Shown here piece by piece: positions 1 through 64,000 of a stretch of DNA of 64,000 nucleotides; position 1 is the stretch's first letter; every line of letters begins with the position of its first letter. The stretch is taken from NCBI RefSeq assembly GCF_900106535.1, contig NZ_FNOH01000007.1, positions 248,001 through 312,000 of the forward strand. The letters run 5' to 3'. The DNA comes from Myxococcus xanthus. GTDB lineage: Bacteria > Myxococcota > Myxococcia > Myxococcales > Myxococcaceae. The translations under genes were made by a program, and so were the position numbers. Below the pieces are notes generated by a model. It was not told the DNA's origin. It searched no databases and saw only the letters and a list, made by a program, of their open reading frames with translations.

Positions 1-1192
1 TCGCCGCCCGCGCCGCCGGCCAGATGCCGAACAGCAGCCCCACCATCGCCGCGAACCCCACGCCCGCCACCACCGTCAGCGGCTCCACCGCCGCCGCCAG
101 CGGCGTAATCAAGGACACGATGCGCGCCAGCCCCAGGCCCACCACGGTCCCCAGGGTGCCGCCCAGGGCGGACACGCAGGAGGCCTCCATCAGGAACTGG
201 AGGATGATGGTGCGCTTGCGGGCCCCCAGCGCCCGCCGGACGCCAATCTCCCGCGTCCGCTCGCGCACCGACACCAGCATGATGTTCATGATGCCGATGC
301 CGCCCACCAACAGCGTGATGAGGCCCACGCCCATGGCCGCGCCATAGAGCGCCCCGGTGAGCTGCGCGTACATGCTGGCCAGCTGGTCCGGCCGGTTGAT
401 GGCGAAGTCGTCCGGCAGCCCCGGCGGCGTGTTGCGCTCCCGGCGGAGCACCGCGGTGAGCTTGTCCACCACCGCTGGCGCATGCTCCGGCGACGTGAGG
501 GCCACCGCGATGTTGGGCGAGCGCTTCTTGCCGAAGTGCGCCAGGAAGGTGCGGGAGGGCACCACCACCACCAGGTCCTGGTTCTCTCCCAGGATGGTGC
601 CCTTGGCCTCCAGGGTTCCCACCACGCGGAAGGGCTTGCCCTCGAAGAGGATGCGCTGCCCCACCGGGTTCACTCCGGGGAAGAGCGAGCGCACGAGCTC
701 CGCGCCGATGACGGCCACCTGCGCCCGGTTGTCCACGTCCGCGTGGGTGAGGAAGCGGCCCCGCTCCAGGGCGAACGAGCCCACCGTGGCGTAGTCCGGC
801 GTGGTGCCCACCAGCAGCACCGAGCCGATTTTGCGGTCCAGGAAGCGGCCCTCCACGCGCTCGAAGAAGAGCGGCGCCGCGGCCAGCACGTGCTCGGACG
901 CGTTGAGGATGGGCGGCACCAGGTCCGCACTCAGGTCCTTGCGGTTGCGGTACGACCACCAGTCGCCGTTGAGCGTCCAGGGGAACTTCGAGATTTGGAG
1001 CGTGTTGGCGCCAATGCTCGAAAGCTGATCCTCGAAGGAGCGGTTGATGCCCTGGATGATGCCGACAATGGCCAGCAGCGTGCACACGCCCACGCCAATG
1101 CCCACCGTCGTCAGCACGGTCCGCAGGCGGTTGGAACGGAGCGAGAACAGCGCGATGCGCGCCCCCTCCCACACATCGACCCGGATGCTCAC
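1..1192 (-). CDS. MacB/FtsX-type ABC transporter permease (3' end cut by window edge)
   Basis: Inner-membrane permease of a MacB-like tripartite exporter or lipoprotein-release system; the ATPase is not in the window. The reading frame shows an N-terminal membrane segment (about residues 22-45), a large periplasmic core of the MacB_PCD type (about 45-265) and three C-terminal membrane segments (FtsX domain). The family signature REIGVRRALGA sits just after the second membrane segment. The last visible residues (FGIWPARRAA) are near the usual C-terminus, so only about a dozen residues are missing. I chose the GTG at 1192 because GGAGAG lies nine bases upstream and it leaves a short cytoplasmic N-terminus (VDVWEGARIAL) usual for the family. 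Substrate cannot be deduced. The gene reads leftward in the same direction as the lysyl-oxidase lipoprotein gene but is 289 bases away, so co-transcription is uncertain. Confidence 0.85.
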   Translation of the reverse strand, partial: MSIRVDVWEGARIALFSLRSNRLRTVLTTVGIGVGVCTLLAIVGIIQGINRSFEDQLSSIGANTLQISKFPWTLNGDWWSYRNRKDLSADLVPPILNASEHVLAAAPLFFERVEGRFLDRKIGSVLLVGTTPDYATVGSFALERGRFLTHADVDNRAQVAVIGAELVRSLFPGVNPVGQRILFEGKPFRVVGTLEAKGTILGENQDLVVVVPSRTFLAHFGKKRSPNIAVALTSPEHAPAVVDKLTAVLRRERNTPPGLPDDFAINRPDQLASMYAQLTGALYGAAMGVGLITLLVGGIGIMNIMLVSVRERTREIGVRRALGARKRTIILQFLMEASCVSALGGTLGTVVGLGLARIVSLITPLAAAVEPLTVVAGVGFAAMVGLLFGIWPAARAA

Positions 1193-1481
1193 GTCAGATT
1201 CTCTCCGCTGCGTTGCACGTCGCGCTGGTTGGTACGGGCCCCGGAACGGGTGATTGCACGCGACATTCCTTCGGTGCAAATCCAGTGTGCTGGAAATCCG
1301 TCTGGGACCCCGCGCGAGGCCGTCCTCGGCCCGCCAGTGTAGGTGTCCCACTCCCAGGGCGTGCCGGCCCCCACACCCGGCATGCATCCGTGTGGCCGCC
1401 CCTGGCCTCCACGCGAGGTGGGAACGGAAGACCGCTGGGACACCGCGCCAGGACGGCGGCACGGTGTCCCGGGCCTCATGA
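1193..1481. other. Intergenic region between lysyl-oxidase-like and permease genes
   Basis: This 289-base G+C-rich stretch carries no convincing gene. It would contain the promoter of the permease if that gene has its own. I saw no clear terminator with a T tract, no sigma-54 site with correct GG-N10-GC spacing and no recognisable riboswitch. Confidence 0.4.
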
Positions 1482-3485
1482 TTACGGGACCACGGTCACG
1501 GAATCGCCCTGGATGCGGACGTTCAGGATGGCCTCGTTGGGGAGCACGTCCGCTTCCTCGATGATGTCCTGCTCATCCACGCCCACGCGCAGGGAGTACG
1601 TGCCGTCCGTCAGGTCGGTGATGTCAATCCACTGGCAGGGGATGTCGGCGACGTAGATGTCCGCCCAGCCGGCGGAGATGCTCATTCGGTCCAGCGGGAA
1701 GTGGAAGGGCGCCGCGTCATCGCACTGGCGCTGGTAGTCGACCAGATAGAAGCCCTGCTTGCGGCCCTCCACGACCTCGTTGCCCTGCGCGTCCCGCAGC
1801 ACGTACTGGGCGAAGTTGGTGAGGTGTTCGTGGCCGTGGCACTCGTCCCAGACGTAGAGGTCCGGCCGCTCGTCCATGTTGGGCACCGAGGCCGCCGCCG
1901 CGCCCAGGTTCTGGATGGAGGTGCTGAAGCGCAGCAGGCGCCGCTCACCGGGCGCGGGCACGCAGCCCTCCAACATCTCACAGGAGTCCGCGGCGAAGGT
2001 GCGGCGCTCCACGTACAGCGTGCGGGCCAGCACGTCCGCGTCCACGGAGAGGTCCGGCTTGCCGTGCACCGGGTCCAGCGTCAGGCCACAGCCCGCCACG
2101 GGCGGCAGGTGCGGCGCCGTAGTCGGCTCCGCGGGCACCCGGCCACCGCCGAAGATGACGACCCGGCCCCCCGGCCCGTCGACGAGCCCTGGCGAAGGCG
2201 CAACGCCCGCCACCAGGTCATCGAATCGGTCGCCGTTCAGGTCCCCCGGCGCGATGACGGTGAAGCGGTGGAAGCCTTCGTACCCCTGCGGCAGGGCGTC
2301 CGCCCGCGGCCAGGACCACACGGGGCTCAGCGCCGAGGACACCCCCTCCGCCGGCGAATAGAAGTACAGCCGCCCCTCGGAGCCCGCGACGAAGTCCTGG
2401 CGCTGCCCATCCCCGTCCACGTCCCCTACCGCGGTGATGGTGGCACCGAAGTTCGCGAAGACGGGGTCACCCATGGCGGTCCACGTGGGCGCGGAGGCAT
2501 AGCCGCCGCCCGCCTCCGACAGGTGGAGCCGCACCGTGCCACCGCCCGGCCCCGTGAAGCGCTCTGGCACCCCGTCCCCATTCACGTCCGGGAAGAGGCT
2601 CAGCGTCCGGCTGTCCACCGTCCAGAAGGGTTGCGCCGCGAGCCCGCCGTCACACGGCCCGGGGCTGCCGGCCTTGCAGCCATGGAGCAGCGAATAGACG
2701 TCTCCCATCGAATCCAATAGCAGGAGGTCCTGTGCGCCATCCCCGTCCACGTCGCCCGCGCGATGGACAGCGCCGGTGTAGAGCGGCTCCGTGCGCTCCA
2801 CCAGGGTGAAGGGCCCTCCCGGCGCGCCGGGCGTGGCCAGGAAGACGGACAGCACCAGCCCCTTCACGCTGACCACGTCATCCAGGCCGTCCCCGTTGAC
2901 GTCCGCGAAGACGGCGTTGTTGTACACGCCGCCGCCGGGCACCACGAACGCGGGCTCGGTGAAGACGCTGGCCAGGTCCGTCTGGCCCTTGAAGACGAGC
3001 GCGCCGTACTGGCCGGAGACGAGCACGTCCGCGGAGTCATCCCCGTCCACGTCGCCCGTGCTCACCGTCATCCGGGTGCCATTGGTCCGCGAGTTCGCGT
3101 TGCGCCAGTCCATCACCGCCGTCACGCCCTGCGTGGAGAAGTACGGCGCCTCGCCCGCGAAGAGCGACACCCGGCCGGGGTCTCTCGTGAGCGAGAGGCA
3201 CGGAGGCGCGGCGACGACCAGGTCCTTCTGGCCATCGCCATTCACGTCGCCCAGCGCGATGGAGCGGCCGAAGCAGCCGGTGGCGTGCGCGGGGTCGTGC
3301 TCCACCTGCCAGAGCGGCACCTCGGAGAGGAACGTGCCTCCGTCCCCGGCTCCCGCGTCGCCTCCGTCGGGCTGCCCGGCATCCGGCGTTCCCGAATCAG
3401 GGTCCCCTGGCTCCACGGGGTCATCACATGCGCAGAGTGAAACGGCCAGCAGCGAGGTCAGGGCGACAGCGCTAATGCGTTGCAT
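1482..3485 (-). CDS. Surface lipoprotein with FG-GAP propeller and lysyl-oxidase domain
   Basis: Predicted lipoprotein of 667 residues: signal peptide ending in the lipobox LCAC (Cys20), then a Asp/Gly-rich linker. Residues about 55-465 carry seven FG-GAP/VCBS calcium motifs (for example DVNGDGQKD, DVDGDGAQD, DLNGDRFDD), consistent with a seven-bladed integrin-like propeller. The C-terminus (about 480-665) is a lysyl-oxidase domain: W546-x2-C549-H550-x-H552-x-H554 is the copper site, Lys576 in EGRKQ and Tyr611 just before CQWIDITD (617-624) match the pair that forms the lysyl-tyrosylquinone cofactor, with the same 35-residue spacing as human LOX (K320/Y355, from memory). It could oxidise lysine side chains of matrix or prey proteins outside the cell; that role is inference. 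Acidic residues after the lipidated Cys fit myxobacterial lipoproteins, sorting not certain. Confidence 0.88.
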   Translation of the reverse strand: MQRISAVALTSLLAVSLCACDDPVEPGDPDSGTPDAGQPDGGDAGAGDGGTFLSEVPLWQVEHDPAHATGCFGRSIALGDVNGDGQKDLVVAAPPCLSLTRDPGRVSLFAGEAPYFSTQGVTAVMDWRNANSRTNGTRMTVSTGDVDGDDSADVLVSGQYGALVFKGQTDLASVFTEPAFVVPGGGVYNNAVFADVNGDGLDDVVSVKGLVLSVFLATPGAPGGPFTLVERTEPLYTGAVHRAGDVDGDGAQDLLLLDSMGDVYSLLHGCKAGSPGPCDGGLAAQPFWTVDSRTLSLFPDVNGDGVPERFTGPGGGTVRLHLSEAGGGYASAPTWTAMGDPVFANFGATITAVGDVDGDGQRQDFVAGSEGRLYFYSPAEGVSSALSPVWSWPRADALPQGYEGFHRFTVIAPGDLNGDRFDDLVAGVAPSPGLVDGPGGRVVIFGGGRVPAEPTTAPHLPPVAGCGLTLDPVHGKPDLSVDADVLARTLYVERRTFAADSCEMLEGCVPAPGERRLLRFSTSIQNLGAAAASVPNMDERPDLYVWDECHGHEHLTNFAQYVLRDAQGNEVVEGRKQGFYLVDYQRQCDDAAPFHFPLDRMSISAGWADIYVADIPCQWIDITDLTDGTYSLRVGVDEQDIIEEADVLPNEAILNVRIQGDSVTVVP

Positions 3486-3756
3486 GGGGTGTGGTCCGGG
3501 AAATGCGTCGCGGGCGGTCCCTCGCGACGTCTGGGATTGGACGTCCGCAGCGTAGACCGTTCACTTCACCCAGCGCGAAGTGCTTGCCCGGTGCGGGGCA
3601 TCTCCCGGCGCGCGCCCCCTCGCGGCACCGGAACGGGCGCAATCTTGCCGCCGCACGGAAACAGCTGGTGCCGCAAAGGGACTCTGCCGGTGGCCGTCTG
3701 GTAGGAACGTCCCCACCTTTCCCCTGGCGCCCCTGACCCGGGAGCCACCGCGACAC

Positions 3757-5508
3757 ATGGCCCCGTCCGCCGCTCCCGCCACCGCCAATGCGCCGCCCGC
3801 CTTCCCGGCGTTCACGCGCTCCCAGAAGGTCTTCACGCTGCTGGGCGCGGTGCTGGGGCTCTTGCTCGCCGCGCTGGACCAGACGATTGTCGCCACCGCG
3901 GGGCCGGCCATCCAGGCGGACCTGCGAATCCCCGCCTCGCTCTACCCGTGGCTCACCACGTCGTACTTCGTCGCGTCGACGACGATGGTGCCCGTGTGGG
4001 GCAAGCTGTCGGACCTGCTGGGCCGGCGCGCGGTGTTGGCCGCGGGCATCCTCATCTTCCTCGCGGGCAGCTTCCTGTGCGGGGTGGCGCGCTCCACGGT
4101 GGCGCTCATCCTCTTCCGCGCCGTGCAGGGGCTGGGCAGCGCGGCGCTGTTCACCGCCGCGCTGGCGGTGGTGGCCGACCTCTTCGAGCCCCGTGAGCGC
4201 GGCAAGTACCAGGGCCTCTTCGGCGCCATGTTCGGCCTGTCCAGCGTGGTGGGGCCGCTGGCCGGTGGGTTCATCACCGACCACCTGGGCTGGCACTGGG
4301 TGTTCTTCATCAACCTGCCCGTGGGCGCGGTGGCGCTGGCGCTGGTGCTGTCGCGCATGCCGCGGCTGAAGCCCCAGCGTGTTTCCCGGGGCGGGCTGGA
4401 CCTGGTGGGAGCGTTCACGCTCGCGGTGGCGCTGGTGCCGCTGCTGCTGGCGCTCAGCCTGGGGCAGACGGACGGCGGCGACTGGGCCTGGACGTCGTGG
4501 CGCATCCTGGGACTGTTCGCGCTGTCGGCGGTGGGCCTGGTGGCCTTCCTCTGGGCGGAGCGGCGCGCGCCCGAGCCCCTGCTCGACCTGACGCTGTTCC
4601 GCCTGCGTGCCTTCAGCGCGGGCAACGCGGCGGTGTTCATCGTCGGCGGGGCGTTCCTGTCGGGCATCGTCTTCCTGCCGCTGTTCATGGTGAACGTGGT
4701 GGGGCTGTCGGCGACGCGCTCGGGGCTGACGGTCATGCCGCTGACGCTGGGCGTGGTGGCGGGGAACGTGCTGAGCGGGCAGCTCGTGTCCAGGGTGGGC
4801 CGCTACAAGGCGCTGCTGCTGGGCTCGCTGGTGCTGCTGATGGCGGGCTTCGCCGTCATGGCCTTCACGCTGACGCCGGACTCCACCCAGGCGGAGGTGA
4901 CGGCGAAGATGGTGCTGGTGGGCCTGGGCCTGGGGCCTTCGATTCCGCTCTACACGATGGCCATCCAGAACGCGGTGCCACCGGACCAGATTGGCGTGGG
5001 CACCGCGGCGGCCACGTTCTTCCGGCAGCTGGGCATGACGTTGGGCGTGGCGCTGCTGGGGACGGTGTTCGCGTCCACGCTGTCCTCGGAGCTGGAGGCG
5101 CGCATGGCGCAGGCCACGTCGGCGCTCCCGGACTCCGTGAAGGCCGAGGTGACACGCGCCGCGCCGGGCGTCAGTGGCGAAGGCGGTCCCACCGGACAGG
5201 TGTTCCGCGCGGATGAGGTGAAGGCGCGGGTGCGCGCGGAGTTCGACGCCGAGCGGCGCCGTGCGGAGACAACGGCCGCTCCCGAGGCCCGGGCGAAGGT
5301 GGACGCGGACGAGAGACAGGCACTGGCAGCGGTGGACGCGGCGGACCGGGCGCTGAAGATGGCGTTCACTCGCGGCGTCTCCGCCGTGTACCACGTGGCC
5401 CTGTTCATCGCCGGCGCGGCGCTGCTGGTGACACTGTTCCTTCCGGAGCAGCACCTGCGCCGCAAGCGCCGGCGCATCGAGTCGCGTGCCAGCGCCCCGG
5501 AGCAGTAG
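3757..5508 (+). CDS. DHA2-family MFS drug exporter (EmrB/QacA type)
   Basis: Proton-driven multidrug exporter of the inner membrane, 583 residues and probably 14 membrane segments. The first helix holds the DHA2 signature DQTIVATAGPAIQ and motif A appears as GKLSDLLGRR between helices 2 and 3. Near the C-terminus, between the last two helices (about residues 445-525), there is a long hydrophilic, Ala/Glu/Arg-rich insert, a feature seen in some MDR-type members. The frame is open upstream to 3580, but the ATG at 3757 gives the usual short N-terminal tail before the first helix, so I prefer it. It is followed after 9 bases by a phosphotransferase gene, suggesting a two-gene resistance operon (export plus modification). 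The substrate is unknown. Confidence 0.85.
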   Translation: MAPSAAPATANAPPAFPAFTRSQKVFTLLGAVLGLLLAALDQTIVATAGPAIQADLRIPASLYPWLTTSYFVASTTMVPVWGKLSDLLGRRAVLAAGILIFLAGSFLCGVARSTVALILFRAVQGLGSAALFTAALAVVADLFEPRERGKYQGLFGAMFGLSSVVGPLAGGFITDHLGWHWVFFINLPVGAVALALVLSRMPRLKPQRVSRGGLDLVGAFTLAVALVPLLLALSLGQTDGGDWAWTSWRILGLFALSAVGLVAFLWAERRAPEPLLDLTLFRLRAFSAGNAAVFIVGGAFLSGIVFLPLFMVNVVGLSATRSGLTVMPLTLGVVAGNVLSGQLVSRVGRYKALLLGSLVLLMAGFAVMAFTLTPDSTQAEVTAKMVLVGLGLGPSIPLYTMAIQNAVPPDQIGVGTAAATFFRQLGMTLGVALLGTVFASTLSSELEARMAQATSALPDSVKAEVTRAAPGVSGEGGPTGQVFRADEVKARVRAEFDAERRRAETTAAPEARAKVDADERQALAAVDAADRALKMAFTRGVSAVYHVALFIAGAALLVTLFLPEQHLRRKRRRIESRASAPEQ

Positions 5509-5517
5509 CGTCGCGGC

Positions 5518-6444
5518 ATGGCTCACGACGCGGAACAGTCACCCGCGCTCACGGACGCGGAGGCCGCCGAGCGCATCCACGCGCGCTTTCCCGCGCTCGC
5601 GACGGCGCGGGTCGTCCGCCTGGGGGAAGGCACGGACCATCAGGCCTTCGAGGTGGAGGGGCGCTACGTCTTCCGCTTCCCCAAGAGCGACGAAGCCGCC
5701 GAGCACCTGAAGTGGGAGGCGCGCCTGCTGGCGTGGCTCGGGCCCCGGCTTCCCCTGCCGGTCCCCGACTACCGTTTCCTCGCGCACCCTGCCGCCGACC
5801 TCGCTGCGGGCTTCGCGGGCTACGAGAAGCTCCCAGGGACGCCCGCGCTCCTCGTCGAGCCTGAGCGGCTGGACCTGTCGGACCTCGGCCGCAGGCTCGG
5901 CGCCTTCCTGAGAGCGCTCCATGCGCTCGACCCCGCCGAAGCCGCTGCGCTCGGCGTGCCGGCGGACGACGACCCGGAACTCGAAGCGTGGTCGGCCGCC
6001 GCCGTGGACGATTTGCGGCTCGCCGTCGAACACAGCCATATGGAGCCGCACCGGGCTGCGGACTGGGAGCAGCGGCTCAGGGTGCGCCCCACGGAGGGAC
6101 GCGGCGCTCCCCGGCTGGTCCACGGCGACTTCGCCGCGGAGCATGTCCTGGTCGATTCCCACGGTGCTCCCACGGGGGTCATCGACTGGAGTGATGCGTG
6201 CGTCGGAGACCCCGCGAGGGATTTCGCCGGACTGCTCCACTGGGGCGGAGCGCCCATGCTGACCGCCTCGCTGGAGACGTATGGCGCGGTCAGCCCCGCC
6301 GTCCTCACGCGGGCGCGGTGGTTCGCCGCCTGCCGCGCGGTGGCCGACATCGCCTTCGGCCAGACGCAGGGACGGCCGGAGTACATCGCCGCCGGGCAAC
6401 GGGCGCTCACCGGACTTGGGAAGCACCCGCCCTTCGACGCGTAA
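5518..6444 (+). CDS. Aminoglycoside/macrolide phosphotransferase-family kinase
   Basis: Cytoplasmic small-molecule kinase of the APH/choline-kinase fold, 308 residues, a usual length. The N-lobe lies at about 25-110; the Brenner motif is HGDFAAEHVLVD (catalytic Asp204) and the metal-binding Asp223 is in IDWSDACVGDPARDFA. The Asn usual after the catalytic Asp in aminoglycoside kinases is replaced by His209, as in macrolide 2'-phosphotransferases, so a macrolide-like substrate is possible. Members of this family also phosphorylate homoserine, choline and other metabolites, so resistance is not proven. It starts 9 bases after the MFS exporter and is probably translated from the same message. Confidence 0.8.
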   Translation: MAHDAEQSPALTDAEAAERIHARFPALATARVVRLGEGTDHQAFEVEGRYVFRFPKSDEAAEHLKWEARLLAWLGPRLPLPVPDYRFLAHPAADLAAGFAGYEKLPGTPALLVEPERLDLSDLGRRLGAFLRALHALDPAEAAALGVPADDDPELEAWSAAAVDDLRLAVEHSHMEPHRAADWEQRLRVRPTEGRGAPRLVHGDFAAEHVLVDSHGAPTGVIDWSDACVGDPARDFAGLLHWGGAPMLTASLETYGAVSPAVLTRARWFAACRAVADIAFGQTQGRPEYIAAGQRALTGLGKHPPFDA

Positions 6445-6447
6445 CGC

Positions 6448-6463
6448 GCGGCTCAGGAGCCGC
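6448..6463. terminator. Short hairpin at convergent gene ends
   Basis: GCGGCTC and GAGCCGC form a perfect inverted repeat between the convergent phosphotransferase and small lipoprotein genes, overlapping the latter's stop codon. There is no T tract on either side, so its role as a terminator is only possible. Confidence 0.3.
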
Positions 6464-6779
6464 TGCAACGAACCTGGATTGGATGGCTCTCCAGCACCAC
6501 ACACTCGCCGCTGCTGCACTTGAACAAGTCACAGATTTCCGGGGACTGGACGCAGCGGATTTCGGGGCCCGAGCCCAGGTTGAACGAGGCGCAGGAGAGG
6601 CCCTCGGGGCATTGCTTCTGCTCCCCGGTACACGCCGGGCCAAGCACCTGGCCCTCCTTCAACGACAGCCTGGACTCGGTCTCCGTGGGCACCTCGCCCT
6701 CGGCACCACGACAGCCCGCCAGGATGAACGCGGCGATGACCCACTTCAGCCCCGGAACACGCTTGCCTTGCTTCATCAT
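6453..6779 (-). CDS. Small Cys-rich lipoprotein
   Basis: Predicted lipoprotein of 108 residues. The start at 6779 gives MMKQGKRVPGLKWVIAAF followed by the lipobox ILAGC; GGAGGAC lies just upstream, which decides this start over the longer open frame to 6923. The mature part has eight further cysteines (for example CTGEQKQCPEG, CASF, CDLFKCSSGEC) likely paired in disulfides outside the cytoplasm. I do not recognise a named family; similar short Cys-rich lipoproteins are common in myxobacteria. It converges with the phosphotransferase gene and is not in an evident operon. Confidence 0.7.
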   Translation of the reverse strand: MMKQGKRVPGLKWVIAAFILAGCRGAEGEVPTETESRLSLKEGQVLGPACTGEQKQCPEGLSCASFNLGSGPEIRCVQSPEICDLFKCSSGECVVLESHPIQVRCSGS

Positions 6780-6967
6780 GAATGTCCTCCCACGAACCAG
6801 TGACTGTCCGAGCCGAGCAAGACATACGCCATCGCAGACGAGGCCCGTCAGCTGAGCAGCCACCCGCGTGACGCGGGCGACGCCATGCTCCAAGGGGTGC
6901 CTCGGAAATCCAAGGGCCCCCAAGCCGCCCTCAGCTTCCCGAGGTCTTCGACTGACCAGAAGTGAGC

Positions 6968-7738
6968 TTAGAGATCGGCGAACAAGTCGACGGCCGCCTG
7001 AGCAAGCAAAGCCCGGTCGACCTCCTCGAGTCCTTCTGCATAGGCAATGATATCCAGCACACCTGCGGCATCCGTGCTCCAGAACAAGCGCTGCAGTTTG
7101 TCACGGAGCGCCTGCCCTTCCTCGCCGGCCTGCTTCAGTGATGCGCGCACGTCATCCAGCCCCACGAGCTTGACGTAGGCAAAGATATCGAAGCAGTCCT
7201 TGGTCTCCGTTGGCCGCTGCTCCAACTTGGCGCGAACCTTCATCGAGAGGAATCCAACTGCGTCCGGCAGCCGGATTCGCAGCGAGGTCTCTCCCATGGG
7301 GAGAAACACCGGCTGACTTCCACGCAGCGCCAACCGCGCATCAGGCAGCGGCGTCATGCTCGTGGGGAGCTGTTCCAAATCGACTCCAGCAGGTGCGAAC
7401 AGGTCGAGGTGCATCACCCCTCCCGGAAGGGTTTTCGACCAACGAAAACTGCGCGTTCGCTCGTACCCCCGGAGCTTGAGGACCTCAGGTAGACGCTCCG
7501 CCCCGAATTCGGTGCCATCCATGTCGAAGAGCAGATCAGGCTCGTGGGAATAGCCGCGCTCAATCACGGCGCCTGTGTCGGTCGTGACGGCGATGACCCC
7601 CGACCCACCCTTGCGGAGCGACTCCAACGCGAGCACCTGCCCGCCGATGAGCACGACGTTCCAGGAGAGATCTCCCAGTTGCAGCAGGAGTTCACCCAGT
7701 TCTCGCAGAATCTCTTCGAACTGCTCCTGCTCGGTCAT
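6968..7738 (-). CDS. AbiEii-like nucleotidyltransferase, candidate type IV toxin
   Basis: Protein of 256 residues that looks like a nucleotidyltransferase-fold protein of the AbiEii kind. What is visible: the strand plus GG loop WNVVLIGGQVLALE near the N-terminus, acidic positions in PDLLFDMD, a third carboxylate in MHLDLF, then an all-helical C-terminal half with TKDCFDIF. These correspond to the GG, D-x-D and third Asp positions of the fold, although the first carboxylates are spaced unusually. Its ATG overlaps the stop codon of the upstream AbiEi-like gene by four bases (ATGA), so the two are translationally coupled. AbiEii proteins act as toxins, some by adding nucleotides to tRNA; that activity here is inferred from family and pairing only. 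Confidence 0.6.
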   Translation of the reverse strand: MTEQEQFEEILRELGELLLQLGDLSWNVVLIGGQVLALESLRKGGSGVIAVTTDTGAVIERGYSHEPDLLFDMDGTEFGAERLPEVLKLRGYERTRSFRWSKTLPGGVMHLDLFAPAGVDLEQLPTSMTPLPDARLALRGSQPVFLPMGETSLRIRLPDAVGFLSMKVRAKLEQRPTETKDCFDIFAYVKLVGLDDVRASLKQAGEEGQALRDKLQRLFWSTDAAGVLDIIAYAEGLEEVDRALLAQAAVDLFADL

Positions 7739-8859
7739 GGCGCTTCCTCTGAGATGGGCAGCGCCTGTGCGAATCGCTGCACCAACTCATCCGCCTGTTC
7801 CTTGCCGCGCCCCCCACTTTGATGGAAATCCACGGTCAACTGAGGCAACGCCACACCCAGGCCATGAGGAAGCGTTCGTGGCGAAAAGAAGACCCCTCCG
7901 GCATCCGTCTCAGCCGAGGGCTCCGCCCGCAACACCCAGAAGTTATGAGGCATCAGACGGCGCAGCCCGAAGGCTTCGACAGCCGCGTCGATAGAGCCCG
8001 TGAGATAGAGCCCGTGAGGCAGCCCCGACACGAAGCGCTCTTCAGGCAGCAAGGCGCTCGCCAGCGTATAGATGCCCCGAATGCCTTGGGCCTTCAATCG
8101 CTCAAGGCCCTTCCCCAACAACTCCGGCGTGGTGGAAGGTGCGTTGAAACCATCCAGTGTCACGGAGGTCTTCTCGCCACTTGCCATCCACGCCCTCAGC
8201 AGGCGCACGGGAGCCCTCAGCCGAAACCCACTCCGCTTGCCGACCGGCTCGACATACCCATCGAGCACGAGGTGGCGGACGACGCCGTACGCATAGGAGT
8301 AACTGGTCTGCGTCCGCTCCGACAACGCGCGGACCGTCTGCGCTTCTCCCGGCGACTGCAACAGGGTCCGGACGATGCGGCACCCCTTCCCGTGGAATAC
8401 CGGCTCACGGGGACGCCGCTGTGACGGTTCGCGCCCCTGTACACGAATGAAGGTGCTGCCTGAGCGCAGGAAGAATGTTCCTCGCTGATCGACCAATGCG
8501 ACGTCTTCTTGCTCGCAGGCCGCGATGACTCCAGATGACGCGGAATCCGTCGCAATCATCGGGATGCGGACAACGGGCAGGCGCTCGGCGGTCCCATCCC
8601 GCTGGTCCAGCGCCACGCTCGCTGCGCGCAGGCGTTCCCGAAGTGAGTGCACGTCCGCCGGGAGCAACGGCGCGCGGTAGGCCATCAGGACCGGCACTCG
8701 GACCTGGGGGAGGACCACCTCGGCGAGTTCATAGATCGCCTGCCCACCAGGCCCTCGGCGCGGCAACAAGAAGACGTCTTGGCGCAGGAGTTCCACCCCC
8801 CGAGGTAACCGGAGGTCCTGCTTCCAGAATGCGTCTCGAAACTCCGCAGTCGAGTCCAT
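7735..8859 (-). CDS. AbiEi-type winged-helix antitoxin/regulator
   Basis: Protein of 374 residues, first gene of a two-gene operon with the AbiEii-like gene (ATGA overlap). A winged-helix DNA-binding region lies at about residues 160-215 (RALSERTQTSYSYAY then LVLDGYVEPVG). The C-terminal part has the signature of AbiEi_2-type antitoxins (Pfam PF09952): GLYLTGS, then VALPQLTVDF and GGRGKEQADELV. By family knowledge such proteins repress their own promoter and counter the toxin. The ATG at 8859 is preceded closely by an AT-rich promoter region with a 10-bp inverted repeat. An alternative is a stand-alone regulator with an accessory nucleotidyltransferase. Confidence 0.68.
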   Translation of the reverse strand: MDSTAEFRDAFWKQDLRLPRGVELLRQDVFLLPRRGPGGQAIYELAEVVLPQVRVPVLMAYRAPLLPADVHSLRERLRAASVALDQRDGTAERLPVVRIPMIATDSASSGVIAACEQEDVALVDQRGTFFLRSGSTFIRVQGREPSQRRPREPVFHGKGCRIVRTLLQSPGEAQTVRALSERTQTSYSYAYGVVRHLVLDGYVEPVGKRSGFRLRAPVRLLRAWMASGEKTSVTLDGFNAPSTTPELLGKGLERLKAQGIRGIYTLASALLPEERFVSGLPHGLYLTGSIDAAVEAFGLRRLMPHNFWVLRAEPSAETDAGGVFFSPRTLPHGLGVALPQLTVDFHQSGGRGKEQADELVQRFAQALPISEEAP

Positions 8860-8865
8860 TAACTC

Positions 8866-8931
8866 TGTCGATAATACGCAATATGCGCCAAATACGCGCG
8901 CATGTTTCGCCAGAAGCGACCATTATCGACA
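8866..8931. promoter_or_regulatory. Candidate operator of the AbiEi/AbiEii-like operon
   Basis: TGTCGATAAT (8866-8875) and ATTATCGACA (8922-8931) are perfect 10-bp inverted copies separated by 46 bases, in an AT-rich island directly upstream of the AbiEi-like start codon. AbiEi proteins are known to bind inverted repeats cooperatively, so these are good autoregulation sites. A smaller inverted pair (TCGC/GCGA) lies between them. Confidence 0.6.
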
Positions 8932-8990
8932 AAATTTAAAGAATCATGCGGTCCAAGGGCACCCCGGCTGGCCTCCCCCCAAGCGGCCCC

Positions 8991-10496
8991 TTAGTTCCCT
9001 GAGGTCTTCGACTGCTGCGCGGGCACGGTTACCGGCGCGGGCCCACGCGGTGCCGGCGCCTCGGGGCGCGTGAGCGTGCCGGGCATCTCCGCCAGCGCGT
9101 ACGTCATCCACGCCACGGCGGCGGTGCTGCGCGCCAGGTCCTGCGGGTCCACCTTGTCCAGCGTGTCCGCCTCCGTATGGTGCACGTCGAAGTAGCGGCT
9201 GCTGTCCACCTCCACGCCGAAGAAGGGCACGCGCGCGGGCATCAGCGGGCTGATGTCCGCCCCACCCGCCTCGCGCGCGGAGAACTGCGTCACCCCCAGC
9301 GCCGTCAGCGGCGGCAGCCACGGGCGCAGCAGGTCCTGCCCGCCCTCGCCCGCGCGCACGCTGACGCTCACGGGCCGCCCGCCGCCCGCGTCCATCTCCA
9401 GCGCGCCCACGTGCCGGGGCAACTCCGCCGCGTGCGCCTCCGCGTAGGCGCGCCCACCGCGCAGGCCGTTCTCCTCGTTCATGAAGAGCACCACCCGCAC
9501 CGTGCGCCGGGGCGCCTGCGGCAGCTTCGCGATGAGGCGCGCGGCCTCCATCACCATCACCACGCCCGCGCCGTCGTCATGCGCGCCCGTGCCCACGTCC
9601 CACGAATCCAGGTGCGCGCCAATCAGCACGATTTCCTGCGGCTTCTCCCGGCCGCGAATCTCCGCCACGACGTTGGAGGAATCCGCGTCCGGCAGCTCGG
9701 AACTGCCCAGCATCAGCTTCACGCGCACCGGGCCGCCCGCCAGCAGCCGGTGGAGCAGGTCCGCGTCCTCCGTGGCCACCGACGCCGCCGGAATCCGCGG
9801 CCCCTCACTGGGGAAGTTCGTCGCGCCCGTGTGCGGCGTGCGCAGCGACGCCGTGGCAAGCGAGCGCACCAGCGCGCCCACCGCCCCGTGCTTCGCGGCG
9901 GCGGCGGGGCCTCGTGAGCGCAGCCCCGCGAAGCGCCCGTAGTCCGCGGCCACCGTCATGGTGTGGTTGAAGAAGACGAACTTCCCCTTCACCGCCGCGC
10001 CCAGCGACTCCAACTGCTCCAGCGACGTCACCTCCACCACCTCGGCGGTGAGTCCCTCGGGCGCGGTGGGCGGGCTGCCGCCCAGGGCCAGCAGCGCCAG
10101 GGGGTGCCCCCGCGTGCGCTCGGAGGCCAGCACCTCGCCGGACGCCTCGCCTCGCACCCAGTGCGGCACCTTCACCGGCTCCAACCACGCCTTCACCCCG
10201 TCGGCCTTGAAAGAACGCAGCGCCCACTGCACGGCGGCCTCGGCGCCCGGCGACCCCGACAGGCGCGGGCCAATGCCGTCCGTCAGCTCGGCGAGCCGCG
10301 CATAGGCATGGCCATCCGTGAGCGCGGGCCCAATGAGCTTCTCCGCGGTCGCCTGCGCGTACACGGGCGCGGCACGCTTCGCGGTGACGGTGGGCTTCGC
10401 GGGGACGGCCTTGGGCGCCGACTTCGCGGCGGGTGCGGCGGCCGACAGCAACTGGAGCGCGAGGGAAGCGGGCAGGATGAAGGTGGCGACGGGCAA
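8991..10496 (-). CDS. Secreted M28-family zinc metallopeptidase (carboxypeptidase Q-like)
   Basis: Exported peptidase of 501 residues with a hydrophobic signal sequence (about residues 4-24). After a linker come a protease-associated-like insertion (about 115-260) and the M28 catalytic domain. Probable zinc ligands and catalytic residues are visible: His295 in GAHLDSW, bridging Asp307 in GAHDDGAG, Glu341/Glu342 in NEENG, Asp369 in EMDAGG and His440 in DVHHTEADT. The start is TTG at 10496, chosen because GGAGGAC sits right before it and no better ATG precedes the signal peptide. It likely trims peptides in the periplasm or outside the cell, fitting a predatory protein-degrading lifestyle (inference). 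Confidence 0.88.
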   Translation of the reverse strand: MPVATFILPASLALQLLSAAAPAAKSAPKAVPAKPTVTAKRAAPVYAQATAEKLIGPALTDGHAYARLAELTDGIGPRLSGSPGAEAAVQWALRSFKADGVKAWLEPVKVPHWVRGEASGEVLASERTRGHPLALLALGGSPPTAPEGLTAEVVEVTSLEQLESLGAAVKGKFVFFNHTMTVAADYGRFAGLRSRGPAAAAKHGAVGALVRSLATASLRTPHTGATNFPSEGPRIPAASVATEDADLLHRLLAGGPVRVKLMLGSSELPDADSSNVVAEIRGREKPQEIVLIGAHLDSWDVGTGAHDDGAGVVMVMEAARLIAKLPQAPRRTVRVVLFMNEENGLRGGRAYAEAHAAELPRHVGALEMDAGGGRPVSVSVRAGEGGQDLLRPWLPPLTALGVTQFSAREAGGADISPLMPARVPFFGVEVDSSRYFDVHHTEADTLDKVDPQDLARSTAAVAWMTYALAEMPGTLTRPEAPAPRGPAPVTVPAQQSKTSGN

Positions 10497-10947
10497 GGGT
10501 CCTCCAAGGGGAGGCGCTCACTCTCCGTCGAGCCCCTGGGCCTCGCAAGCGACGGTGAGCGTCACCACCGCCCAGAAGCGGACAACGCCCGTGCGTCATG
10601 CAGGCATGGAACCGAGGGGCGGAGCGAGAATCCCAGGGGCCACCGCGCGCCGAGAGGGGGAACGCGGCGCGCGGGGCTCAACTGGGACTTCCACGACGGT
10701 GTCGCTTTTGGGGGAGGCAATCACCGCCGCCGCGTCTCACTCCGAAGAGGAAACGTGGACGGCATGTTGAAGGGCGAGCGAGCGCCCGTCAAGCACGCGC
10801 CCCCTCCGAGCCCATAATCGAACATTCACACCCGGTGAACACAGACGATTCCACTGTCACTGTCCAAATCAGGCAATTCCCCAGGGCCGCCACCGGAAGG
10901 CGGGCATCCCGTGCGGGGCGTGTTACAGGCCGGACAGAGGTAAGCGC
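10497..10947. other. Divergent intergenic region
   Basis: This 451-base stretch separates the leftward M28 peptidase gene from the rightward DUF262 operon and should contain both promoters. The part next to DUF262 (10815-10880) is less G+C-rich than the rest. I see no credible gene, RNA or clear operator in it. Confidence 0.4.
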
Positions 10948-12621
10948 ATGCAATCCACCCTGACGCGGCGGCCCCAGGCGACGGCATTCAGCATCGAGGA
11001 TCTGCTGGACCGCGTCCAGCGCGGTGAGGTGCGGCTGCCCCACTTCCAGCGGCCCCTGCGCTGGGAGGCCGGCGATGTGAGGGATTTGCTCGACAGCGTG
11101 TACCGCGGCTATCCCATTGGCACGCTGCTCTTCTGGAAGCGCGAGGCTCCCGCCGCCAGCGTGAGCTTCGGCCCGGTGCGCATCGACGCGCCCTCCCACA
11201 GCCAGGCGCTGTGGGTGGTGGATGGGCAGCAGCGCATCACCGCGCTGGCCGCGGTGCTCCTCCACCCGGAGCAGGAGCCCGCCGCGCGGGACGGCTTCAC
11301 GCTCTTCTTCGACCTGGATACACACGAAATCGTCCAGCCCGCGCACGGCGAGCCGACGCCTCCGCACTGGCTGCCGCTCAACCGGGTGCTCGACAGCGAG
11401 CAGCTGCTGGGCTGGCTGGACCGCTACCCGGGGCGCGAGAAGAACCCAGAGCACGTGCGCGCGGCCATCCGTCTGGGCAAGGCGGCGCGCGAGTACCAGA
11501 TGCCCGCGTACGTCGTCGAAGCCGCGGAGGAGAAGACGCTGCGCATCATCTTCAAGCGGCTCAACACCTCCGGAAAGCCGCTCACCGACGACGAGGTCTT
11601 CAACGCGCTCTACGGCGGCACCGCGGGCTCGCGACTGCCCAACCTGAAGGCGCTGGCCACCAGCCTGCTGGAGCTGGGCTTCGGCCGCATCGATGAATCC
11701 CTGCTGCTCAAGGCCGTGCTCGCGGTGCGCGGCCTGGACTTCACCCAGGACTTCCAGAAGCAGCTTCGCGAGGAGGACGACCTCACGCAGACGCTGCTCC
11801 AGACGGAAGCGGCCCTGCGCAGCGTCATCGTCTTCCTCAAGCGCGACGCGGGAATCCCCCACGGGCGCCTGCTGACGAACCCGCTCTACTTCGTGCTGCT
11901 CGCGCGCTTCTTCCACCTGCACCCGGAGCCGTCGCCGCGCACGCGGGACTTGCTCGCGCGTGGGTTCTGGCGCGGCAGCCTGGTGGACAGCTTCCTCGAC
12001 AGCCGGGCCCTGTCGCCACAGGAGTTGCTGGCCGCCATCGGCCCCGACGAGGAGCAATCCGTCCAGTCCCTGCTGGCGCAGGTGCGGCCCCTGTCCGACG
12101 AATGGCTGGCCCAGCACGCGCAGCCCGCGACGTTCGGCCTCGCGCTGCGCTCGCGGGGCATGGCCCTCAATGCCTTGTACGCGCTCCAGCCGCGGCACCT
12201 GCGCACCGGCGCCCTGCTGGAGCCGTCCCAGCTCTTCAGCGACACCGACCCCGCCAGCCTCAGCCCCGTGCTCAAGTCCCTCACCGTGCAGGAGCCCGAC
12301 GCCGAGCTGAAGCTGGACCCCGCGCTGTACCGCTCCTTCCTCTACACCCCCGCCAACTACCTGATGCACCCGCCCCTGCCCGGTCAGCCCCTGCTGGACG
12401 TGCTGCGGGACGAGCCCGCGCCGCCGCCCGAGGTCCTCCAGAGCCAGGCCATCACCCCCGCCATGCGCGACACGCTGCGCGAGGGCGGCACGCTCGAATT
12501 CCTCATGCAGCGCATGGAGCTCATCGATAGACACATCATCGAGTTCCTGCGGGCCCGCACCCGCTACGAGGAGTCGGACCGTCCGTCCCTCCAATCGCTG
12601 GTCGTCGAGGAGGAGGACTGA
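10948..12621 (+). CDS. DUF262-family protein (GmrSD N-domain/ParB-like) without HNH domain
   Basis: Protein of 557 residues with the DUF262 hallmark LPHFQRPLRWEAGDVRDLL (about 30-48), then GYPIGTLLFW and the DGQQR motif (92-96), which in related ParB/Srx-fold proteins is the nucleotide-binding and catalytic site. The helical C-terminal part ends in FLMQRMELIDRHIIEFL, as in single-domain DUF262 proteins; no DUF1524/HNH nuclease motif is seen. DUF262 proteins are frequent in anti-phage islands, where they can cut or sense modified DNA with NTP use. It starts with ATG preceded by AGAGGTAAG. The stop is one base before the HipA-like gene, so the two are almost certainly an operon. Confidence 0.8.
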   Translation: MQSTLTRRPQATAFSIEDLLDRVQRGEVRLPHFQRPLRWEAGDVRDLLDSVYRGYPIGTLLFWKREAPAASVSFGPVRIDAPSHSQALWVVDGQQRITALAAVLLHPEQEPAARDGFTLFFDLDTHEIVQPAHGEPTPPHWLPLNRVLDSEQLLGWLDRYPGREKNPEHVRAAIRLGKAAREYQMPAYVVEAAEEKTLRIIFKRLNTSGKPLTDDEVFNALYGGTAGSRLPNLKALATSLLELGFGRIDESLLLKAVLAVRGLDFTQDFQKQLREEDDLTQTLLQTEAALRSVIVFLKRDAGIPHGRLLTNPLYFVLLARFFHLHPEPSPRTRDLLARGFWRGSLVDSFLDSRALSPQELLAAIGPDEEQSVQSLLAQVRPLSDEWLAQHAQPATFGLALRSRGMALNALYALQPRHLRTGALLEPSQLFSDTDPASLSPVLKSLTVQEPDAELKLDPALYRSFLYTPANYLMHPPLPGQPLLDVLRDEPAPPPEVLQSQAITPAMRDTLREGGTLEFLMQRMELIDRHIIEFLRARTRYEESDRPSLQSLVVEEED

Positions 12622-12622
12622 C

Positions 12623-13852
12623 TTGGAGCCCACCCGCACCACGGCCGGAATCCTCGACGTCCACCTGGGCGACGTCCACGTCGGCACGCTGACGCTGCTG
12701 GAGGACGAACGCATCGAGTTCGTCATCGCGGAGGAGTACCGCCAGCGCTACCCACGCCCGGTGCTGGGACAGATTTTCGAGGACGACCTCTCGCGCCGGC
12801 ACGTCAGCCGCCTGCGCCTGCCTTCGTACTTCTCCAACCTGCTCCCGGAAGGCTCGCTGCGCGAGCTCATCGCCGAACGCGAGCAGGTGGCCCGCCAGCG
12901 CGAGTTCTTCCTCATCGCGCGGCTGGGTGAGGACCTGCCCGGCGCCATCGTCGTGCGGCCCGCCAGCGTGCTGTCACTCAGCGGAATGGAGCCGCTGGAG
13001 GAGCCCCAGCCGCCCCACGCGCCGCAGGAGCAGGAGCCGCTGCGCTTCTCACTGGCGGGCGTGCAGCTCAAGTTCTCCATGCTGCGCCGGGACAAGGCGA
13101 TGACGCTCCCGGCGGGTGGACGCGGCGGCAACTGGATTGTGAAGCTGCCGGACAACCGCTACGACCGCGTCCCGGAGAACGAGTTCTCCATGATGACGTG
13201 GGCCCGCGCCGCCGGCATCACCGTCCCCGAAGTGGCGCTGCTGGACGTGGCCGACATCCAGGGCCTGCCCGAAGGCATCACCCTGCGCGAGAACGTGGCC
13301 TACGCCGTGCGCCGCTTCGACCGCCCCGAGCCCGGCCGCCGGGTCCACATGGAGGACCTGACGCAGGTGCTGGGGCTGTACGCGGATGAGAAGTACAAGA
13401 AGTACAACTACGAGACGGTCGCCAACGTCATCTACAAGGTCGCCGGACTGGACGCGCTGCACGAGTTCCTGCGGCGGCTGGTGTTCATCACCGTCATTGG
13501 CAACGGGGACGCGCACCACAAGAACTGGTCCCTGCTCTACCCGGACGGCACCCGCGCCACGCTGTCACCCGCGTACGACTTGGTGTCCACGCTCCAGTAC
13601 ATGCCGGCGGACACGCTCGCGCTCAACTTCGCGAAGTCAAAGCGCTTCGAGGACATCTCCCTGGGCAGCTTCGAACGGCTGGCGCGCAAGCTGGCGCTGC
13701 CCCCCAGCGACGTGCTGCCGGTGGTGAAGTCCGCGGTGGAAGCGTCGCTCGACACCTGGTCCTCGCTTCACGCGCAACTGCCCCTGCCGGATGAGAGCCG
13801 CCGCCGCATCGAAGCCCACTGGAAGCGCGTGCCCCTGCTCCAGGGGCAATGA
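12623..13852 (+). CDS. HipA-family Ser/Thr kinase toxin
   Basis: Protein of 409 residues with the two HipA parts: N-terminal HipA_N (about 8-115, including LPSYFSNLLPEG) and the kinase domain (about 140-380). Visible functional residues are Lys150 in SLAGVQLKFS, Lys174 in WIVKLP, the catalytic loop GNGDAHHKN (Asp296, Asn301) and the DFG-equivalent Asp319 in AYDLVS. HipA kinases phosphorylate aminoacyl-tRNA synthetases and cause growth arrest. The start is TTG at 12623 with GGAGGAGGA five bases upstream. The usual HipB partner (small HTH antitoxin) is absent; DUF262 lies in its place one base upstream and a methyltransferase follows after 13 bases. Confidence 0.85.
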   Translation: MEPTRTTAGILDVHLGDVHVGTLTLLEDERIEFVIAEEYRQRYPRPVLGQIFEDDLSRRHVSRLRLPSYFSNLLPEGSLRELIAEREQVARQREFFLIARLGEDLPGAIVVRPASVLSLSGMEPLEEPQPPHAPQEQEPLRFSLAGVQLKFSMLRRDKAMTLPAGGRGGNWIVKLPDNRYDRVPENEFSMMTWARAAGITVPEVALLDVADIQGLPEGITLRENVAYAVRRFDRPEPGRRVHMEDLTQVLGLYADEKYKKYNYETVANVIYKVAGLDALHEFLRRLVFITVIGNGDAHHKNWSLLYPDGTRATLSPAYDLVSTLQYMPADTLALNFAKSKRFEDISLGSFERLARKLALPPSDVLPVVKSAVEASLDTWSSLHAQLPLPDESRRRIEAHWKRVPLLQGQ

Positions 13853-13865
13853 ACCGGGGCCCGCC

Positions 13866-14612
13866 ATGAGCGAAGACGCCTTCTTCACCGTCTATGGCAA
13901 CCTGCCCCGTCACGGCCCTGGCAGCGACGACTGCACCCGGGAGGCCCTGCGACGGCTGCCTCCGCTGCCACCGCACCCGCGCGTGGTGGACCTCGGCTGT
14001 GGCGCGGGCGCGCAGACGCTGGTGCTCGCCGAGGCACTGCGCACCCGGGTCATCGCGGTGGACCTGCACGAGCCCTTCCTCGACCAACTCAAGGCACGAG
14101 CGCGCGAGCGGGGCCTGGACGCGCTCATCGACGTTCAGCGGCAGGACATGGGCGCACTGTCGCTGCCCGAGGCTTCCTTTGACCTCCTCTGGTCCGAAGG
14201 CGCCATCTACCACCTGGGCTTCGGTCCGGGACTGCGGCGCTGGCGCCCGCTGCTCGCGCCCGGCGGCCTGGCTGCCGTCACCGAATGCACCTGGCTGACC
14301 GATGAGCGCCCCGACGAAATCGCGCGCTTCTGGGGTGAGGTCTACCCCACCATGGGTACGGTTTTGGAGAACCGCGCCGCCGCGGAAACCGCGGGCTACG
14401 AGGTGCTCGACACCTTCACCCTTCCCGCCTCCGCATGGTGGGACACCTACTACACGCCCCTGCTCCAGCGCGTCGCACACCTGCGCGCCCACGGTGATGC
14501 GTCATTGGAAGACGCGCTCTCGGCCGCCGAGCAGGAGACCCGCCTTTATCGCCAGTACGAACACACCTACGGCTACGTGTTCCATCTGTTACGCAACCCG
14601 TCAGCGCTTTGA
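13866..14612 (+). CDS. Class I SAM-dependent methyltransferase
   Basis: Protein of 248 residues with a Rossmann methyltransferase fold: motif I DLGCGAGAQT (about residues 40-49), acidic loop AVDLHEPF, motif for strand 4 LLWSEGAIYHLGF and post-motif LAPGGLAAVTE. The substrate is unknown; the aromatic C-terminal part (WWDTYYTPLL) suggests a small molecule rather than DNA, and there is no DNA-methylase N/DPPY motif. It begins 13 bases after the HipA-like gene and is likely the third gene of the operon, though a housekeeping passenger role cannot be excluded. Confidence 0.78.
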   Translation: MSEDAFFTVYGNLPRHGPGSDDCTREALRRLPPLPPHPRVVDLGCGAGAQTLVLAEALRTRVIAVDLHEPFLDQLKARARERGLDALIDVQRQDMGALSLPEASFDLLWSEGAIYHLGFGPGLRRWRPLLAPGGLAAVTECTWLTDERPDEIARFWGEVYPTMGTVLENRAAAETAGYEVLDTFTLPASAWWDTYYTPLLQRVAHLRAHGDASLEDALSAAEQETRLYRQYEHTYGYVFHLLRNPSAL

Positions 14613-14777
14613 CTCCGCGTACGAGCGACCTCATCCATAAAATCAGGACATGCAATTTTTCCACAAATAGTGTCTATGTCCCGGAAAGCGCAAAGGCGTC
14701 TACGAACACCTCGCATGCCATGACCCGGCCTTCCCCCCAAGCCGGCGTTGGCTGCGCCCTGGCAACCCAAGGGAAGC

Positions 14778-17054
<2,277 letters not shown>

Positions 17055-17096
17055 CGCCGGGCGTCCTCCCGGCCCAACTGTGAAAGGAGTCCTCGG

Positions 17097-18173
17097 GTGA
17101 TTGACGGCAACTTCGTCATCGATGCGGTGACACACGCCTACAACCTCCATCCCACGAACTACCGCGCCGGCAAGTACGCCGAGTCGCTCGCGGGACTCAT
17201 CTGGGGGCTGCACAGCGGACTGTCTGGGGACACGCACCGCGTCCCCACGGCGGAAGGCTTCCTGAAGAACTGGTCCGTGAAGGAGCTGGCGCACCTGCTC
17301 TTCGTGGAGAGCGGCGTCGACCTGGCGGTGCACCACGTGCTGCCGCTCCAGACGCTGTACCACGACGGACTGTGCTCCTATGAGAAGACGCTGGAGATTC
17401 ACCGCAACTATCCCCACCGCTTCCTGGTGTACGCGGGCGTGGACCCGCTGCGCGGCACGGCGGCGCTGGATGATTTGGAGCAGCAGTACGAAACGCTCAA
17501 GCCCAGCGGCCTGAAGCTCTACCCGGCGGCGTGGCTGGGCGACAAGTTCCGCCACACGGGCTGGCGCATGGATGACCCGACCATCGCCTTCCCGCTCTTC
17601 GAGCGGGCGCAGAAGCTGGGCATCAAGAACATCGCCGTGCACAAGGGCCTGCCCATGGGCGCGGTGCCGCTGGAGCCCTACAAGGTGGATGACATCGGCG
17701 GGGCGGCGGATGCCTTCCCCGACCTGAACTTCGAAATCGTCCACGGCGGCATGGCCTTCCTGGACGAGACGGGCATGCAGCTGTCGCTGTTCCCCAACGT
17801 GTATGTGAACCTGGAAGTGACGGGCGCGCTCATCGTGAAGCGTGAACGCTGGTTCGCCGAGTCCCTGGCGGCGCTGCTGAAGTGGGCCGGCCCGGAGAAA
17901 ATCATGTGGGGCTCCGGGACGGTGTTCAGCCACCCGCACCCGGCGCTGCACAAGTTCTGGCATGAGTTCCAGCTGCCGGACGACCTAGTGCAGGTGGCGG
18001 GCATGCAGGTGACGCCGGATGTGAAGCGGATGATTCTGGGCGGCAACTACGCGCGCTACGCGGGCGTGGACGTGGAGTCGGTGAAGAAGAAGATTGCCAA
18101 CGACACGTTCGCCAAGCTGAGGGCACGCGGCGACATCCAGCCGTACGGCTACCGGGAGAGCCTGTATGAGTGA
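17097..18173 (+). CDS. Amidohydrolase 2 family (ACMSD-like) hydrolase or decarboxylase
   Basis: Protein of 358 residues with a TIM-barrel amidohydrolase layout: the start (FVIDAVTHAYNLHP) supplies the first metal-binding histidines, KLYPAAW and IAVHKGLPMG follow on later strands, then EIVHGGMAFLDE, and MWGSGTVFSHPHP is near the position of the usual final Asp-containing strand. Such enzymes decarboxylate or hydrolyse aromatic and ring substrates; the substrate here is unknown. The start is GTG at 17097 with AAAGGAG upstream. The stop overlaps the next gene by eight bases, so it is coupled to a DUF59 iron-sulfur assembly-type protein, hinting at a metal-dependent aromatic degradation step. Confidence 0.75.
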   Translation: MIDGNFVIDAVTHAYNLHPTNYRAGKYAESLAGLIWGLHSGLSGDTHRVPTAEGFLKNWSVKELAHLLFVESGVDLAVHHVLPLQTLYHDGLCSYEKTLEIHRNYPHRFLVYAGVDPLRGTAALDDLEQQYETLKPSGLKLYPAAWLGDKFRHTGWRMDDPTIAFPLFERAQKLGIKNIAVHKGLPMGAVPLEPYKVDDIGGAADAFPDLNFEIVHGGMAFLDETGMQLSLFPNVYVNLEVTGALIVKRERWFAESLAALLKWAGPEKIMWGSGTVFSHPHPALHKFWHEFQLPDDLVQVAGMQVTPDVKRMILGGNYARYAGVDVESVKKKIANDTFAKLRARGDIQPYGYRESLYE

Positions 18174-18534
18174 GCAGGCCCTGCGCGAGCGCATCCAGGA
18201 CATCCCCGACCCGTGCAGCTGCGCCACGGGCGTGCCGCTGGGCATCGGGGAGATGGGGCTGATTGAGTCGGTGAAGCGCACGGAGGGCCAGGTGACGGTG
18301 CGCCTGCACATCACCTCGCCCATGTGCATGATGGCCGCCTACTTCATGCGGGAAATCGAGCAGCGGTTGCTGACGGTGGACGGTGTCACCGCGGTGAACG
18401 TGGAGTTCGACCACGACCTGAAGTGGACGCCGCAGGACATCGAGCCGGAGGCCCGCCAGCGGCTCGCGGCCAGGCGCATCACCATGCTGGGTGGCCGCCT
18501 GCTGCCCCAGGACTCGGCGCAGCGCCGCTCCTGA
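18166..18534 (+). CDS. MIP18/DUF59-family metal-sulfur cluster assembly protein
   Basis: Small protein of 122 residues of the DUF59 (MIP18, PaaD, SufT) family. The family start IxDP appears as DIPDPCSCATGVPLG, and the conserved reactive Cys lies in ITSPMCMM. The extra Cys pair near the start (DPCSC) resembles PaaD-like members linked to oxygenases. Such proteins help deliver Fe-S clusters to partner enzymes. The ATG overlaps the amidohydrolase stop by eight bases, which implies co-translation and a shared pathway; no oxygenase is adjacent. Confidence 0.75.
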   Translation: MSEQALRERIQDIPDPCSCATGVPLGIGEMGLIESVKRTEGQVTVRLHITSPMCMMAAYFMREIEQRLLTVDGVTAVNVEFDHDLKWTPQDIEPEARQRLAARRITMLGGRLLPQDSAQRRS

Positions 18535-18544
18535 GGGGTAATGC

Positions 18545-18577
18545 GGCGCTGGCGGGAAGCCTCCACCCGCCAGCGCC
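18545..18577. terminator. Strong bidirectional hairpin between convergent genes
   Basis: GGCGCTGGCGGG (18545-18556) and CCCGCCAGCGCC (18566-18577) form a perfect 12-bp stem with a 9-base loop, placed between the convergent DUF59 and RND pump genes. No T tract follows on either strand, so it may stop polymerase by structure alone or protect 3' ends. Confidence 0.65.
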
Positions 18578-18585
18578 TGGCCGCG

Positions 18586-21500
18586 CTAGCTGTTCTCCGC
18601 GGGCGCGTGCTTCACGAGGGGAGCCGGGCTCGCCGACTCGCGCCGTTTGAGCAGGCTCCGCACGGCGACGTAGAACGCGGGCACCAGGAAGATGGCCAGG
18701 ACGGTGCCTGACACCATGCCGCCGAACACGCCCGTGCCGATGGCCCGCTGCGTCTCCGCGCTCGCGCCGCTGGCCACCACCAGCGGCACCACGCCGAGGG
18801 CGAAGGCGAGTGACGTCATCAGGATGGGACGGAAACGCAGCCGCGCCGCCTCCACCGCGGCCTGGAGCGGTGAGCGTCCCTGCTCCTCGAGCTGCTTCGC
18901 GAACTCGACGATGAGAATCGCGTTCTTCGCGGACAGGCCGATGATGGTGATGAGGCCCACCTTGAAGAAGATGTCGTTCATCAACCCGCGAGACATCACG
19001 GCCGCCAGCGCGCCGATGAGTCCCAGCGGCACGACGAGCATGACCGACAGCGGAATCGACCAGCTCTCGTAGAGCGCCGCCAGCACCAGGAAGACGACGA
19101 GCATCGACAGCGCCAGGAGGATGGGCGCCTCCGAGCCGGAGAGCCGCTCCTGATAGGAGAGCCCCGTCCACTCCACCGCGAAGCCGGGTGGTAGTTCGCC
19201 CGCGATGCGCTCCATCTCCGCCATGGCGTCACCGCTGCTGAAGCCCGGTGCCGCCGCCCCGGCGATGCGCACGGCGGGGTAGCCGTTGTAGCGGACCAAC
19301 TGCATGGGCCCCCGCTCCCAGACGGGCTCGGCCACCGAGGACAGGGGCACCATCTGCCCGCGCGCGTTGCGCACGGGGAGCTTGAGCACGTCCTCCACCT
19401 GCATGCGGGACTCCGCGCGCGCCTGCAGGATGATTTGCTGCATGTAGCCCTTGTTGGGGAAGTCGTTGACGTACGTCGACCCCAGCGCGGTGGAGATAAC
19501 CGAGTTGATTTCCGCGAACGACACACCGAGCGCCGCCGCGCGCTCACGGTCCACCTGGATTCGCACCGTCGAGCCGTCCGGCAACCCCTCCTGATAGGGG
19601 AAGGCGATGACCGGACTGTCCGAGGCGCGCCGGAGGACGTGGTTCATGGCGTCGTTGAGCGCCTGCGGGCCGTGTCCGGCACGGTCCTCCAGCCGCATGG
19701 CGAAGCCCGCGCTGTTGCCGAGCCCGTCCACCGCGGGCGGCAGCACGTTGATGACCATGCCCTCCCTCGGAGAGGCGAAGCGCGCGTTGGCGGCGGCGAC
19801 CTCACCCGCCGCCGTCTCCCCCTGGCGCTCGTCCCAGTCGCGCATCATCACGAACATGAGGCCAGCGTTCGCCCCCGAGCCGAAGAAGCCGAAGCCCTGG
19901 ATGGTCAGCACGTCCTGGATGCCCTCGCGCTCGCTCAAGAAGGCCTCCAGCTCCCCGAGCACGCTGTTCGTCCGCTCGGCCGTGGCGTCCGACGGGAGCT
20001 GCACCGAGACGTTGAGGAACCCCTGGTCCTCCTCCGGGAAGAAGGCGCCCGGCAGCCGCCAGAACGCCAGGGCCACCATGGCGACCACCACGGCGTACGC
20101 GAAGAACGCCCGGCCCAGACGCCCGACAATGGCCCGGGTCCAGTTCGCATAGCGCCCCGTCACCCGCTCCAGGAGCCGGTTGAAACCGCCGAAGAAGCCG
20201 CGGCGCTTCCCCGCGTGGCCGGGCTCCACCGGGCGCAGCAGCGTCGCGCAGAGCGCCGGGGTGAGCGTGAGCGCGAGGAACGCGGAGAAGAGAATCGACA
20301 CGGCCATCGCCAGGCTGAACTGGCGGTAGATGGTGCCGACGGAGCCCGTGGCGAACGCCATGGGGATGAACACGGACGTGAGCACCAGGGTGATGCCGAT
20401 GACGGCGCCCGTGATTTCCTTCATCGCCTTCTTCGTGGCCTCGAGGGGAGAAAGCCCCTCCTCCGCCATGAGGCGCTCGACGTTCTCGACCACGACGATG
20501 GCGTCATCGACGATGATGCCAATCGCCAGCACCATGCCGAACATCGTCAGCACGTTGATGGAGAACCCCGACGCCAGCATCACCGCGAAGGTTCCCAGCA
20601 GCGCGATGGGCGCGACGATGGCGGGAATCAACGTGTAACGCACGCTCTGCAGGAAGAGATACATCACCGCGAAGACGAGCAGCATCGCCTCGAAGAAGGT
20701 CTGGACGACCTTCTGGATGGAGACGCGCACGAACGGCGCCGCGTCGTACGGAATCGTGTACTCGACGCCCGCGGGAAAGGCCCGGGAGAGGTCCGCCATC
20801 CGCTCGCGGATGCGCTCGGAGGTATCGAGCGCGTTCGCCCCCGGGGCCAGCTGCACGCCGAACGTGGCGGCGTTCTTCCCATTCTGCCGGGTGGACGAGG
20901 CGTAGCTCTGGGGCCCCAGCTCCACCTTGGCGAGTTCCTTGAGCAGCACGTTCGAGCCATCCGGATTGGCCCGGATGATGACGCGCTCGAAGTCCGCGAC
21001 GTCCAGGAGCTGCCCCTGGAGCATCAGGGGGGTGGTGACGCGCTGGCCTGGAACCGCGGGCATGTCCCCCAGCCGTCCGGGAGAGGCCTCCGCGTTCTGT
21101 GCGCGAATCGCCGCCGCGACCTCATCCACGGAGATTCCGTGCGAGATGAGCCGCTCCGGGTCCAACCAGACGCGCAGCGCGCGGGCCGGCGTGAAGAGCT
21201 GGACGCGCCCCACGCCGGGCACGCGGCGCAGGTCCTCGACCACGTTGCGGCTCAGGAAGTCCCCCAGCTCGGCCTCGTCGTAGCGGCCGTCGCTCGACAC
21301 GAGCGTGGAGAAGAGCAGGAAGTTGGTGGTGGTCGTCTCCACCTGGAGCCCGAGCTGCCGGACCATCTGCGGCAGCCGCGATTCGACGGTCTTCAGACGG
21401 TTCTGGATGTCGACCTGCGCCAGGTCCGGGTCCGTTCCGGGCGCGAACGTCACCACGATTTGCGCGATGCCCGACGTGTCGCTCGACGACTCGAAGTACA

Positions 21501-21726
21501 GGATGTTCTTCACGCCGGACAGGCCGCGCTCAATCAACGACACGACGCTGTCGTTCATCGCGGCCGGCGTGGCGCCGGGATAGGTGGCGGTAATCGTCAC
21601 GCTCGGCGGCGCGATGGACGGGTAGCGCTCGATGGGGAGCCGGGGAATGGAGATGGCTCCGGCGAGCACGATGAAGATGGCAATCACCCAGGCGAAGACC
21701 GGGCGTTCAATGAAGAATCTTGGCAC
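18586..21726 (-). CDS. RND multidrug efflux pump inner-membrane protein (HAE1/AcrB type)
   Basis: Proton-driven inner-membrane pump of 1046 residues, the normal AcrB/MexB length. The N-terminus RPVFAWVIAIFIVLAG is helix 1, the proton-relay Asp pair is in GIIVDDAIVVVENVER (helix 4), and the second half repeats the fold (PGAFFPEEDQGF, then SAKNAILIVEFAKQL in helix 10). It works with the adaptor encoded just upstream (14-base gap, same strand); no TolC-type outer-membrane channel gene is nearby, so a channel from elsewhere must be shared. A TetR gene upstream in the same direction is the probable regulator. Substrates are likely hydrophobic drugs, not determinable. Confidence 0.92.
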   Translation of the reverse strand: MPRFFIERPVFAWVIAIFIVLAGAISIPRLPIERYPSIAPPSVTITATYPGATPAAMNDSVVSLIERGLSGVKNILYFESSSDTSGIAQIVVTFAPGTDPDLAQVDIQNRLKTVESRLPQMVRQLGLQVETTTTNFLLFSTLVSSDGRYDEAELGDFLSRNVVEDLRRVPGVGRVQLFTPARALRVWLDPERLISHGISVDEVAAAIRAQNAEASPGRLGDMPAVPGQRVTTPLMLQGQLLDVADFERVIIRANPDGSNVLLKELAKVELGPQSYASSTRQNGKNAATFGVQLAPGANALDTSERIRERMADLSRAFPAGVEYTIPYDAAPFVRVSIQKVVQTFFEAMLLVFAVMYLFLQSVRYTLIPAIVAPIALLGTFAVMLASGFSINVLTMFGMVLAIGIIVDDAIVVVENVERLMAEEGLSPLEATKKAMKEITGAVIGITLVLTSVFIPMAFATGSVGTIYRQFSLAMAVSILFSAFLALTLTPALCATLLRPVEPGHAGKRRGFFGGFNRLLERVTGRYANWTRAIVGRLGRAFFAYAVVVAMVALAFWRLPGAFFPEEDQGFLNVSVQLPSDATAERTNSVLGELEAFLSEREGIQDVLTIQGFGFFGSGANAGLMFVMMRDWDERQGETAAGEVAAANARFASPREGMVINVLPPAVDGLGNSAGFAMRLEDRAGHGPQALNDAMNHVLRRASDSPVIAFPYQEGLPDGSTVRIQVDRERAAALGVSFAEINSVISTALGSTYVNDFPNKGYMQQIILQARAESRMQVEDVLKLPVRNARGQMVPLSSVAEPVWERGPMQLVRYNGYPAVRIAGAAAPGFSSGDAMAEMERIAGELPPGFAVEWTGLSYQERLSGSEAPILLALSMLVVFLVLAALYESWSIPLSVMLVVPLGLIGALAAVMSRGLMNDIFFKVGLITIIGLSAKNAILIVEFAKQLEEQGRSPLQAAVEAARLRFRPILMTSLAFALGVVPLVVASGASAETQRAIGTGVFGGMVSGTVLAIFLVPAFYVAVRSLLKRRESASPAPLVKHAPAENS

Positions 21727-21740
21727 GGCTCACTCCAGGT

Positions 21741-22877
21741 TCAGCGCGAGGCCGGGGCGTGCTGCCACTCGACGGGGGTGACCTGCTGGCCTGGCGCAAG
21801 ACGGTCCTGCCCCTCGACCACGACACGCTCTCCGGCGGAGAGTCCCTCCTCCACCAGGTAGCGTCCGCTGACGATGCGTCCGGCGCGGACGTTGCGCGCC
21901 TCCGCGGTGTTGTCCTCTCGGACGATGAAGACCTGCGCCTGGCCCTGCGCGTCGTGAAGCACGGCCTGCTGGGGAACGAGGAGCGCACCGGCCACCTCTC
22001 CGAGCACGACGCGCGCCTTCACGAACATGCCCGGCAGGAGCTTCCGCTGTGCGTTGGGGACCAGGGCGCGCACCGTGAGCTCGCCGGACCCGGGGTCGAC
22101 CGAGATGTCCGAGAACTGAACGCGGCCTCGCTCCGGATAGGGCGCCCCCGTCGAGGAGAGCACGATGACTTCCGCCCCCGCCTCTCCGGTGCCTCCCTGG
22201 AGTGACTGCAAGCCCGCCGCGCGCTCCACGGGTGACTTGATGTCGACGAAGACGCGGTCAATCTGCTGGATGACGCTCAACGGCGTGGCATCCGCGGGGC
22301 CGACGAGCGCGCCTTCATTGACCTGGGAGATGCCGATGTGCCCCGCGATGGGGGCGGTAATCGTGGCGTAGTCCAGGTCGACGCGGGCCCTGTCCAGCGC
22401 CGCGCGGGCGCGCGCCACCTCCGCATTCGCGATGGCGAGCGCGGCCCGGGCGTCATCGTGCGCCTGCTGGGTGCTCGCGCCTTTCTCGAAGAGGGACTGG
22501 ATGCGCCCCGCATGCAGCTCCGCTTGGAGCCGCCCGGCCTCACTGGCCGCATGGGCCGCCGCCGCGCCTTCTACATTCGCGCGGAACACCGCCGCTTCCA
22601 GTTGGTAGAGCGGCTGCCCCTTCTGGACCGTGTCTCCTTCGGAGAAGCGCCGGCTGCGCACGAGCCCGCCCACCTGAGGGCGGACTTCCGCGACCCGGAA
22701 CGCGGAGACACGCGCGGGGAATTCGTCGTGAAGGACAACGGCCTCCCCTTGCACCTTCAGCGTGGACACCTTCTGGACCGGCGGTGCGAAGGCTGCTTCT
22801 TCCTGCTTGCCGTCACAGGCCAGAAGCGGGAGCAGCGTCGATGCAAGAAGAAGGCGCTTCGACCGTTGGATAGGCAT
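21741..22877 (-). CDS. RND efflux periplasmic adaptor lipoprotein (MexA/AcrA type)
   Basis: Membrane-fusion protein of 378 residues that links the RND pump to an outer-membrane channel. The start at 22877 gives a lipoprotein signal MPIQRSKRLLLASTLLP with lipobox LLAC; the longer frame to 23045 has no sensible signal and is rejected. Domain order is typical: lipoyl half (VAEVRPQVGGLV), alpha-hairpin coiled coil (about 105-165), second lipoyl half (ITAPIAGHIG), beta-barrel (about 205-285) and membrane-proximal domain. It is 14 bases upstream of the pump gene and in the same operon. Confidence 0.9.
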   Translation of the reverse strand: MPIQRSKRLLLASTLLPLLACDGKQEEAAFAPPVQKVSTLKVQGEAVVLHDEFPARVSAFRVAEVRPQVGGLVRSRRFSEGDTVQKGQPLYQLEAAVFRANVEGAAAAHAASEAGRLQAELHAGRIQSLFEKGASTQQAHDDARAALAIANAEVARARAALDRARVDLDYATITAPIAGHIGISQVNEGALVGPADATPLSVIQQIDRVFVDIKSPVERAAGLQSLQGGTGEAGAEVIVLSSTGAPYPERGRVQFSDISVDPGSGELTVRALVPNAQRKLLPGMFVKARVVLGEVAGALLVPQQAVLHDAQGQAQVFIVREDNTAEARNVRAGRIVSGRYLVEEGLSAGERVVVEGQDRLAPGQQVTPVEWQHAPASR

Positions 22878-22889
22878 TGTCGTCTGGCG

Positions 22890-22925
22890 AGGAAAACGTC
22901 GGAGAAAACGTAAAAGCGTACTTTT
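22890..22925. promoter_or_regulatory. Candidate regulator-binding region of the RND operon
   Basis: Just upstream of the adaptor start lie two direct AAAACGT copies (22893-22899, 22905-22911) and an AAAAG-N4-CTTTT inverted repeat (22912-22925), an AT-rich patch in G+C-rich surroundings. This is a plausible promoter/operator for the upstream TetR protein; there is no proof of binding. Confidence 0.4.
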
Positions 22926-23116
22926 CACACAGCACCACGCCCTGGTCCGCCAGCAGCCAGGGGATGAAACGTCACCTGCGCCCGAACAGATGACATGACG
23001 AATGAGGCATCTCGAGACACAAACCCGCCACGGACGGCCCCTCACGGGAGACCCTGACAGACGAATTCTTGGCCGGGGTGTCAGCCGGAGACAGACACAC
23101 TGACAGCGAGGGGCGC

Positions 23117-23722
23117 CTACTCCCGGGTGAGTTCCTCGAGCCTTCGGATGACGGCGGCTCTCACTTCAGGCCTGATTCCCTGGTCCTCGAGCAGGTCCGC
23201 GAACCACAGGCCGTCGGTCGCGAGCCTGCAGATGATGGAATTGATGTCCTGGGGGCTGACCTCACCGGACTTCAGCTGGAGGTCATCCTGCCAGCTACAG
23301 TTCCATCGTTCGCGAAGGTCGGGCTCCACCATCATGCTTCCAATCAGGGCTCTCAAGCCCCGAATCTGCTCGGAGTTGGCGGGACTGGAGACCATGGCAC
23401 GCAGATACGCACGCGCCTCGCGCCCATGGGCCTCCGGGTCTTCCGCGATGTTCGCGTGGAACGACTCGACGAACTGCCGGTTCATCTCCTCGAACAGCGC
23501 GTCGAGCAGCAGCTGCTTGCTCTTGAAATGATGCTGGAGGCCGCCCTTCGTCACCCCCGCGTGCGCCGCGACGGCCTCGAGCGTCACCGCCTGGGTTCCC
23601 CCTTGCGTGACGAGCTCCGCCGCGGCGCGGAGCAGCTGCGCGCGAATGACGTCGGGCTGCTTCTTGCGTTGGTGGGCGCTCGTCACGGCGCGAAACATGC
23701 CGTCCGGATGGATTCTTTTCAA
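23117..23722 (-). CDS. TetR/AcrR-family repressor, probable regulator of the RND pump
   Basis: Protein of up to 201 residues. The helix-turn-helix lies near residues 40-65 (TLEAVAAHAGVTKGGLQHHF) and is followed by SKQLLLDALF, a classic TetR N-terminus; the rest is the helical ligand domain. The longest frame starts with TTG at 23722; an ATG nine codons in (23698) is a fair alternative and leaves the DNA-binding domain whole. It reads in the same direction as, and 239 bases upstream of, the adaptor-pump genes, so it probably represses them and perhaps itself. Ligand unknown. Confidence 0.82.
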   Translation of the reverse strand: MKRIHPDGMFRAVTSAHQRKKQPDVIRAQLLRAAAELVTQGGTQAVTLEAVAAHAGVTKGGLQHHFKSKQLLLDALFEEMNRQFVESFHANIAEDPEAHGREARAYLRAMVSSPANSEQIRGLRALIGSMMVEPDLRERWNCSWQDDLQLKSGEVSPQDINSIICRLATDGLWFADLLEDQGIRPEVRAAVIRRLEELTRE

Positions 23723-23732
23723 CTTTCATTTG

Positions 23733-23760
23733 AGGGCCTGAAAAGGCCCTTATTTCAGGC
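23733..23760. promoter_or_regulatory. Overlapping inverted repeats upstream of the TetR gene
   Basis: AGGGCCT-GAAA-AGGCCCT (23733-23750) overlaps a second inverted pair GCCTGAAA (23736-23743) and TTTCAGGC (23753-23760). They sit directly upstream of the TetR start in the short gap after the GST gene, and could be its operator. In the plus direction the first hairpin is followed by TTATTT and could act as a terminator, but no plus-strand gene precedes it. Confidence 0.45.
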
Positions 23761-23787
23761 ATTTACGCCCGGCGGCCTCCCGGACGC

Positions 23788-24432
23788 TCAAGCGCGAGGC
23801 TGCTGGAACGGCGCCATCTGGGCCGCCAGGGCGCGCTGGAAGGCGGGCCGGGCCTCACAGCGTTCCTTGTACGCCTTCAGCGTGGGAAAGCCGTCGAGCA
23901 CGTCCGTGTGCCGGAGGATGCGGAGCACCGTCGCCATCATCAGGTCGCCCGCCGTGAAGCAGTCTTCCAGGTACTCGCGCTCACCCAGATGCGCCGCGAG
24001 TTCTCCCAGGCGCTCCTTCAGCGACTCCACCACGCCCGGCCTGCGCAGCTTCGCCCACTCCTCCTGGGCGAAGAAAAGGTCCACCTCGGCGAGCGGCTGA
24101 ATCACGATTTCGATGGAGTTGAGCGCCGCGAAGAGCCACGTCACCGCGCGAGCCCTGCCCGCCGAGTCCGCCGGCAGCAGCGCCTCACACTTGTTGGCGA
24201 TGTGGAGCACGATGGCGCCTGATTCAAAGAGGACGAGGCCGTCCTCCTCCAGCACCGGCACCTGGCCGAAAGGCTGGAGCTTGCGGTAGTCGGGCGAGGC
24301 CTGGACTGTGTTGTCGATGAGCTTCACCTGATACGGCAACCCCGCCTCCTCGAGCGCCCACCGCACCCGGAGGTCCCGCACCAGGCCCTGTGCGAACGGC
24401 GGAACCCACTTGAACGCGCTGACGGTCATCAT
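23788..24432 (-). CDS. Glutathione S-transferase family protein
   Basis: Protein of 214 residues. The N-terminal thioredoxin-like domain shows VRWALEEAGLPYQVKLID, the cis-Pro region FGQVPVLEEDGLVLFESGAI (about residues 52-72) with the glutathione-contacting E-S pair, followed by an all-helical C-terminal domain containing TAGDLMMATVL (the N-cap box region). The catalytic Ser/Tyr at the N-terminus is not clear (VSAFKWVPPFAQG). The start at 24432 is supported by GGAGA upstream. It probably conjugates or isomerises electrophiles in the cytoplasm. It ends 65 bases before the TetR gene, same strand. Confidence 0.82.
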   Translation of the reverse strand: MMTVSAFKWVPPFAQGLVRDLRVRWALEEAGLPYQVKLIDNTVQASPDYRKLQPFGQVPVLEEDGLVLFESGAIVLHIANKCEALLPADSAGRARAVTWLFAALNSIEIVIQPLAEVDLFFAQEEWAKLRRPGVVESLKERLGELAAHLGEREYLEDCFTAGDLMMATVLRILRHTDVLDGFPTLKAYKERCEARPAFQRALAAQMAPFQQPRA

Positions 24433-24519
24433 CGTGATGTCTCCTGGTCGGTGAGCGGTTTGGGCGCGCCGAAGCGCGTCATCCGGCGCAGCGCTCTCAA
24501 GCATGCGCCCCGGGCTCCG

Positions 24520-25590
24520 TCAACGCGGTAACGGTCCTCGGGGTGTCTCCTCCGGCAGTGCCGTGGGCGCGCGCTCCCACACCCGCCGCACCAGCTCCGG
24601 AAACACCTTGGACACCTTGCCCAGCAGGTAGTCGCCGTACGTGCCCTGGAAGGCGTGGACGCTGGCGCCATCCCAGCGGCGGGCGCGGTCATCATCTACG
24701 TCAGCGCCCGCGCCGCGTGGCAGGGGGTGGACCTCGGCGGCGAAGTCCGGGTCGAAGAAGAGTGGGAAGGACAGCCTGTCCTTGCCGCTCACGTTCTTCA
24801 CCCGGTGCGGCGTGGAGCGGTACCACCCGCCTGTCATCCGGTCGAGCATGTCGCCGATGTTGCACACCAGCGTCCCGGGCAGCGGCGGTACCTCCACCCA
24901 GCCGCGCGGCGTCTTCACCTGCAACCCGCCGTTGTCGTCCTGGGCCAGCAGCGTGAGCAGCCCGTAGTCGGTGTGCTCGCCCACGCCCCAGCTCACCTCC
25001 TCGTGCTGGGGCTCCGCGGGGTAATGGAAGATGCGGAAGAGCACCGTCGGGTCCGCCGTGTAGTGCCGCCGGAAGTAGTCCGCGTCCAGGCCCAGGCTCA
25101 GCGCCATGCCCTCCATCAGCGCATGCGCGGCGCGCGTGCAGGCCGCCACGTAGTCGAGCACCGCCGCGCGCAGCTCCGGCACCTCCGCGGGCCACAGGTT
25201 GGCGCCGTGCAACGGCCAGCCGGCCTTTACGCGCGGATGCTCGCTTCCGAGCTCCGTGCCCAGATACAACCCCTCCTTCCGGTCCGGGCGCCCCGAGGTC
25301 AGCTCCCCCCCGAGTGGAAACCAGCCTCGCCACGCGACACCGCCCATCGACATGGCGATGGCCTCCTTCGCCACCCGGGGCAGCGCAAAGAAGCGGTGGC
25401 TCTCCCGCTCCAGCCGCGCGAGCACCTCGCCGGACACGCCGTGGCCCGTCACGTAGAAGAAGCCGCTGTCGCGACAGGCCTGCTCGATTTCACGCGCGAC
25501 GCGCGCACGCTCGGTGACGCGGGATGCATCGAACAGTGACGCCATGTCGATGACGGGCAAGCCGCCCCGTGCGGAATCCGGACCTGTCAT
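24520..25590 (-). CDS. 2-oxoglutarate/Fe(II)-dependent dioxygenase (isopenicillin N synthase family)
   Basis: Protein of 356 residues with both IPNS-family parts: the N-terminal DIOX_N region (LPVIDMASL, then [10 protein letters not shown]) and the double-stranded beta-helix. The iron triad is His206 and Asp208 in GEHTDYG and His262 in RSTPHRV; Arg272 with Ser274 (DRLSFPLFF) would hold 2-oxoglutarate. Bacterial members act in ethylene/succinate formation, antibiotic or flavonoid-like chemistry; the substrate is unknown here. I start it at ATG 25590 because the frame upstream adds only low-complexity residues. It is divergent from an MFS gene 62 bases away and upstream of the GST gene. Confidence 0.85.
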
Positions 25591-25652
25591 TCCCGGGAGC
25601 CTACACAGGTCTGGACCCCAGCAGGGCGCGGCGCGAGAGTCCGCCCGCCTCC

Positions 25653-26855
25653 ATGACAACGCATTCCTCCCCGGAAGCTCCCCACACCGCGCTGTCCACC
25701 GGGCTCGTGTGGCTGATGGCCGCCGCCTCGGGCGCCACCGTCGCGAACCTCTATTACAACCAGCCGCTGCTGGGAGACATCGGCGAGGCCCTGGGGGCCT
25801 CGGGGAGCGCGCTGGGGCTGGTGCCCATGCTGACGCAGGTGGGCTACGCGGTGGGGATGCTCTTCATCGTCCCGCTGGGCGACAGCCTGGAGCGGCGGCG
25901 GGTCATCGTCACCATGAACATGCTGGTGGCGCTGGCGCTCGTTGGCGTGGCCCTCGCGCCGACGCTGCACTGGATGGTGGCCGCGAGCTTCGTCGTGGGC
26001 GTCACCACCATCATTCCCCAGCTCCTCGTCCCCTTCGCGGCGCACCTGGCGCCCGCGGCGCAGCGAGGCCGGGTGGTGGGCACCGTCATGAGCGGTGTGC
26101 TGATTGGCATCCTCCTGTCCCGGACGGCGGCGGGCTTCATCGGGACGCACCTGGGATGGCGCACCATGTTCTGGATTGCGGCAGGGCTGATGCTCGCGTT
26201 GGCCGGCGTGCTGCGCTTCACGCTGCCGTCGCAGCCGCCCATGGCCTCCATGCCGTATCCGCAACTGTTGCGCTCGCTCATCCACCTGGCGCGCACCGAG
26301 CCCGTGCTACGGCTGCATGCGGTGCTGGGCGCACTCAGCTTCGGCGCGTTCAGCGTGTTCTGGTCCACGCTGGCGCTGTACCTCCAGAGCCTGCCGCAGA
26401 AGTACGACGCGCAGGTGGCGGGGCTGTTCGGCGTCGTGGGCGTGGCGGGCGCCGCCGTGGCTCCGCTGGTGGGCCGCTACGCCGATAAGCGCGGGGACCG
26501 GCGCATCAACGGAGCGGCCATCGTCGTGTTGCTGCTGTCGTTCGTCGTGATGTGGCCCCTGGGACGATGGCTGTGGGGCATGGCGCTGGGCGTGGTGCTG
26601 CTCGATTTGGGCGTCCAGGCGAACCAGATTTCCAATCAGACACGGGTGTACTCGCTGCGTCCGGAGGCCCGCAGCCGGCTGAACACGCTCTACATGGTGA
26701 CGTACTTCGCGGGCGGCGCCGCGGGCTCGTGGCTGGGGACCTTCGCATGGACGCACTGGGGATGGAGCGGGGTGTGCGCCTCCGGCGCCGCGCTGTGTGT
26801 CGTGGCCCTGCTGGCGCTCAAGCGAGGGCCGAAGGGCGGCGCAGCGAAGGCGTGA
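25653..26855 (+). CDS. MFS transporter (12-helix, arabinose-efflux-like)
   Basis: Inner-membrane exporter of 400 residues with about 12 membrane segments. Signatures are [12 protein letters not shown] in helix 1 and [16 protein letters not shown] (motif A) in the helix 2-3 loop; the two halves are linked at about residues 185-215. YNQP-type members export sugars or drugs. The start at 25653 gives a short cytoplasmic tail before helix 1. It is divergent from the 2OG oxygenase gene; the two could share a promoter region. Confidence 0.82.
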
Positions 26856-26870
26856 GGGCGGTTGGGCGCA

Positions 26871-27608
26871 TCAAGTGCGGGCCTGGAGTTCCAAGGCAGC
26901 AGAGGGGATGAGGCGATAGCGCTCCTGCGTCGGTACGCCCAGGCGGCGGGCCAGTTGGACCAGCGCGGCGCCTTCGACGAAGACGAAGGCCTCCGTCTTG
27001 TGGCGGTAGGGATCGAACAGGCCGGAGCGCCGCTGGCGCTCGACCCAGGCGGCCTGCTCCTCAATCATTCCGTGGAGGCCCGCGTCGAAGGCATCGGCCT
27101 CTTGCTTTGACAGGGCCTGCACCACGTCGAAGCGGTGGGAGCCTCCGCCCTGGAGCGTCCGCTCGAACGCGGCGAGCTCCGCGCCCAGGTGAGACTGCGC
27201 GAGCACCAGGGCGATGAGGGCGCCGAAGTAGTGGAAGTCCTCCTCTGACTCCATCCGCTGCATCCAGGTCGGCGTCATCGCGGCGGCGATGGAGCGGGCC
27301 AAGTCCCAGTTGCCCGCAGCCAGCGCGTCGAGGAGCGGCTCGCCCTTGCTGCGGGCCAGGTAGTACTGGTCGAACTCGGAGCACGCGCTGCGGCGGTTGA
27401 GCAGGTTCAGGTAGAGCGTCGCCGCCTGCTCCAGGCCGTCTCGGAAGCCTTCATCGTCCAACTCCGACAACAGGAGGCCACAGCCGTACTGACGCCAGAG
27501 CGCGGCGGTCTCCAAGGTCAGCTTCGCGTCCGGCTTCGCCGACGACGACTGGAGCCGGGGCATCCGCTGGCCTACGAGGAAAAGGATGTTGTCGAGGACC
27601 GAATCCAT
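26871..27608 (-). CDS. Imm49-like immunity protein
   Basis: Helical protein of 245 residues without signal peptide, last gene of a four-gene leftward operon (14 bases after the Imm11 gene). It resembles the Imm49 family of polymorphic-toxin immunity proteins: an N-terminal helical block with LYLNLLNRR, the motif EPLLDALAAGNWDLARSIA near the middle, and a C-terminal FVEGAALVQLARRLGV. The assignment is by pattern and context, not a search. If right, it protects against the nuclease encoded two genes upstream or against a related toxin of kin cells. Confidence is moderate because Imm49 is poorly conserved. Confidence 0.55.
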   Translation of the reverse strand: MDSVLDNILFLVGQRMPRLQSSSAKPDAKLTLETAALWRQYGCGLLLSELDDEGFRDGLEQAATLYLNLLNRRSACSEFDQYYLARSKGEPLLDALAAGNWDLARSIAAAMTPTWMQRMESEEDFHYFGALIALVLAQSHLGAELAAFERTLQGGGSHRFDVVQALSKQEADAFDAGLHGMIEEQAAWVERQRRSGLFDPYRHKTEAFVFVEGAALVQLARRLGVPTQERYRLIPSAALELQART

Positions 27609-27622
27609 GGGGCACCCGGGCC

Positions 27623-28210
27623 TCAGCCCGGAATCTCCGTGCCTGTGGGGTGAACCGCGAGCCCCGTGAGCCCAGCCTGCTGGAAAGCCTCCAGCAGGTC
27701 GGAGCGGAGCACGACCATTTCTGGGAGTTCCGCGAGCCTGAAGAGCTGTGCATCAGAGGGCACGGCCTCCTCGCGAATGCACAACACTTTGATCTCCGCG
27801 ATCTCATTCGGATCGCTCGCAGCCCGTCGATACTTTGAGCGCTCGAAGTCCAGGCATGGCACCTTCAACAGGGCGTTCGCAATCGCGTATCGTTCCCGGA
27901 TCTGACGACCACGCTTGTCCAACAATATGAAGGGCAGCAACTCGACGACTGCATCCGTCAATCCGCAGTCTGCCAACACCTTCTGAACATTCGGGGAGAC
28001 GTAGAGCGCAGTGTCTGGGTTGGCAATAAAATCCGTAAGCATGTCGCCAGCACGCTCATATAGAGCAAGCTCCGTCGTCGGCGGAAGATAGCTTCCCATC
28101 GGGACGCCATCTCGCAGATAAAAGTAATCATCAACCTTGTCGGGGAGGTCGACGATCTCGACCGCGCGAGGGTCCAAGGCATGAACAAACGTATAATAGC
28201 GATAAGACAT
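27623..28210 (-). CDS. Imm11-family immunity protein (DUF1629)
   Basis: Protein of 195 residues matching the Imm11 family (PF07791): YFYLRDGVPMGSYLP near the N-terminus, then ALYVSPNVQKVLADCG, VELLPFILLDKRGR, YAIANALLKVPCLDFERS, and the C-terminal LFRLAELPEMVVLRSDLLEAF with GLTGLAVHP. Imm11 proteins neutralise nuclease toxins, often of the AHH/HNH class. It starts 8 bases after the AHH nuclease gene. Base composition is clearly less G+C-rich than in flanking genes (for example 29 G/C of 60 at 28081-28140), a sign of transfer. Confidence 0.78.
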   Translation of the reverse strand: MSYRYYTFVHALDPRAVEIVDLPDKVDDYFYLRDGVPMGSYLPPTTELALYERAGDMLTDFIANPDTALYVSPNVQKVLADCGLTDAVVELLPFILLDKRGRQIRERYAIANALLKVPCLDFERSKYRRAASDPNEIAEIKVLCIREEAVPSDAQLFRLAELPEMVVLRSDLLEAFQQAGLTGLAVHPTGTEIPG

Positions 28211-28218
28211 CGTTCCCT

Positions 28219-29136
28219 CTAAACATTCACGGGTCCGAGCTGAACACCCGCTCTCATATTCTCGACCTGGCTCAGCAGTGCATTCGACAGCGAATCCAGC
28301 TCCTCGATGATGTCCGCCTTGAGGTCCTTGGGGTGCTTCTTCTGGCGGATTGCACGATCTATCTTGCTCCGCAACTTACGCAGCCGCCCCTGGAGCGACG
28401 ACTGATACGCCGCATGCGCGGGCACGCCCCAAGGGCAGTGGGCCGGCAGGCCCACGATGAGCGCCTCGAACTCCTGCTGCGGCAGCAGGACCATGTTCTT
28501 CTCGTTGTGGATGTTCCACCGCGAGATGAGGATGAGCTTCACCACCTGGTCGGAGCGCGCCGGGCTCCCCGACTCGCCCTTGCCGATGACCCACTCCTCG
28601 ACGGCGCCGACCGGGATGAGGTGATGGTAGTTGTGCTCGTAGGGATAGAAGGCCCCATACCCGCCCTGGAGCTGATTCTGACGCGGCTGAAACTGAGGCC
28701 GGTTCCCCTTCTTCAGCGTCTGGTTGGGCACCGGGTCCAGGTGCTTCACCCCGATGTGCCACCCCTCCGGCCCCCGGCGCAGCCAGTAGAGTGACTGCCG
28801 CCCCTTGTCGAAGAAGTCCGACAGGGTCAGCTTCCGCTTCGAGTTGTCACTGACGGGGAAGCGCTTCCAGATGCGCTTCTTCGCCTTGCTGCTCAGGGCG
28901 AAGTCCTCCTGGACGAGCTTCATCCGCCGGGCAATCGCCTGATGGTCCTTGTTGTAGAGCGCGCTCCGCTCGTTCAAGGACACCTCGTAGCAGTTGGACA
29001 TGTGGTTGCACGGGTGAGAACTCCACCCGCCGTTGTCCGTTATCGTGTGCCGCCAGAGGCACCCGAACCCAGAGGGCCGCTCCGTGTGGTTGAGCGTCTT
29101 CGGGTCCCACGCCAGATGCGTATCGCTGGATGCCAT
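28219..29136 (-). CDS. AHH/HNH-type nuclease toxin
   Basis: Protein of 305 residues. The C-terminal half has an HNH/endonuclease VII-like core of the AHH kind: YEHNYHHLIPVGAVEEWV (His171-His172), then RWNIHNEKNMVLLPQ (Asn208, His210, Asn214) and PWGVPAHAAYQSSL (His241). These give the beta-beta-alpha metal site usual for toxin nucleases. The N-terminal 60 residues are rich in His and Cys (CLWRH, HPCNHMSNCYEV) and could be a loading or metal-binding domain; no signal peptide or Rhs repeats are present. It lies 12 bases after the thiolase-like gene and 8 bases before Imm11, so it is the effector of a toxin-immunity unit, probably delivered by a type VI or similar secretion system coded elsewhere. 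Confidence 0.75.
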   Translation of the reverse strand: MASSDTHLAWDPKTLNHTERPSGFGCLWRHTITDNGGWSSHPCNHMSNCYEVSLNERSALYNKDHQAIARRMKLVQEDFALSSKAKKRIWKRFPVSDNSKRKLTLSDFFDKGRQSLYWLRRGPEGWHIGVKHLDPVPNQTLKKGNRPQFQPRQNQLQGGYGAFYPYEHNYHHLIPVGAVEEWVIGKGESGSPARSDQVVKLILISRWNIHNEKNMVLLPQQEFEALIVGLPAHCPWGVPAHAAYQSSLQGRLRKLRSKIDRAIRQKKHPKDLKADIIEELDSLSNALLSQVENMRAGVQLGPVNV

Positions 29137-29148
29137 GCCTTCACGCTC

Positions 29149-30201
29149 CTATGGGCGGACGAGGAGCCCCGAGGCCACCGCGCCCTCATCAGACCTCGAC
29201 CACACGAGAATCTCTTCGCCGCGCGCGTACTTCCTCACGAAAGACCGCGTGGCCACGGCCATGGACACGCCGCCGCTGGCCGCCCCAGTGTCCCCCAACG
29301 ACACCGCGGGCCAGTGACTCCGGGCCTCGGCCAAAACGGAGTCCGCGGGAAGCCGCGCGAGGAGCGTGCCCCACTCCATGGCTCGTGACTCCTCGCCATT
29401 GAGGTCACCGTACACGTCGCCAATCCGCGTCGCCTGGACCAGCGTCTCCTCCAGCACCCCCACCAACCGCAACGAGGGCGCGGCGCCGTCTCCCCCTCCG
29501 ACACGCAGCGCCTCGACGCGTGCCTCCACCCTGGCGCCGCGCCTTCGCGCCTGGGCCGGGTCCTCGACGAGCAACGCCACGGCGGCCTCTCCCGGCATGA
29601 AGCCCACGGCCCGCTCCGGCGTCTTCAGCCGCCCCTTCATGGCGAGCCATTCCAGTGCATCCAAATCACTCGTGAGGCTGTCCACGCCGACGATGAGCGC
29701 CCGCTGGACCTGGCCGGAAGCGATGGCCTCGCCTGCTTCAGCCATGGCCGCGAGCACGGACACGTGCCCACGAGCCAAGACCTTCTGAAGCCTCGGAAAG
29801 AAGGCAAGGCCGCAGCGACGGCTGACCGCCGGAAGGAGCCGCTCTTGAAGCTGCTCCACCAACAGGTCCTGCTCGGGCGCTCGAGGGCCCGAGAGGCCCA
29901 GGAAGAAGGCGGTGTCCTGCCAGAAGCGAGAATCCGCTCCCGTGAGCCCCGCATAGATGCACAGGTCCTTGATGGCCTCTTGCACGAGCAGCGCATGGAG
30001 GCCCAGCCCCACGAACCCATCCGTGAGTCCCTGGATGGGAAATCCCACCACGGACTCGACGCCGGGCTCATCTCCGGAAGAGACGACCTGCAACCTCAGT
30101 GGGACGGGCCGCGCCATTCCGCAGCGAATCGCCGCACACCCGGAGACCACGTCATGGCCCAGACAGGACACCAACCCCAATCCGGTAAGGGCCAGGGACA
30201 T
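29149..30201 (-). CDS. Thiolase-fold (beta-ketoacyl-synthase-like) protein lacking catalytic residues
   Basis: Protein of 350 residues with the fold landmarks of a beta-ketoacyl synthase: LTGLGLVSCLG at the N-terminus, ALIVGVDSL after the nucleophile helix, VGFMPGEAAVALLVED, and LGDTGAASGGVSM near the C-terminus. Aligned by eye with FabF, the nucleophile Cys is replaced by His146, the HGT histidine motif reads YGD (264-266) and the GH histidine is Asp304. It is therefore probably not an enzyme. It is the first gene of the toxin-immunity operon, 12 bases before the nuclease gene, so a chaperone or adaptor role in effector loading is likely (inference). It begins 95 bases after the AtuF-like gene on the same strand. 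Confidence 0.72.
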   Translation of the reverse strand: MSLALTGLGLVSCLGHDVVSGCAAIRCGMARPVPLRLQVVSSGDEPGVESVVGFPIQGLTDGFVGLGLHALLVQEAIKDLCIYAGLTGADSRFWQDTAFFLGLSGPRAPEQDLLVEQLQERLLPAVSRRCGLAFFPRLQKVLARGHVSVLAAMAEAGEAIASGQVQRALIVGVDSLTSDLDALEWLAMKGRLKTPERAVGFMPGEAAVALLVEDPAQARRRGARVEARVEALRVGGGDGAAPSLRLVGVLEETLVQATRIGDVYGDLNGEESRAMEWGTLLARLPADSVLAEARSHWPAVSLGDTGAASGGVSMAVATRSFVRKYARGEEILVWSRSDEGAVASGLLVRP

Positions 30202-30296
30202 GCCCGTACTCTATTCGTTGCCCGGGCAGGGCCAAGCGCCCATGCGCGGTTCCCCTGATGCCGGTCCCCTTCGTTCAAGGGAAGACATCTCTCTTC

Positions 30297-32291
30297 TCAG
30301 GCCGTCTTCTCCGCAGCCAGCGACACCAGGAGCTGCTTCGCCTTCACCTGGCTGCCCACGGACACGTTGAGCTCCGCGACGGTGCCCCTAACGTCCGCCA
30401 CCACCTGGAACTCCATCTTCATGGCCTCCAGCACCACCAGGACGTCCCCGGGCTTCACCGCCGCGCCCACCTGCGTGTCCACGCGCAGGATGCGCCCATC
30501 CATGGGCGCCGCCAGCCGTCCGCTGCCCACGCCGTCCGACTTCGACGGCGGACGGAACGTTACGTCCGTCACGGCGTGCGCGCCCGAGCCCAGGTCCAGC
30601 CACAGCGTGTCCCCGTCCCGCAGGTAGCGTGCGCGGCCCCGTGTCCCGGCGCTGGAGAAGTCGAGCACGCCCGCGGACAGCCCCAACACGGACACGTCGA
30701 ACGACGAATCCCCCACGTCCACCTCGTACCCTTCCCCGGACACGGGCTGGACGGTGACGGACGCTTCCGCGCCACGGCTCACGAGCTTCATCCGCACGGG
30801 GTGGCGGTGGGACGTGTTCCAATTCAGCAGGGACACATCCAGACCCGCCGTGTCCGCCAGCTTCAGGCCTTCGTCGTGGAAGAGCAGCGCCGCCGCCAGC
30901 GCCCGCGCCTTCGCGTCTGCCTGATACAGCCCTTCCACCTCCGACGCCGCCGCGTGCCTCGCGATGAACGCCGTGTCGTACTCCCCTGAACGGAACGCCG
31001 CGTGCTCCAGCACGTACAACAACAGGTTCTTGTTGGTGGTGACGCCGAACACCGTCAGCTCGCGCAGCGCCTCCACCAGCCGCCGGCGCGCCGTCTCCCG
31101 GTCCGGGCCGTGCGCAATCACCTTCGCCTGCATGGAGTCATAGAAGGGCGGAATCTCCTGCCCCTCCCGCACGCCGTGGTCGATGCGCACGCCCTCACGC
31201 AGCGGCAGCCTCCACGCCAGCAGCCGCCCGGCCTGGGGCGCGTAGCCCTTCGCCGGGTCCTCCGCGCAGAGGCGAACCTCGATGGCATGCCCCGACGCGG
31301 AAATCGCCTCCTGCGTCCGGGGCAGCGTCTCCCCCGCCGCCACGCGGAGCTGCCACTCCACCAAATCCAACCCGGTAATCAGCTCCGTCACCGGGTGCTC
31401 CACCTGGAGACGTGTGTTCATCTCCATGAAGTAGAAGTCACCGCTCGGAGCGAGGAGGAACTCGATGGTCCCCGCTCCCCGGTAGCCAATCGCCCGAGCC
31501 GCCGCCACCGCCACCTCACCCATGCGCGCGCGCAGCGCCGGGCTCACCGCCGGTGACGGACTCTCCTCCACGATTTTCTGGTGCCGGCGCTGCACCGAGC
31601 AGTCCCGCTCGCCCAGGTGCACCACGTTGCCGTGCGTGTCCGCGAAGACCTGGACCTCCACGTGCCGCGCGTCGATGACGGCCTTCTCCAGGATGAGCTC
31701 CCCGCTCCCGAAGGCATTCGTCGCCTCCGAGCGCGCCGCGCGCAGGGCCGCGCGAAGCTGCGATGCCTCGTGCACCAGCCGCATGCCGCGCCCGCCGCCA
31801 CCCGCCGCCGCCTTGACCATCAGCGGGAAGCCGATGCGCTCGCCCTCCACCGCCAGCGCCTCATCATCCAGGTCGGACGCCTCGTAGCCAGGAATGCAGG
31901 GCACGCCCGCCGCAATCATGCGCAGCTTCGCCTGACGCTTGTTGCCCATCAGGGTGATGGCCTCGGCCTCCGGGCCGATGAACACCAGGCCCGCGTCGCG
32001 GCAAGCGCGCGCGAAGTCCGCGTTCTCCGACAAGAAACCGTAGCCCGGGTGGATGGCCTCCGCGCCGGACGTCTTCGCCGCTTCCAGAATCTTCCCGATG
32101 ACGAGGTAGGACTCCTTCGCCGGAGACGGACCAATGGCCACCGCCTCGTCCGCCGCCAGCACGTGCGGCGCGCCGCGGTCCGCCTCGGAGAACACCGCCA
32201 CGGTGCTGTAACCCAGCCGCTGGCAGGTGCGAATCACCCGGACGGCAATCTCGCCGCGGTTCGCGATGAGGACCTTCTTGAAGCGCTCCAT
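30297..32291 (-). CDS. Acyl-CoA carboxylase alpha subunit, biotin-dependent (AtuF/MccA-like)
   Basis: Biotin carboxylase plus biotin carrier subunit of a 3-methylcrotonyl-/geranyl-CoA-type carboxylase, 664 residues, usual length. Order: biotin carboxylase N-domain (KKVLIANRGEIAVRV), ATP-grasp with the glycine loop KAAAGGGGRGMRL, C-domain with FMEMNTRLQVEHPVTE, the BT linker region (about 460-570) and the biotinyl domain with EAMKME (Lys625). The ATG at 32291 is preceded by AGAGGAG and lies 14 bases after the beta-subunit stop. It forms a complex with the AtuC-like beta subunit and needs biotin ligase from elsewhere. The context (AtuA, SDR) favours acyclic terpenoid or other long branched enoyl-CoA substrates over leucine breakdown. 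Confidence 0.9.
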   Translation of the reverse strand: MERFKKVLIANRGEIAVRVIRTCQRLGYSTVAVFSEADRGAPHVLAADEAVAIGPSPAKESYLVIGKILEAAKTSGAEAIHPGYGFLSENADFARACRDAGLVFIGPEAEAITLMGNKRQAKLRMIAAGVPCIPGYEASDLDDEALAVEGERIGFPLMVKAAAGGGGRGMRLVHEASQLRAALRAARSEATNAFGSGELILEKAVIDARHVEVQVFADTHGNVVHLGERDCSVQRRHQKIVEESPSPAVSPALRARMGEVAVAAARAIGYRGAGTIEFLLAPSGDFYFMEMNTRLQVEHPVTELITGLDLVEWQLRVAAGETLPRTQEAISASGHAIEVRLCAEDPAKGYAPQAGRLLAWRLPLREGVRIDHGVREGQEIPPFYDSMQAKVIAHGPDRETARRRLVEALRELTVFGVTTNKNLLLYVLEHAAFRSGEYDTAFIARHAAASEVEGLYQADAKARALAAALLFHDEGLKLADTAGLDVSLLNWNTSHRHPVRMKLVSRGAEASVTVQPVSGEGYEVDVGDSSFDVSVLGLSAGVLDFSSAGTRGRARYLRDGDTLWLDLGSGAHAVTDVTFRPPSKSDGVGSGRLAAPMDGRILRVDTQVGAAVKPGDVLVVLEAMKMEFQVVADVRGTVAELNVSVGSQVKAKQLLVSLAAEKTA

Positions 32292-32305
32292 CGTGTCCGC
32301 TCCTC

Positions 32306-33922
32306 TCACAGCCGCGCGACGCCGAACGTGTTGGGATGGACCTGCCGCCGCTTCGCTTCACGGCACACCGACAGCGCGAACCCGAGCACCCGCCGCGTGT
32401 CCCGCGGGTCGATGAGCCCGTCGTCGAACATCCGCGCGCTGCAGTTGAACGGATGCGACTCCTTGTCGAACTGGTCGATGATGGGCTGGCAGAACGCCTT
32501 GAGCTGCTCCTCGTCCACCACCTGCCCCTGCCGGGCCAGCTTCTCCCCGAAGACGATGGACATCACCTTCGCCGCCTGCTCGCCGCCCATGACGGCGGTG
32601 CGCGAGTTGGGCCACCCGAAGATGAAGCGCGGATGGAACGGACGGCCGCACATGCCGTAGTTGCCCGCGCCAAACGCACCGCCAATCAGCACCGTGAGCT
32701 GTGGCACCGTCGCGTTGGCCACGGCCTGAATCATCTTCGCGCCGTGCTTCACGATGCCCCCCTGCTCCGGCTGCGTGCCCACGAGGTAGCCCGTGGTGTT
32801 CTGCAGGTAGAGGATGGGCGTGTCCTTCTGGCAGCACAACTGGATGAACTGCGCCGCCTTCGTCGCGCCCTGGGGCGAAATCGGCCCGTTGTTTCCGATG
32901 ATGCCCAGCGGGTGGCCGTACAGGTTCGCCCAGCCGCAAACGGTGTGCGCGTCGTACTCGTCCTTGAAGCCGGTGAACTCCGAGCCATCCACGATGCGCG
33001 CGATGACCTCGCGGCAATCGTAGGGTTTGCGGTAGTCCACGGGCACGGCGCCGCAGAGTTCGTCGGGCGAGTACACGGGCTCGGCATAGGCGGGGCGCTC
33101 GGTGGGCGGAAGCTGCGCGTTCCACCCGAGCTTCGCCACGATTTCGCGGGCCATGCGGATGGCGTCCGCGTCGTCCTCCGCCAGGTAGTCCGCGGTGCCC
33201 GCCACCGTGGCGTGCATCTGGGCGCCGCCCAGCTCCTCATCCGTGGCGACTTCCCCCGTGGCCGCCTTGAGCAGCGGCGGGCCCGCGAGGAACACCTTCG
33301 CCTTCTTCTTCACCATCACCACGTAGTCGGACAGGCCCGGCAGGTACGCGCCGCCCGCCGTGCTGGAGCCGTGCACCACCGTCACCTGGGGGATGCCCGC
33401 CGCCGACAGCCGTGCCTGGTTGTAGAAGGTCTCCCCACCCGGGATGAAGATTTCCTGCTGGTACATCAGGTTGGCGCCGCCGCTCTCCACCAGCGACACC
33501 ATGGGCAGCTTGTTCTCCAGCGCCAATGCCTGCGCGCGCAGCGCCTTCTGCACGCCCCACGGCGACGCGGTGCCGCCCTTGATGGCGGAGTTGTTCACGA
33601 AGACGATGCACCGCACGCCGGACACGTAGCCAATGCCGATGATGCTGTTGCCGCCCGCCAGCGAGCCGTCACTGTCGTCGTGGTAGCCATAGCCACACAG
33701 CGTGGACAGCTCCAGGAAGGGCGAGCCCCGGTCGAGCAGCAGCATCAGCCGCTCCCGAGGCAGGAGCTGCCCGCGCTTGTGGAACTTCTCCTTCGCCTGG
33801 TTCTCCGTGTTGCGGACCTTCGCCTCGATGGCGCGCAACTCCGAAACGCGGGCCAGCATGTCCGCGCGGTTCACCTTGAAGGATTCGGAGCCCGGGTCGA
33901 TTCGCGAGGTGATGCGTGGCAT
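32306..33922 (-). CDS. Acyl-CoA carboxylase beta subunit, geranyl-CoA carboxylase-like (AtuC)
   Basis: Carboxyltransferase subunit of 538 residues with N and C crotonase-fold halves: VESGGANLMYQQEIF, GSSTAGGAYLPGLSDY, then GNNGPISPQGATKAAQF and GGAFGAGNYGMCGR. In place of the HFG found in methylcrotonyl-CoA carboxylases, this protein has PGG (161-163) before ETFYNQ. From memory, the Phe-to-Gly change at that point (Phe191 in MCC) separates geranyl-CoA from methylcrotonyl-CoA carboxylases, so a longer branched substrate is favoured. It lies four bases after the AtuA-like gene and 14 before the alpha subunit, in one operon. Confidence 0.88.
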   Translation of the reverse strand: MPRITSRIDPGSESFKVNRADMLARVSELRAIEAKVRNTENQAKEKFHKRGQLLPRERLMLLLDRGSPFLELSTLCGYGYHDDSDGSLAGGNSIIGIGYVSGVRCIVFVNNSAIKGGTASPWGVQKALRAQALALENKLPMVSLVESGGANLMYQQEIFIPGGETFYNQARLSAAGIPQVTVVHGSSTAGGAYLPGLSDYVVMVKKKAKVFLAGPPLLKAATGEVATDEELGGAQMHATVAGTADYLAEDDADAIRMAREIVAKLGWNAQLPPTERPAYAEPVYSPDELCGAVPVDYRKPYDCREVIARIVDGSEFTGFKDEYDAHTVCGWANLYGHPLGIIGNNGPISPQGATKAAQFIQLCCQKDTPILYLQNTTGYLVGTQPEQGGIVKHGAKMIQAVANATVPQLTVLIGGAFGAGNYGMCGRPFHPRFIFGWPNSRTAVMGGEQAAKVMSIVFGEKLARQGQVVDEEQLKAFCQPIIDQFDKESHPFNCSARMFDDGLIDPRDTRRVLGFALSVCREAKRRQVHPNTFGVARL

Positions 33923-33926
33923 CGGT

Positions 33927-35636
33927 CTACTCCTGTCCTTCGCGCAGCAGCGCCTCGGGAATGTCCATGTGCCGCGAGCGCAGCCACTCGCCCAGGGCCT
34001 TGCCCTGCGGGTCGAACCGGGTGGACGAGGAGACGCCCTCCCCCAGCAGACCCTCCACGACGAAGTTCAGCCCCCGCAGGTTGGGGAAGACGTGCCGCTC
34101 GATGCGCAGCGGCGCGGCCTCCGGGAGCAGCTCGCGCAGCTTCTCTTCCGTGAGCGCATGCGCCAGCCACCGCCAGGCCGCGTCCGTGCGCGCCCAGACG
34201 CCGATGTTCGCCGTGCCGCCCTTGTCACCACTGCGCGCGGCGACGATGCGTCCCAGCGGAACCCGGCGCGTGGGACCGCCCGGCACTGGCGGCGGCAGCG
34301 GAGGTGGCTCCACGGGCTCCAGCGAGCGCGTCTCCCCGGGAGGCGTGATGGCGGTGCACGTTCCATCCTCGAGGACGGCGACATGCTCCACGCGCCCCGC
34401 TTCGACATAGGCAGGCGTGTAGACGCCATACGGCGCGCCGTCGGAGGGCGGCGCCGTCATCGTGAAGCCCGGGTAGCTGCCCAGCGCCAGCTCCACGGCC
34501 GCGCCGCTGAAGGCCCGGCCCACCACCTTCGCGTCGGCGTCCTTCACCACCACGCGAAGGAAGGCGGCGGCCTGCTCCTCGGTGGCCGCGTCCTCGCGGT
34601 CCGTCCGCGTCAGCATCCACTGGAGTTCCTTCGGCTTGCGCGTCAGCGCCGCCTCCAGTTGCTCGCGCACCAGTCTCGCCTTCTCCTCGATGTCCAACCC
34701 CACCAGGATGAACGTCGCCTCGTTCCGGTACCCCCCCAGGTTGTTGAGGCACACCTTCATCGTGGGCGGTGGCGGCTCGCCGCGCACGCCTGAGACGCGG
34801 ACGCGGTCCTTGCCGTGTGACGCCAGGGAAATGGTGTCGAAGCGCGCCGTGGCGTCCGGGCCCGCGTACCGCGCCCCGGTGATTTCATAGACGAGCTGCG
34901 CCAGCACCGTATCCACCGTCACCGCGCCGCCCGAGCCCGCGTGCTTGGTGATGACGCTGCTGCCGTCCTCGTACAGCTCCGCCAGTGGGAAGCCGGGGCG
35001 CCGCGCGTCCAGCTCCGTGAAGAAGGAGAAGTTGCCGCCCGTGGCCTGCGTGCCGCACTCCAGGACGTGGCCGGCGACCATGGCCCCCGCCAACCGGTCC
35101 CAGTCATCCACCTTCCAGCCGAAGTGCGCCGCCGCCGGGCCCACCACCAGCGAGGCATCCGTCACCCGTCCCGTGACGACGATGTCCGCCCCCGCGCGCA
35201 GGCACGCAGCGATGCCCCACCCGCCCAGGTACGCGTTCGCGGTGAGCGGCGAGCCCAGGCCCAGCGCATCCGCCTGCGCGGAGAGGTCATCTCCCTCCAC
35301 GTGCGCCACGCGCACCTTCACGCCCAGCTTCGCGGCGACCTCGCGCAGGGCGGCGGCCAACCCCGAGGGGTTCAACCCTCCCGCGTTGGTGACGACCTTG
35401 ACCTTCTTCTCCACCACCAACGCCAGGCACTGCTCCATCTGCTTCAGGAACGTCTTGGCATAGCCGGTGGACGGGTCCTTCATCCGGTCCCGGCCCAGTA
35501 TCAGCATCGTCAGCTCGGCCAGGTAGTCGCCAGTCAGGACGTCGAGCTGGCCGCCTTCGAGCATCTCCCGGACCGCCGAGAAGCGGTCTCCATAGAAGCC
35601 CGAGGCATTGCCGACACGCAGGGGGGATGCAGGCAT
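33927..35636 (-). CDS. AtuA-like acyclic terpene utilisation protein (DUF1446)
   Basis: Protein of 569 residues of the DUF1446/AtuA family: GNASGFYGDRFSAV at the N-terminus, LTGDYLAELTMLIL, VTNAGGLNPSGLA, VEGDDL, NAYLGGWGIAACL, VVTGRVTDASLVVGPA and near the C-terminus ARSGDKGGTANIGVWAR. AtuA is required for citronellol/geraniol catabolism in Pseudomonas; its reaction is not settled. The ATG at 35636 is preceded by GGAGAG; a TTG seven codons upstream is less likely. It is the first gene of the atuA-C-F-like operon, divergent from a TetR gene with a perfect palindrome between them. Confidence 0.85.
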   Translation of the reverse strand: MPASPLRVGNASGFYGDRFSAVREMLEGGQLDVLTGDYLAELTMLILGRDRMKDPSTGYAKTFLKQMEQCLALVVEKKVKVVTNAGGLNPSGLAAALREVAAKLGVKVRVAHVEGDDLSAQADALGLGSPLTANAYLGGWGIAACLRAGADIVVTGRVTDASLVVGPAAAHFGWKVDDWDRLAGAMVAGHVLECGTQATGGNFSFFTELDARRPGFPLAELYEDGSSVITKHAGSGGAVTVDTVLAQLVYEITGARYAGPDATARFDTISLASHGKDRVRVSGVRGEPPPPTMKVCLNNLGGYRNEATFILVGLDIEEKARLVREQLEAALTRKPKELQWMLTRTDREDAATEEQAAAFLRVVVKDADAKVVGRAFSGAAVELALGSYPGFTMTAPPSDGAPYGVYTPAYVEAGRVEHVAVLEDGTCTAITPPGETRSLEPVEPPPLPPPVPGGPTRRVPLGRIVAARSGDKGGTANIGVWARTDAAWRWLAHALTEEKLRELLPEAAPLRIERHVFPNLRGLNFVVEGLLGEGVSSSTRFDPQGKALGEWLRSRHMDIPEALLREGQE

Positions 35637-35688
35637 GAGCTCTCCACTCGGCAGCAACGAAAGACGCGTGAGTCTGGGCAGGCGACTC

Positions 35689-35716
35689 TAAAAAAGCAAG
35701 CGTGCTTGCTTTTTTA
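35689..35716. promoter_or_regulatory. Perfect 28-bp palindrome, probable TetR operator
   Basis: TAAAAAAGCAAGC (35689-35701) and GCTTGCTTTTTTA (35704-35716) are perfect 13-bp arms around GT. The site lies between the divergent AtuA-like and TetR genes, 53 bases upstream of the former's start. Its AAGCAAGC-GT-GCTTGCTT core is of the kind bound by TetR regulators of acyl-CoA pathways. Binding would control both directions. Confidence 0.75.
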
Positions 35717-35740
35717 ACCCTTGGCTCGCATCCTGGCCGG

Positions 35741-36370
35741 GTGAGTGAGGCATCCGGTACGCCCGGCAGGCAGGAGCAGGAGCGCAGCCGCGTCACGCGC
35801 CAGCGTCTGATGGAGGCGGCCATTGGCGCGCTCTCCGAGCTGGGGTGGGCGGGCGCGACCATGACTGTGATTGCCGAGCGCGCGGGTGTGTCCCGGGGCG
35901 CCTGTCAGCACCACTTCCCCACCCGCGCCGACCTGGTGGCCGCCGCCGTGGAGTACGTGGGGCACCAGCAGGTGGAGGCCGTGCTCCGCAAGGCCGCCCA
36001 GTTGCCGGCCGATGCTCGCCGCACGGAGGCCATCCTCCACATGCTGGCCGGCATCTACCTCAGCCCTGTCTTCACCGCCGCGGTGCAGCTCTGGGTGGCC
36101 GCCGTGGCGGACGCGGAGCTGCGCGCGCAGTTGGCCCCGCTGGAGGCCCGCGTGGGGCGGGAGTTCCACCGGCTGACGGTGCAGTTGCTCGGCGTGGATG
36201 ACAGCGTCGCGGAGGTGCGCGAGCTGATTCAGGGCACGCTCGACCTCATCCGGGGACTCGCGCTGGCCAATCTGCTGAGAGACGACAGCGCGCGCAGGAA
36301 GAAGGTCCTCCACCGCTGGGCGCTCACCCTGGACGAGGCCCTGAGCGCCCGGCGCACCCGCAGAGGCTGA
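35741..36370 (+). CDS. TetR-family regulator of the atu-like cluster
   Basis: Protein of 209 residues from the GTG at 35741. The HTH is ATMTVIAERAGVSRGACQHHF (about residues 37-57), typical TetR, followed by PTRADLVAAAVEYVG and a helical ligand domain. A longer frame to 35702 would begin inside the 28-bp palindrome, so I prefer 35741. It is divergent from the AtuA-like gene and followed 43 bases later by the SDR gene on the same strand. By analogy with AtuR it should repress the cluster and respond to an acyl-CoA intermediate (inference). Confidence 0.82.
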   Translation: MSEASGTPGRQEQERSRVTRQRLMEAAIGALSELGWAGATMTVIAERAGVSRGACQHHFPTRADLVAAAVEYVGHQQVEAVLRKAAQLPADARRTEAILHMLAGIYLSPVFTAAVQLWVAAVADAELRAQLAPLEARVGREFHRLTVQLLGVDDSVAEVRELIQGTLDLIRGLALANLLRDDSARRKKVLHRWALTLDEALSARRTRRG

Positions 36371-36413
36371 GGACCGCAGGTTTCATGAACGACCTCCACA
36401 TCAGGAGCTGACC

Positions 36414-37292
36414 ATGGGCTACCGCTCTCTCTTCGCACCGGGCTGTTTCAGCAACCGCACCATCGTCGTCACCGGCGGCGGCAGTGGCATTGGCCGCTGC
36501 ACCGCGCACGAGCTGGCCGCGCTGGGCGCCAACGTCGTCCTGGTGGGCCGCAAGCCCGACAAGCTGGAGGCCGTCGCGCGGGAAATCCAGGAGGACGGCG
36601 GCAAGGTGTCCTTCGAGGTGCTCGACATCCGCGACGAGGAGGGCGTGAAGGCCACCGTGGCGCGCATCATCGCCGCGCACGGCCCCATCCACGGCCTGGT
36701 CAACAACGCGGGCGGGCAGTTCCCCTCGCCGCTGTCGGCCATCTCCAAGAAGGGCTTTGACGCGGTGGTGTCCACCAACCTCACCGGCGGCTTCCTGATG
36801 GCGCGGGAAGTCTATCTCCAATCCATGAGCAGCCACGGGGGCTCCATCGTCAACATGCTCGCGGACTCGTGGGGCGGCATGCCGGGCATGGGGCACTCCG
36901 GCGCGGCGCGCATGGGCATGCTCAACCTGACGCAGACGGCCGCCGTGGAGTGGGCCGCGTCTGGCGTGCGCGTGAATGCCGTGGCGCCCGGCTGGGTGGC
37001 CTCCAGCGGCATGGACAGCTACAAGGACGAGGGCGTGCGGGCGATGATTCCCCTCCTCAAGAAGGAGGTGCCGCTCCAGCGGCTCGCCACCGAATCCGAG
37101 GTGAGCGCCGCCATCGTCTTCCTGCTCACCGACGCTGCGGCCTTCATCACCGGCGACGTCATCAAGATTGATGGTGGCGCGTCGTGCAACACCAAGATTT
37201 TCCCGCTGGAGGAGACCACCGCCTCCAAGCCCTACGAGGGATTCCACCGCGCGTCGGCGCCGCGCATCCTCGGGGGTGAGTCGAAGGAGTAG
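36414..37292 (+). CDS. SDR-family enoyl-CoA reductase-like protein (PECR-like)
   Basis: Short-chain dehydrogenase of 292 residues. The Rossmann motif is VTGGGSGIG, the NAG motif is NNAGG, and GVRVNAVAPGWV follows the active site. The canonical YxxxK is replaced: the region reads GHSGAARMG, so Tyr and Lys positions hold Ser and Arg. The same HSGAARAG motif is a hallmark of peroxisomal trans-2-enoyl-CoA reductases, which supports an acyl-CoA substrate. AGGAGCTG precedes the ATG. It follows the TetR gene and likely serves the atu-like pathway (AtuB/AtuG role). Confidence 0.8.
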   Translation: MGYRSLFAPGCFSNRTIVVTGGGSGIGRCTAHELAALGANVVLVGRKPDKLEAVAREIQEDGGKVSFEVLDIRDEEGVKATVARIIAAHGPIHGLVNNAGGQFPSPLSAISKKGFDAVVSTNLTGGFLMAREVYLQSMSSHGGSIVNMLADSWGGMPGMGHSGAARMGMLNLTQTAAVEWAASGVRVNAVAPGWVASSGMDSYKDEGVRAMIPLLKKEVPLQRLATESEVSAAIVFLLTDAAAFITGDVIKIDGGASCNTKIFPLEETTASKPYEGFHRASAPRILGGESKE

Positions 37293-37300
37293 GAACGACA

Positions 37301-37333
37301 CCCCGCTTCCGCCAACGTCGCGCGGAAGCGGGG
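37301..37333. terminator. Strong hairpin between convergent SDR and lipoprotein genes
   Basis: CCCCGCTTCCGC (37301-37312) and GCGGAAGCGGGG (37322-37333) form a perfect 12-bp stem with a 9-base loop in the 51-base gap between two convergent genes. It lacks a T tract, as does the similar hairpin at 18545-18577. Confidence 0.65.
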
Positions 37334-37343
37334 CGCCGCCAGC

Positions 37344-38548
37344 TCAGAGGCCGTCCGGGTAGCAGAAGCCGTAGGTGCGGTCGTAGCCGCCACCCGCGAG
37401 CGGGTAGGACACGTAGCCCAGCTCCTCACCAGGGCCGCAGTCCGAGCGAGCACGGGTGTAGGGGAAGCAGGTGCCGCGGCCCGTGCCGTTCAGGTCGAGA
37501 CACACGCCGCGCGCGCCCTCGGCGCCGCAGAACTCCGCGTAGCCCAGGGTGCACTCCTCGCCGATGAGGGCCGGGTCGAAGTCGAAGCCACTGGCCACCT
37601 GCACGGCCTGCTCCTGGCACAGACCCTGGACGCCGCACACGGTGCCCGTGGGGCAACCCGGTTCGGCGGCCATGAAGTCACACGTGGCCATGCACGTGCT
37701 CGACGAACCCCAGGCCGTCGTACAGGCGTAGCCCTCCGCGCAGTCCGTGGCCGCCAGTTCGTACTCGCTGGTGGGCGCCGTGTACGTGCACGCCTCGCCG
37801 TGCGTCTTGGTGCCGAGCGACCGCTCCAGCGTGCCGTCATCCGCGGCGCGGTTGGTGGCCACGCAGGTGTGGCCGGGGATGTTCGCCGTCAGCGAGCCCT
37901 CGCGAGGGTCACACCCGCCGTTGCGGGCGGTGTTCCACGTCGCGAAGCGAATCCACCGGCACTCGCCGCCCGCCACCGGCTCGGTGCCGGTGTAGGGCGC
38001 GTACAGCGGCGGCGCGGCCACGGACTGGCGCAGCGTCACGTTGGCCAGCGCGCCAATCGTCTGCTGCGGCGTCAGCTTGAGCGCGAGCAGCAGCGTGCCC
38101 GACTCCGCCACGAAGGTCTTCGCCGTGGAGGTACCGGCGTCCTGGACACCCCAGACGCATTGTTCACACGTGAAGAGGTTGGTACCTCCAGTCGCCAGGT
38201 CATAGACGCCCGGCGCCGTATTCACATCCAGCCGGATACGGGCGACATCCGCCAGCGCCGGGTCGCCCTGGTCGGAGAACGAGCCGACGTAGGTCGGCTG
38301 CGAGCCATACTGCACCGGCGTCCGCTCGACACCGTTCGTCAGCTCGCCCATCGTGATTTCGGTACACCCGGCGGGCGGCGACAGCAGCGCCGCCTGCTCC
38401 TCCGCTGCGCGCAGCGTCTCCTGCTCAGCGGCAGGAGGCGGGGGTCCGCCGGCATCTCCGGCGCACCACAGCCCACCACCGCGGTCAGCAATGCCACACG
38501 CCAACGCCACCCACCTGTAAATGCAACTCCAGAACGTCGATTCGCCAT
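37344..38548 (-). CDS. Cys-rich secreted lipoprotein with apparent frameshift in the signal region
   Basis: The mature part (about 370 residues, Cys-rich, for example CEQCVWG, CDPREGS, CTTAWGSSSTCMATC, CGVQGLC) is open from 37344 to about 38510, but its own frame has no signal peptide. In another frame, starting at ATG 38548, there is MANRRSGVAFTGGWRWR followed by a hydrophobic stretch and a lipobox (VVGC), which then runs into low-complexity Arg-rich sequence. One extra base in the C5 run at 38440-38444 (minus strand) joins the lipoprotein signal to the mature frame as one gene. So either the gene carries a one-base deletion or the sequence has an error. Function unknown; family not recognised. 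Confidence 0.65.
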
Positions 38549-38685
38549 GAGGTCCCGTCCAGTTGCCATCCCGGCCATTCGGCTTGCCTCGATTGATTCA
38601 AGGCAAAGCGAGAATTAGTCGCAGGGTCTGACATCGAACAACTGCTGCTCCCGTGTTCCGGGGCCCTGCATTCACCTGACGAGAC

Positions 38686-39150
38686 CTATGGCCGGAAGCG
38701 CACGACGCTCACGTCGAGGGCGCCAGCTTCCACATCCAGGACCTGGCGCATCAGCTCCAGCGCGCGTGCTTCATCAAAGCTTCCGGAGCCCGCGCCAATG
38801 ACGGGGAAGGCGACGGAGCGAAATCCCTGCTCGCGGGCCTTCGCCAGGGCATTGCGGACCGAGTCCTGGATGGAGCGCTCCGAGGCGCGCCACAGCATGT
38901 CGATGCCCGCCACGTGGATGATGGCTTTGAATGGCAACCGCCCGGCGGAGGTCACCACCGCCGAGCCCAGGGGCATGGGGCCTGCCCTCGCCACCTCGCG
39001 GAAGGGCCCGACCCCGCCCCGGCGCTTGATGGCGCCGGACACTCCCTGCGGCAGCAGCAGCCACCAGGGGATGATGTTCCGGTTCCAGGCATTGACGATG
39101 GCCTCCACCGGCTGGTCCAGCAAATCCCCTTCGACGACAGAGACGGGCAT
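38686..39150 (-). CDS. Macro-domain protein (ADP-ribose binding or deacylase)
   Basis: Single-domain protein of 154 residues with a macro fold: GDLLDQPVEAIVNAWN at the start (ADP-ribose Asp and Asn), GVSGAIKRRGG for the loop usually read as GVAGAIHRAAG, and VAFPVIGAGSGSF for the phosphate loop. Macro proteins bind or hydrolyse ADP-ribose esters and O-acetyl-ADP-ribose. The variation in the second loop makes catalysis uncertain. It has no evident operon partner. Confidence 0.82.
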   Translation of the reverse strand: MPVSVVEGDLLDQPVEAIVNAWNRNIIPWWLLLPQGVSGAIKRRGGVGPFREVARAGPMPLGSAVVTSAGRLPFKAIIHVAGIDMLWRASERSIQDSVRNALAKAREQGFRSVAFPVIGAGSGSFDEARALELMRQVLDVEAGALDVSVVRFRP

Positions 39151-39198
39151 GGCGCGGACTCTAGCGCCAGCCCGCCTCGGATGGGGGTGCCTGGGGGC

Positions 39199-42100
39199 TC
39201 AGTCGCACGCGTGCGTGTGCGTGTGCTCCGTGGCCTTGGGGCTCCAGCCTTCGTTCCCGTCCTTCTCGAAGAAGAACTTCGCGCGCGTGCGCTGGCGCGT
39301 CCCCACCTCGTTGAGCGTGGCCGCGTCGTACAGGCGCCCGTTCACCATGGTGTAGCGCACCGAGCGGCTGTGCTTGAGGTCCTGCAAGGGATTGCCATCC
39401 AGCACGATGAGGTCCGCCAGCTTGCCCTCTTCCAGCGAGCCAATCTCCCCGTCCAGGCCCAGGTAGCGCGCCCCACTCAGCGTCGCCGAGCGCAGCGCCT
39501 GGAGCGGCTTCATCCCGCCATGGCCGAACATCCAGACCTCCCAGTGCGCCGCCAGGCCTTCTCGCTGGCCGTGCGCGCCCAACTGCACGCTCACGCCCGC
39601 GTCACTCAGCTCGCGCGCCACGGTGGCGGCGGCGAAGTGGTTGAACTCGTCGTCCGGCACGTGCATGGACGGCCGACGGCTGCGCGCATCCACCACCCGG
39701 CGCGGGACGAAGGACAACAGGCGCTCGTCCTCCCACACGTTCGTCTTCTGGTACCAGTAATTCTCACCCCAGACGCCGCCGTAGGCCACGCCCAGCGTCG
39801 GCGTGTAGCCGGTGCCGCTCTTGCCCCACAGCTGCTTCACGTCCGCGTAGATGCGCGCCACCGGAATCGCGTGCTCCACGCCCGTGTGCCCGTCCACCAC
39901 CATCGTCAGGTTGTGCTGGAGCAGTGAGCCGCCCTCCGGCACCACCAGCATGTCCAGCTCGCGCGCCGCCTGGAGCACCTTCTGCCGCTGGTCTCTGCGC
40001 GGCTGGTTGTAGCTCTTCACGCTGAAGGCTCCCATGGCCTTCATCCGCCGCAGGTGCGAGCGCGCGTCGTCCACCGTTTCAATGGGCGCGCGGTAGCCCG
40101 CGCCGGACGCGCCGTAGAGGATGGTGCCCGTGGAGAAGATGCGCGGCGCCACCACGCCGCCCGCTCGGGCCAGCTCACTGGCGGCGAACACCTCTTCCGA
40201 CGTGTTCGACGGGTCGTGCAGCGTCGTCACACCGAAGGCCAGGGACGACGCATGCACCCAGCTCTGCTCGGGCATCAGCCCGTCCATGCCCATGGCCCCA
40301 TGCCAGTGCACGTCGATGAGGCCGGGCATCAACGTCTTGCCCTTCACATCCACCACCTTCGCCCCGGACGGCACCTGCACCTTGCCCACCGGACCCACGG
40401 CGACGATGCGGTTGTTTCGCACCACCACCACGCCCTGCTCGATGACCTCGTCACCCTTCATGGTGATGACGCGGCCCCCCACCAGGGCCAGCGTGCCCTC
40501 CGGCACGTCCGCCTTCACCGGGAAGGAGAGGTCCACGCCCTTCTCCGGCGCCTCCGGCAGCTTCTCCGGCGCACCGTCGATGAAGGCGAAGCTCTCCTTC
40601 AGCGCGCGCGTGAAGAGCTCGGGCCCCAGCGCCCAATGCAGGCGCTGGCTGTCGCCGGACCAGTGCAGGTACTCGCCCGCGTCCCGGCTCACCTTCGCCA
40701 GCGGCAGCGCCTTCGCGCCGGGCCCCACCGTGGCCGACTTCGCGCCCAGTGCGAAGGGGACGACGAAGGCGTTGAAGTTCTCCCGGAACGCCACCCACCG
40801 CTCGTCCGGGGAGACGCGCAGCTCGGTGGCCTCCGCGCTGGTCAGGTGCGTGCGCTCCTCGCTCCCGCTCAGCCCGATGCTCTTCAGGGAGCGGACGTCC
40901 TCCTTCTCCTTGTGTTCCACGTGCAGGAAGTACACGCGGTCCGAGCGCGCGCCGAAGTGCGGCTGCTCACCGTCACGCGCCAGGCGCTTCGGCGCGCCGC
41001 CACCTGCGGGCATGGCGAACAGGCCCGTGTTCCGGCTCCACAGCCCGGGCATCAAGTAGCCGTCCCCGGACGCGCGGTACACCAGCGTCTTGCCGTCCGG
41101 GCTGAGCGCGGGCTCCACGTAGTAGCCCGGCTGCTGCGTCAGCACCTTGCCCTCGCCGCCGGTGGTGGGCACCACGCGGATGGTGCCCAGCTTCTCGTCG
41201 TCCCATGTCGTGTAGACGATGGAACGCCCGTCCCGGGAGAACGACGGATAGAACTCCAGGTGGTCATCCTGCTTCGTCAGGCGCCGGGGCGTGCCCGCCG
41301 GCAGCTGCTTCACGTACAGCTTACCCAGCGCCTGGTACACCACGCGGTCTCCCTTGGGGGACACCTGCACCCAGCGCAGCATCTTCGTGGAGAAGCGCTC
41401 GGGGGCCACCGCCTGCGGGCTGCGCACCGCCTCGAAAATCGTGCGCGTGCCCCGCACTCGGAAGGCGATGGGCGTCACCTTCTTCGTGGCCACGTCGATG
41501 CGGTGCAGCTTGCCGCCCGCCCAGAAGACAATCGCCTTGTTGTCCGGCGTCCACGCCATGCCCGGATACACGCCGTGGATGGCCCACGTCTCCTGCATGT
41601 CCCGGTCGAGCCCGTCGTACAGCGGGCGCTCCGCGCCGGACGCCACGTCGGTGACGTAGAGCACGCTCTTGGCGCGCACCCGGCGGACGAAGGCCAGCTG
41701 CTTGCCGTCACGTGACGGCGTGGGGCGGATGGCGCCGCCGGGGCCCGTGATGAAGGGCTCGATTTCCTTCGTCTCCAAATCCAACCGCTGGATGGCGTAG
41801 ATCTGTCCGTTGGGGTCCTTGTTGTATTCGAAGCTCTTCCCCGGCGAGACGTCCTGGCTGAAGTAAACGTGGCGCCCGTCGGGTGAGAAGGCGGGCTCGC
41901 CCAAATCCTTCTGGTCGTTGGTGCGCTCGGTGAGCTGCACGCCCTCGCCGCCGGCGCGGTGGTACATCCACACCTCGCCCGCGCCCAGCGAACGCCGCGC
42001 GGTGAAGTGCTTGCGCGCCACGATGAACTGCCCGTCCGGGCTCCACGCGGGGCTGTTGAGCAGGCGGAACTTCTCCTCCGTCACCGCCCGTGCATTCGAG

Positions 42101-42606
42101 CCGTCCCGGTCCACCACCCAGATGTTGTCTCCGCCGCCCCGGTCACTGGTGAAGACGATGCGCTTGCCGTCCGGGCTGAAGCGCGGCTGCATGTCCCATG
42201 CGACGCCGGACGTCAGTGCCTTCGCTTCGCCGCCGCCCATGGGCAGCACGTAGATGTCCCCCAGCAGGTCGAAGACGATTTCGTCTCCGCGCGGGCTGAC
42301 GTCCACGTTCATCCACGTGCCCTCGGTGACGTCGATGTTCACTTGGCGGGCGGGGAAGCCCGGCGCGTCCACCTTCCAGGTGTCTCCCCCTTCCTTCTCC
42401 GCCTTCTGCGCGGCCTCACCGGACGGCGGACGCGGGGCGTCTACCTCGGCGGCGCGGGCCGCGTCGCGCGCGGCGTCCTTCGTGTCGGGTGCCGGCCGTG
42501 GCGGGTCCTGCCGGACCGCGGGAGGCTTCGCCGGAGCCTGCTGCGCGGCCATGGGCGCGGCGGGCAGCAGCAGGACGGCGAGGAGGGAGGAGGTCAGTCG
42601 TTTCAC
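39199..42606 (-). CDS. Exported TolB-type propeller fused to an amidohydrolase
   Basis: Secreted protein of 1135 residues: signal peptide (LLAVLLLPAAPMAAQQ), Pro/Ala-rich linker, then a WD40/TolB-like beta-propeller (about 80-680) with repeated FSPDGKRIVFTSDRGG, PAWSPDGQFIVA, LSPDGKTLVYRA motifs, and a metal-dependent amidohydrolase of the imidazolonepropionase/dipeptidase type (about 700-1110). His767 and His769 in DVHWHG form the HxH metal site; GVEHAIPVA and LGAHGQREGL provide later histidines, and SLEEGKLADLIVLDGNP ends the domain. Such fusions probably hydrolyse peptides or cyclic amides in the periplasm. The C-terminus ends with a short His-rich tail (EHTHTHAC). Confidence 0.85.
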   Translation of the reverse strand: MKRLTSSLLAVLLLPAAPMAAQQAPAKPPAVRQDPPRPAPDTKDAARDAARAAEVDAPRPPSGEAAQKAEKEGGDTWKVDAPGFPARQVNIDVTEGTWMNVDVSPRGDEIVFDLLGDIYVLPMGGGEAKALTSGVAWDMQPRFSPDGKRIVFTSDRGGGDNIWVVDRDGSNARAVTEEKFRLLNSPAWSPDGQFIVARKHFTARRSLGAGEVWMYHRAGGEGVQLTERTNDQKDLGEPAFSPDGRHVYFSQDVSPGKSFEYNKDPNGQIYAIQRLDLETKEIEPFITGPGGAIRPTPSRDGKQLAFVRRVRAKSVLYVTDVASGAERPLYDGLDRDMQETWAIHGVYPGMAWTPDNKAIVFWAGGKLHRIDVATKKVTPIAFRVRGTRTIFEAVRSPQAVAPERFSTKMLRWVQVSPKGDRVVYQALGKLYVKQLPAGTPRRLTKQDDHLEFYPSFSRDGRSIVYTTWDDEKLGTIRVVPTTGGEGKVLTQQPGYYVEPALSPDGKTLVYRASGDGYLMPGLWSRNTGLFAMPAGGGAPKRLARDGEQPHFGARSDRVYFLHVEHKEKEDVRSLKSIGLSGSEERTHLTSAEATELRVSPDERWVAFRENFNAFVVPFALGAKSATVGPGAKALPLAKVSRDAGEYLHWSGDSQRLHWALGPELFTRALKESFAFIDGAPEKLPEAPEKGVDLSFPVKADVPEGTLALVGGRVITMKGDEVIEQGVVVVRNNRIVAVGPVGKVQVPSGAKVVDVKGKTLMPGLIDVHWHGAMGMDGLMPEQSWVHASSLAFGVTTLHDPSNTSEEVFAASELARAGGVVAPRIFSTGTILYGASGAGYRAPIETVDDARSHLRRMKAMGAFSVKSYNQPRRDQRQKVLQAARELDMLVVPEGGSLLQHNLTMVVDGHTGVEHAIPVARIYADVKQLWGKSGTGYTPTLGVAYGGVWGENYWYQKTNVWEDERLLSFVPRRVVDARSRRPSMHVPDDEFNHFAAATVARELSDAGVSVQLGAHGQREGLAAHWEVWMFGHGGMKPLQALRSATLSGARYLGLDGEIGSLEEGKLADLIVLDGNPLQDLKHSRSVRYTMVNGRLYDAATLNEVGTRQRTRAKFFFEKDGNEGWSPKATEHTHTHACD

Positions 42607-42766
42607 CAGAAGTCCTCTTGAGGGAGAAGCCGTGTGTCGGGTGGCGGAGACTATCCGGCCCCGAGGGGCTGTTGGATGCCGGCCGAGAACAGGCGAACAG
42701 GCGAGCCTCTTCCGGGGCGTGTAGGCTCACGCTCGCCGAGCAGCACTGATTCCGGGGGGAGTCTCC

Positions 42767-43768
42767 ATGCAGACGCGTCAGAAGCTCGCCGTGCTCGTCA
42801 TCCACGGCATTGAAGTGGATGATCCGGGTCTCTATGACACCGCCGTACGCCTGCTGCGCCAGCACTTCGCGCAGCACGCGGGGGCCGGGCCGGACACACT
42901 CGCCGTCGAAACGGTGAACTGGGCCTCCGTGCTGGAAGGTGCGGAGAAGGACCTGCTCGCCCGCTACGCCCCGGCCGACGCGGACACGTACTGGAAATCC
43001 CTCTATGACAGCGTGCGCACGGTGAACCAGGGTCACGAGTCCGCGCTCGTGCCGATGATGCTCCGCTTGATGCGGCCGTCCCTGCGCGGCATGGACCTGC
43101 GCTACCCCGGCCTGCGGTGGATGCTGGTGCACTTCGTGGGCGACATCATCGCCTACCAGACGAACCCCGCCGACCCGGACGTCTACACGGGCATCCACCG
43201 CAAGGTCGCCGAGGCCCTGGGCCGCCTGCGCCAGCAGGCCGGTGACACCGCTCCGCTCTGCGTCATCGCGCACAGCCTGGGCAGCGTCATCGCCAGCAAC
43301 TACTTCTACGACTTGCAGGCTCAGCGACTGGCCGGGCGGGACATCATCGAGGAGACGGTGCGCGCGGCCCAGGGCAGCTCGCCCCTGGAGCGCGGCGAGA
43401 CGCTCAGCCACTTCTACACGCTGGGCAGTCCCATGGCCCTGTGGAGCCTGCGCTATCCCCACGCGGAGCTCGACCAGCCCGTGCAGGTCCCCGCGCCGGA
43501 GCTGGCACGCCACCATCCGGGGCTTCGCGGACGGTGGCTCAACTTCCACGACGAGGACGACGTGTTCGCCTGGCCGCTCCAGGCCCTCAGCGCCGCCTAT
43601 CACGCCGCGGTCGAGGACCGCGCCGTGAGCGTGGCGGGCCCGCTCTTCTCGTGGACACCCCTGGTCCACCCCTTCTACTGGTCGGATGACGCGGTGATGC
43701 GGGACATCGGCACGTCGCTTGCCGGCGCGTGGGTGCAGCTCTCCAGCGCCGCGGCCGTGGCCTCCTAG
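42767..43768 (+). CDS. Alpha/beta-hydrolase-fold protein of unknown substrate
   Basis: Cytoplasmic protein of 333 residues. It opens with LAVLVIHGIEVDDP (oxyanion-hole HG) and has the nucleophile elbow IAHSLGSVIAS with Ser170; FHDEDDVFAWPL may hold the acidic residue and LVHPFYWSDD a later catalytic His. The layout matches serine lipase/esterase-type hydrolases, including chemotaxis-annotated homologues, but there is no chemoreceptor domain. GGGGGAG precedes the ATG. It is alone on its strand, followed by thioesterase genes 68 bases on. Confidence 0.7.
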   Translation: MQTRQKLAVLVIHGIEVDDPGLYDTAVRLLRQHFAQHAGAGPDTLAVETVNWASVLEGAEKDLLARYAPADADTYWKSLYDSVRTVNQGHESALVPMMLRLMRPSLRGMDLRYPGLRWMLVHFVGDIIAYQTNPADPDVYTGIHRKVAEALGRLRQQAGDTAPLCVIAHSLGSVIASNYFYDLQAQRLAGRDIIEETVRAAQGSSPLERGETLSHFYTLGSPMALWSLRYPHAELDQPVQVPAPELARHHPGLRGRWLNFHDEDDVFAWPLQALSAAYHAAVEDRAVSVAGPLFSWTPLVHPFYWSDDAVMRDIGTSLAGAWVQLSSAAAVAS

Positions 43769-43836
43769 CGTGGCGTTGCGGGCCCCCGTCAAAACACAGT
43801 GCGCCAGGCGGCCCTGAATCTGGTATCGCGCCCCTC

Positions 43837-44289
43837 ATGTCGGACGACTTCACGCTTCCTGAAGACAAGGCCGAGCGGATGGAGCGCTGCGCGATCTTCT
43901 ACACCGACGTCGTGCCCCACAATCACGCGCTGGGGCTGCGGCTGGTGGACATCCGCGCCGCCGAGGCCACCGTCGAGCTGCCCTACGCGGAGAACCTCGT
44001 CGGAAACCCGGAAACCGGCGTCATCGCCGGCGGCGCGGTGACGACGCTCATCGACGCCACCTGCGGCACCGCCGTTTTCCTCAGGCTGGGCCGCTTCGCC
44101 CCGCTCGTCACGCTGGACCTGCGCATCGACTACCTGCGCCCCGCGCGGCCCGGCATCGTTCTCACCTGCGTGGCCGAGTGCTACCGGCTCACCCGCCAGG
44201 TGGCCTTCGTCCGCGCGTTCGTCCACCAGGGCGACCCGGGCCACCCCGTGGCTTCCGCCCAGGGCACCTTCATGCGGACAGAGGAATGA
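43837..44289 (+). CDS. PaaI/hotdog-fold thioesterase 1
   Basis: Protein of 150 residues of the hotdog thioesterase family: HNHALGLRLVDI, the catalytic-loop GNPETGVIAGGAVTTLID with the acidic Asp on the central helix, and LDLRIDYLRPARPG. It would hydrolyse an acyl-CoA thioester in the cytoplasm. ATG 43837 fits the usual N-terminus. The stop codon overlaps the start of a second thioesterase gene (ATGA), so the two proteins may form a hetero-oligomer. Confidence 0.8.
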   Translation: MSDDFTLPEDKAERMERCAIFYTDVVPHNHALGLRLVDIRAAEATVELPYAENLVGNPETGVIAGGAVTTLIDATCGTAVFLRLGRFAPLVTLDLRIDYLRPARPGIVLTCVAECYRLTRQVAFVRAFVHQGDPGHPVASAQGTFMRTEE

Positions 44290-44750
44290 CGACCATGTCC
44301 GAGTCCACGACGCCTCCCCTCGCCGAGTTGGTGCGCCAGGTACGCAAGACGCGCGAGTACAAGCGCCTCACCGACGCCATCCCCTACACGCGTTTCATGG
44401 GCATCGGCGTGGAGAACCTCGCCGGCGAGATGCTCTGCCGCATGGCCTTCAACCCGAGGAACATCGGCAACAGCCTGATTCCCGCCCTTCACGGCGGCAC
44501 GCTCGGCGCGCTGCTGGAATCCGCCGCCGTCTTCGAGCTGCTGCTGCAGACGAACACCGAGCGCGTGCCGAAGGTCATCTCGCTCACGGTGGACTTCCTT
44601 CGCTCCGGCAAGCCGCAGGACACCTTCGCCAAGGCGTTCGTCACCCGCCAGGGCCGACGCGTGGCCAACGTCCGGGTGGATGCGTGGCAGGACGACCGCA
44701 CGCGGCCCATCGCCAGCGCGCACGCGTTGTTCCTGCTGTCAGAGCCGTAA
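44286..44750 (+). CDS. PaaI/hotdog-fold thioesterase 2
   Basis: Protein of 154 residues, also hotdog fold: IPYTRFMGIGVENL, the central helix after LIPALHGGTLGALLESAA with Glu at the catalytic position, and SLTVDFLRSGKPQDT. It overlaps the upstream thioesterase gene by four bases (ATGA). A second ATG three codons on (44295) is possible. The pair differs in the active-site region (Asp versus Glu), suggesting one may be regulatory or of different chain preference. Confidence 0.8.
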   Translation: MTTMSESTTPPLAELVRQVRKTREYKRLTDAIPYTRFMGIGVENLAGEMLCRMAFNPRNIGNSLIPALHGGTLGALLESAAVFELLLQTNTERVPKVISLTVDFLRSGKPQDTFAKAFVTRQGRRVANVRVDAWQDDRTRPIASAHALFLLSEP

Positions 44751-44907
44751 GCCTTCCGGGAGTGGAGCCGCTGACGGCGGGATGCCCTCGAAACCCCGGA
44801 GGCACTGAGACAGGAGCCCTCGCCCCGCTGCCCGCCCCCCTTGCTCCGCGACATCCTCCGCCTCCACCTTCAGTTTGATGTCTCGCTCGGGACATGGGAG
44901 GCAGGCG

Positions 44908-45639
44908 ATGAAGCGATGGATGGGTGGCGTGGTGGCGGGCGCGCTCGCACTGGGCGGCGGCGCCCTGGCGCAGCAGAACGGCACGGACGACACGGAGAGC
45001 ATGGTCCGCATGGGCCGTCCGGAGGCCATCGACCAGGGGCAGGCCCCGGAGCCGTTCGAGGAAGGCACAGGGGGCGCCGGTTCCCAGGGCACTCCGCCTG
45101 ATGCGCGCGGCGTGGCGCTGCTGCGGCAAGGCCTGCTGCCCATCCCCACCGACGAAAAGGCCTTCCTCGACGAGCTCCACCAGGCCAACCAGCAGGAGGT
45201 GAAGCTGGGCCGGCTCGCACAGCGGCAAGGCAGCTCCCAAGGCGTGAAGGACTACGGCGCGCGGCTGGTGAAGGACCACGGGCAAGCAGACCAACGCCTC
45301 ATGGCCTACGCCCGGAAGCAGAACCTGACGCTGGCCGAGCCCCAGGCGGACACCGACTTCGCCAGGACGATGGAGCGCGCGGAAGAAGCGTCGATGGCGA
45401 AACTCCAGTCCCTCCAGGGCCCCGCGTTCGACCGCGCCTTCCTGGCCGCCATGGTGGGCGACCATGACGCGGACATCGCCAAGGTGATGGCGGGTCAGCA
45501 GCAGTTCTCCGGCAACGCCGGGCTGCAAGCGCTGCTCGGCGACACGCTGCCCACGCTGCGCGAACACCGGCAGCAGGCGTACCGGCTGCTGGGACAGGAA
45601 ACTCCCCGCCAGGCACGCAGGGCTCCCGGCGGACGCTGA
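44908..45639 (+). CDS. Secreted DUF4142 protein
   Basis: Exported protein of 243 residues. Signal peptide MKRWMGGVVAGALALGG ending near ALAQQ. The DUF4142 ferritin-like helical domain occupies about 85-230: FLDELHQANQQEVKLGRLA, QGVKDYGARLVKDHGQAD, and a late FLAAMVGDHDADIAKV. The family is widespread in the periplasm, of unsettled function. The ATG is preceded by GGGAGG. The stop codon converges with the kinase stop inside a 14-bp palindrome. Confidence 0.8.
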   Translation: MKRWMGGVVAGALALGGGALAQQNGTDDTESMVRMGRPEAIDQGQAPEPFEEGTGGAGSQGTPPDARGVALLRQGLLPIPTDEKAFLDELHQANQQEVKLGRLAQRQGSSQGVKDYGARLVKDHGQADQRLMAYARKQNLTLAEPQADTDFARTMERAEEASMAKLQSLQGPAFDRAFLAAMVGDHDADIAKVMAGQQQFSGNAGLQALLGDTLPTLREHRQQAYRLLGQETPRQARRAPGGR

Positions 45640-45647
45640 CGTCAGCG
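45634..45647. terminator. 14-bp palindrome containing both convergent stop codons
   Basis: CGCTGACGTCAGCG spans the two TGA stop codons of the convergent DUF4142 and kinase genes, only two bases apart. It could help end transcription from both sides, but it has no loop or T tract, so this is weak. Confidence 0.25.
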
Positions 45648-47078
45648 CGCGGTGACGTCCAGGACTCGGGACTTCATCTCCCCGGCGTGACTCCACGTAA
45701 TCAGGTCCGTGCTGCCCTCCTCCTTCCCCTTCAGACGCACCACGCCCTGACGCGGCACGGTGACTTCGACGAGGCTCGGTTCGCCCACCGCGATGCGCTG
45801 GAGTCCAGGAACGGCCAGTTCGTGCACGTCGCCGACGCGCAGGACAATCAGCGATGCGGCCATACGCCCGAGGCTCTCGGCTCGCGGCGTGGCGGCGTCG
45901 GACTGGAACAGAAAAGACGGCTTCCACAGGAGCACGCCCAGGACCACCAGGGAACCCGCTCCCGCCAGGGCCAGGATGCCCCGGCGGCCCCATGCCGGCG
46001 AAGGCAGGGAGAGCGCCGCCATCAGCGCCTCCATGCTGGGGAAGCGGTCCTCGGGCGCGTTCGCGAGCCCCCGCGCCAGCGCGGTGCGGAGATGCCTCGG
46101 CACGCTCGACGTTCGCGGTGCGGCGGAGGCAGCAAGGTGGCCGGGACGCTCACCGTGGAGCGCTTCGTGGAGCGCGACGCAAAAGCTGTACTGGTCGCCG
46201 CGGGCGTCCACGGCCCTTCCCGCGCGCTGCTCGGGAGACATGTACGCCGGCGTTCCCGCGGCCTGCCCCCACTCCGTGAGCATGGAGGCCTTCGATGCAC
46301 CCTCGCTCACACCGGCCGGCGCCTCGGGAGACTCGCCCGTGCCGCGCCTCGCGAGCCCGAAGTCCGTGACGCGTACCCGGCCGTCCCGCCCCACCAGCAC
46401 GTTGGACGGCTTGAAGTCACGGTGCACCACCCCCGCGCGATGGGCAGCGGCCAGCCCCGCTCCCGCTGCCAGGAAGACATCCAACACGTCCCGCCATGGA
46501 CGCTCGCGTTCCCGAAGCCAGTCCGCGAGCGTCGTGCCGTCCACCCACTCCATGGCCAGGAAGTCGTGCCCCTCCGCCGTCCCCAGCTCGAAGAGTGGCA
46601 GCACGTTGGGATGCGAGAGCCGCGCCATGGCCTGGGCCTCGCGAAGCAGCCGCTCACGACCCTGGTCCTGCGCGCCCGCGAGCAGCGGCCTCAACAGCTT
46701 GAGCGCCACCCGCCGCCCCAGCCGCAGGTCATCCGCCGCGTACACCACGCCCATCCCTCCCATGCCCAACACGCCCTGCAGCAGATAGGCCCCCAGCCGC
46801 GTCCCTGGCGGCAGGACCGGCTCCTCCCGCGCGTCCGGCAACGTCGCCGCGCCCGTGTCCCACCGCGTGGGCGCCTCCGCCTCACGCTCAACGACGACTG
46901 CGCCCGGCAGAGAGGAACTGGCCGCCACCGCCGCCACCAACGCCCGGCAGTCCGCGCAACCGTCGAGGTGCGCTTCCACCACCGCCACCTTCCCCACGGG
47001 AGCCGAGCCACTGACGAAGGCCGCGAGCAGGTTCTCATCCGGACATGCGGACATCGGAGGACGGTGCAGCGAGTTCAT
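45642..47078 (-). CDS. Membrane Ser/Thr kinase with zinc anti-sigma motif and periplasmic pilus-N domain
   Basis: Protein of 478 residues. Order: anti-sigma zinc motif (His37-x3-Cys41-x2-Cys44), PknB-like kinase (about 95-350) with LGMGGMGVVY, Lys127, catalytic Asp221 in HRDFKPSN and DFG 239-241, one membrane helix (366-386), then a periplasmic domain (408-478) of the pilus-formation N-terminal type, VGDVHELAVPGLQRIAVGEP...GSTDLITWS. The kinase would sense envelope state and may act on a sigma factor. ATG 47078 is preceded by GAGG nine bases upstream; a further frame to 47612 has no coding character. A small secreted protein made only of the same periplasmic domain, and a TIGR03001-type sigma gene, lie within 2.5 kb. 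Confidence 0.88.
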   Translation of the reverse strand: MNSLHRPPMSACPDENLLAAFVSGSAPVGKVAVVEAHLDGCADCRALVAAVAASSSLPGAVVVEREAEAPTRWDTGAATLPDAREEPVLPPGTRLGAYLLQGVLGMGGMGVVYAADDLRLGRRVALKLLRPLLAGAQDQGRERLLREAQAMARLSHPNVLPLFELGTAEGHDFLAMEWVDGTTLADWLRERERPWRDVLDVFLAAGAGLAAAHRAGVVHRDFKPSNVLVGRDGRVRVTDFGLARRGTGESPEAPAGVSEGASKASMLTEWGQAAGTPAYMSPEQRAGRAVDARGDQYSFCVALHEALHGERPGHLAASAAPRTSSVPRHLRTALARGLANAPEDRFPSMEALMAALSLPSPAWGRRGILALAGAGSLVVLGVLLWKPSFLFQSDAATPRAESLGRMAASLIVLRVGDVHELAVPGLQRIAVGEPSLVEVTVPRQGVVRLKGKEEGSTDLITWSHAGEMKSRVLDVTAR

Positions 47079-47267
47079 GGCGCGCCTCGAATCATCGCAG
47101 CCCGAGTCCGCGCCGAACAGCCCACCCGAGTGTTCCCACCCTCGAAGGCAGCTCCGCTGGCGCGCCGACCCGACCTCCCACCTTGTGTCAGCCCCTCCCT
47201 GTAGACAGGTCGTCGTGGAGGGAACGTTCCTTCCACGCGACGGCCGCGAAGGCAGGGGGACGGGCGG

Positions 47268-47852
47268 ATGTACACGTTGGCGGAGATGCGCGCTTTCAGG
47301 CTGCGTGACGCGGCGGAGTTGCTGGCACAGCGGGGGTTCGACAACGTCCGGGCCGCGGAACTGGCCCGGGCCACGCGGCTCTCGGTGGGCTCGCTGTATC
47401 GTTACTACGGCAGCAAGCAGGGCATCGCGAGGGCGATACGGACCCTCACCGAGCGCGAGCTGTCCTACACGGGTTTCGTCGCCTACCAGATGGCGGATGG
47501 CGACCCGCTGCGGCAGGGCTTTCGCGACGTCTTCATCGCCTTCTGGCGCGAGTTCGCGACCTGGGCGCTGTTGCAGCCCCACCTCGTGGGCTTCACCTTC
47601 CTTCACAACCATCCGGACACGGACTCACCGGGCGAGCATGACGGACGGACGCGCGCGCAGGTGCTGGAGGTCCTCGAGCATGGCGAGCGCGAGAAGGTGT
47701 TTCCCAAGGGCCGCACCTGGCTCCATGAGTGCATGGTGTGGGGCATGCTGTCGGAACTCGTGCGCCGGACGGGCCGGGGCGAGGTGGTGAGCGAAGAAGA
47801 CGTCGAGACTGCCGCGGAGGTCCTCTGGAAGGCGCTCTCTTTAGATGAGCCC
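47268..47852 (+). CDS. TetR-family regulator with apparent loss of its stop codon
   Basis: The frame from ATG 47268 encodes a normal TetR: NVRAAELARATRLSVGSLYRYY (HTH), SKQGIARAIRTLTE, then a ligand domain ending near ETAAEVLWKALS at about residue 192, the usual length. Instead of stopping, the frame stays open to 48701, antisense to two other genes, adding about 285 low-complexity residues. Removing one T of the TTT at 47840-47842 would put a TAG right after KALS. I therefore give the end at the domain boundary, with the true end unresolved. It is divergent from the kinase gene. Target unknown. Confidence 0.6.
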
Positions 47853-48158
47853 TCCAAGCCTCGAGGTGGTGGCAATCCGCCTCCGGGAGGTGACCACGCG
47901 CATCCAGCGCTCACGGCGGACACGTCAGCTCGGACAAGTGGGGCGATGGTCCCCACCGCATCCGCTGAACCCCCTCCAACTGCGACGCGCCTTCGTGCGG
48001 CGGCAGGTGACGCACCGCTCTCGCATGCACCTTGCCCCCGGCCGGTCCAGACGGCGCGAAGCCCTGGTCCAGCGGCGTCCACGCCCCTCATCCCTGCGCG
48101 GAGGAGCGCGGCTTCCATTCATGCCACATGGCGGCACCATGGCCACCGATGCCCTGCA
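47853..48158. other. Stretch with no supported gene downstream of the TetR domain
   Basis: About 306 bases between the TetR domain and the small pilus-N protein gene. All open frames here have low-complexity Arg/Pro/His composition and none resembles a protein I recognise. It may be the decayed tail region of the TetR transcript. Confidence 0.4.
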
Positions 48159-48482
48159 TCAATCGGTGACGACGATGCGGTAGCTGCTGCGCTTGTTCTC
48201 GGGCCCCACCCACACGAGCAGCGCTGTCTCACCGGCCTGCTTACCGATGATGCGCAGCACCCCTTTGCCGAGCGCCTTGATGTCCGCAATCTCCGGTTCG
48301 TCAATCGCGATGCGGACCATTCCCGGAATTTGAAGGTCGCGATGGCTGCCCTTCTTCACGACCACCGTTTCCTCGGTGGTGGCCGAGGCCCCAGAAGACG
48401 GGGCCGGCTTCGACTCCTCCGCCAGCGCAGGCGCTCCCATCAACGCCAGCGCAACCAGGGCAAGGCCCATTCTGTGATGCAT
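48159..48482 (-). CDS. Small secreted pilus-formation-N-domain protein
   Basis: Exported protein of 107 residues: signal peptide MHHRMGLALVALALM to ALAEE, then one domain of the T2SS-T3SS_pil_N type (as at the N-terminus of CpaC/RcpA secretins): KKGSHRDLQIPGMVRIAID, EPEIADIKALGKGVLRI and GKQAGETALLVWVGP. The same pattern forms the periplasmic tail of the Ser/Thr kinase at 45642-47078. GGAGGAC precedes the ATG. It lies 98 bases downstream of the sigma factor gene on the same strand. It may be a ligand or partner of the kinase tail (inference). Confidence 0.82.
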   Translation of the reverse strand: MHHRMGLALVALALMGAPALAEESKPAPSSGASATTEETVVVKKGSHRDLQIPGMVRIAIDEPEIADIKALGKGVLRIIGKQAGETALLVWVGPENKRSSYRIVVTD

Positions 48483-48580
48483 GGTGTGTGTCCTCCAAGA
48501 GGGGGTTGTTCCACCTTCACCCGGATGACACCGGCCAGGTCGGAGCGTTGCACGCGGCCGCGAAAAAAGTCCGCGGACCC

Positions 48581-49495
48581 TCAGGAAGCCCCAGGGCTGC
48601 TCAGCAGGGACGGCAGGCTCAGGTCCAGCTCTCCCTGTACCACCCGCATCAGGCTGTGCAGTTCGCCGGAGGTGAGCCGAAGCCGCTCCGCCAGCCGCTG
48701 ACGTGTGCCCTCCAGCGCCGCTTCCCGGGCACGGGCCACCCAGCGCGACACGGTGGACTTGTGCGTCTGGTACATGGTGCCGATGCGCTCCAGGCTCAGC
48801 CCCTCCACCACGTGCAAGCGCAGCACGGTGCGCTCCCGCGTGGGCAGGGCATTCAGTGCCTCGGAGAGCGCCGCCTGGAAATGCTCGCGGTGGTTCTTGC
48901 GCAGGTAGTCCAACTCGACGTCCGCCATGCCCGCATGGGTTGGCAGCGGGAGCGCCTCCGCCTCCTCTTCGGCGTGGGCCCTCCGGCGCTCCGAGCGCTG
49001 GAGGTTGAGGGCGGTGCGCACCGCTGCCGCGCGCAACCAAGCCGCGAGCGGACCACTGCCCAGGTATTCCGCCATGCGTGCGGGCCGGTCACCTTCTGGG
49101 ACGAGCAGCCGCTCGCGCAGGTGTTGAACCACCTCGGAGGGGTCCACACCCGTGTCCCGCATCCGAGCCAAGGACGCCGCCGCCTTGGGAAGAACGTGGC
49201 GCTCCAGCGCGACATGCGCCGCGGCGTTCCCCCGCACACAGGCGCACGCCAGATAGAGGTCCGCGGCATGCACGGAGGCCAGCACCCGTGAGGGGTCCTC
49301 GTCCCGTGGCAGGCACGAAGCAAGGTGGCGTAGGAAGTCTTCCTCCGCCAGCGTCACGCCCGGCCAGGCCTGCCGCGCCGCGGCGCAGAGCGCGACCAGC
49401 GTGTCCTCCAGTCCGGACAGGGCCTCGTAGCCCTCGCGTGTCCCGGAGCCGAGCTGCTGGAGGAAGACGAGCGAGCGGCTCTGCTGCGTTCGCAT
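48581..49495 (-). CDS. Sigma-70-family factor of the Myxococcales TIGR03001 type
   Basis: Protein of 304 residues. Region 2 is LAAWLRAAAVRTALNLQRSE; region 4 is ALNALPTRERTVLRLHVVE with HTH LERIGTMYQTHKSTVSRWV. The long N-terminus (about 100 residues before region 2, with LPRDEDPSRVLASVHAADLYLACAC) is characteristic of the Myxococcus-specific sigma subfamily often coded with Ser/Thr kinases. ATG 49495 (MRTQQSRSL) is chosen over a longer open frame. Probable partner of the zinc-motif kinase downstream on the same strand. Confidence 0.82.
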   Translation of the reverse strand: MRTQQSRSLVFLQQLGSGTREGYEALSGLEDTLVALCAAARQAWPGVTLAEEDFLRHLASCLPRDEDPSRVLASVHAADLYLACACVRGNAAAHVALERHVLPKAAASLARMRDTGVDPSEVVQHLRERLLVPEGDRPARMAEYLGSGPLAAWLRAAAVRTALNLQRSERRRAHAEEEAEALPLPTHAGMADVELDYLRKNHREHFQAALSEALNALPTRERTVLRLHVVEGLSLERIGTMYQTHKSTVSRWVARAREAALEGTRQRLAERLRLTSGELHSLMRVVQGELDLSLPSLLSSPGAS

Positions 49496-49559
49496 GCGCA
49501 CCTCGGCACCGCGCGTGCCTGGAACGGCACGGCTCACCCGCCTTGTTACCCCGTTCCCT

Positions 49560-49690
49560 CCCCCCGTTTCCACCCGGCCAGCACGACGGCTCGGCGAGCA
49601 ACCGCGCCAGGAAGTCGCCAAGGGCCTTTAACTTGGGCGGCGTGGGGCGCGCGGGCGGCCACACCCGCCACAAGGCTCCCCGCTCCCCCC
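49560..49690 (-). pseudogene. Possible 3' remnant of a LysR-type regulator gene
   Basis: In this minus frame, GALWRVWPPARPTPPKLKALG followed by DFLARLLAEP resembles the C-terminal end of LysR regulators (typically Y/W-P-x-x-R-x-x-P-x-K-x-x-A-x-x-DFL). Nothing of the N-terminal HTH precedes it, and the frame continues without the expected stop. Short and by eye only; could be chance. Confidence 0.35.
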
Positions 49691-49691
49691 T

Positions 49692-49857
49692 GTGCTCGCA
49701 CACGAAGGACCGGACGCGGCGCTCGCGCGGACGCTGGGCCACGCCCACCTGGGCATCCTGCCCGGACAGGGCCACGTGGCCCACGTCACCGCGCCTGAAT
49801 TGCTGGCGCGCGAGGTCTCCGCGTTCCTCCGCGAATCGCCCGCGCGCCTGGGGCCTA
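49692..49857 (+). pseudogene. Possible 3' remnant of an alpha/beta-hydrolase gene
   Basis: The plus frame reads TLGHAHLGILPGQGHVAHVTA then PELLAREVSAFLRE, which is the usual C-terminal block around the catalytic His of alpha/beta hydrolases (LPGxGHxA...PELxxxxVxxFL). No N-terminal part with the nucleophile Ser exists upstream. It abuts the LysR-like remnant on the other strand, as expected if the shared 5' region of a divergent pair was deleted. Confidence 0.45.
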
Positions 49858-50187
49858 CATGGACACGGACTTGCTTGGGTCGAGCTGCATCTTCTCGGGC
49901 TCGCGCGTCCGGGCCTGCGTGTCCGCCTTCTTCGAGGCGTCCCGGCTCTTGCGCGGGGCCTCGACCTCCGCCTTCACCGGCGCCTCGCAGTGGTCACCCT
50001 TCCGATTCGGGTGGCAGTGCCGGATGCCATACACATGGTGACACCCACAGGGGTCCACCCGTTTCTTCGCGCACGCGGAGGGATTGAACACCGGGGCTGC
50101 CACCTCCACCGGTGTCTGTGCCTGCTCCTTCTCCACGGGTCCCGCCTGCAACGCCACCGCCAGGAAAATCCCACCAAGGAAACCCAT
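49855..50187 (-). CDS. Small secreted Cys/His-rich protein
   Basis: Protein of 110 residues with a short signal peptide (MGFLGGIFLAVALQAG). The middle carries a compact Cys/His cluster, CAKKRVDPCGCHHVYGIRHCH then HCEAP, able to bind a metal or form disulfides; the C-terminus is highly charged (RKSRDASKKADTQARTREPEK). A G-rich ribosome site (GTAGGGGGTGGG) precedes ATG 50187. I do not recognise the family. Confidence 0.6.
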   Translation of the reverse strand: MGFLGGIFLAVALQAGPVEKEQAQTPVEVAAPVFNPSACAKKRVDPCGCHHVYGIRHCHPNRKGDHCEAPVKAEVEAPRKSRDASKKADTQARTREPEKMQLDPSKSVSM

Positions 50188-50464
50188 CGCCCACCCCCTA
50201 CCTGGATGCTGCGGAATGGATGGGAATGGAATCCGGACGTGACAAGTCCCGGGGCGTTCGGAGCCTCGCCGTCCGCTCTCGGGCTGACTTTCGCCCGGCC
50301 GGGCACGTCCCGGCCGCGGCCGCGTGCGGCTCCGAATTCGCTCGCCTTCCCGCCTGTGCCCCCAGCATCCTCTGCTCCTGTTTTCGGGTTTCGGCTCCTG
50401 GCGTCAGCTTCCCTGGACGCTCCCGTCGCTGCCGCGTGTTCATCCCATCTGGGGAATAAGAGTC

Positions 50465-51817
50465 ATGAGTTGGAAGCAGCGGCTGGAGAAGGTCTCAGAG
50501 GGCCATTACGTCCTGGCGAAGACCAAGAGCATGAAGGTCGATGCGGACCTGTTCCTGTCCGACAAGTTGCTGTGGGGGGAGGGCCCCGAGCAACCTGGAC
50601 TGGAGGACTCTGTCTTTGACCAGGTGGTGAATGCGGCATCCTTCCCCGGGGTCACCCGCGTGGCTGTCACACCCGACTGTCACCTGGGCTACGGCGTCCC
50701 CATTGGCACGGTGGTGGAAACGGACGGCATCCTCCTGCCCACCGCCGCCGGCTACGACATCGGCTGCGGGATGGTGCAGTTGCAGACGACGCTCACCGCC
50801 GAGGACGTCGCCGACGCCACGAAGCGCCGCCGCTGGATTGAAGAGGTGACGAAGCGCATCGCCGTGGGCGTGGGCGCCAGCCGCGTGCAGAAGCAGCGCA
50901 GGGTGACGGACCGCACCTTCGCGGACGTGGTGCGCCACGGCGCCAAGGCCCTGGGCCGGGGTTCGTCCGTCACCGAGCGCGACTACATCCCCGTCGAGGA
51001 TGATCGGGTAGACATCCCCGAGCGCGCCTTCGGCAAGCGTGAGCAACTGGGCAGCCTGGGCGGCGGCAACCACTTCACCGAGATGCAGGTGGACCAGGAC
51101 GGCCGCGTGTGGGTGATGCTGCACACCGGCAGCCGCGGCTTCGGGTGGAACATCGCCAAGCACTTCTTCGTGGAGGGCGCCGCGCAGCTGGGCCTCAAGA
51201 GCCGCAGCGAGGACCATGTCTGGCTGGACGCGGAGAGCCCGCTGGGCCGCGACTACTGGAACCTCCACAACATGGCGGCCAACTTCGCGGTGGCCAACCG
51301 GCTCATCATCGGTGAGGCGGTGTGCGCGGCGCTGGAGGACGTCTTCGGCGGCACGGCCAGCGTGTATTACGAAATCTCCCACAACCTCATCCAGAAGGAG
51401 GCGGGGAAGTTCGTCGCCCGAAAGGGCGCCACGCGCGCGTTCCCCGGAGGACACCCCGCGCTGAAGGGCACGCCCTGGGAGAAGACGGGCCACCCCATCC
51501 TCATCCCGGGCTCCATGGAGACGGGCAGCGCCATCCTCTTCGCCGAGCCGGGCGCACAGAAGTCCATCTATTCGGTGAACCACGGCTCTGGCCGCCGCAT
51601 GTCGCGCGGCGAGGCGCGGCGCGTGCTGAAGCAGGACGTCACCGACAAGCGCATGGCCGAGGCGGGCATCCTCCTCAATACCCGCCAGACGCCGCTGGAC
51701 GAGTCCGGCCCCTGCTACAAGAACCTGGACGACGTCCTGGAGACGGTGGAGATGGCGGGGCTGGCCCGGGTGGCCTACCGGCTCAAGCCGGTGGCCTGCA
51801 TCAAGGGCGCGGACTGA
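50465..51817 (+). CDS. rtcB: RtcB-family RNA ligase
   Basis: RNA-splicing ligase of 450 residues that joins 2',3'-cyclic phosphate or 3'-phosphate ends to 5'-OH ends using GTP and Mn2+. Visible motifs: TPDCHLGYGVPIG, GYDIGCGM with metal Cys101, LGGGNHFTEM with a metal His, HTGSRGFGW, ISHNLIQKE and VNHGSGRRMSR, whose His is the guanylylated residue. The length is slightly shorter than E. coli RtcB forms, fitting the bacterial short subtype. ATG 50465 precedes MSWKQRL; the frame upstream to 50324 is not coding-like. No RtcA or RtcR gene is near, so regulation is not by the classic rtc operon. Confidence 0.9.
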   Translation: MSWKQRLEKVSEGHYVLAKTKSMKVDADLFLSDKLLWGEGPEQPGLEDSVFDQVVNAASFPGVTRVAVTPDCHLGYGVPIGTVVETDGILLPTAAGYDIGCGMVQLQTTLTAEDVADATKRRRWIEEVTKRIAVGVGASRVQKQRRVTDRTFADVVRHGAKALGRGSSVTERDYIPVEDDRVDIPERAFGKREQLGSLGGGNHFTEMQVDQDGRVWVMLHTGSRGFGWNIAKHFFVEGAAQLGLKSRSEDHVWLDAESPLGRDYWNLHNMAANFAVANRLIIGEAVCAALEDVFGGTASVYYEISHNLIQKEAGKFVARKGATRAFPGGHPALKGTPWEKTGHPILIPGSMETGSAILFAEPGAQKSIYSVNHGSGRRMSRGEARRVLKQDVTDKRMAEAGILLNTRQTPLDESGPCYKNLDDVLETVEMAGLARVAYRLKPVACIKGAD

Positions 51818-51959
51818 GGCGGCCCGGGAGGCGCATGGCCGTCTGCCTGCCGCCAATCCCTGGGAGGCGGGCGGCCCCGGGTCATTTCCGGCTCGGCGCG
51901 TAGGGCTCGTGGGGCCGTCCGGGGGACGCTACAGTGGGCGCCCCTGGAGTCTTTCGCCC

Positions 51960-52889
51960 ATGAGCTCGCCGTCCCCTGCTGCCCGCATGCCCCCAGCTGC
52001 TTCCCGTGAAGCGGAGCTGGCTCGCGCCGAGAGCGAGCTGTCCACGCTGGAGGGCCGGCTCCATGAACAACTCGCCCAGGCCACGGCGGAGGCGTCCGCG
52101 CTGGCCACCCGGCTGGAGCAGACGCGGCAGGCGCTGACGCGGGCCCACCAGGCCCCCGGTGCCGACCCCATGTTGGGGGAACAGGCCTCCCGGTTGCAGT
52201 TGGCCGTGGCGCCCGCGCTGGACGTGGAGGCGCCGCGCATCCGGGCACTGGAGGCCCGTCAAGCCGCGCTCCTGGCTCGGCGGCAAGCAGGTTCGGAGAT
52301 GCAGTCACTGCTGCGAGCCCACCAGGAGCAGGCCGCGCAGGTGGCCCGCGCGGTGACCGAGGCGGAAGCGGTGCTCAAGCGTCAGGCCGAGGCGGCCAAG
52401 GCCCGCCAGGAAGCCGCGTCGCGGGCACAACACGAAGCCGCCAAGGCCCGCCAGGCCGAGCTGGCGCGGGCGGCCGCCGCGGCGAGGGCCCAGGGGCACG
52501 CACCTCTCCCGGCAGCCGCGGCCCGGCCCGCCACCCCGCCGGAGAACGACGCGCGGCGCAACGGACGGGTGCGGATGCACACGTCCATCGACATGCGCAG
52601 CGACTCCAACTTCTTCACGGGTTTCTCACTGGACCTCAGCGAGGGCGGCGTCTTCATCGCCACCGTGGACGCGGTGCCGCGCGGCACGCAGGTGGAGCTG
52701 GACTTCACGCTGCCGGGCGGCCGGCCCATGAAGGTGACGGGCGTGGTGCGCTGGGTGCGCGAGGCCAATTCCCGCACGCCGGAGCTGATGCCAGGCGTGG
52801 GTGTACAGTTCACCGGGCTTCCGGCGGAAGTGGCCAGCGCCATCTCCTCATTCATCACCACGCGCGACCCGATGTTCTTCCCGGACTGA
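51960..52889 (+). CDS. Coiled-coil PilZ-domain protein (TIGR02266 type)
   Basis: Protein of 309 residues: a long Ala/Glu/Arg coiled coil (about 15-190), Ala/Pro linker, then a C-terminal PilZ domain of the Myxococcus TIGR02266 family: RRNGRVRMHTSIDMRSDSNF, FTGFSLDLSEGGVFIAT, FTLPGGRPMKVTGVVRWVRE and ITTRDPMFFPD. RxxxR and DLSEGG are the c-di-GMP contact motifs. Such proteins in M. xanthus link second messenger to motility or development (family knowledge). GGAG precedes ATG 51960. Confidence 0.85.
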   Translation: MSSPSPAARMPPAASREAELARAESELSTLEGRLHEQLAQATAEASALATRLEQTRQALTRAHQAPGADPMLGEQASRLQLAVAPALDVEAPRIRALEARQAALLARRQAGSEMQSLLRAHQEQAAQVARAVTEAEAVLKRQAEAAKARQEAASRAQHEAAKARQAELARAAAAARAQGHAPLPAAAARPATPPENDARRNGRVRMHTSIDMRSDSNFFTGFSLDLSEGGVFIATVDAVPRGTQVELDFTLPGGRPMKVTGVVRWVREANSRTPELMPGVGVQFTGLPAEVASAISSFITTRDPMFFPD

Positions 52890-53073
52890 GCTTGAGACAG
52901 ACGCCTTCGTGACACGCGGGCGCGATGTTTCACGTCATCCGTCGGGTAGTCGACCTCGCGGCCACTCCCGCGCGCTGACAGGCGGGATTATCCTCCGCAG
53001 AAGACAGACACTCCGACGACGAACTCATGGCGCAAGCCAATGCAGCGGCGCCGCGGAAGGAGATGACACCCGC

Positions 53074-53577
53074 ATGAGCGCGCCTCATCGCAGCCCCACG
53101 GTCCTCGCCGGACGTCGTCCGCGCTGGGACTCCCGCCGACACGCCGACACTGCCCGTGCCTTGGAAGGCACGGGCACCCCGCCCGCACGCGACGCCCTGG
53201 AGACGCCGGCCCCCGAGGTGGACAAGGTCAACCTCGCGCAGAAGCTGGCCCTCTTCTCCGAGCACTGGTCCCCGAAGGTGGTGGGCGAGCTGAACGGCCA
53301 ACACGTCCGGCTGGCCCGGCTCCACGGCCCCTTCGTCTGGCACCAGCACGACGCCGAGGATGAGCTGTTCCTCGTGCTCCACGGCCAGCTGCGCATGGAG
53401 CTGCGCGAGCGCACGGTGGACGTGGGCCCAGGCGAGTTCATCATCATTCCTCGCGGCGTGGAGCACCGGCCCGTGGCGGAGGAGGAGGTCCACGTCCTGC
53501 TCTTCGAGCCCGCCACCACGCTCAACACCGGCAACGTCCGCGAGGAGCGGACGGCCGAGCATCTGCAGCAGCTCTGA
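53074..53577 (+). CDS. Cupin-domain protein
   Basis: Protein of 167 residues with a single cupin barrel: motif 1 WHQHDAEDELFLVLHGQLRME, motif 2 VGPGEFIIIPRGVEHRPVA. The His/Glu metal ligands are present (HxH, E, then H). An N-terminal 50-residue Pro/Ala/Arg tail may be disordered; the conserved part begins at VNLAQKLALF. Similar small cupins bind sugars or act as isomerases; function unknown. ATG 53074 is preceded by AAGGAG and overlaps by four bases the stop of a possible 16-codon frame at 53027-53077. Confidence 0.75.
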   Translation: MSAPHRSPTVLAGRRPRWDSRRHADTARALEGTGTPPARDALETPAPEVDKVNLAQKLALFSEHWSPKVVGELNGQHVRLARLHGPFVWHQHDAEDELFLVLHGQLRMELRERTVDVGPGEFIIIPRGVEHRPVAEEEVHVLLFEPATTLNTGNVREERTAEHLQQL

Positions 53578-53717
53578 AGCGGACGTCCAGGCACCCCCGC
53601 CGGGCGGGCGGGCCTCCCGCCACCCCGCTCGCGCGGATTCCTCCGTGGCGTCGCGCGGCGCACCTTTAGCTCCGGACCCGGGCCGCCCGAGCGGCTCCCT
53701 GCCGAGGAGCGGAAGCG

Positions 53718-54614
53718 ATGCGCATCCACCACCTGAACTGCACCACCATGTGCCCGCCGGGCGGCCGGCTGGTGGACGGGCGAAAGGGCTTCACGGGGCC
53801 CGCGGCGCTGACGTGTCACTGCCTCCTGGTGGAAGGCCGGCAGGGACTCATCCTGGTGGACACCGGCTTCGGCCTGGAGGACGTGAAGCACCCCCGGGCG
53901 CGGCTGCACCCGCTGCTCCTCAAGGGAATCCGGCCCCGGCTCAACGAGGGCCCCACGGCCATCCGACAGATTGAGCGCATGGGCTTCCATGCCGAGGACG
54001 TGCGCGACATCGTCCTCACCCACCTGGACTGCGACCACGCTGGCGGCCTGAGCGACTTCCCTCACGCGAAGATCCATCTCTTGTGGGATGAGTACCAGCA
54101 GGCCCTGGCCCAGGCGACGGCGAGGGACCGGAGACGCTACCGGCCACAGCAGTGGCCTCCGGAGACGCAGTGGGTGACGTATCCCTCCCTGGGGGACGGT
54201 GAGCGCTGGTTCGGCTTCGAGTGCGTGAGGGATTTGACGGGCCTGCCGCCGGAAATCCTGCTGGTGCCGCTGCCGGGCCACACCCTGGGCCACGCTGGCG
54301 TCGCCATCCAGAATGGAAGCGGTTGGCTGCTGCACGCCGGAGACGCGTACTTCTACCATGGGGAGATGGCCCCGGACCGGTACCAGTGCACCCTGGGCCT
54401 GCGCATCGCCCAGAAACTGAATCAGACGGATGGCTATCTGCGCTGGCACAACATGCGCAGGCTGCGCGAGCTGGTGCATCGGCACGGACGGGACGTCACG
54501 GTGTTCTGCGCGCATGACTCGCTGGAGTTCGAGCTGCTGGAGGAGCAGGAGAAAGCGCCTGAGCGGTCGCCCCTGCGGACCTTCGTGGACACCCGGCCGC
54601 CGCTGCACGCGTGA
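53718..54614 (+). CDS. Metallo-beta-lactamase-fold hydrolase
   Basis: Protein of 298 residues. Metal ligands: THLDCDHAGG (HxxxDH), later PGHTLGHAGV and HAGDAYFYHGE, and FCAHDSLEFE near the C-terminus. The layout fits quorum-quenching lactonase-like or glyoxalase-II-like MBL hydrolases (AttM/AiiA group shows HxDxDH). The N-terminal CTTMCPPGG is a recurring feature of one MBL subfamily. Substrate unknown. It converges with the histidine kinase gene 9 bases away. Confidence 0.85.
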   Translation: MRIHHLNCTTMCPPGGRLVDGRKGFTGPAALTCHCLLVEGRQGLILVDTGFGLEDVKHPRARLHPLLLKGIRPRLNEGPTAIRQIERMGFHAEDVRDIVLTHLDCDHAGGLSDFPHAKIHLLWDEYQQALAQATARDRRRYRPQQWPPETQWVTYPSLGDGERWFGFECVRDLTGLPPEILLVPLPGHTLGHAGVAIQNGSGWLLHAGDAYFYHGEMAPDRYQCTLGLRIAQKLNQTDGYLRWHNMRRLRELVHRHGRDVTVFCAHDSLEFELLEEQEKAPERSPLRTFVDTRPPLHA

Positions 54615-54623
54615 CGGGCGGGC

Positions 54624-56900
54624 TCACGAGTGCAGGGGAATATCGGGTGGCTCACGCAGCTCCGAGCCCAGCAGCATCAGCGGCAACTCCACGATGAAGG
54701 TGGCGCCCTCGCTGGGGGCACTCTCCACGCGGATGGTGCCGCCGTGCGCCTCCACCAACTGCCGGACGATGTAGAGCCCGAGCCCGAAGCCCGCATGCTG
54801 GCCGCCGGAGGGCTCTCTTTCGAAGCGCTCGAAGATGCGCCGCTGCGCCTCCGGGGCAATGCCCACGCCGTGGTCTCTCACGCACAGCCGCGCCCGCGCC
54901 ACGCCCGCGTGCTCCACCCGGACCTCCACCGGCCGCCCCCTCCCGAACTTCAGCGCGTTGGACAAGAGGTTCGTCACCACCCGGTCCAACCGCAGCCGGT
55001 CCCACCGGCCCACCAGCCCCAATTCCGCGCCGAACTCCAGCTTGCAGCCCGCCTCCGCAGCCTGTTCGGCGAAGCGCTCCACCACCTCGTGCACCAGGTC
55101 CGACAGGTCCACCGGCGCCACGTCCAGCATCAGCTTTCCCGATGACAGCCGCGACAGGTCCAGCAAGTTGTGCAGCAGCTGCCCCAGCCGCTGCGTCTGC
55201 TTCAGCGCCGCCGCCAGCCCGTCGCGCGCCTTCTGCTCCTCCGCGAGTTCCATCCGCTGAAGCCTTCGCAGGAGCAACTGCAGCGTGTTCAACGGATTGC
55301 CCAAGTCGTGCGCGGCCACGCCGATGAGCTCCACCGCGTCCTGCGCCTCGCTCCAGAGCCGGGCGTTGTCCAGCGCGAGCGCGGCACGTCCCGCCACCTC
55401 CTCCACGAAGACCTGGTCCGTCACCGTCAGCCGGCGCTCCGGCGCGGACGTCAGCAGCACAAACACCCCGCGAGTCTGCCGCCCCACCCGCAGCGGCACG
55501 CCGAGGTAGGAGCGCACGCCCACCTTCTCCATCAACGAGAGGTGCTCGGGGCCCACCAGCCCCCGGGCCAGGGTCTCCGGAGACACGTCGCTCTTGAGCT
55601 CGGAGCGCCCCGTGCGCATCACCTGCCAGATGCCCCATGGAGACTCTGGTGGCGGCGGAAAGCGCCGCGCCGCGTCCCATAGCCACGCCTCCTTCTCCGG
55701 CATCGCGTGCGCCACCGCGCGAGGCCAGAGGTCACCACTGGCCGACAGCAGGTAGAGCAGGCAGGCGTCCGCCACCTCCGGCACCATGATGCGCGTCAGC
55801 TCGGCCACCGTCTGGTCTGGGTCCTGGAACTGGTGGAAGAGGCCTCCCGCCTCCGCCAGCAGTTGCTGCGTGCGCTCGGCCCGGCGCCGCTCGGTGATGT
55901 CGCGCGTCACCTTGGCGAAGCCGCGCGGCAGCCCGCGCGCGTCCTGGAGCACGGTGACGTTGACGTCCGCCAGATAGCGCGAGCCGTCCTTCCTCACTCG
56001 CCAGCCCTCCGTGTGCAGCCGCCCATCCTTCCGGGCCCGCACCAGGTCCTTGTCCGGAATCCCCGCCGCAACCGCATCCGGCGGGTAGAAGACGCTGGAG
56101 GGCTGGCCCAGGATTTCCGCCTCCCGGTAGCCCATGATGCGCTCCGCGCCCGGGTTCCAGCTCTCCACCCGGCCCCGCGCATCCAGCAGGAACAAGGCGT
56201 AGTCGCGCACCCCCTCCACGAGGAGCTGAAAGCGCTCGGCGCTGGCCTCGGCCTCCTGTTGGATGGGCCGCAGCTTGCGCGTCAGCGTCCACGCCAGCAT
56301 CGTGGCGCCCGCGAGGCCCAGGCTCCCCGCGAGCAGGGACAGCCCAAGCGCGCTGCGGTCCGTGGCCAGGCTCTCATGAATGCCCTCGGACAGCCGGGTC
56401 TCCGTCTGCTGGTGGAGCATCCGGAGGCTGTCCATGACACGGCGGCGCGTGTCCGCCACGTGGCCGTCGAAAATCTGCTCCAGCCGCTGGCGGGGCACGC
56501 CGTCCTCGCGCTCCATGATGAGCGCCTGCATGGCCTCCTCGTGCTCCAGCTCCGCGTGGGAGACGGCCTCCAATTGAGTGGCCAGGGGCTCCTGGGTGAG
56601 CCGGCGCTTCAGGGCTTCGTAGGTGGCGATGAAGCGCTCGCGCGCGACGGACATGTCCTGGGCGAAGAAGGTATCTCCCGACAAAGCGAAGCCCCGGCCA
56701 CTGACGACCTTGTCGTTGAAGGTCCGCTCCAGTTGTTTGATGTCCAGCACGTCCCGGGACAGCTCCAGGATGCGCGCCTTGTGATTGGCCCGCACGGAGA
56801 GCAGCGCCACCACGGACGTTCCCGCCAGCACGAGCGCCACCACCAACGAGATGATGAAGCCGGCGCCCGCGCGCTGCGCGAACGTCCACGGACGTGCCAC
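54624..56900 (-). CDS. CHASE3-PAS-GAF sensor histidine kinase
   Basis: Membrane sensor of 758 residues. Helices at about 10-36 and 184-206 enclose a CHASE3 extracytoplasmic domain. Then PAS (222-340), GAF (345-515), HisKA with His531 in AAHDLGNPLN, and HATPase_c with NLLSNALKF, DHGVGI and GFGLGLYIV boxes. No receiver domain, so it must signal to an unlinked regulator. The GTG start at 56900 has GGGGAGGAGGGGAGG upstream. Orphan kinases of this kind are typical of myxobacteria. Confidence 0.88.
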   Translation of the reverse strand: MARPWTFAQRAGAGFIISLVVALVLAGTSVVALLSVRANHKARILELSRDVLDIKQLERTFNDKVVSGRGFALSGDTFFAQDMSVARERFIATYEALKRRLTQEPLATQLEAVSHAELEHEEAMQALIMEREDGVPRQRLEQIFDGHVADTRRRVMDSLRMLHQQTETRLSEGIHESLATDRSALGLSLLAGSLGLAGATMLAWTLTRKLRPIQQEAEASAERFQLLVEGVRDYALFLLDARGRVESWNPGAERIMGYREAEILGQPSSVFYPPDAVAAGIPDKDLVRARKDGRLHTEGWRVRKDGSRYLADVNVTVLQDARGLPRGFAKVTRDITERRRAERTQQLLAEAGGLFHQFQDPDQTVAELTRIMVPEVADACLLYLLSASGDLWPRAVAHAMPEKEAWLWDAARRFPPPPESPWGIWQVMRTGRSELKSDVSPETLARGLVGPEHLSLMEKVGVRSYLGVPLRVGRQTRGVFVLLTSAPERRLTVTDQVFVEEVAGRAALALDNARLWSEAQDAVELIGVAAHDLGNPLNTLQLLLRRLQRMELAEEQKARDGLAAALKQTQRLGQLLHNLLDLSRLSSGKLMLDVAPVDLSDLVHEVVERFAEQAAEAGCKLEFGAELGLVGRWDRLRLDRVVTNLLSNALKFGRGRPVEVRVEHAGVARARLCVRDHGVGIAPEAQRRIFERFEREPSGGQHAGFGLGLYIVRQLVEAHGGTIRVESAPSEGATFIVELPLMLLGSELREPPDIPLHS

Positions 56901-57077
56901 CTCCCCTCCTCCCCAGACGGTCCACCGCCCATGCCCTCGGGCAGGGTGAAGCGCTCCGCACCCTGAATCCAGGGGGCTCGCCGGGTGACGCGAACGTTGG
57001 AAACCAGGCGCCCGAGCAGACGGCGCCCGTGCCCGCGCGTCGCGGTGTGTGCACCGTCCAACCCCGCATTACACCCT

Positions 57078-57102
57078 GGCTGGGCACGCGCGCAGCCCAG
57101 CC
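57078..57102. other. Inverted repeat upstream of the Cys-repeat lipoprotein gene
   Basis: GGCTGGGC (57078-57085) and GCCCAGCC (57095-57102) form an 8-bp stem with a nine-base loop; flanking CCT/AGG bases extend it with a bulge. It lies 43 bases before the start codon and could be a regulatory or mRNA hairpin. Confidence 0.3.
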
Positions 57103-57144
57103 CCAGGTTGGGCGCGGGTGGTGGCCTGGGCGGGACGGGAGCGC

Positions 57145-59334
57145 ATGCGCGGAGCGGGGCGGCGGGGAGCGTGGTTCTGGGCGTGTGGGCTGGTGCTGTG
57201 GGTGGCGTGCAGCCAGACGCAACCGTACGAGGACGCGGACACCCGCCGGCCGGTGTCCGCCTGCGAGCCCATGACGTGCGCCTCCCAGGGCATGGACTGC
57301 GGCATCGCCATTGACGGCTGCGGCGGCACGCTCGGCTGCGGCGCCTGTGGCCCCGGTGAGGTGTGCGGAGGGGGTGGCCGGCACAACGTGTGCGGACCGG
57401 CGCCCTGCGAGCCCACCACCTGTGAGGCCCTGGGGAAGGATTGCGGACCAGTCTCGGATGGCTGTGAAGACGTGCTCGACTGCGGCACCTGCACGGCGCC
57501 CGAGTCCTGCGGCGGCGGGGGCACACCCAACGTATGCGGCGAGCCCACCTGCACGCCGGACACCTGTGAGTCGCTGGCGCGCGACTGCGGCGCCGTCCCG
57601 GACGGCTGTGGCGGCATGCTCGACTGTGGCGTCTGCGCGGACGGACTGACGTGCGGGGGCGGCGGCGCGCCCAATGTGTGTGGCCACGGCATCTGCAAGC
57701 GGGCCACCTGCGACGTGCTGGGGAAGGACTGCGGGCCGGTGTCCGACGGCTGCGGCGGCATGCTCGACTGTGGGGCCTGCGCAGGCGGCCTGACGTGTGG
57801 CGGCGACGGCGTGCCCAATGTCTGCGGCAACTCGCCGTGTACGCCGGGGACGTGTGAGACGCTGGGGAAGAACTGCGGGCCGGTGGCGGACGGGTGCGGC
57901 GACATGCTCGACTGCGGCGTCTGCGCGGACGGCCAGACGTGCGGCGGCGCCGAGCCCAACGTGTGCGGCGGCGGCGTGTGCACCCCGCTCACCTGCGAGT
58001 CCCAGGGGAAGAACTGCGGCACCGTGCCCGATGGCTGCGGCCGACTCCTTCACTGTGGCCTCTGCCCGGCGGGCGAGACATGCGGCGGGGGCGGCGTGGA
58101 CCACGTCTGTGGCCATCCCCTCTGCACACCGGCCACCTGCGAGTCGCTGGGCAAGGACTGCGGCACCGTGCCGGACGGGTGCGGCGGCGCGCTCCAGTGC
58201 GGGGCATGCGCGAATGGCGAGACGTGTGGAGGTGGCGGCACGCCCAACGTGTGCGCGGCGCCTTCCTGCCGCCCCTACACCTGCGGCCTGCTGGGCAAGG
58301 ATTGCGGCACCGTGCCGAACGGGTGTGGCGGGTTCCTGGAGTGTGGCACCTGCACGGCGCCCGAGTCCTGCGGAGCGACGGGCGTTCCCAACGTCTGCGC
58401 GGCGAGCGCGTCCGTGTGCGTGGACCGGAACCTGGGCAGCGTGTTGCCGGTGATGGTGAAGGGCTCCACCGCGCACGCGGGGGATGACCATCAGTCCTCG
58501 TGCGGAGGGAGCGGCGCGCCGGACCGGGGCTTCCTGTGGACGGCGCCCAAGAGCGCGCTCTTCACCTTCGACACGGCGAAGTCGGCCACCCGCTCGCTCG
58601 TCTCCGTGCGCAGCGGCGGCTGCGGGGGCGCGGAGCTGGCGTGCGCGAAGGACGGCATCAGCTACGGCGGCGGCGCGCGTGTTTCGGTGCCGCTGGTGCA
58701 GGGACAGACGGTGCTGGTGGTCGTGGACTCGGCGAGCCTGGACCGGTTCAGCGCGGGGTACTTCGAGCTGCACATCGATGAGCTGCGGGCCAGCGAGGCG
58801 GGCTCCTGCTTCGACGGCATGGACAATGATGGGGACCGCTGGGTGGACTGCGCGGACACGGACTGCCACGACGCGCCGGGCTGCAGCGGCCGTGGCTGCG
58901 CGCACCATGACTTGGGCAGCGCGCTGCCGGTGACGTTCCACGGAGAGACGGCGGGTTCCGGTGACGGCTTCCAGGGGACCTGCGGCGCGCTGCTCCAGCA
59001 GGACCGCGCGCACCTGTGGACGGCGCCGCGGGCGGGCACCTACGTCTTCGACACGGCACCGAGCGAGTGGGGCAACGCGCTCTACGTGCTCACGGGTTGC
59101 CGGGGCACGGAGTTGGGTTGCGCCTCCAACGCGAACGGGAGTCCCCAAGGCTCGCCCGCCGTGAAGGTGACACTGGCGCAGGGCCAGACGGTGCTGGTGG
59201 TGGTGGACGGCATGGCGAATCCCGACCAGGACACGCCCATCCGGTACACGCTCCACATCAGCGAGGACGCCGCCACGGAGACGGGCCGGTGCGCGGATGG
59301 CGCGGACAACGATGCGGATTCCAACTGCCAGTAA
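57145..59334 (+). CDS. Large Cys-rich secreted lipoprotein with eight tandem repeats
   Basis: Protein of 729 residues with a signal sequence (WACGLVLWVAC). Residues 40-418 are eight repeats of about 47 residues, each with the plan C-x3-TC-x5-G-x2-C-x5-GC-x4-L-x-CG-x-C-x5-C-x7-NVC, ten or so cysteines apiece, probably disulfide-linked knots. Two similar beta-sandwich domains follow (about 420-550 and 580-715), each starting LGS[VA]LPV and containing QGQTVLVVVD. Between them is a calcium-type motif DGMDNDGDRWVDC; a second copy is cut short at the stop (DGADNDADSNCQ). Likely surface adhesin or spore-coat-type protein (inference). Confidence 0.75.
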   Translation: MRGAGRRGAWFWACGLVLWVACSQTQPYEDADTRRPVSACEPMTCASQGMDCGIAIDGCGGTLGCGACGPGEVCGGGGRHNVCGPAPCEPTTCEALGKDCGPVSDGCEDVLDCGTCTAPESCGGGGTPNVCGEPTCTPDTCESLARDCGAVPDGCGGMLDCGVCADGLTCGGGGAPNVCGHGICKRATCDVLGKDCGPVSDGCGGMLDCGACAGGLTCGGDGVPNVCGNSPCTPGTCETLGKNCGPVADGCGDMLDCGVCADGQTCGGAEPNVCGGGVCTPLTCESQGKNCGTVPDGCGRLLHCGLCPAGETCGGGGVDHVCGHPLCTPATCESLGKDCGTVPDGCGGALQCGACANGETCGGGGTPNVCAAPSCRPYTCGLLGKDCGTVPNGCGGFLECGTCTAPESCGATGVPNVCAASASVCVDRNLGSVLPVMVKGSTAHAGDDHQSSCGGSGAPDRGFLWTAPKSALFTFDTAKSATRSLVSVRSGGCGGAELACAKDGISYGGGARVSVPLVQGQTVLVVVDSASLDRFSAGYFELHIDELRASEAGSCFDGMDNDGDRWVDCADTDCHDAPGCSGRGCAHHDLGSALPVTFHGETAGSGDGFQGTCGALLQQDRAHLWTAPRAGTYVFDTAPSEWGNALYVLTGCRGTELGCASNANGSPQGSPAVKVTLAQGQTVLVVVDGMANPDQDTPIRYTLHISEDAATETGRCADGADNDADSNCQ
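57262..58398 (+). repeat. Eight tandem ~142-bp coding repeats
   Basis: The eight Cys-rich protein repeats correspond to eight diverged DNA repeats of about 142 bases within the lipoprotein gene. They have drifted in sequence, so recent expansion is unlikely, but copy number may vary among strains. Confidence 0.7.
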
Positions 59335-59405
59335 CGAAAGGCAACCCTTGTGGCGAAGTGCCTCGATGGAGCACGCCCGCGCTCATGCGTTGGATTCCCA
59401 GCGTG

Positions 59406-59960
59406 TCAGCGATGCGCCTGCCGGAGCGCCTTCACCACGACGTCACGGACGCCAACGGCGCGCGCGGAGGTGTCTCCCTCTTCCTCATCCGTGGAATACA
59501 AGTCGTAGGCGGGTGCCGTGAACGCCACCGTGCCGCGCTTCGTCCCCCTGACACCACCACAGACCCACTCGACCGTGGTCACGTAACGGGTCGGCGCATG
59601 ACCTGAGGCCGACTCGGACTCACGACGAAGCATCACACTCGTCAAATCCTGGAGGATGCGCTCACCTTCGGCCCGCGACAGCTTCCTCGGACTGAGTTTG
59701 ACCGGGTCTTCCCAGTCGTCCCCTCGGCCAGAGACCTCCGCGCCGCTTTGCGTCACCTTCAGGTAGAAGGTGCTTTGGGTGAACACCCAACAACCCGTGA
59801 GGACATAGTCGACCTTCACCGTCACGGGCAGGTCCTCACTGAGGCAGCGCAAGGCCTCCTCGCTGGGCGCCTCGTACCCGACGACGTCGTCAGACGCCGC
59901 TGCGGAAGAAAGCCCCGCTACCGCCAGGAGAACCGCGAGCCCCCGAGAGAACCGCCGCAT
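59406..59960 (-). CDS. Secreted protein of unknown function
   Basis: Protein of 184 residues: signal peptide MRRFSRGLAVLLAVAGLS, cleavage near SAAASD. The mature part has few cysteines (LRCLSED, LTGCWVF, EWVCGGV) and alternating beta strands (TFYLKVTQSGAEVSG). No family recognised. It converges with the Cys-repeat lipoprotein gene and has no operon partner. Confidence 0.65.
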   Translation of the reverse strand: MRRFSRGLAVLLAVAGLSSAAASDDVVGYEAPSEEALRCLSEDLPVTVKVDYVLTGCWVFTQSTFYLKVTQSGAEVSGRGDDWEDPVKLSPRKLSRAEGERILQDLTSVMLRRESESASGHAPTRYVTTVEWVCGGVRGTKRGTVAFTAPAYDLYSTDEEEGDTSARAVGVRDVVVKALRQAHR

Positions 59961-60059
59961 GGTGCGACCTCCGTTTCATTGAACGGAGGGAGGCTGGCAC
60001 CCGCGACTCGCGGGCAGCCACGCATGGTTCCATCATCGTTTCGGCATGAAAGGCCCTGC

Positions 60060-60557
60060 TCAGCCTTCCTGCGCGGGCACGGGCGCCGCGTCCGCGGGCT
60101 CCTCGCCCGGCGCCGCGAACGTCCCCGTGGCGGGGTCCACGTTCCAGGCGGAGTACTGGTGCGTCTTCACGTCCCGCAGCTTCCCGTCCTCGTAGCAGAC
60201 CGAATAGATGAGGAACTGCGGGTTGACGAAGTTGGGCTGCCCGTAGCGGTAGCACTCCGCCCCGTTGGTGTCCCGCTCCAGGGTGATGGGCCGTCCGAGC
60301 ACGGCGCGCACCTGCTCCGTCGTCATCCCACCCCGCATGGACTTGAAGCCTTGGGGCGTGACGATGCGGAACGTCTTCTCCTCACCCTTGGCGAGGGTCC
60401 AGAAGCCCACGCCCAGCACCACCGGTATCAGGGCCATCAGCAGGGCGCCCGCCCACCGTCCCCGAGGCACCTTCCTGTCCTTCTGGAAGGCCGTGAAGAG
60501 GCCGCTGGCCGCGTCCGCCTTGGGGGTCGTCTCCGTCGCGCTCACGTCGCCTGACAT
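60060..60557 (-). CDS. Membrane-anchored SmpA/BamE-like domain protein
   Basis: Protein of 165 residues with one membrane helix (ALLMALIPVVLGVGFWTL, about 37-55) and a periplasmic domain whose GMTTEQVRAVLGRPITLERD and later CYRYG match the SmpA/OmlA (BamE-like) pattern of G-M-T-x2-x-V-x3-LG-x-P. The N-terminus is cytoplasmic and the C-terminus acidic, Ala/Pro-rich. Probably an envelope protein; it is not lipidated, unlike BamE. GAGGAC precedes ATG 60557. Confidence 0.65.
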   Translation of the reverse strand: MSGDVSATETTPKADAASGLFTAFQKDRKVPRGRWAGALLMALIPVVLGVGFWTLAKGEEKTFRIVTPQGFKSMRGGMTTEQVRAVLGRPITLERDTNGAECYRYGQPNFVNPQFLIYSVCYEDGKLRDVKTHQYSAWNVDPATGTFAAPGEEPADAAPVPAQEG

Positions 60558-60739
60558 GCAGTCCTCATATCGCGGATGCAACAAAGTCCACGCCTCCCGC
60601 CCTTTCTCCCTGCCCGCCCACCTGGGAGCGCTTACATCGCCTGACGGCTCCCTCTCCCAGGTAACACGCGAGTTTACAATGAACAGGGGGGCGGCCTGCT
60701 ACATCCCCTCCAAGGGAGTCAACGAGGAGTCAAGTCACC

Positions 60740-62902
60740 ATGCCGAAACGCGGCGGCGGCGGTCGCGGCGTCACCCAGAAGCCCTCCAACCGGGACGTGC
60801 TCCCGGCCGGCGCGGAGTCGAAGGACACGGAGCTCTTCTTCAACCGAGAGCTGTCCTGGATGGCCTTCAATGACCGCGTCCTCCAGCTCGCCGAGTCTCC
60901 GGAGATTCCGCTGCTGGAGCGGCTGAAGTTCATCGCCATCTACGCGCGCAACCTGGACGAGTTCTTCATGATTCGCGTCGCCCGTCTGCACGAGCAGATT
61001 CGCGGCGGCGTGGCGCGCCTGGTTCCCGACGGAGCCTCTCCCAGCGACACCCTGGACAAGCTGCACGACGGCATCCTCAAGCAGACGCGCCGGCACGGCG
61101 ACGCCTTCGAGAAGGTGCTCCGCCCCGCCCTGGCCGAAAAGGGCCTGCGCATCCTCTCCGCCAGGAATCTGGACGCCGAGCAGCGCGCCCAGGTGGACCA
61201 GCGCTTCAAGGAGCAGATTTTCCCCGTCCTCACCCCGCTGGCCATCGGCCTGGGACGGCACTTTCCCTACATCTCCAACCTGTCGCTCAGCCTGGCGGTG
61301 CTGCTGAGAGACCCGGACGCGGACGAGGAGAGCGTGGCCCGGGTGAAGGTGCCCAAGGAGCTGCTGCCGCGCTTCCTGCCCCTCAAGGGCAACGTCTTCG
61401 TCCCCTTGGAGGAAATCATCGCCCAGCACCTGGGGGACTTGTTCCCCGGCATGGAGGTGCTGAGCTGGGGCACCTTCCGCGTCACCCGCGACGCGGACTT
61501 CACCGTGTCCGAGGACGCGGAGGACCTGCTCAAGGCCGTGGAGACGGAGCTGCGCGAGCGCCGCTTCGGCGACGTCATCCGCATGGAAGTCCAGGCCGGC
61601 ATGAGCCCCAAGCTGCTCGAGCCGCTGGTGGAGGCCATGGGCCTGGAGGCGCGTCAGGTCTACGAGGAGCACGGCCTGGTGGGCCTCAACGATTTGCAGT
61701 CCATCGCCTTCGCCCCGGGCTTCCCGGAGCTGAAGGACCCGCCGTGGGTCCCTGTCACCCAGGCCCGCCTGCGCACGGACGCGGACGCGCCGGATGGCGG
61801 CACGGTGATGTCGTCCATGCGCCGGGGGGACCTGCTGGTCCACCACCCCTATGAGTCCTTCGCCACCTCCGTGGAGCGCTTCGTCACCGAGGCCGTGGCC
61901 GACCCGGACGTGCTGGCCATCAAGCAGACGGTGTACCGCACGTCGGACAGCTCGCCCCTGGTGCCCGCGCTGATTACCGCCACCGAGCGCGGCAAGCAGG
62001 CGGTGTGCATGGTGGAGCTGAAGGCCCGCTTCGACGAGCGCACCAACATCCGCTGGGCCAACGCGCTGGAAGAGGCGGGCGTGCACGTCGTCTACGGGAT
62101 TCCGTCCCTGAAGACGCACGCGAAGGCCATCCTCATCGTCCGGCGCGAGGGCGACAAGGTGCGGCACTACGTGCACATCGGCACGGGCAACTACAACCCG
62201 AAGACGGCGCGCCTCTACACGGACATGGGCCTGTTCACCACGGACCCGGACATTGGCGCGGACGTGGCGGACGTCTTCAACTACCTCACCGGTTTTGGCC
62301 GGCCGAAGAGCTTCCGCAAGCTGCTGGTGGCCCCGCTCACCATGCGCCAGGGCCTGCTGGCGGAAATCAAGCGCACCGTCGCCGCGCACACAGCCGAGCG
62401 CCCCGCGCGCATCCAGATGAAGATGAACGCGCTGGTGGACCCCGGCATCATCCACGCCCTCTACGAGGCGTCCCGCGCGGGCGTGAAGGTGGAGCTGAAC
62501 GTGCGCGGCATCTGCTGCCTGCGCCCGGGCGTTCCCGGCGTGTCGGAGAACATCCGCGTGGTGTCCGTGCTGGGCCGCTTCCTGGAGCACTCGCGCATCT
62601 ACATCTTCGAGCGCGGCCCGGAGCTGCGTTGCTTCATCGGCTCGGCGGACTTGATGCCGCGCAACCTGGACCACCGCGTGGAAATCCTCGCGCCGGTGGA
62701 GGACGCCAGCCTGGCCGCCCAGGTGAAAGACTCGCTGGAGCGCTGCATGGCAGACACCACGTCCGCCTGGGAGCTGACGGCGGATGGCGGATGGCGCCGC
62801 CGGCTACCGCGCGCCGGTGACGAGAAGCGCTGGGCCCAGGGCGAGATGATGGAGCGCGCCCAGCGCATGGCCCAGTTCCAGGGCGGCCGTCCGCTGCCCT
62901 GA
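60740..62902 (+). CDS. ppk1: Polyphosphate kinase 1
   Basis: Enzyme of 720 residues that makes inorganic polyphosphate reversibly from ATP. N-domain: FFNRELSWMAFNDRVLQLA and NLDEFFMIRVARL; head domain about 140-330; C-domains with the autophosphorylated His460 in SLKTHAK and catalytic His479 in HYVHIGTGNYN, the same 19-residue spacing as E. coli His435/His454. RGICCLRPG and FIGSADLMPRN complete the active site. GAGGAG precedes ATG 60740. In myxobacteria polyphosphate affects stress and development (family knowledge). It converges with the App1-like gene. Confidence 0.93.
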   Translation: MPKRGGGGRGVTQKPSNRDVLPAGAESKDTELFFNRELSWMAFNDRVLQLAESPEIPLLERLKFIAIYARNLDEFFMIRVARLHEQIRGGVARLVPDGASPSDTLDKLHDGILKQTRRHGDAFEKVLRPALAEKGLRILSARNLDAEQRAQVDQRFKEQIFPVLTPLAIGLGRHFPYISNLSLSLAVLLRDPDADEESVARVKVPKELLPRFLPLKGNVFVPLEEIIAQHLGDLFPGMEVLSWGTFRVTRDADFTVSEDAEDLLKAVETELRERRFGDVIRMEVQAGMSPKLLEPLVEAMGLEARQVYEEHGLVGLNDLQSIAFAPGFPELKDPPWVPVTQARLRTDADAPDGGTVMSSMRRGDLLVHHPYESFATSVERFVTEAVADPDVLAIKQTVYRTSDSSPLVPALITATERGKQAVCMVELKARFDERTNIRWANALEEAGVHVVYGIPSLKTHAKAILIVRREGDKVRHYVHIGTGNYNPKTARLYTDMGLFTTDPDIGADVADVFNYLTGFGRPKSFRKLLVAPLTMRQGLLAEIKRTVAAHTAERPARIQMKMNALVDPGIIHALYEASRAGVKVELNVRGICCLRPGVPGVSENIRVVSVLGRFLEHSRIYIFERGPELRCFIGSADLMPRNLDHRVEILAPVEDASLAAQVKDSLERCMADTTSAWELTADGGWRRRLPRAGDEKRWAQGEMMERAQRMAQFQGGRPLP

Positions 62903-62934
62903 CAGCACCTGCACCTCGGTGGGCGCCGGGAGCC

Positions 62935-64000
62935 TCAGCGCGCGGCGTCCTCGCGGCGGTGGGCCTCCACCTCGCGCACCTCGCGCCACTGAATCCACCC
63001 CTCGCGCGCGGCGTGACGGGCGGCCTCGGTGGTGTCATCCACCGCGAGCATCTGGCTGCCCGCGGCGCGGATGTCCTCGGCGATGAGCGCCAGCTCCTCG
63101 GCCCGGCGCTGATGCCCGGGCACGTTGCGGATGTAGACGCAGAGGATGCGCCCGGGAAACTCACGGACGATGGTGCGGTAGTGCTCCGCGTCCTCCTGGC
63201 CACTGTCGCCAATGAGGATGAAGGGCAGGTGCGACAGCGTGCCGAGCACCGCGCGAATCTTCTCCAGTTTGTGCCCATGGCCCCCGCCGGGCGCGAAGCC
63301 TTGGCTGGACAGGCCCCAGTCGCGCAGCAGCAGCGGACCGGTGGGGATTTTGTGCAGGGAGAGGAACTCGTCCAGGTGCTCGTAGAGGTTCCACGGGCTG
63401 CTGGACACGTAGAAGATGGGGTTGTCCGCGTTCGTGCCCCGGCCGTGCTGGAGCGCGGCGTAGAAAGCGTCCACGCCCGGAAAGGGCAGCCGCACGCGGT
63501 GCTCGGTCAGGAAGAGCGCCCAGGCCCGCTTCAGCAGGTCGGTGACGCCGGTGACGATGACGGTGTCGTCGATGTCGCTGATGACGCCGAACTCCGCGCC
63601 GGGCCCGGCCATCCGCACCGGCGCGGCCACGCGGGACACGCCCTCCGCGTCCGGCGACAGCAGCTCCAGCTCCACCATGTGCCAGCCCGAGCGCACCCCG
63701 TCCGGCGGAGGCACCCACAGCTCCAGGAAGCCCTCCTCGTCGGTGGTGCCCTCCCAGCGCTTGTCACCCCAGCGCACCGCGACGTGTGCACCCGGCACCT
63801 CGCGCGTCATGTAGCGCTTGTAGGAGGCCACCGCACTGCCCACCAGCGTGTAGCGCTCCTGCGGCGGGCGCACGTGCCGGTCCTCCAACACGCGGGCCTT
63901 GATGACGGCGCGCTCGGGCGTGCCGTAGCCCCGGTAGGGAAGGATGCGCAGCGGCGGCGCGATTCCCAGCTTCTGGCGAAGCTTGCGGCTCAGCGCGTCA
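62935..64000 (-). CDS. App1-like phosphatidate phosphatase (DUF2183), 5' end cut
   Basis: The visible 355 residues contain an immunoglobulin-like beta domain (AVRWGDKRWEGTTDEEGFLEL) followed by the DUF2183/App1 catalytic domain with FGVISDIDDTVIVTGV, the DxDxT phosphatase motif, then YVSSSPWNLYEHL, LLLRDWG and ILIGDSGQEDAEHY. The frame runs off the right edge (DALSRKLRQKLGIAPPLRIL upstream), so the N-terminus is missing. Such enzymes dephosphorylate phosphatidic acid at membranes. Ends 33 bases from the convergent ppk1 gene. Confidence 0.85.
   Translation of the reverse strand, partial: DALSRKLRQKLGIAPPLRILPYRGYGTPERAVIKARVLEDRHVRPPQERYTLVGSAVASYKRYMTREVPGAHVAVRWGDKRWEGTTDEEGFLELWVPPPDGVRSGWHMVELELLSPDAEGVSRVAAPVRMAGPGAEFGVISDIDDTVIVTGVTDLLKRAWALFLTEHRVRLPFPGVDAFYAALQHGRGTNADNPIFYVSSSPWNLYEHLDEFLSLHKIPTGPLLLRDWGLSSQGFAPGGGHGHKLEKIRAVLGTLSHLPFILIGDSGQEDAEHYRTIVREFPGRILCVYIRNVPGHQRRAEELALIAEDIRAAGSQMLAVDDTTEAARHAAREGWIQWREVREVEAHRREDAAR

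Follow-up and report, generated by a model that had tools for sequence, protein, structure and literature searches.

A full-length HipA of Myxococcus xanthus, a bacterial kinase of the growth-arresting type, is encoded directly downstream of a DUF262 NTPase, and the same two genes recur side by side in dozens of unrelated bacteria, with DUF262 in the place of HipB, the small DNA-binding antitoxin with which HipA is normally paired. The pair appears not to have been described previously, and it would represent a HipA system with an exchanged regulator. We judge it rather probable that the two genes form a horizontally transferred toxin-antitoxin-like system, with HipA as the effector, DUF262 as its regulator, and a trigger that is probably phage-related. 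When 84,980 species genomes were scanned for the DUF262 family, 80 loci were kept, and 59 of these encode an intact DUF262 protein with an intact HipA directly downstream. The gap between the two genes is -17 to +7 bases in 57 of these 59 intact pairs.

The locus and its proteins in Myxococcus xanthus

The window, a 64,000-nt stretch of M. xanthus DNA, belongs to a myxobacterial contig, and close relatives of the locus are found in Myxococcus. Three ORFs on the + strand encode, in this order, DUF262 (10948-12621), HipA (12623-13852), and a methyltransferase (13866-14612), and an M28 peptidase gene is the upstream neighbor of the DUF262 gene. Their coordinates agree with the gaps of 1 base (DUF262-HipA) and 13 bases (HipA-methyltransferase) from which the original prediction had proposed one unit, and the absence of a small HTH gene, claimed at the same time, was borne out both between DUF262 and HipA and directly upstream of the pair. 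A search of the upstream region for HipB-like autoregulation gave a single short inverted repeat (10643-10674) and no sigma-70 or terminator-like sites.

The DUF262 (GmrSD_N) protein (557 aa, ATG start) consists of a ParB/Srx-like NTPase N-terminal domain and a helical C-terminal domain, with no HNH. The GmrSD_N/DUF262 domain spans residues 16-222 (10993-11613; Pfam, 3.9e-31) and carries the expected NTPase motif DGQQR at residues 92-96 (11221-11235), of which D92, G93, Q94, and R96 are invariant in the 59 intact pairs and Q95 is present in 58. The AF2 model was confident (pLDDT 90.2, pTM 0.87), and the best solved structures retrieved with it by Foldseek were BrxU (2e-11), SspE, and DndI, all of which are DUF262 proteins. 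The C-terminal domain (residues 226-557; 11623-12618) is mostly helical in the model and matches no Pfam family. Neither Pfam, within residues 223-557, nor Foldseek gave a match to a DUF1524/HNH nuclease or other nuclease, so an effector likely acts in trans. Between the window and three Myxococcaceae loci, the C-terminal part evolves faster (44-45% identity) than the NTPase part (69-74%) and than HipA (about 75%). Among PADLOC models, PDC-M55C matched along the whole protein (200 bits, 1.6e-59, residues 12-536).

HipA (409 aa) is full length and matches Couple_hipA (4.6e-17) and HipA_C (2.5e-51) in Pfam; its start codon is TTG in the window and, at the corresponding position behind TGA-C, ATG in relatives. 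It matched E. coli HipA structures (3.5e-17). In PADLOC, a weak PDC-M03A match was its only hit, and neither HipA nor the methyltransferase matched a retron, CBASS, or other known system. By alignment, Ser143 (13049-13051) corresponds to the autophosphorylation site Ser150 of E. coli HipA, Asp319 (13577-13579) to the Mg-binding D332, and Asp296 (13508-13510), the residue that the original prediction had singled out for mutation, to the catalytic D309. K174, D296, N301, and D319 are invariant in all 59 intact pairs, and S143 is found in 56. With kinase and NTPase residues conserved, both proteins look active. The only other HipA of the genome (436 aa; G000:C7:357023-357529, - strand; L094:3817-5127) is HipH/YjjJ-like, with a weak N-terminal HTH match and no HipB gene.

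Spread of the pair and exchange of the HipA partner

The host phyla of the intact pair include Myxococcota, Acidobacteriota, Planctomycetota, and Thermomicrobiota, as well as Pseudomonadota (Azospirillum relatives, Gallionellaceae, Accumulibacter, and Thiohalocapsa) and Actinomycetota (Streptomyces, Nocardia, Mycobacterium, and Saccharomonospora). The pair is also carried by two Azospirillum plasmids, one of which was typed as conjugative. Thus, the neighborhood search called for in the original prediction found the adjacency well beyond one genome, and a chance adjacency of DUF262 and HipA is excluded by the number of intact pairs across phyla and the narrow range of their gaps. Among 145 genomes of the order, 56 contain a DUF262 relative, and HipA abuts it in all 30 of the best loci examined. 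In a phylum-wide sample, the closer HipA relatives adjoin DUF262 with one exception (L076), which is linked to HipB. In IMG/VR, close viral relatives were not found and only distant DUF262 proteins were listed. At eleven loci (L111, L112, L114, L115, L118-L121, L146, L149, and L103), HipA starts directly after the DUF262 stop codon in the same frame, so that readthrough of the stop would yield a fused protein.

HipB is truly absent from the pair. In 21 other HipA loci, an HTH gene of the HipB type lies directly upstream, in the position of DUF262, and none of the 21 has both partners, which shows that DUF262 and HipB alternate exclusively as the HipA partner. An overlooked HipB was ruled out, as no HTH gene lies between the two genes or directly upstream and none is conserved nearby. 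The nearest HipA relatives without DUF262 (43-45% identity) are encoded on rhizobial and Komagataeibacter plasmids with an HTH gene upstream. Some HipB-linked HipAs fall in the clade of DUF262-linked HipAs and others are more distant, and only three changes of partner type (DUF262 versus HipB) are needed to explain a tree built from 98 HipAs; since the deep branches of this tree are weak, one or a few partner swaps are possible. DUF262 relatives that score below about 300 bits against the paired family never occur with HipA. One of these low-scoring relatives, at L109, is accompanied by PDC-M55A and PDC-M55B. At L099 and L109, the neighbors of the DUF262 relative are an ATPase and a further protein, an arrangement of the PDC-M55 type that PADLOC models confirm for L109 and that represents a sister architecture in which this DUF262 family has another partner.

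The two proteins have been inherited together. Their identity matrices are strongly correlated (Mantel r 0.87; none of 2000 permutations as high); given that related species share descent, this is evidence of joint inheritance and not of contact. DUF262 and HipA are both under purifying selection in Myxococcus, where their dN/dS lies between 0 and 0.24. For both proteins of the pair in two Chromatiaceae, the nearest relatives are actinobacterial pairs, which suggests joint horizontal transfer. Genomes without the pair retain the flanking genes, and the pair has been gained or lost repeatedly as a unit. Incomplete pairs were also observed: intact DUF262 occurs without an intact HipA, which is frameshifted or missing, at seven loci (L141, L176, L183, L157, L158, L171, and L174), and intact HipA occurs with a broken DUF262 at two (L122 and L123). 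This asymmetry leans toward a toxin-antitoxin relationship but is not significant, and the cases may reflect decay or, in some instances, assembly errors.

The methyltransferase and a solitary DUF262 C-terminal domain

The third gene of the window encodes a class I SAM methyltransferase (248 aa, ATG start; Methyltransf_25, 4.9e-16 in Pfam). In some Myxococcus it lies behind HipA; other Myxococcus and all remaining lineages except Corallococcus lack it. Of the three-gene unit originally proposed, the DUF262-HipA pairing therefore stood, as an arrangement of many phyla, while the methyltransferase is linked only in part of the Myxococcaceae. In two Myxococcus genomes (G099 and G100), the same site carries an M28 peptidase, the methyltransferase, and a histidine kinase without DUF262-HipA, and in G102, G105, and G113 it has neither the methyltransferase nor the pair. 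We rejected the methyltransferase as a core third gene on its absence outside Myxococcus and Corallococcus and its occurrence without the pair; it is a lineage-limited accessory to a core of two genes, DUF262 and HipA. A role as the DNA methylase of a restriction system was likewise unsupported, as generic class I domains alone were matched, in PADLOC only the generic methyltransferase domain of mad2. In all eight Corallococcus-type loci examined (L088, L089, L092, L093, L125, L127, L128, and L162), HipA and the methyltransferase are fused in frame into a protein of about 670 aa (HipA_C, Couple_hipA, and Methyltransf_25), and this fusion hints at a functional link in the Corallococcus lineage.

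These full pairs with the fused methyltransferase sit elsewhere in Corallococcus. The Corallococcus site orthologous to the locus in the window encodes only a DUF262 C-terminal domain of about 340 aa, with no NTPase domain and no HipA. We identified this solitary C-terminal half at L101, L102, and L293-L298; the gene is intact in six Corallococcus genomes with dN/dS of 0.2-0.6, indicating purifying selection, and the domain can thus persist on its own. It perhaps acts as an antitoxin-like protein.

Relation to known systems and possible functions

The locus resembles HipBA of E. coli K-12 and relatives in having a full-length HipA with the N-subdomain and the equivalents of Ser150, D309, N314, and D332, and in having the partner gene directly upstream. 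Unlike the small HTH protein HipB, the partner here is a 557-aa DUF262 NTPase. HipA kinases with a non-HipB partner are also known from HipAD, DS-6, and PDC-M66 (HipA with DUF3037 or DUF1829), and in HipAD phage defense needs HipA and deletion of the DUF3037 gene is toxic (PMC13092281, PMC12548924). However, the DUF262 partner has no DUF3037 or DUF1829 match, and the HipAs tested match no PADLOC PDC-M66 model. The DUF262 protein is of the M55C type of PDC-M55, a PADLOC candidate system composed of an AAA ATPase (A), a protein B, and DUF262 (C), but M55A and M55B are absent and HipA is present instead, whereas both were found at the control locus L109. M55C-like proteins of the PDC-M55 type give lower scores against the paired family and lack HipA.

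The DUF262 fold and the DGQQR NTPase motif are shared with SspE, BrxU, GmrSD, and DndI, which combine DUF262 with DUF1524; the DUF1524/HNH nuclease of these proteins is missing here. In SspE, DUF262 recognizes modified DNA, and GTP hydrolysis through DGQQR licenses the nuclease (PMC13251355). DUF262 without a nuclease acts with separate partners in Menshen and is also present in Dazbog and PD-T4-2 (PMC10952713). As in Menshen and ptuXYZ, DUF262 without DUF1524 is here encoded alongside a separate effector in a system of several genes, but those systems combine it with an ATPase/OLD-type protein or a BECR RNase and not with HipA. A HipA-homologous kinase is also shared with the Hip kinases classified by Gerdes et al. 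(2021), who described ten organizations, none of them linked to DUF262 (PMC8262856). No description of a DUF262-HipA system was found in PADLOC v2 or in open papers (preprints and subscription journals lay outside the search), and 'HipA' and 'DUF262' co-occur in only one of the open papers, as unrelated mentions.

The precedents of HipAD, SspE, and Menshen make sensing and restraint by DUF262, toxicity of HipA, and an anti-phage role plausible. In the resting cell, DUF262 would keep HipA inactive. A trigger, which may be modified or phage DNA if SspE, BrxU, and Dazbog are a guide, would be sensed by DUF262, and binding or hydrolysis of NTP at DGQQR would then free or license HipA. The freed HipA, as a Ser/Thr kinase toxin, would phosphorylate a host target, stop growth, and limit the spread of the phage; a tRNA synthetase is a known target of HipA. 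We entertain more tentatively, at somewhat less than even chances, a specific form of this mechanism, in which the pair would be a widespread, undescribed relative of type IV restriction that is armed with a kinase. Phage or modified DNA would be recognized by DUF262, and a recognize-hydrolyze-activate switch resembling the one in SspE would license HipA in trans, in place of an HNH nuclease, for abortive infection through translation arrest. An AF2 model of a DUF262-HipA fusion, made for the loci with HipA in frame after the DUF262 stop, gave a pTM of 0.59, which is about the value for two unrelated domains and thus lends no support to an interface.

If a DUF262-controlled HipA is correct, HipA kinases can take on a nucleotide-driven sensor of restriction systems in place of their antitoxin, which would link persister-type kinases to DNA sensing. 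One could then also test whether DUF262 serves as a general switch for any effector, be it an HNH nuclease, an ATPase/OLD protein, an RNase, or a kinase. The pair would then be a portable candidate system, for defense or of the toxin-antitoxin type, that occurs in many phyla but is missing from the lists searched.

A plain addiction module, in which DUF262 is a large NTP-needing antitoxin without phage sensing and the pair stabilizes plasmids or chromosome segments, is the strongest alternative, and we consider it rather unlikely. It would fit the presence of the pair on plasmids, its gain or loss at a fixed chromosomal site, the occasional retention of the antitoxin-like DUF262 gene after loss of HipA, and the scattering of pairs among housekeeping genes rather than in defense islands. 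Among 148 neighboring proteins, we found no conserved third gene, few defense genes, and no defense-island signal in a raw tally made with no background set, which leaves room for an addiction role. However, an antitoxin needs no conserved NTPase from a family otherwise associated with defense, and the invariant DGQ-R residues and the fast-changing, sensor-like C-terminus of DUF262 argue against this alternative. It is still less probable that the roles are reversed, with HipA phosphorylating and controlling a DUF262 effector that acts on DNA or nucleotides. PtuX, a DUF262 protein without DUF1524, is a proposed nuclease (PMC11980606), and the DUF262 C-terminal part alone is under purifying selection in Corallococcus; yet this solitary remnant lacks the NTPase domain, the DUF262 protein has no HNH or other nuclease match, and HipA comes from a lineage of known toxins. 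An ordinary hipBA with an unannotated HipB and DUF262 as a chance neighbor would account for the normal, full-length HipA, but it is refuted by the neighborhood survey, with 59 adjacent intact pairs across phyla, genes overlapping or abutting, and no conserved HTH nearby.

Two overlapping genes on the - strand of the window (6968-8859), encoding proteins of 374 aa and 256 aa, resemble an AbiE-type pair by eye, with no family match. The 374-aa gene has a central winged-HTH-like stretch and the 256-aa gene a nucleotidyltransferase-like start, and L080 and L083 have conserved this AbiE-like gene pair next to the locus.

Follow-up and report, generated by a model that had tools for sequence, protein, structure and literature searches.

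A predicted anti-sigma kinase with a pil_N tail, encoded with a free pil_N protein and a TIGR03001 sigma factor in Myxococcus xanthus

The locus described here lies in a 64,000-nucleotide stretch of the Myxococcus xanthus genome (the window), where three minus-strand genes are transcribed in the order TIGR03001 sigma factor, free secreted pil_N protein and kinase with a pil_N tail. The positions that a first-pass annotation had assigned to these genes were correct. The features of the locus are:

45642-47078, minus strand: membrane Ser/Thr kinase gene, 478 amino acids (translation; Pfam Pkinase, 114.5 bits)
45645-45857, minus strand: probable periplasmic pil_N tail of the kinase, residues 408-478 (PF13629, E 2.1e-9; predicted model)
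45927-45992, minus strand: single transmembrane helix of the kinase, residues 363-384 (hydropathy and predicted model)
46008-46778, minus strand: Hanks-type kinase domain with VAxK, HRDFKPSN and DFG (Pfam and motifs)
46944-47045, minus strand: zinc anti-sigma (ZAS, zf-HC2) head of the kinase, H37-x3-C41-x2-C44 (zf-HC2 match; invariant in the alignment)
47268-48701, plus strand: TetR-family gene inserted between the free pil_N and kinase genes, outside the conserved cassette
48159-48482, minus strand: free secreted pil_N protein gene, 107 amino acids (PF13629)
48581-49495, minus strand: sigma factor gene, TIGR03001 (Sig-70_gmx1), 304 amino acids (NCBIfam, 334.7 bits)
49544-49572, minus strand: candidate promoter TGGAAAC-N16-GTAACA (conserved element upstream of the sigma gene)

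The TetR-family gene separates the free pil_N gene from the kinase gene, so that within the window the three genes do not form one uninterrupted operon; a transcription unit that includes the kinase gene is ruled out here, but the genes are contiguous in relatives. Among the loci fetched, the insert was confined to the nearest relatives (L064, L065, L066, L093 and L094), and in other genomes of the genus, which lack it, the kinase gene lies directly behind the free gene. This restricted distribution indicates a recent insertion into an older cassette. The TetR region ends near 47870. Its reading frame remains open to 48701, crossing in antisense both the intergenic region and the whole of the free pil_N gene, as it does in all insert-bearing relatives checked; the open frame could result from high GC content or represent a long extension in antisense. 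At the other end of the locus, a gene for a DUF4142 protein (44875-45639) is convergent with the kinase gene in most loci of the genus. It was considered as a cassette partner and rejected, because it stays near the free gene at two loci (L080 and L081) that have lost both kinase and sigma gene, a sulfatase-like gene standing in the kinase's place; it is therefore treated as a neighbour. The element TGGAAAC-N16-GTAACA is conserved across the aligned regions upstream of the sigma gene and may, on sequence grounds, be that gene's promoter. A wider regulon was not recovered with a strict form of the pattern, which matched only the present locus and one other place in the genome.

The zinc anti-sigma motif proposed for the N-terminus of the kinase was borne out. 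The protein scores 21.8 bits against zf-HC2 in a single-protein scan (0.4 bits below the cut-off of 22.2) and 25.1 bits, above the cut-off, in a genome scan; H-x3-C-x2-C is found in every full-length kinase relative seen, and H37, C41 and C44 are invariant in the kinase alignment. The predicted model, of moderate confidence in this part, has helices at residues 15-23, 28-38 and 42-55. A second ATG lies at 47054. The catalytic Lys, HRD and DFG are all present (VALKLL, HRDFKPSN and DFGL), the G-loop is conserved as well, and the closest solved folds of the domain are those of PknB and PknI. WGRR lies on the cytoplasmic side of the transmembrane helix. With a cytoplasmic kinase domain and a single transmembrane helix, the pil_N tail is likely to be in the periplasm. 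The T2SS-T3SS_pil_N family PF13629 matches the tail at residues 411-475 (E 2.1e-9, 37.4 bits against a curated cut-off of 23), and the model shows seven strands there with a pLDDT of 82-95 for the block. No PASTA repeats were matched in the kinase by the Pfam scan, and the PASTA kinase model NF033483 (PknB) gave 197 bits against a cut-off of 450, with the kinase domain alone matching. The protein resembles PASTA kinases such as PknB in being a one-pass membrane Hanks kinase with a presumptive outside sensor, but differs from them in that a zinc head and a pil_N tail replace the PASTA repeats and in its linkage to a sigma factor.

Two variants of the kinase were seen among relatives. At L086 (7119-8741), a pil_N-tailed kinase with intact zinc head and tail has VALMLL instead of VALKLL. 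With its catalytic Lys replaced by Met, it is possibly a pseudokinase, and the substitution, if real, fits a role independent of catalysis. At L082, L083, L084 and L092, one free gene is followed by two tandem pil_N-tailed ZAS-kinases, the second tail lacking the conserved Trp.

As read from its sequence, the free protein carries a signal peptide, which ends ...PALA / EE, but no lipobox. PF13629 matches residues 38-106 (E 1.3e-9, 38.0 bits against the same cut-off of 23); the pil_N pattern described as common to the kinase tail and the 107-residue protein is thus found above the cut-off in both. In the AlphaFold model, residues 41-107 form a seven-strand beta sandwich with a pLDDT of 95-98. 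Among solved structures, this domain is related in sequence to the Tad secretin RcpA and to another secretin, and its fold matches are VirB9 N-terminal domains and Ig-like domains, with Z up to 9.6 for what is a common and nonspecific fold. The domain thus resembles the N-domain of Tad/Kil secretins (RcpA, CpaC and KilC; PF13629) in being Ig/VirB9-like by sequence and predicted fold. Unlike in these secretins, it occurs here as a free periplasmic protein and as a kinase tail, without the secretin barrel: PF00263 was absent from both proteins in the Pfam scan.

The RcpA N-domain has been described as VirB9-like (PMC10499894) and as a small Ig fold, monomeric on its own, which binds RcpC, the latter modelled as a hairpin completing its sheet (PMC12307814). 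It seems conceivable, if improbable, that the free and tail pil_N domains stand in for the N-domain of KilC and bind a beta-hairpin of the CpaB/RcpC type, in which case assembly of the prey-killing pilus would change sigma activity. The VirB9-like fold match of the free domain agrees with this idea, as does its 41% identity to the KilC-type domain, about as close as that between free and tail domains. Moreover, the sole secretin-domain pil_N protein among those examined in the genome, a KilC-like protein in which PF00263 is found, adjoins an ATPase fused to an FHA domain. Since KilF of M. xanthus has been described as an ATPase with an FHA domain, this secretin is most likely KilC. Yet the cassette contains no Kil system genes, two genomes that lack the cassette (G011 and G019) have the secretin, and a domain in common need not mean a partner in common. 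Were the idea correct, an anti-sigma kinase would detect in the periplasm when the contact-dependent pilus for prey killing is assembled or used, and would pass this on to transcription. As a separate observation, the KilC-like secretin at L063 (6398-8395) bears pil_N and BON domains, whereas KilC has been described as being without an N0 domain.

The tail and the free domain are 37% identical over 52 amino acids (E 8e-13). In a tree of pil_N domains, the tail from the window groups with tails and the free protein with free proteins, both groups being old and spanning genera; the two domains are therefore old paralogs. A recent duplication in this genome is ruled out, as main-lineage tails and free domains form separate old groups; the description of the tail as duplicated thus stands for old paralogy only. 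In an AU test, grouping all 36 tails into a single clade gave p 0.027, and some distant tails branch at other points of the tree.

When two domains are fused in some genomes but encoded separately in others, they often work jointly. One ZAS-kinase (L135, 8513-10657) carries three tandem pil_N domains at a locus with no free pil_N gene seen nearby; another locus (L089) has two free pil_N proteins and two pil_N domains in the kinase tail, and two more (L073 and L263) have two free proteins and one tail domain. The fusions at L135 and L089 lend Rosetta-stone support to the idea that free and tail domains may function together. The pil_N parts evolve at least twice as fast as the sigma factor or the kinase (mean distances 1.24 and 1.02 versus 0.49 and 0.38), and free and tail distances show a weak co-variation once the sigma and kinase background is removed (partial r 0.23, p 0.0025).

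The first-pass annotation had tied its proposal to the co-occurrence of these genes in other myxobacteria, and such co-occurrence was found. Of the 27 genomes of the genus that were searched, 23 contain sigma factor, free pil_N protein and pil_N-tailed ZAS-kinase together, mostly as contiguous genes. The distance from sigma to free gene is about 4.8 kb in G013 and about 9.5 kb in G008, and in G015 the cassette is split across two contigs. Two of the 27 genomes (G004 and G012) retain the free gene alone, without kinase and sigma, and in two others (G011 and G019) neither the free gene nor kinase and sigma were found. Beyond the genus, the cassette is present in G040, in three genomes of genus g8 (G033, G053 and G061), in one of g17 (G064) and in a member of another family (G071); among named records it was seen in M. 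xanthus AM003, Myxococcus, Pyxidicoccus and Archangium. Some of the named records are the same genomes as those with G handles; counted on G handles only, at least 28 genomes keep the order sigma, free pil_N, pil_N-tailed kinase, and M. xanthus, Pyxidicoccus and Archangium are among them, as are members of more distant families. Solitary free pil_N genes occur in G037, in G070 and at a second locus of G040. This myxobacterial cassette also occurs in a record (L169) that bears the name Comamonas sp. KCTC 72670 and is probably mislabelled.

The free copies found without kinase or sigma, together with the position of the free gene directly behind the sigma gene, would suit a different arrangement, in which the free protein is a structural or target protein under sigma control and the circuit of kinase and sigma is complete without it. 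We regard this as rather unlikely in view of the L135 kinase, which has extra pil_N domains where the free gene is missing, and of the matched two and two domains at L089.

The sigma gene close by was also assigned correctly: the protein scores 334.7 bits against TIGR03001 (cut-off 154.6), with positions 1-244 of the 244-residue model covered. All six TIGR03001 sigmas of this genome adjoin a ZAS-kinase, and none of seven other zf-HC2 regions of the genome that were fetched holds a kinase. By our estimate (about 28 zf-HC2 places in 9.26 Mb), a given gene would have zf-HC2 within a few kb in about 2% of cases, so that adjacency in six of six cases is not a matter of chance. A ZAS-kinase was likewise found near the TIGR03001 sigma gene in 36 of 40 loci sampled across the phylum and in 64 of 80 named loci, where the stretches of some of the others end at contig ends. 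About one-fifth of TIGR03001 loci have no ZAS-kinase within 6 kb, some of these stretches being incomplete. The kinase tails are of several kinds: pil_N, a long tail with putative TPR-like repeats after a transmembrane helix, and a tail of about 980 residues without a clear helix of that sort. Tail type tracks the sigma tree (10 changes, versus 33 in shuffles). We conclude that the basic module is ZAS-kinase plus TIGR03001 sigma, the pil_N cassette being one sensor version of it. One of the six sigma genes of this genome (L060, 6548-7409) is split over two frames, owing to a frameshift either in the gene or in the assembly.

A sigma gene beside a Hanks-type kinase gene is also the arrangement of group ECF43, in which PknT phosphorylates EcfP and PknS is proposed to phosphorylate EcfK. 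In ECF43 sigmas, region 2.2 lacks negative charges and bears a Thr that is phosphorylated (PMC8999054). By analogy, the kinase could activate its sigma by phosphorylation, with the ZAS head as a mere docking site. The adjoining genes, the intact catalytic residues and the ECF43 precedent speak for such a mechanism. However, TIGR03001 is a separate sigma subfamily in which all 21 sequences compared keep Glu121 of region 2.2, a region without any conserved Ser/Thr phospho-site; the loss of charge and the phosphorylatable residue of ECF43 are both missing. Furthermore, the kinase here bears a zinc anti-sigma head, of which none is described for ECF43 regulators in the review consulted. On account of region 2.2, activation of the ECF43 type is the less likely course; we consider it doubtful, and the suggestion that the kinase acts on the sigma in this way finds no support.

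As a rule, sigma factors are restrained by a passive anti-sigma protein, and in a few cases a kinase switches them; many zinc anti-sigmas are membrane-bound with an outside sensor. The reading we favor, at a probability of about one half, is that the kinase serves as membrane anti-sigma factor for the neighboring TIGR03001 sigma, with the pil_N pair as periplasmic sensor. It starts from what is seen in the sequence, namely the genes and domains, likely topology, conserved cassette, catalytic residues and fusions. The cytoplasmic ZAS head would hold the sigma, and the periplasmic tail would form the sensor together with the free protein. Altered binding between the two pil_N domains, or with a third beta-strand partner, would change the state of the kinase, possibly by dimerization or autophosphorylation, and the changed kinase would loosen the ZAS head and free the sigma. 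Against this reading count the persistence of free pil_N without kinase and sigma (G004 and G012) or as solitary genes, the one-fifth of TIGR03001 loci lacking a nearby ZAS-kinase, and the TetR gene between kinase and sigma in the window; ZAS domains can also bind targets other than sigmas. The envelope-sensing circuit of the first-pass annotation therefore survives in part: conservation of the cassette and the fusions linking free and tail domains sustain it, whereas phosphorylation of the ECF43 type is not supported and the free gene can persist alone.

Like zinc anti-sigmas of the zf-HC2/ZAS class (ChrR and RsrA type), the kinase has an N-terminal H-x3-C-x2-C head and a gene adjoining that of a sigma; it differs from them by the full kinase domain between head and membrane. 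In the RseA-RseB system, the state of a membrane anti-sigma factor, RseA, is set by a distinct periplasmic protein, RseB, and the proposed membrane anti-sigma with its separate periplasmic protein is comparable. RseB, however, is not a copy of the periplasmic domain of RseA and that system has no kinase, whereas here free protein and tail carry one and the same domain and a kinase is present. No paper was found that treats TIGR03001 by name or a ZAS domain fused to a kinase; an earlier ECF reclassification may list the pairing. Every part belongs to a known family. In the literature searched, we found no description of a protein that combines an anti-sigma head with a kinase and is paired with a single sigma subfamily, nor of a sensor built from both a free and a tethered form of pil_N.

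Taken as a whole, the cassette has the look of an envelope sensor that switches gene expression. Anti-sigma and kinase functions are both predicted in a single membrane protein, which goes with its own sigma subfamily across the myxobacteria and whose sensors are interchangeable. In the pil_N version the sensor domain, familiar above all from pilus secretins, is also supplied as a free copy. The cassette is present in M. xanthus, where every step is genetically tractable.
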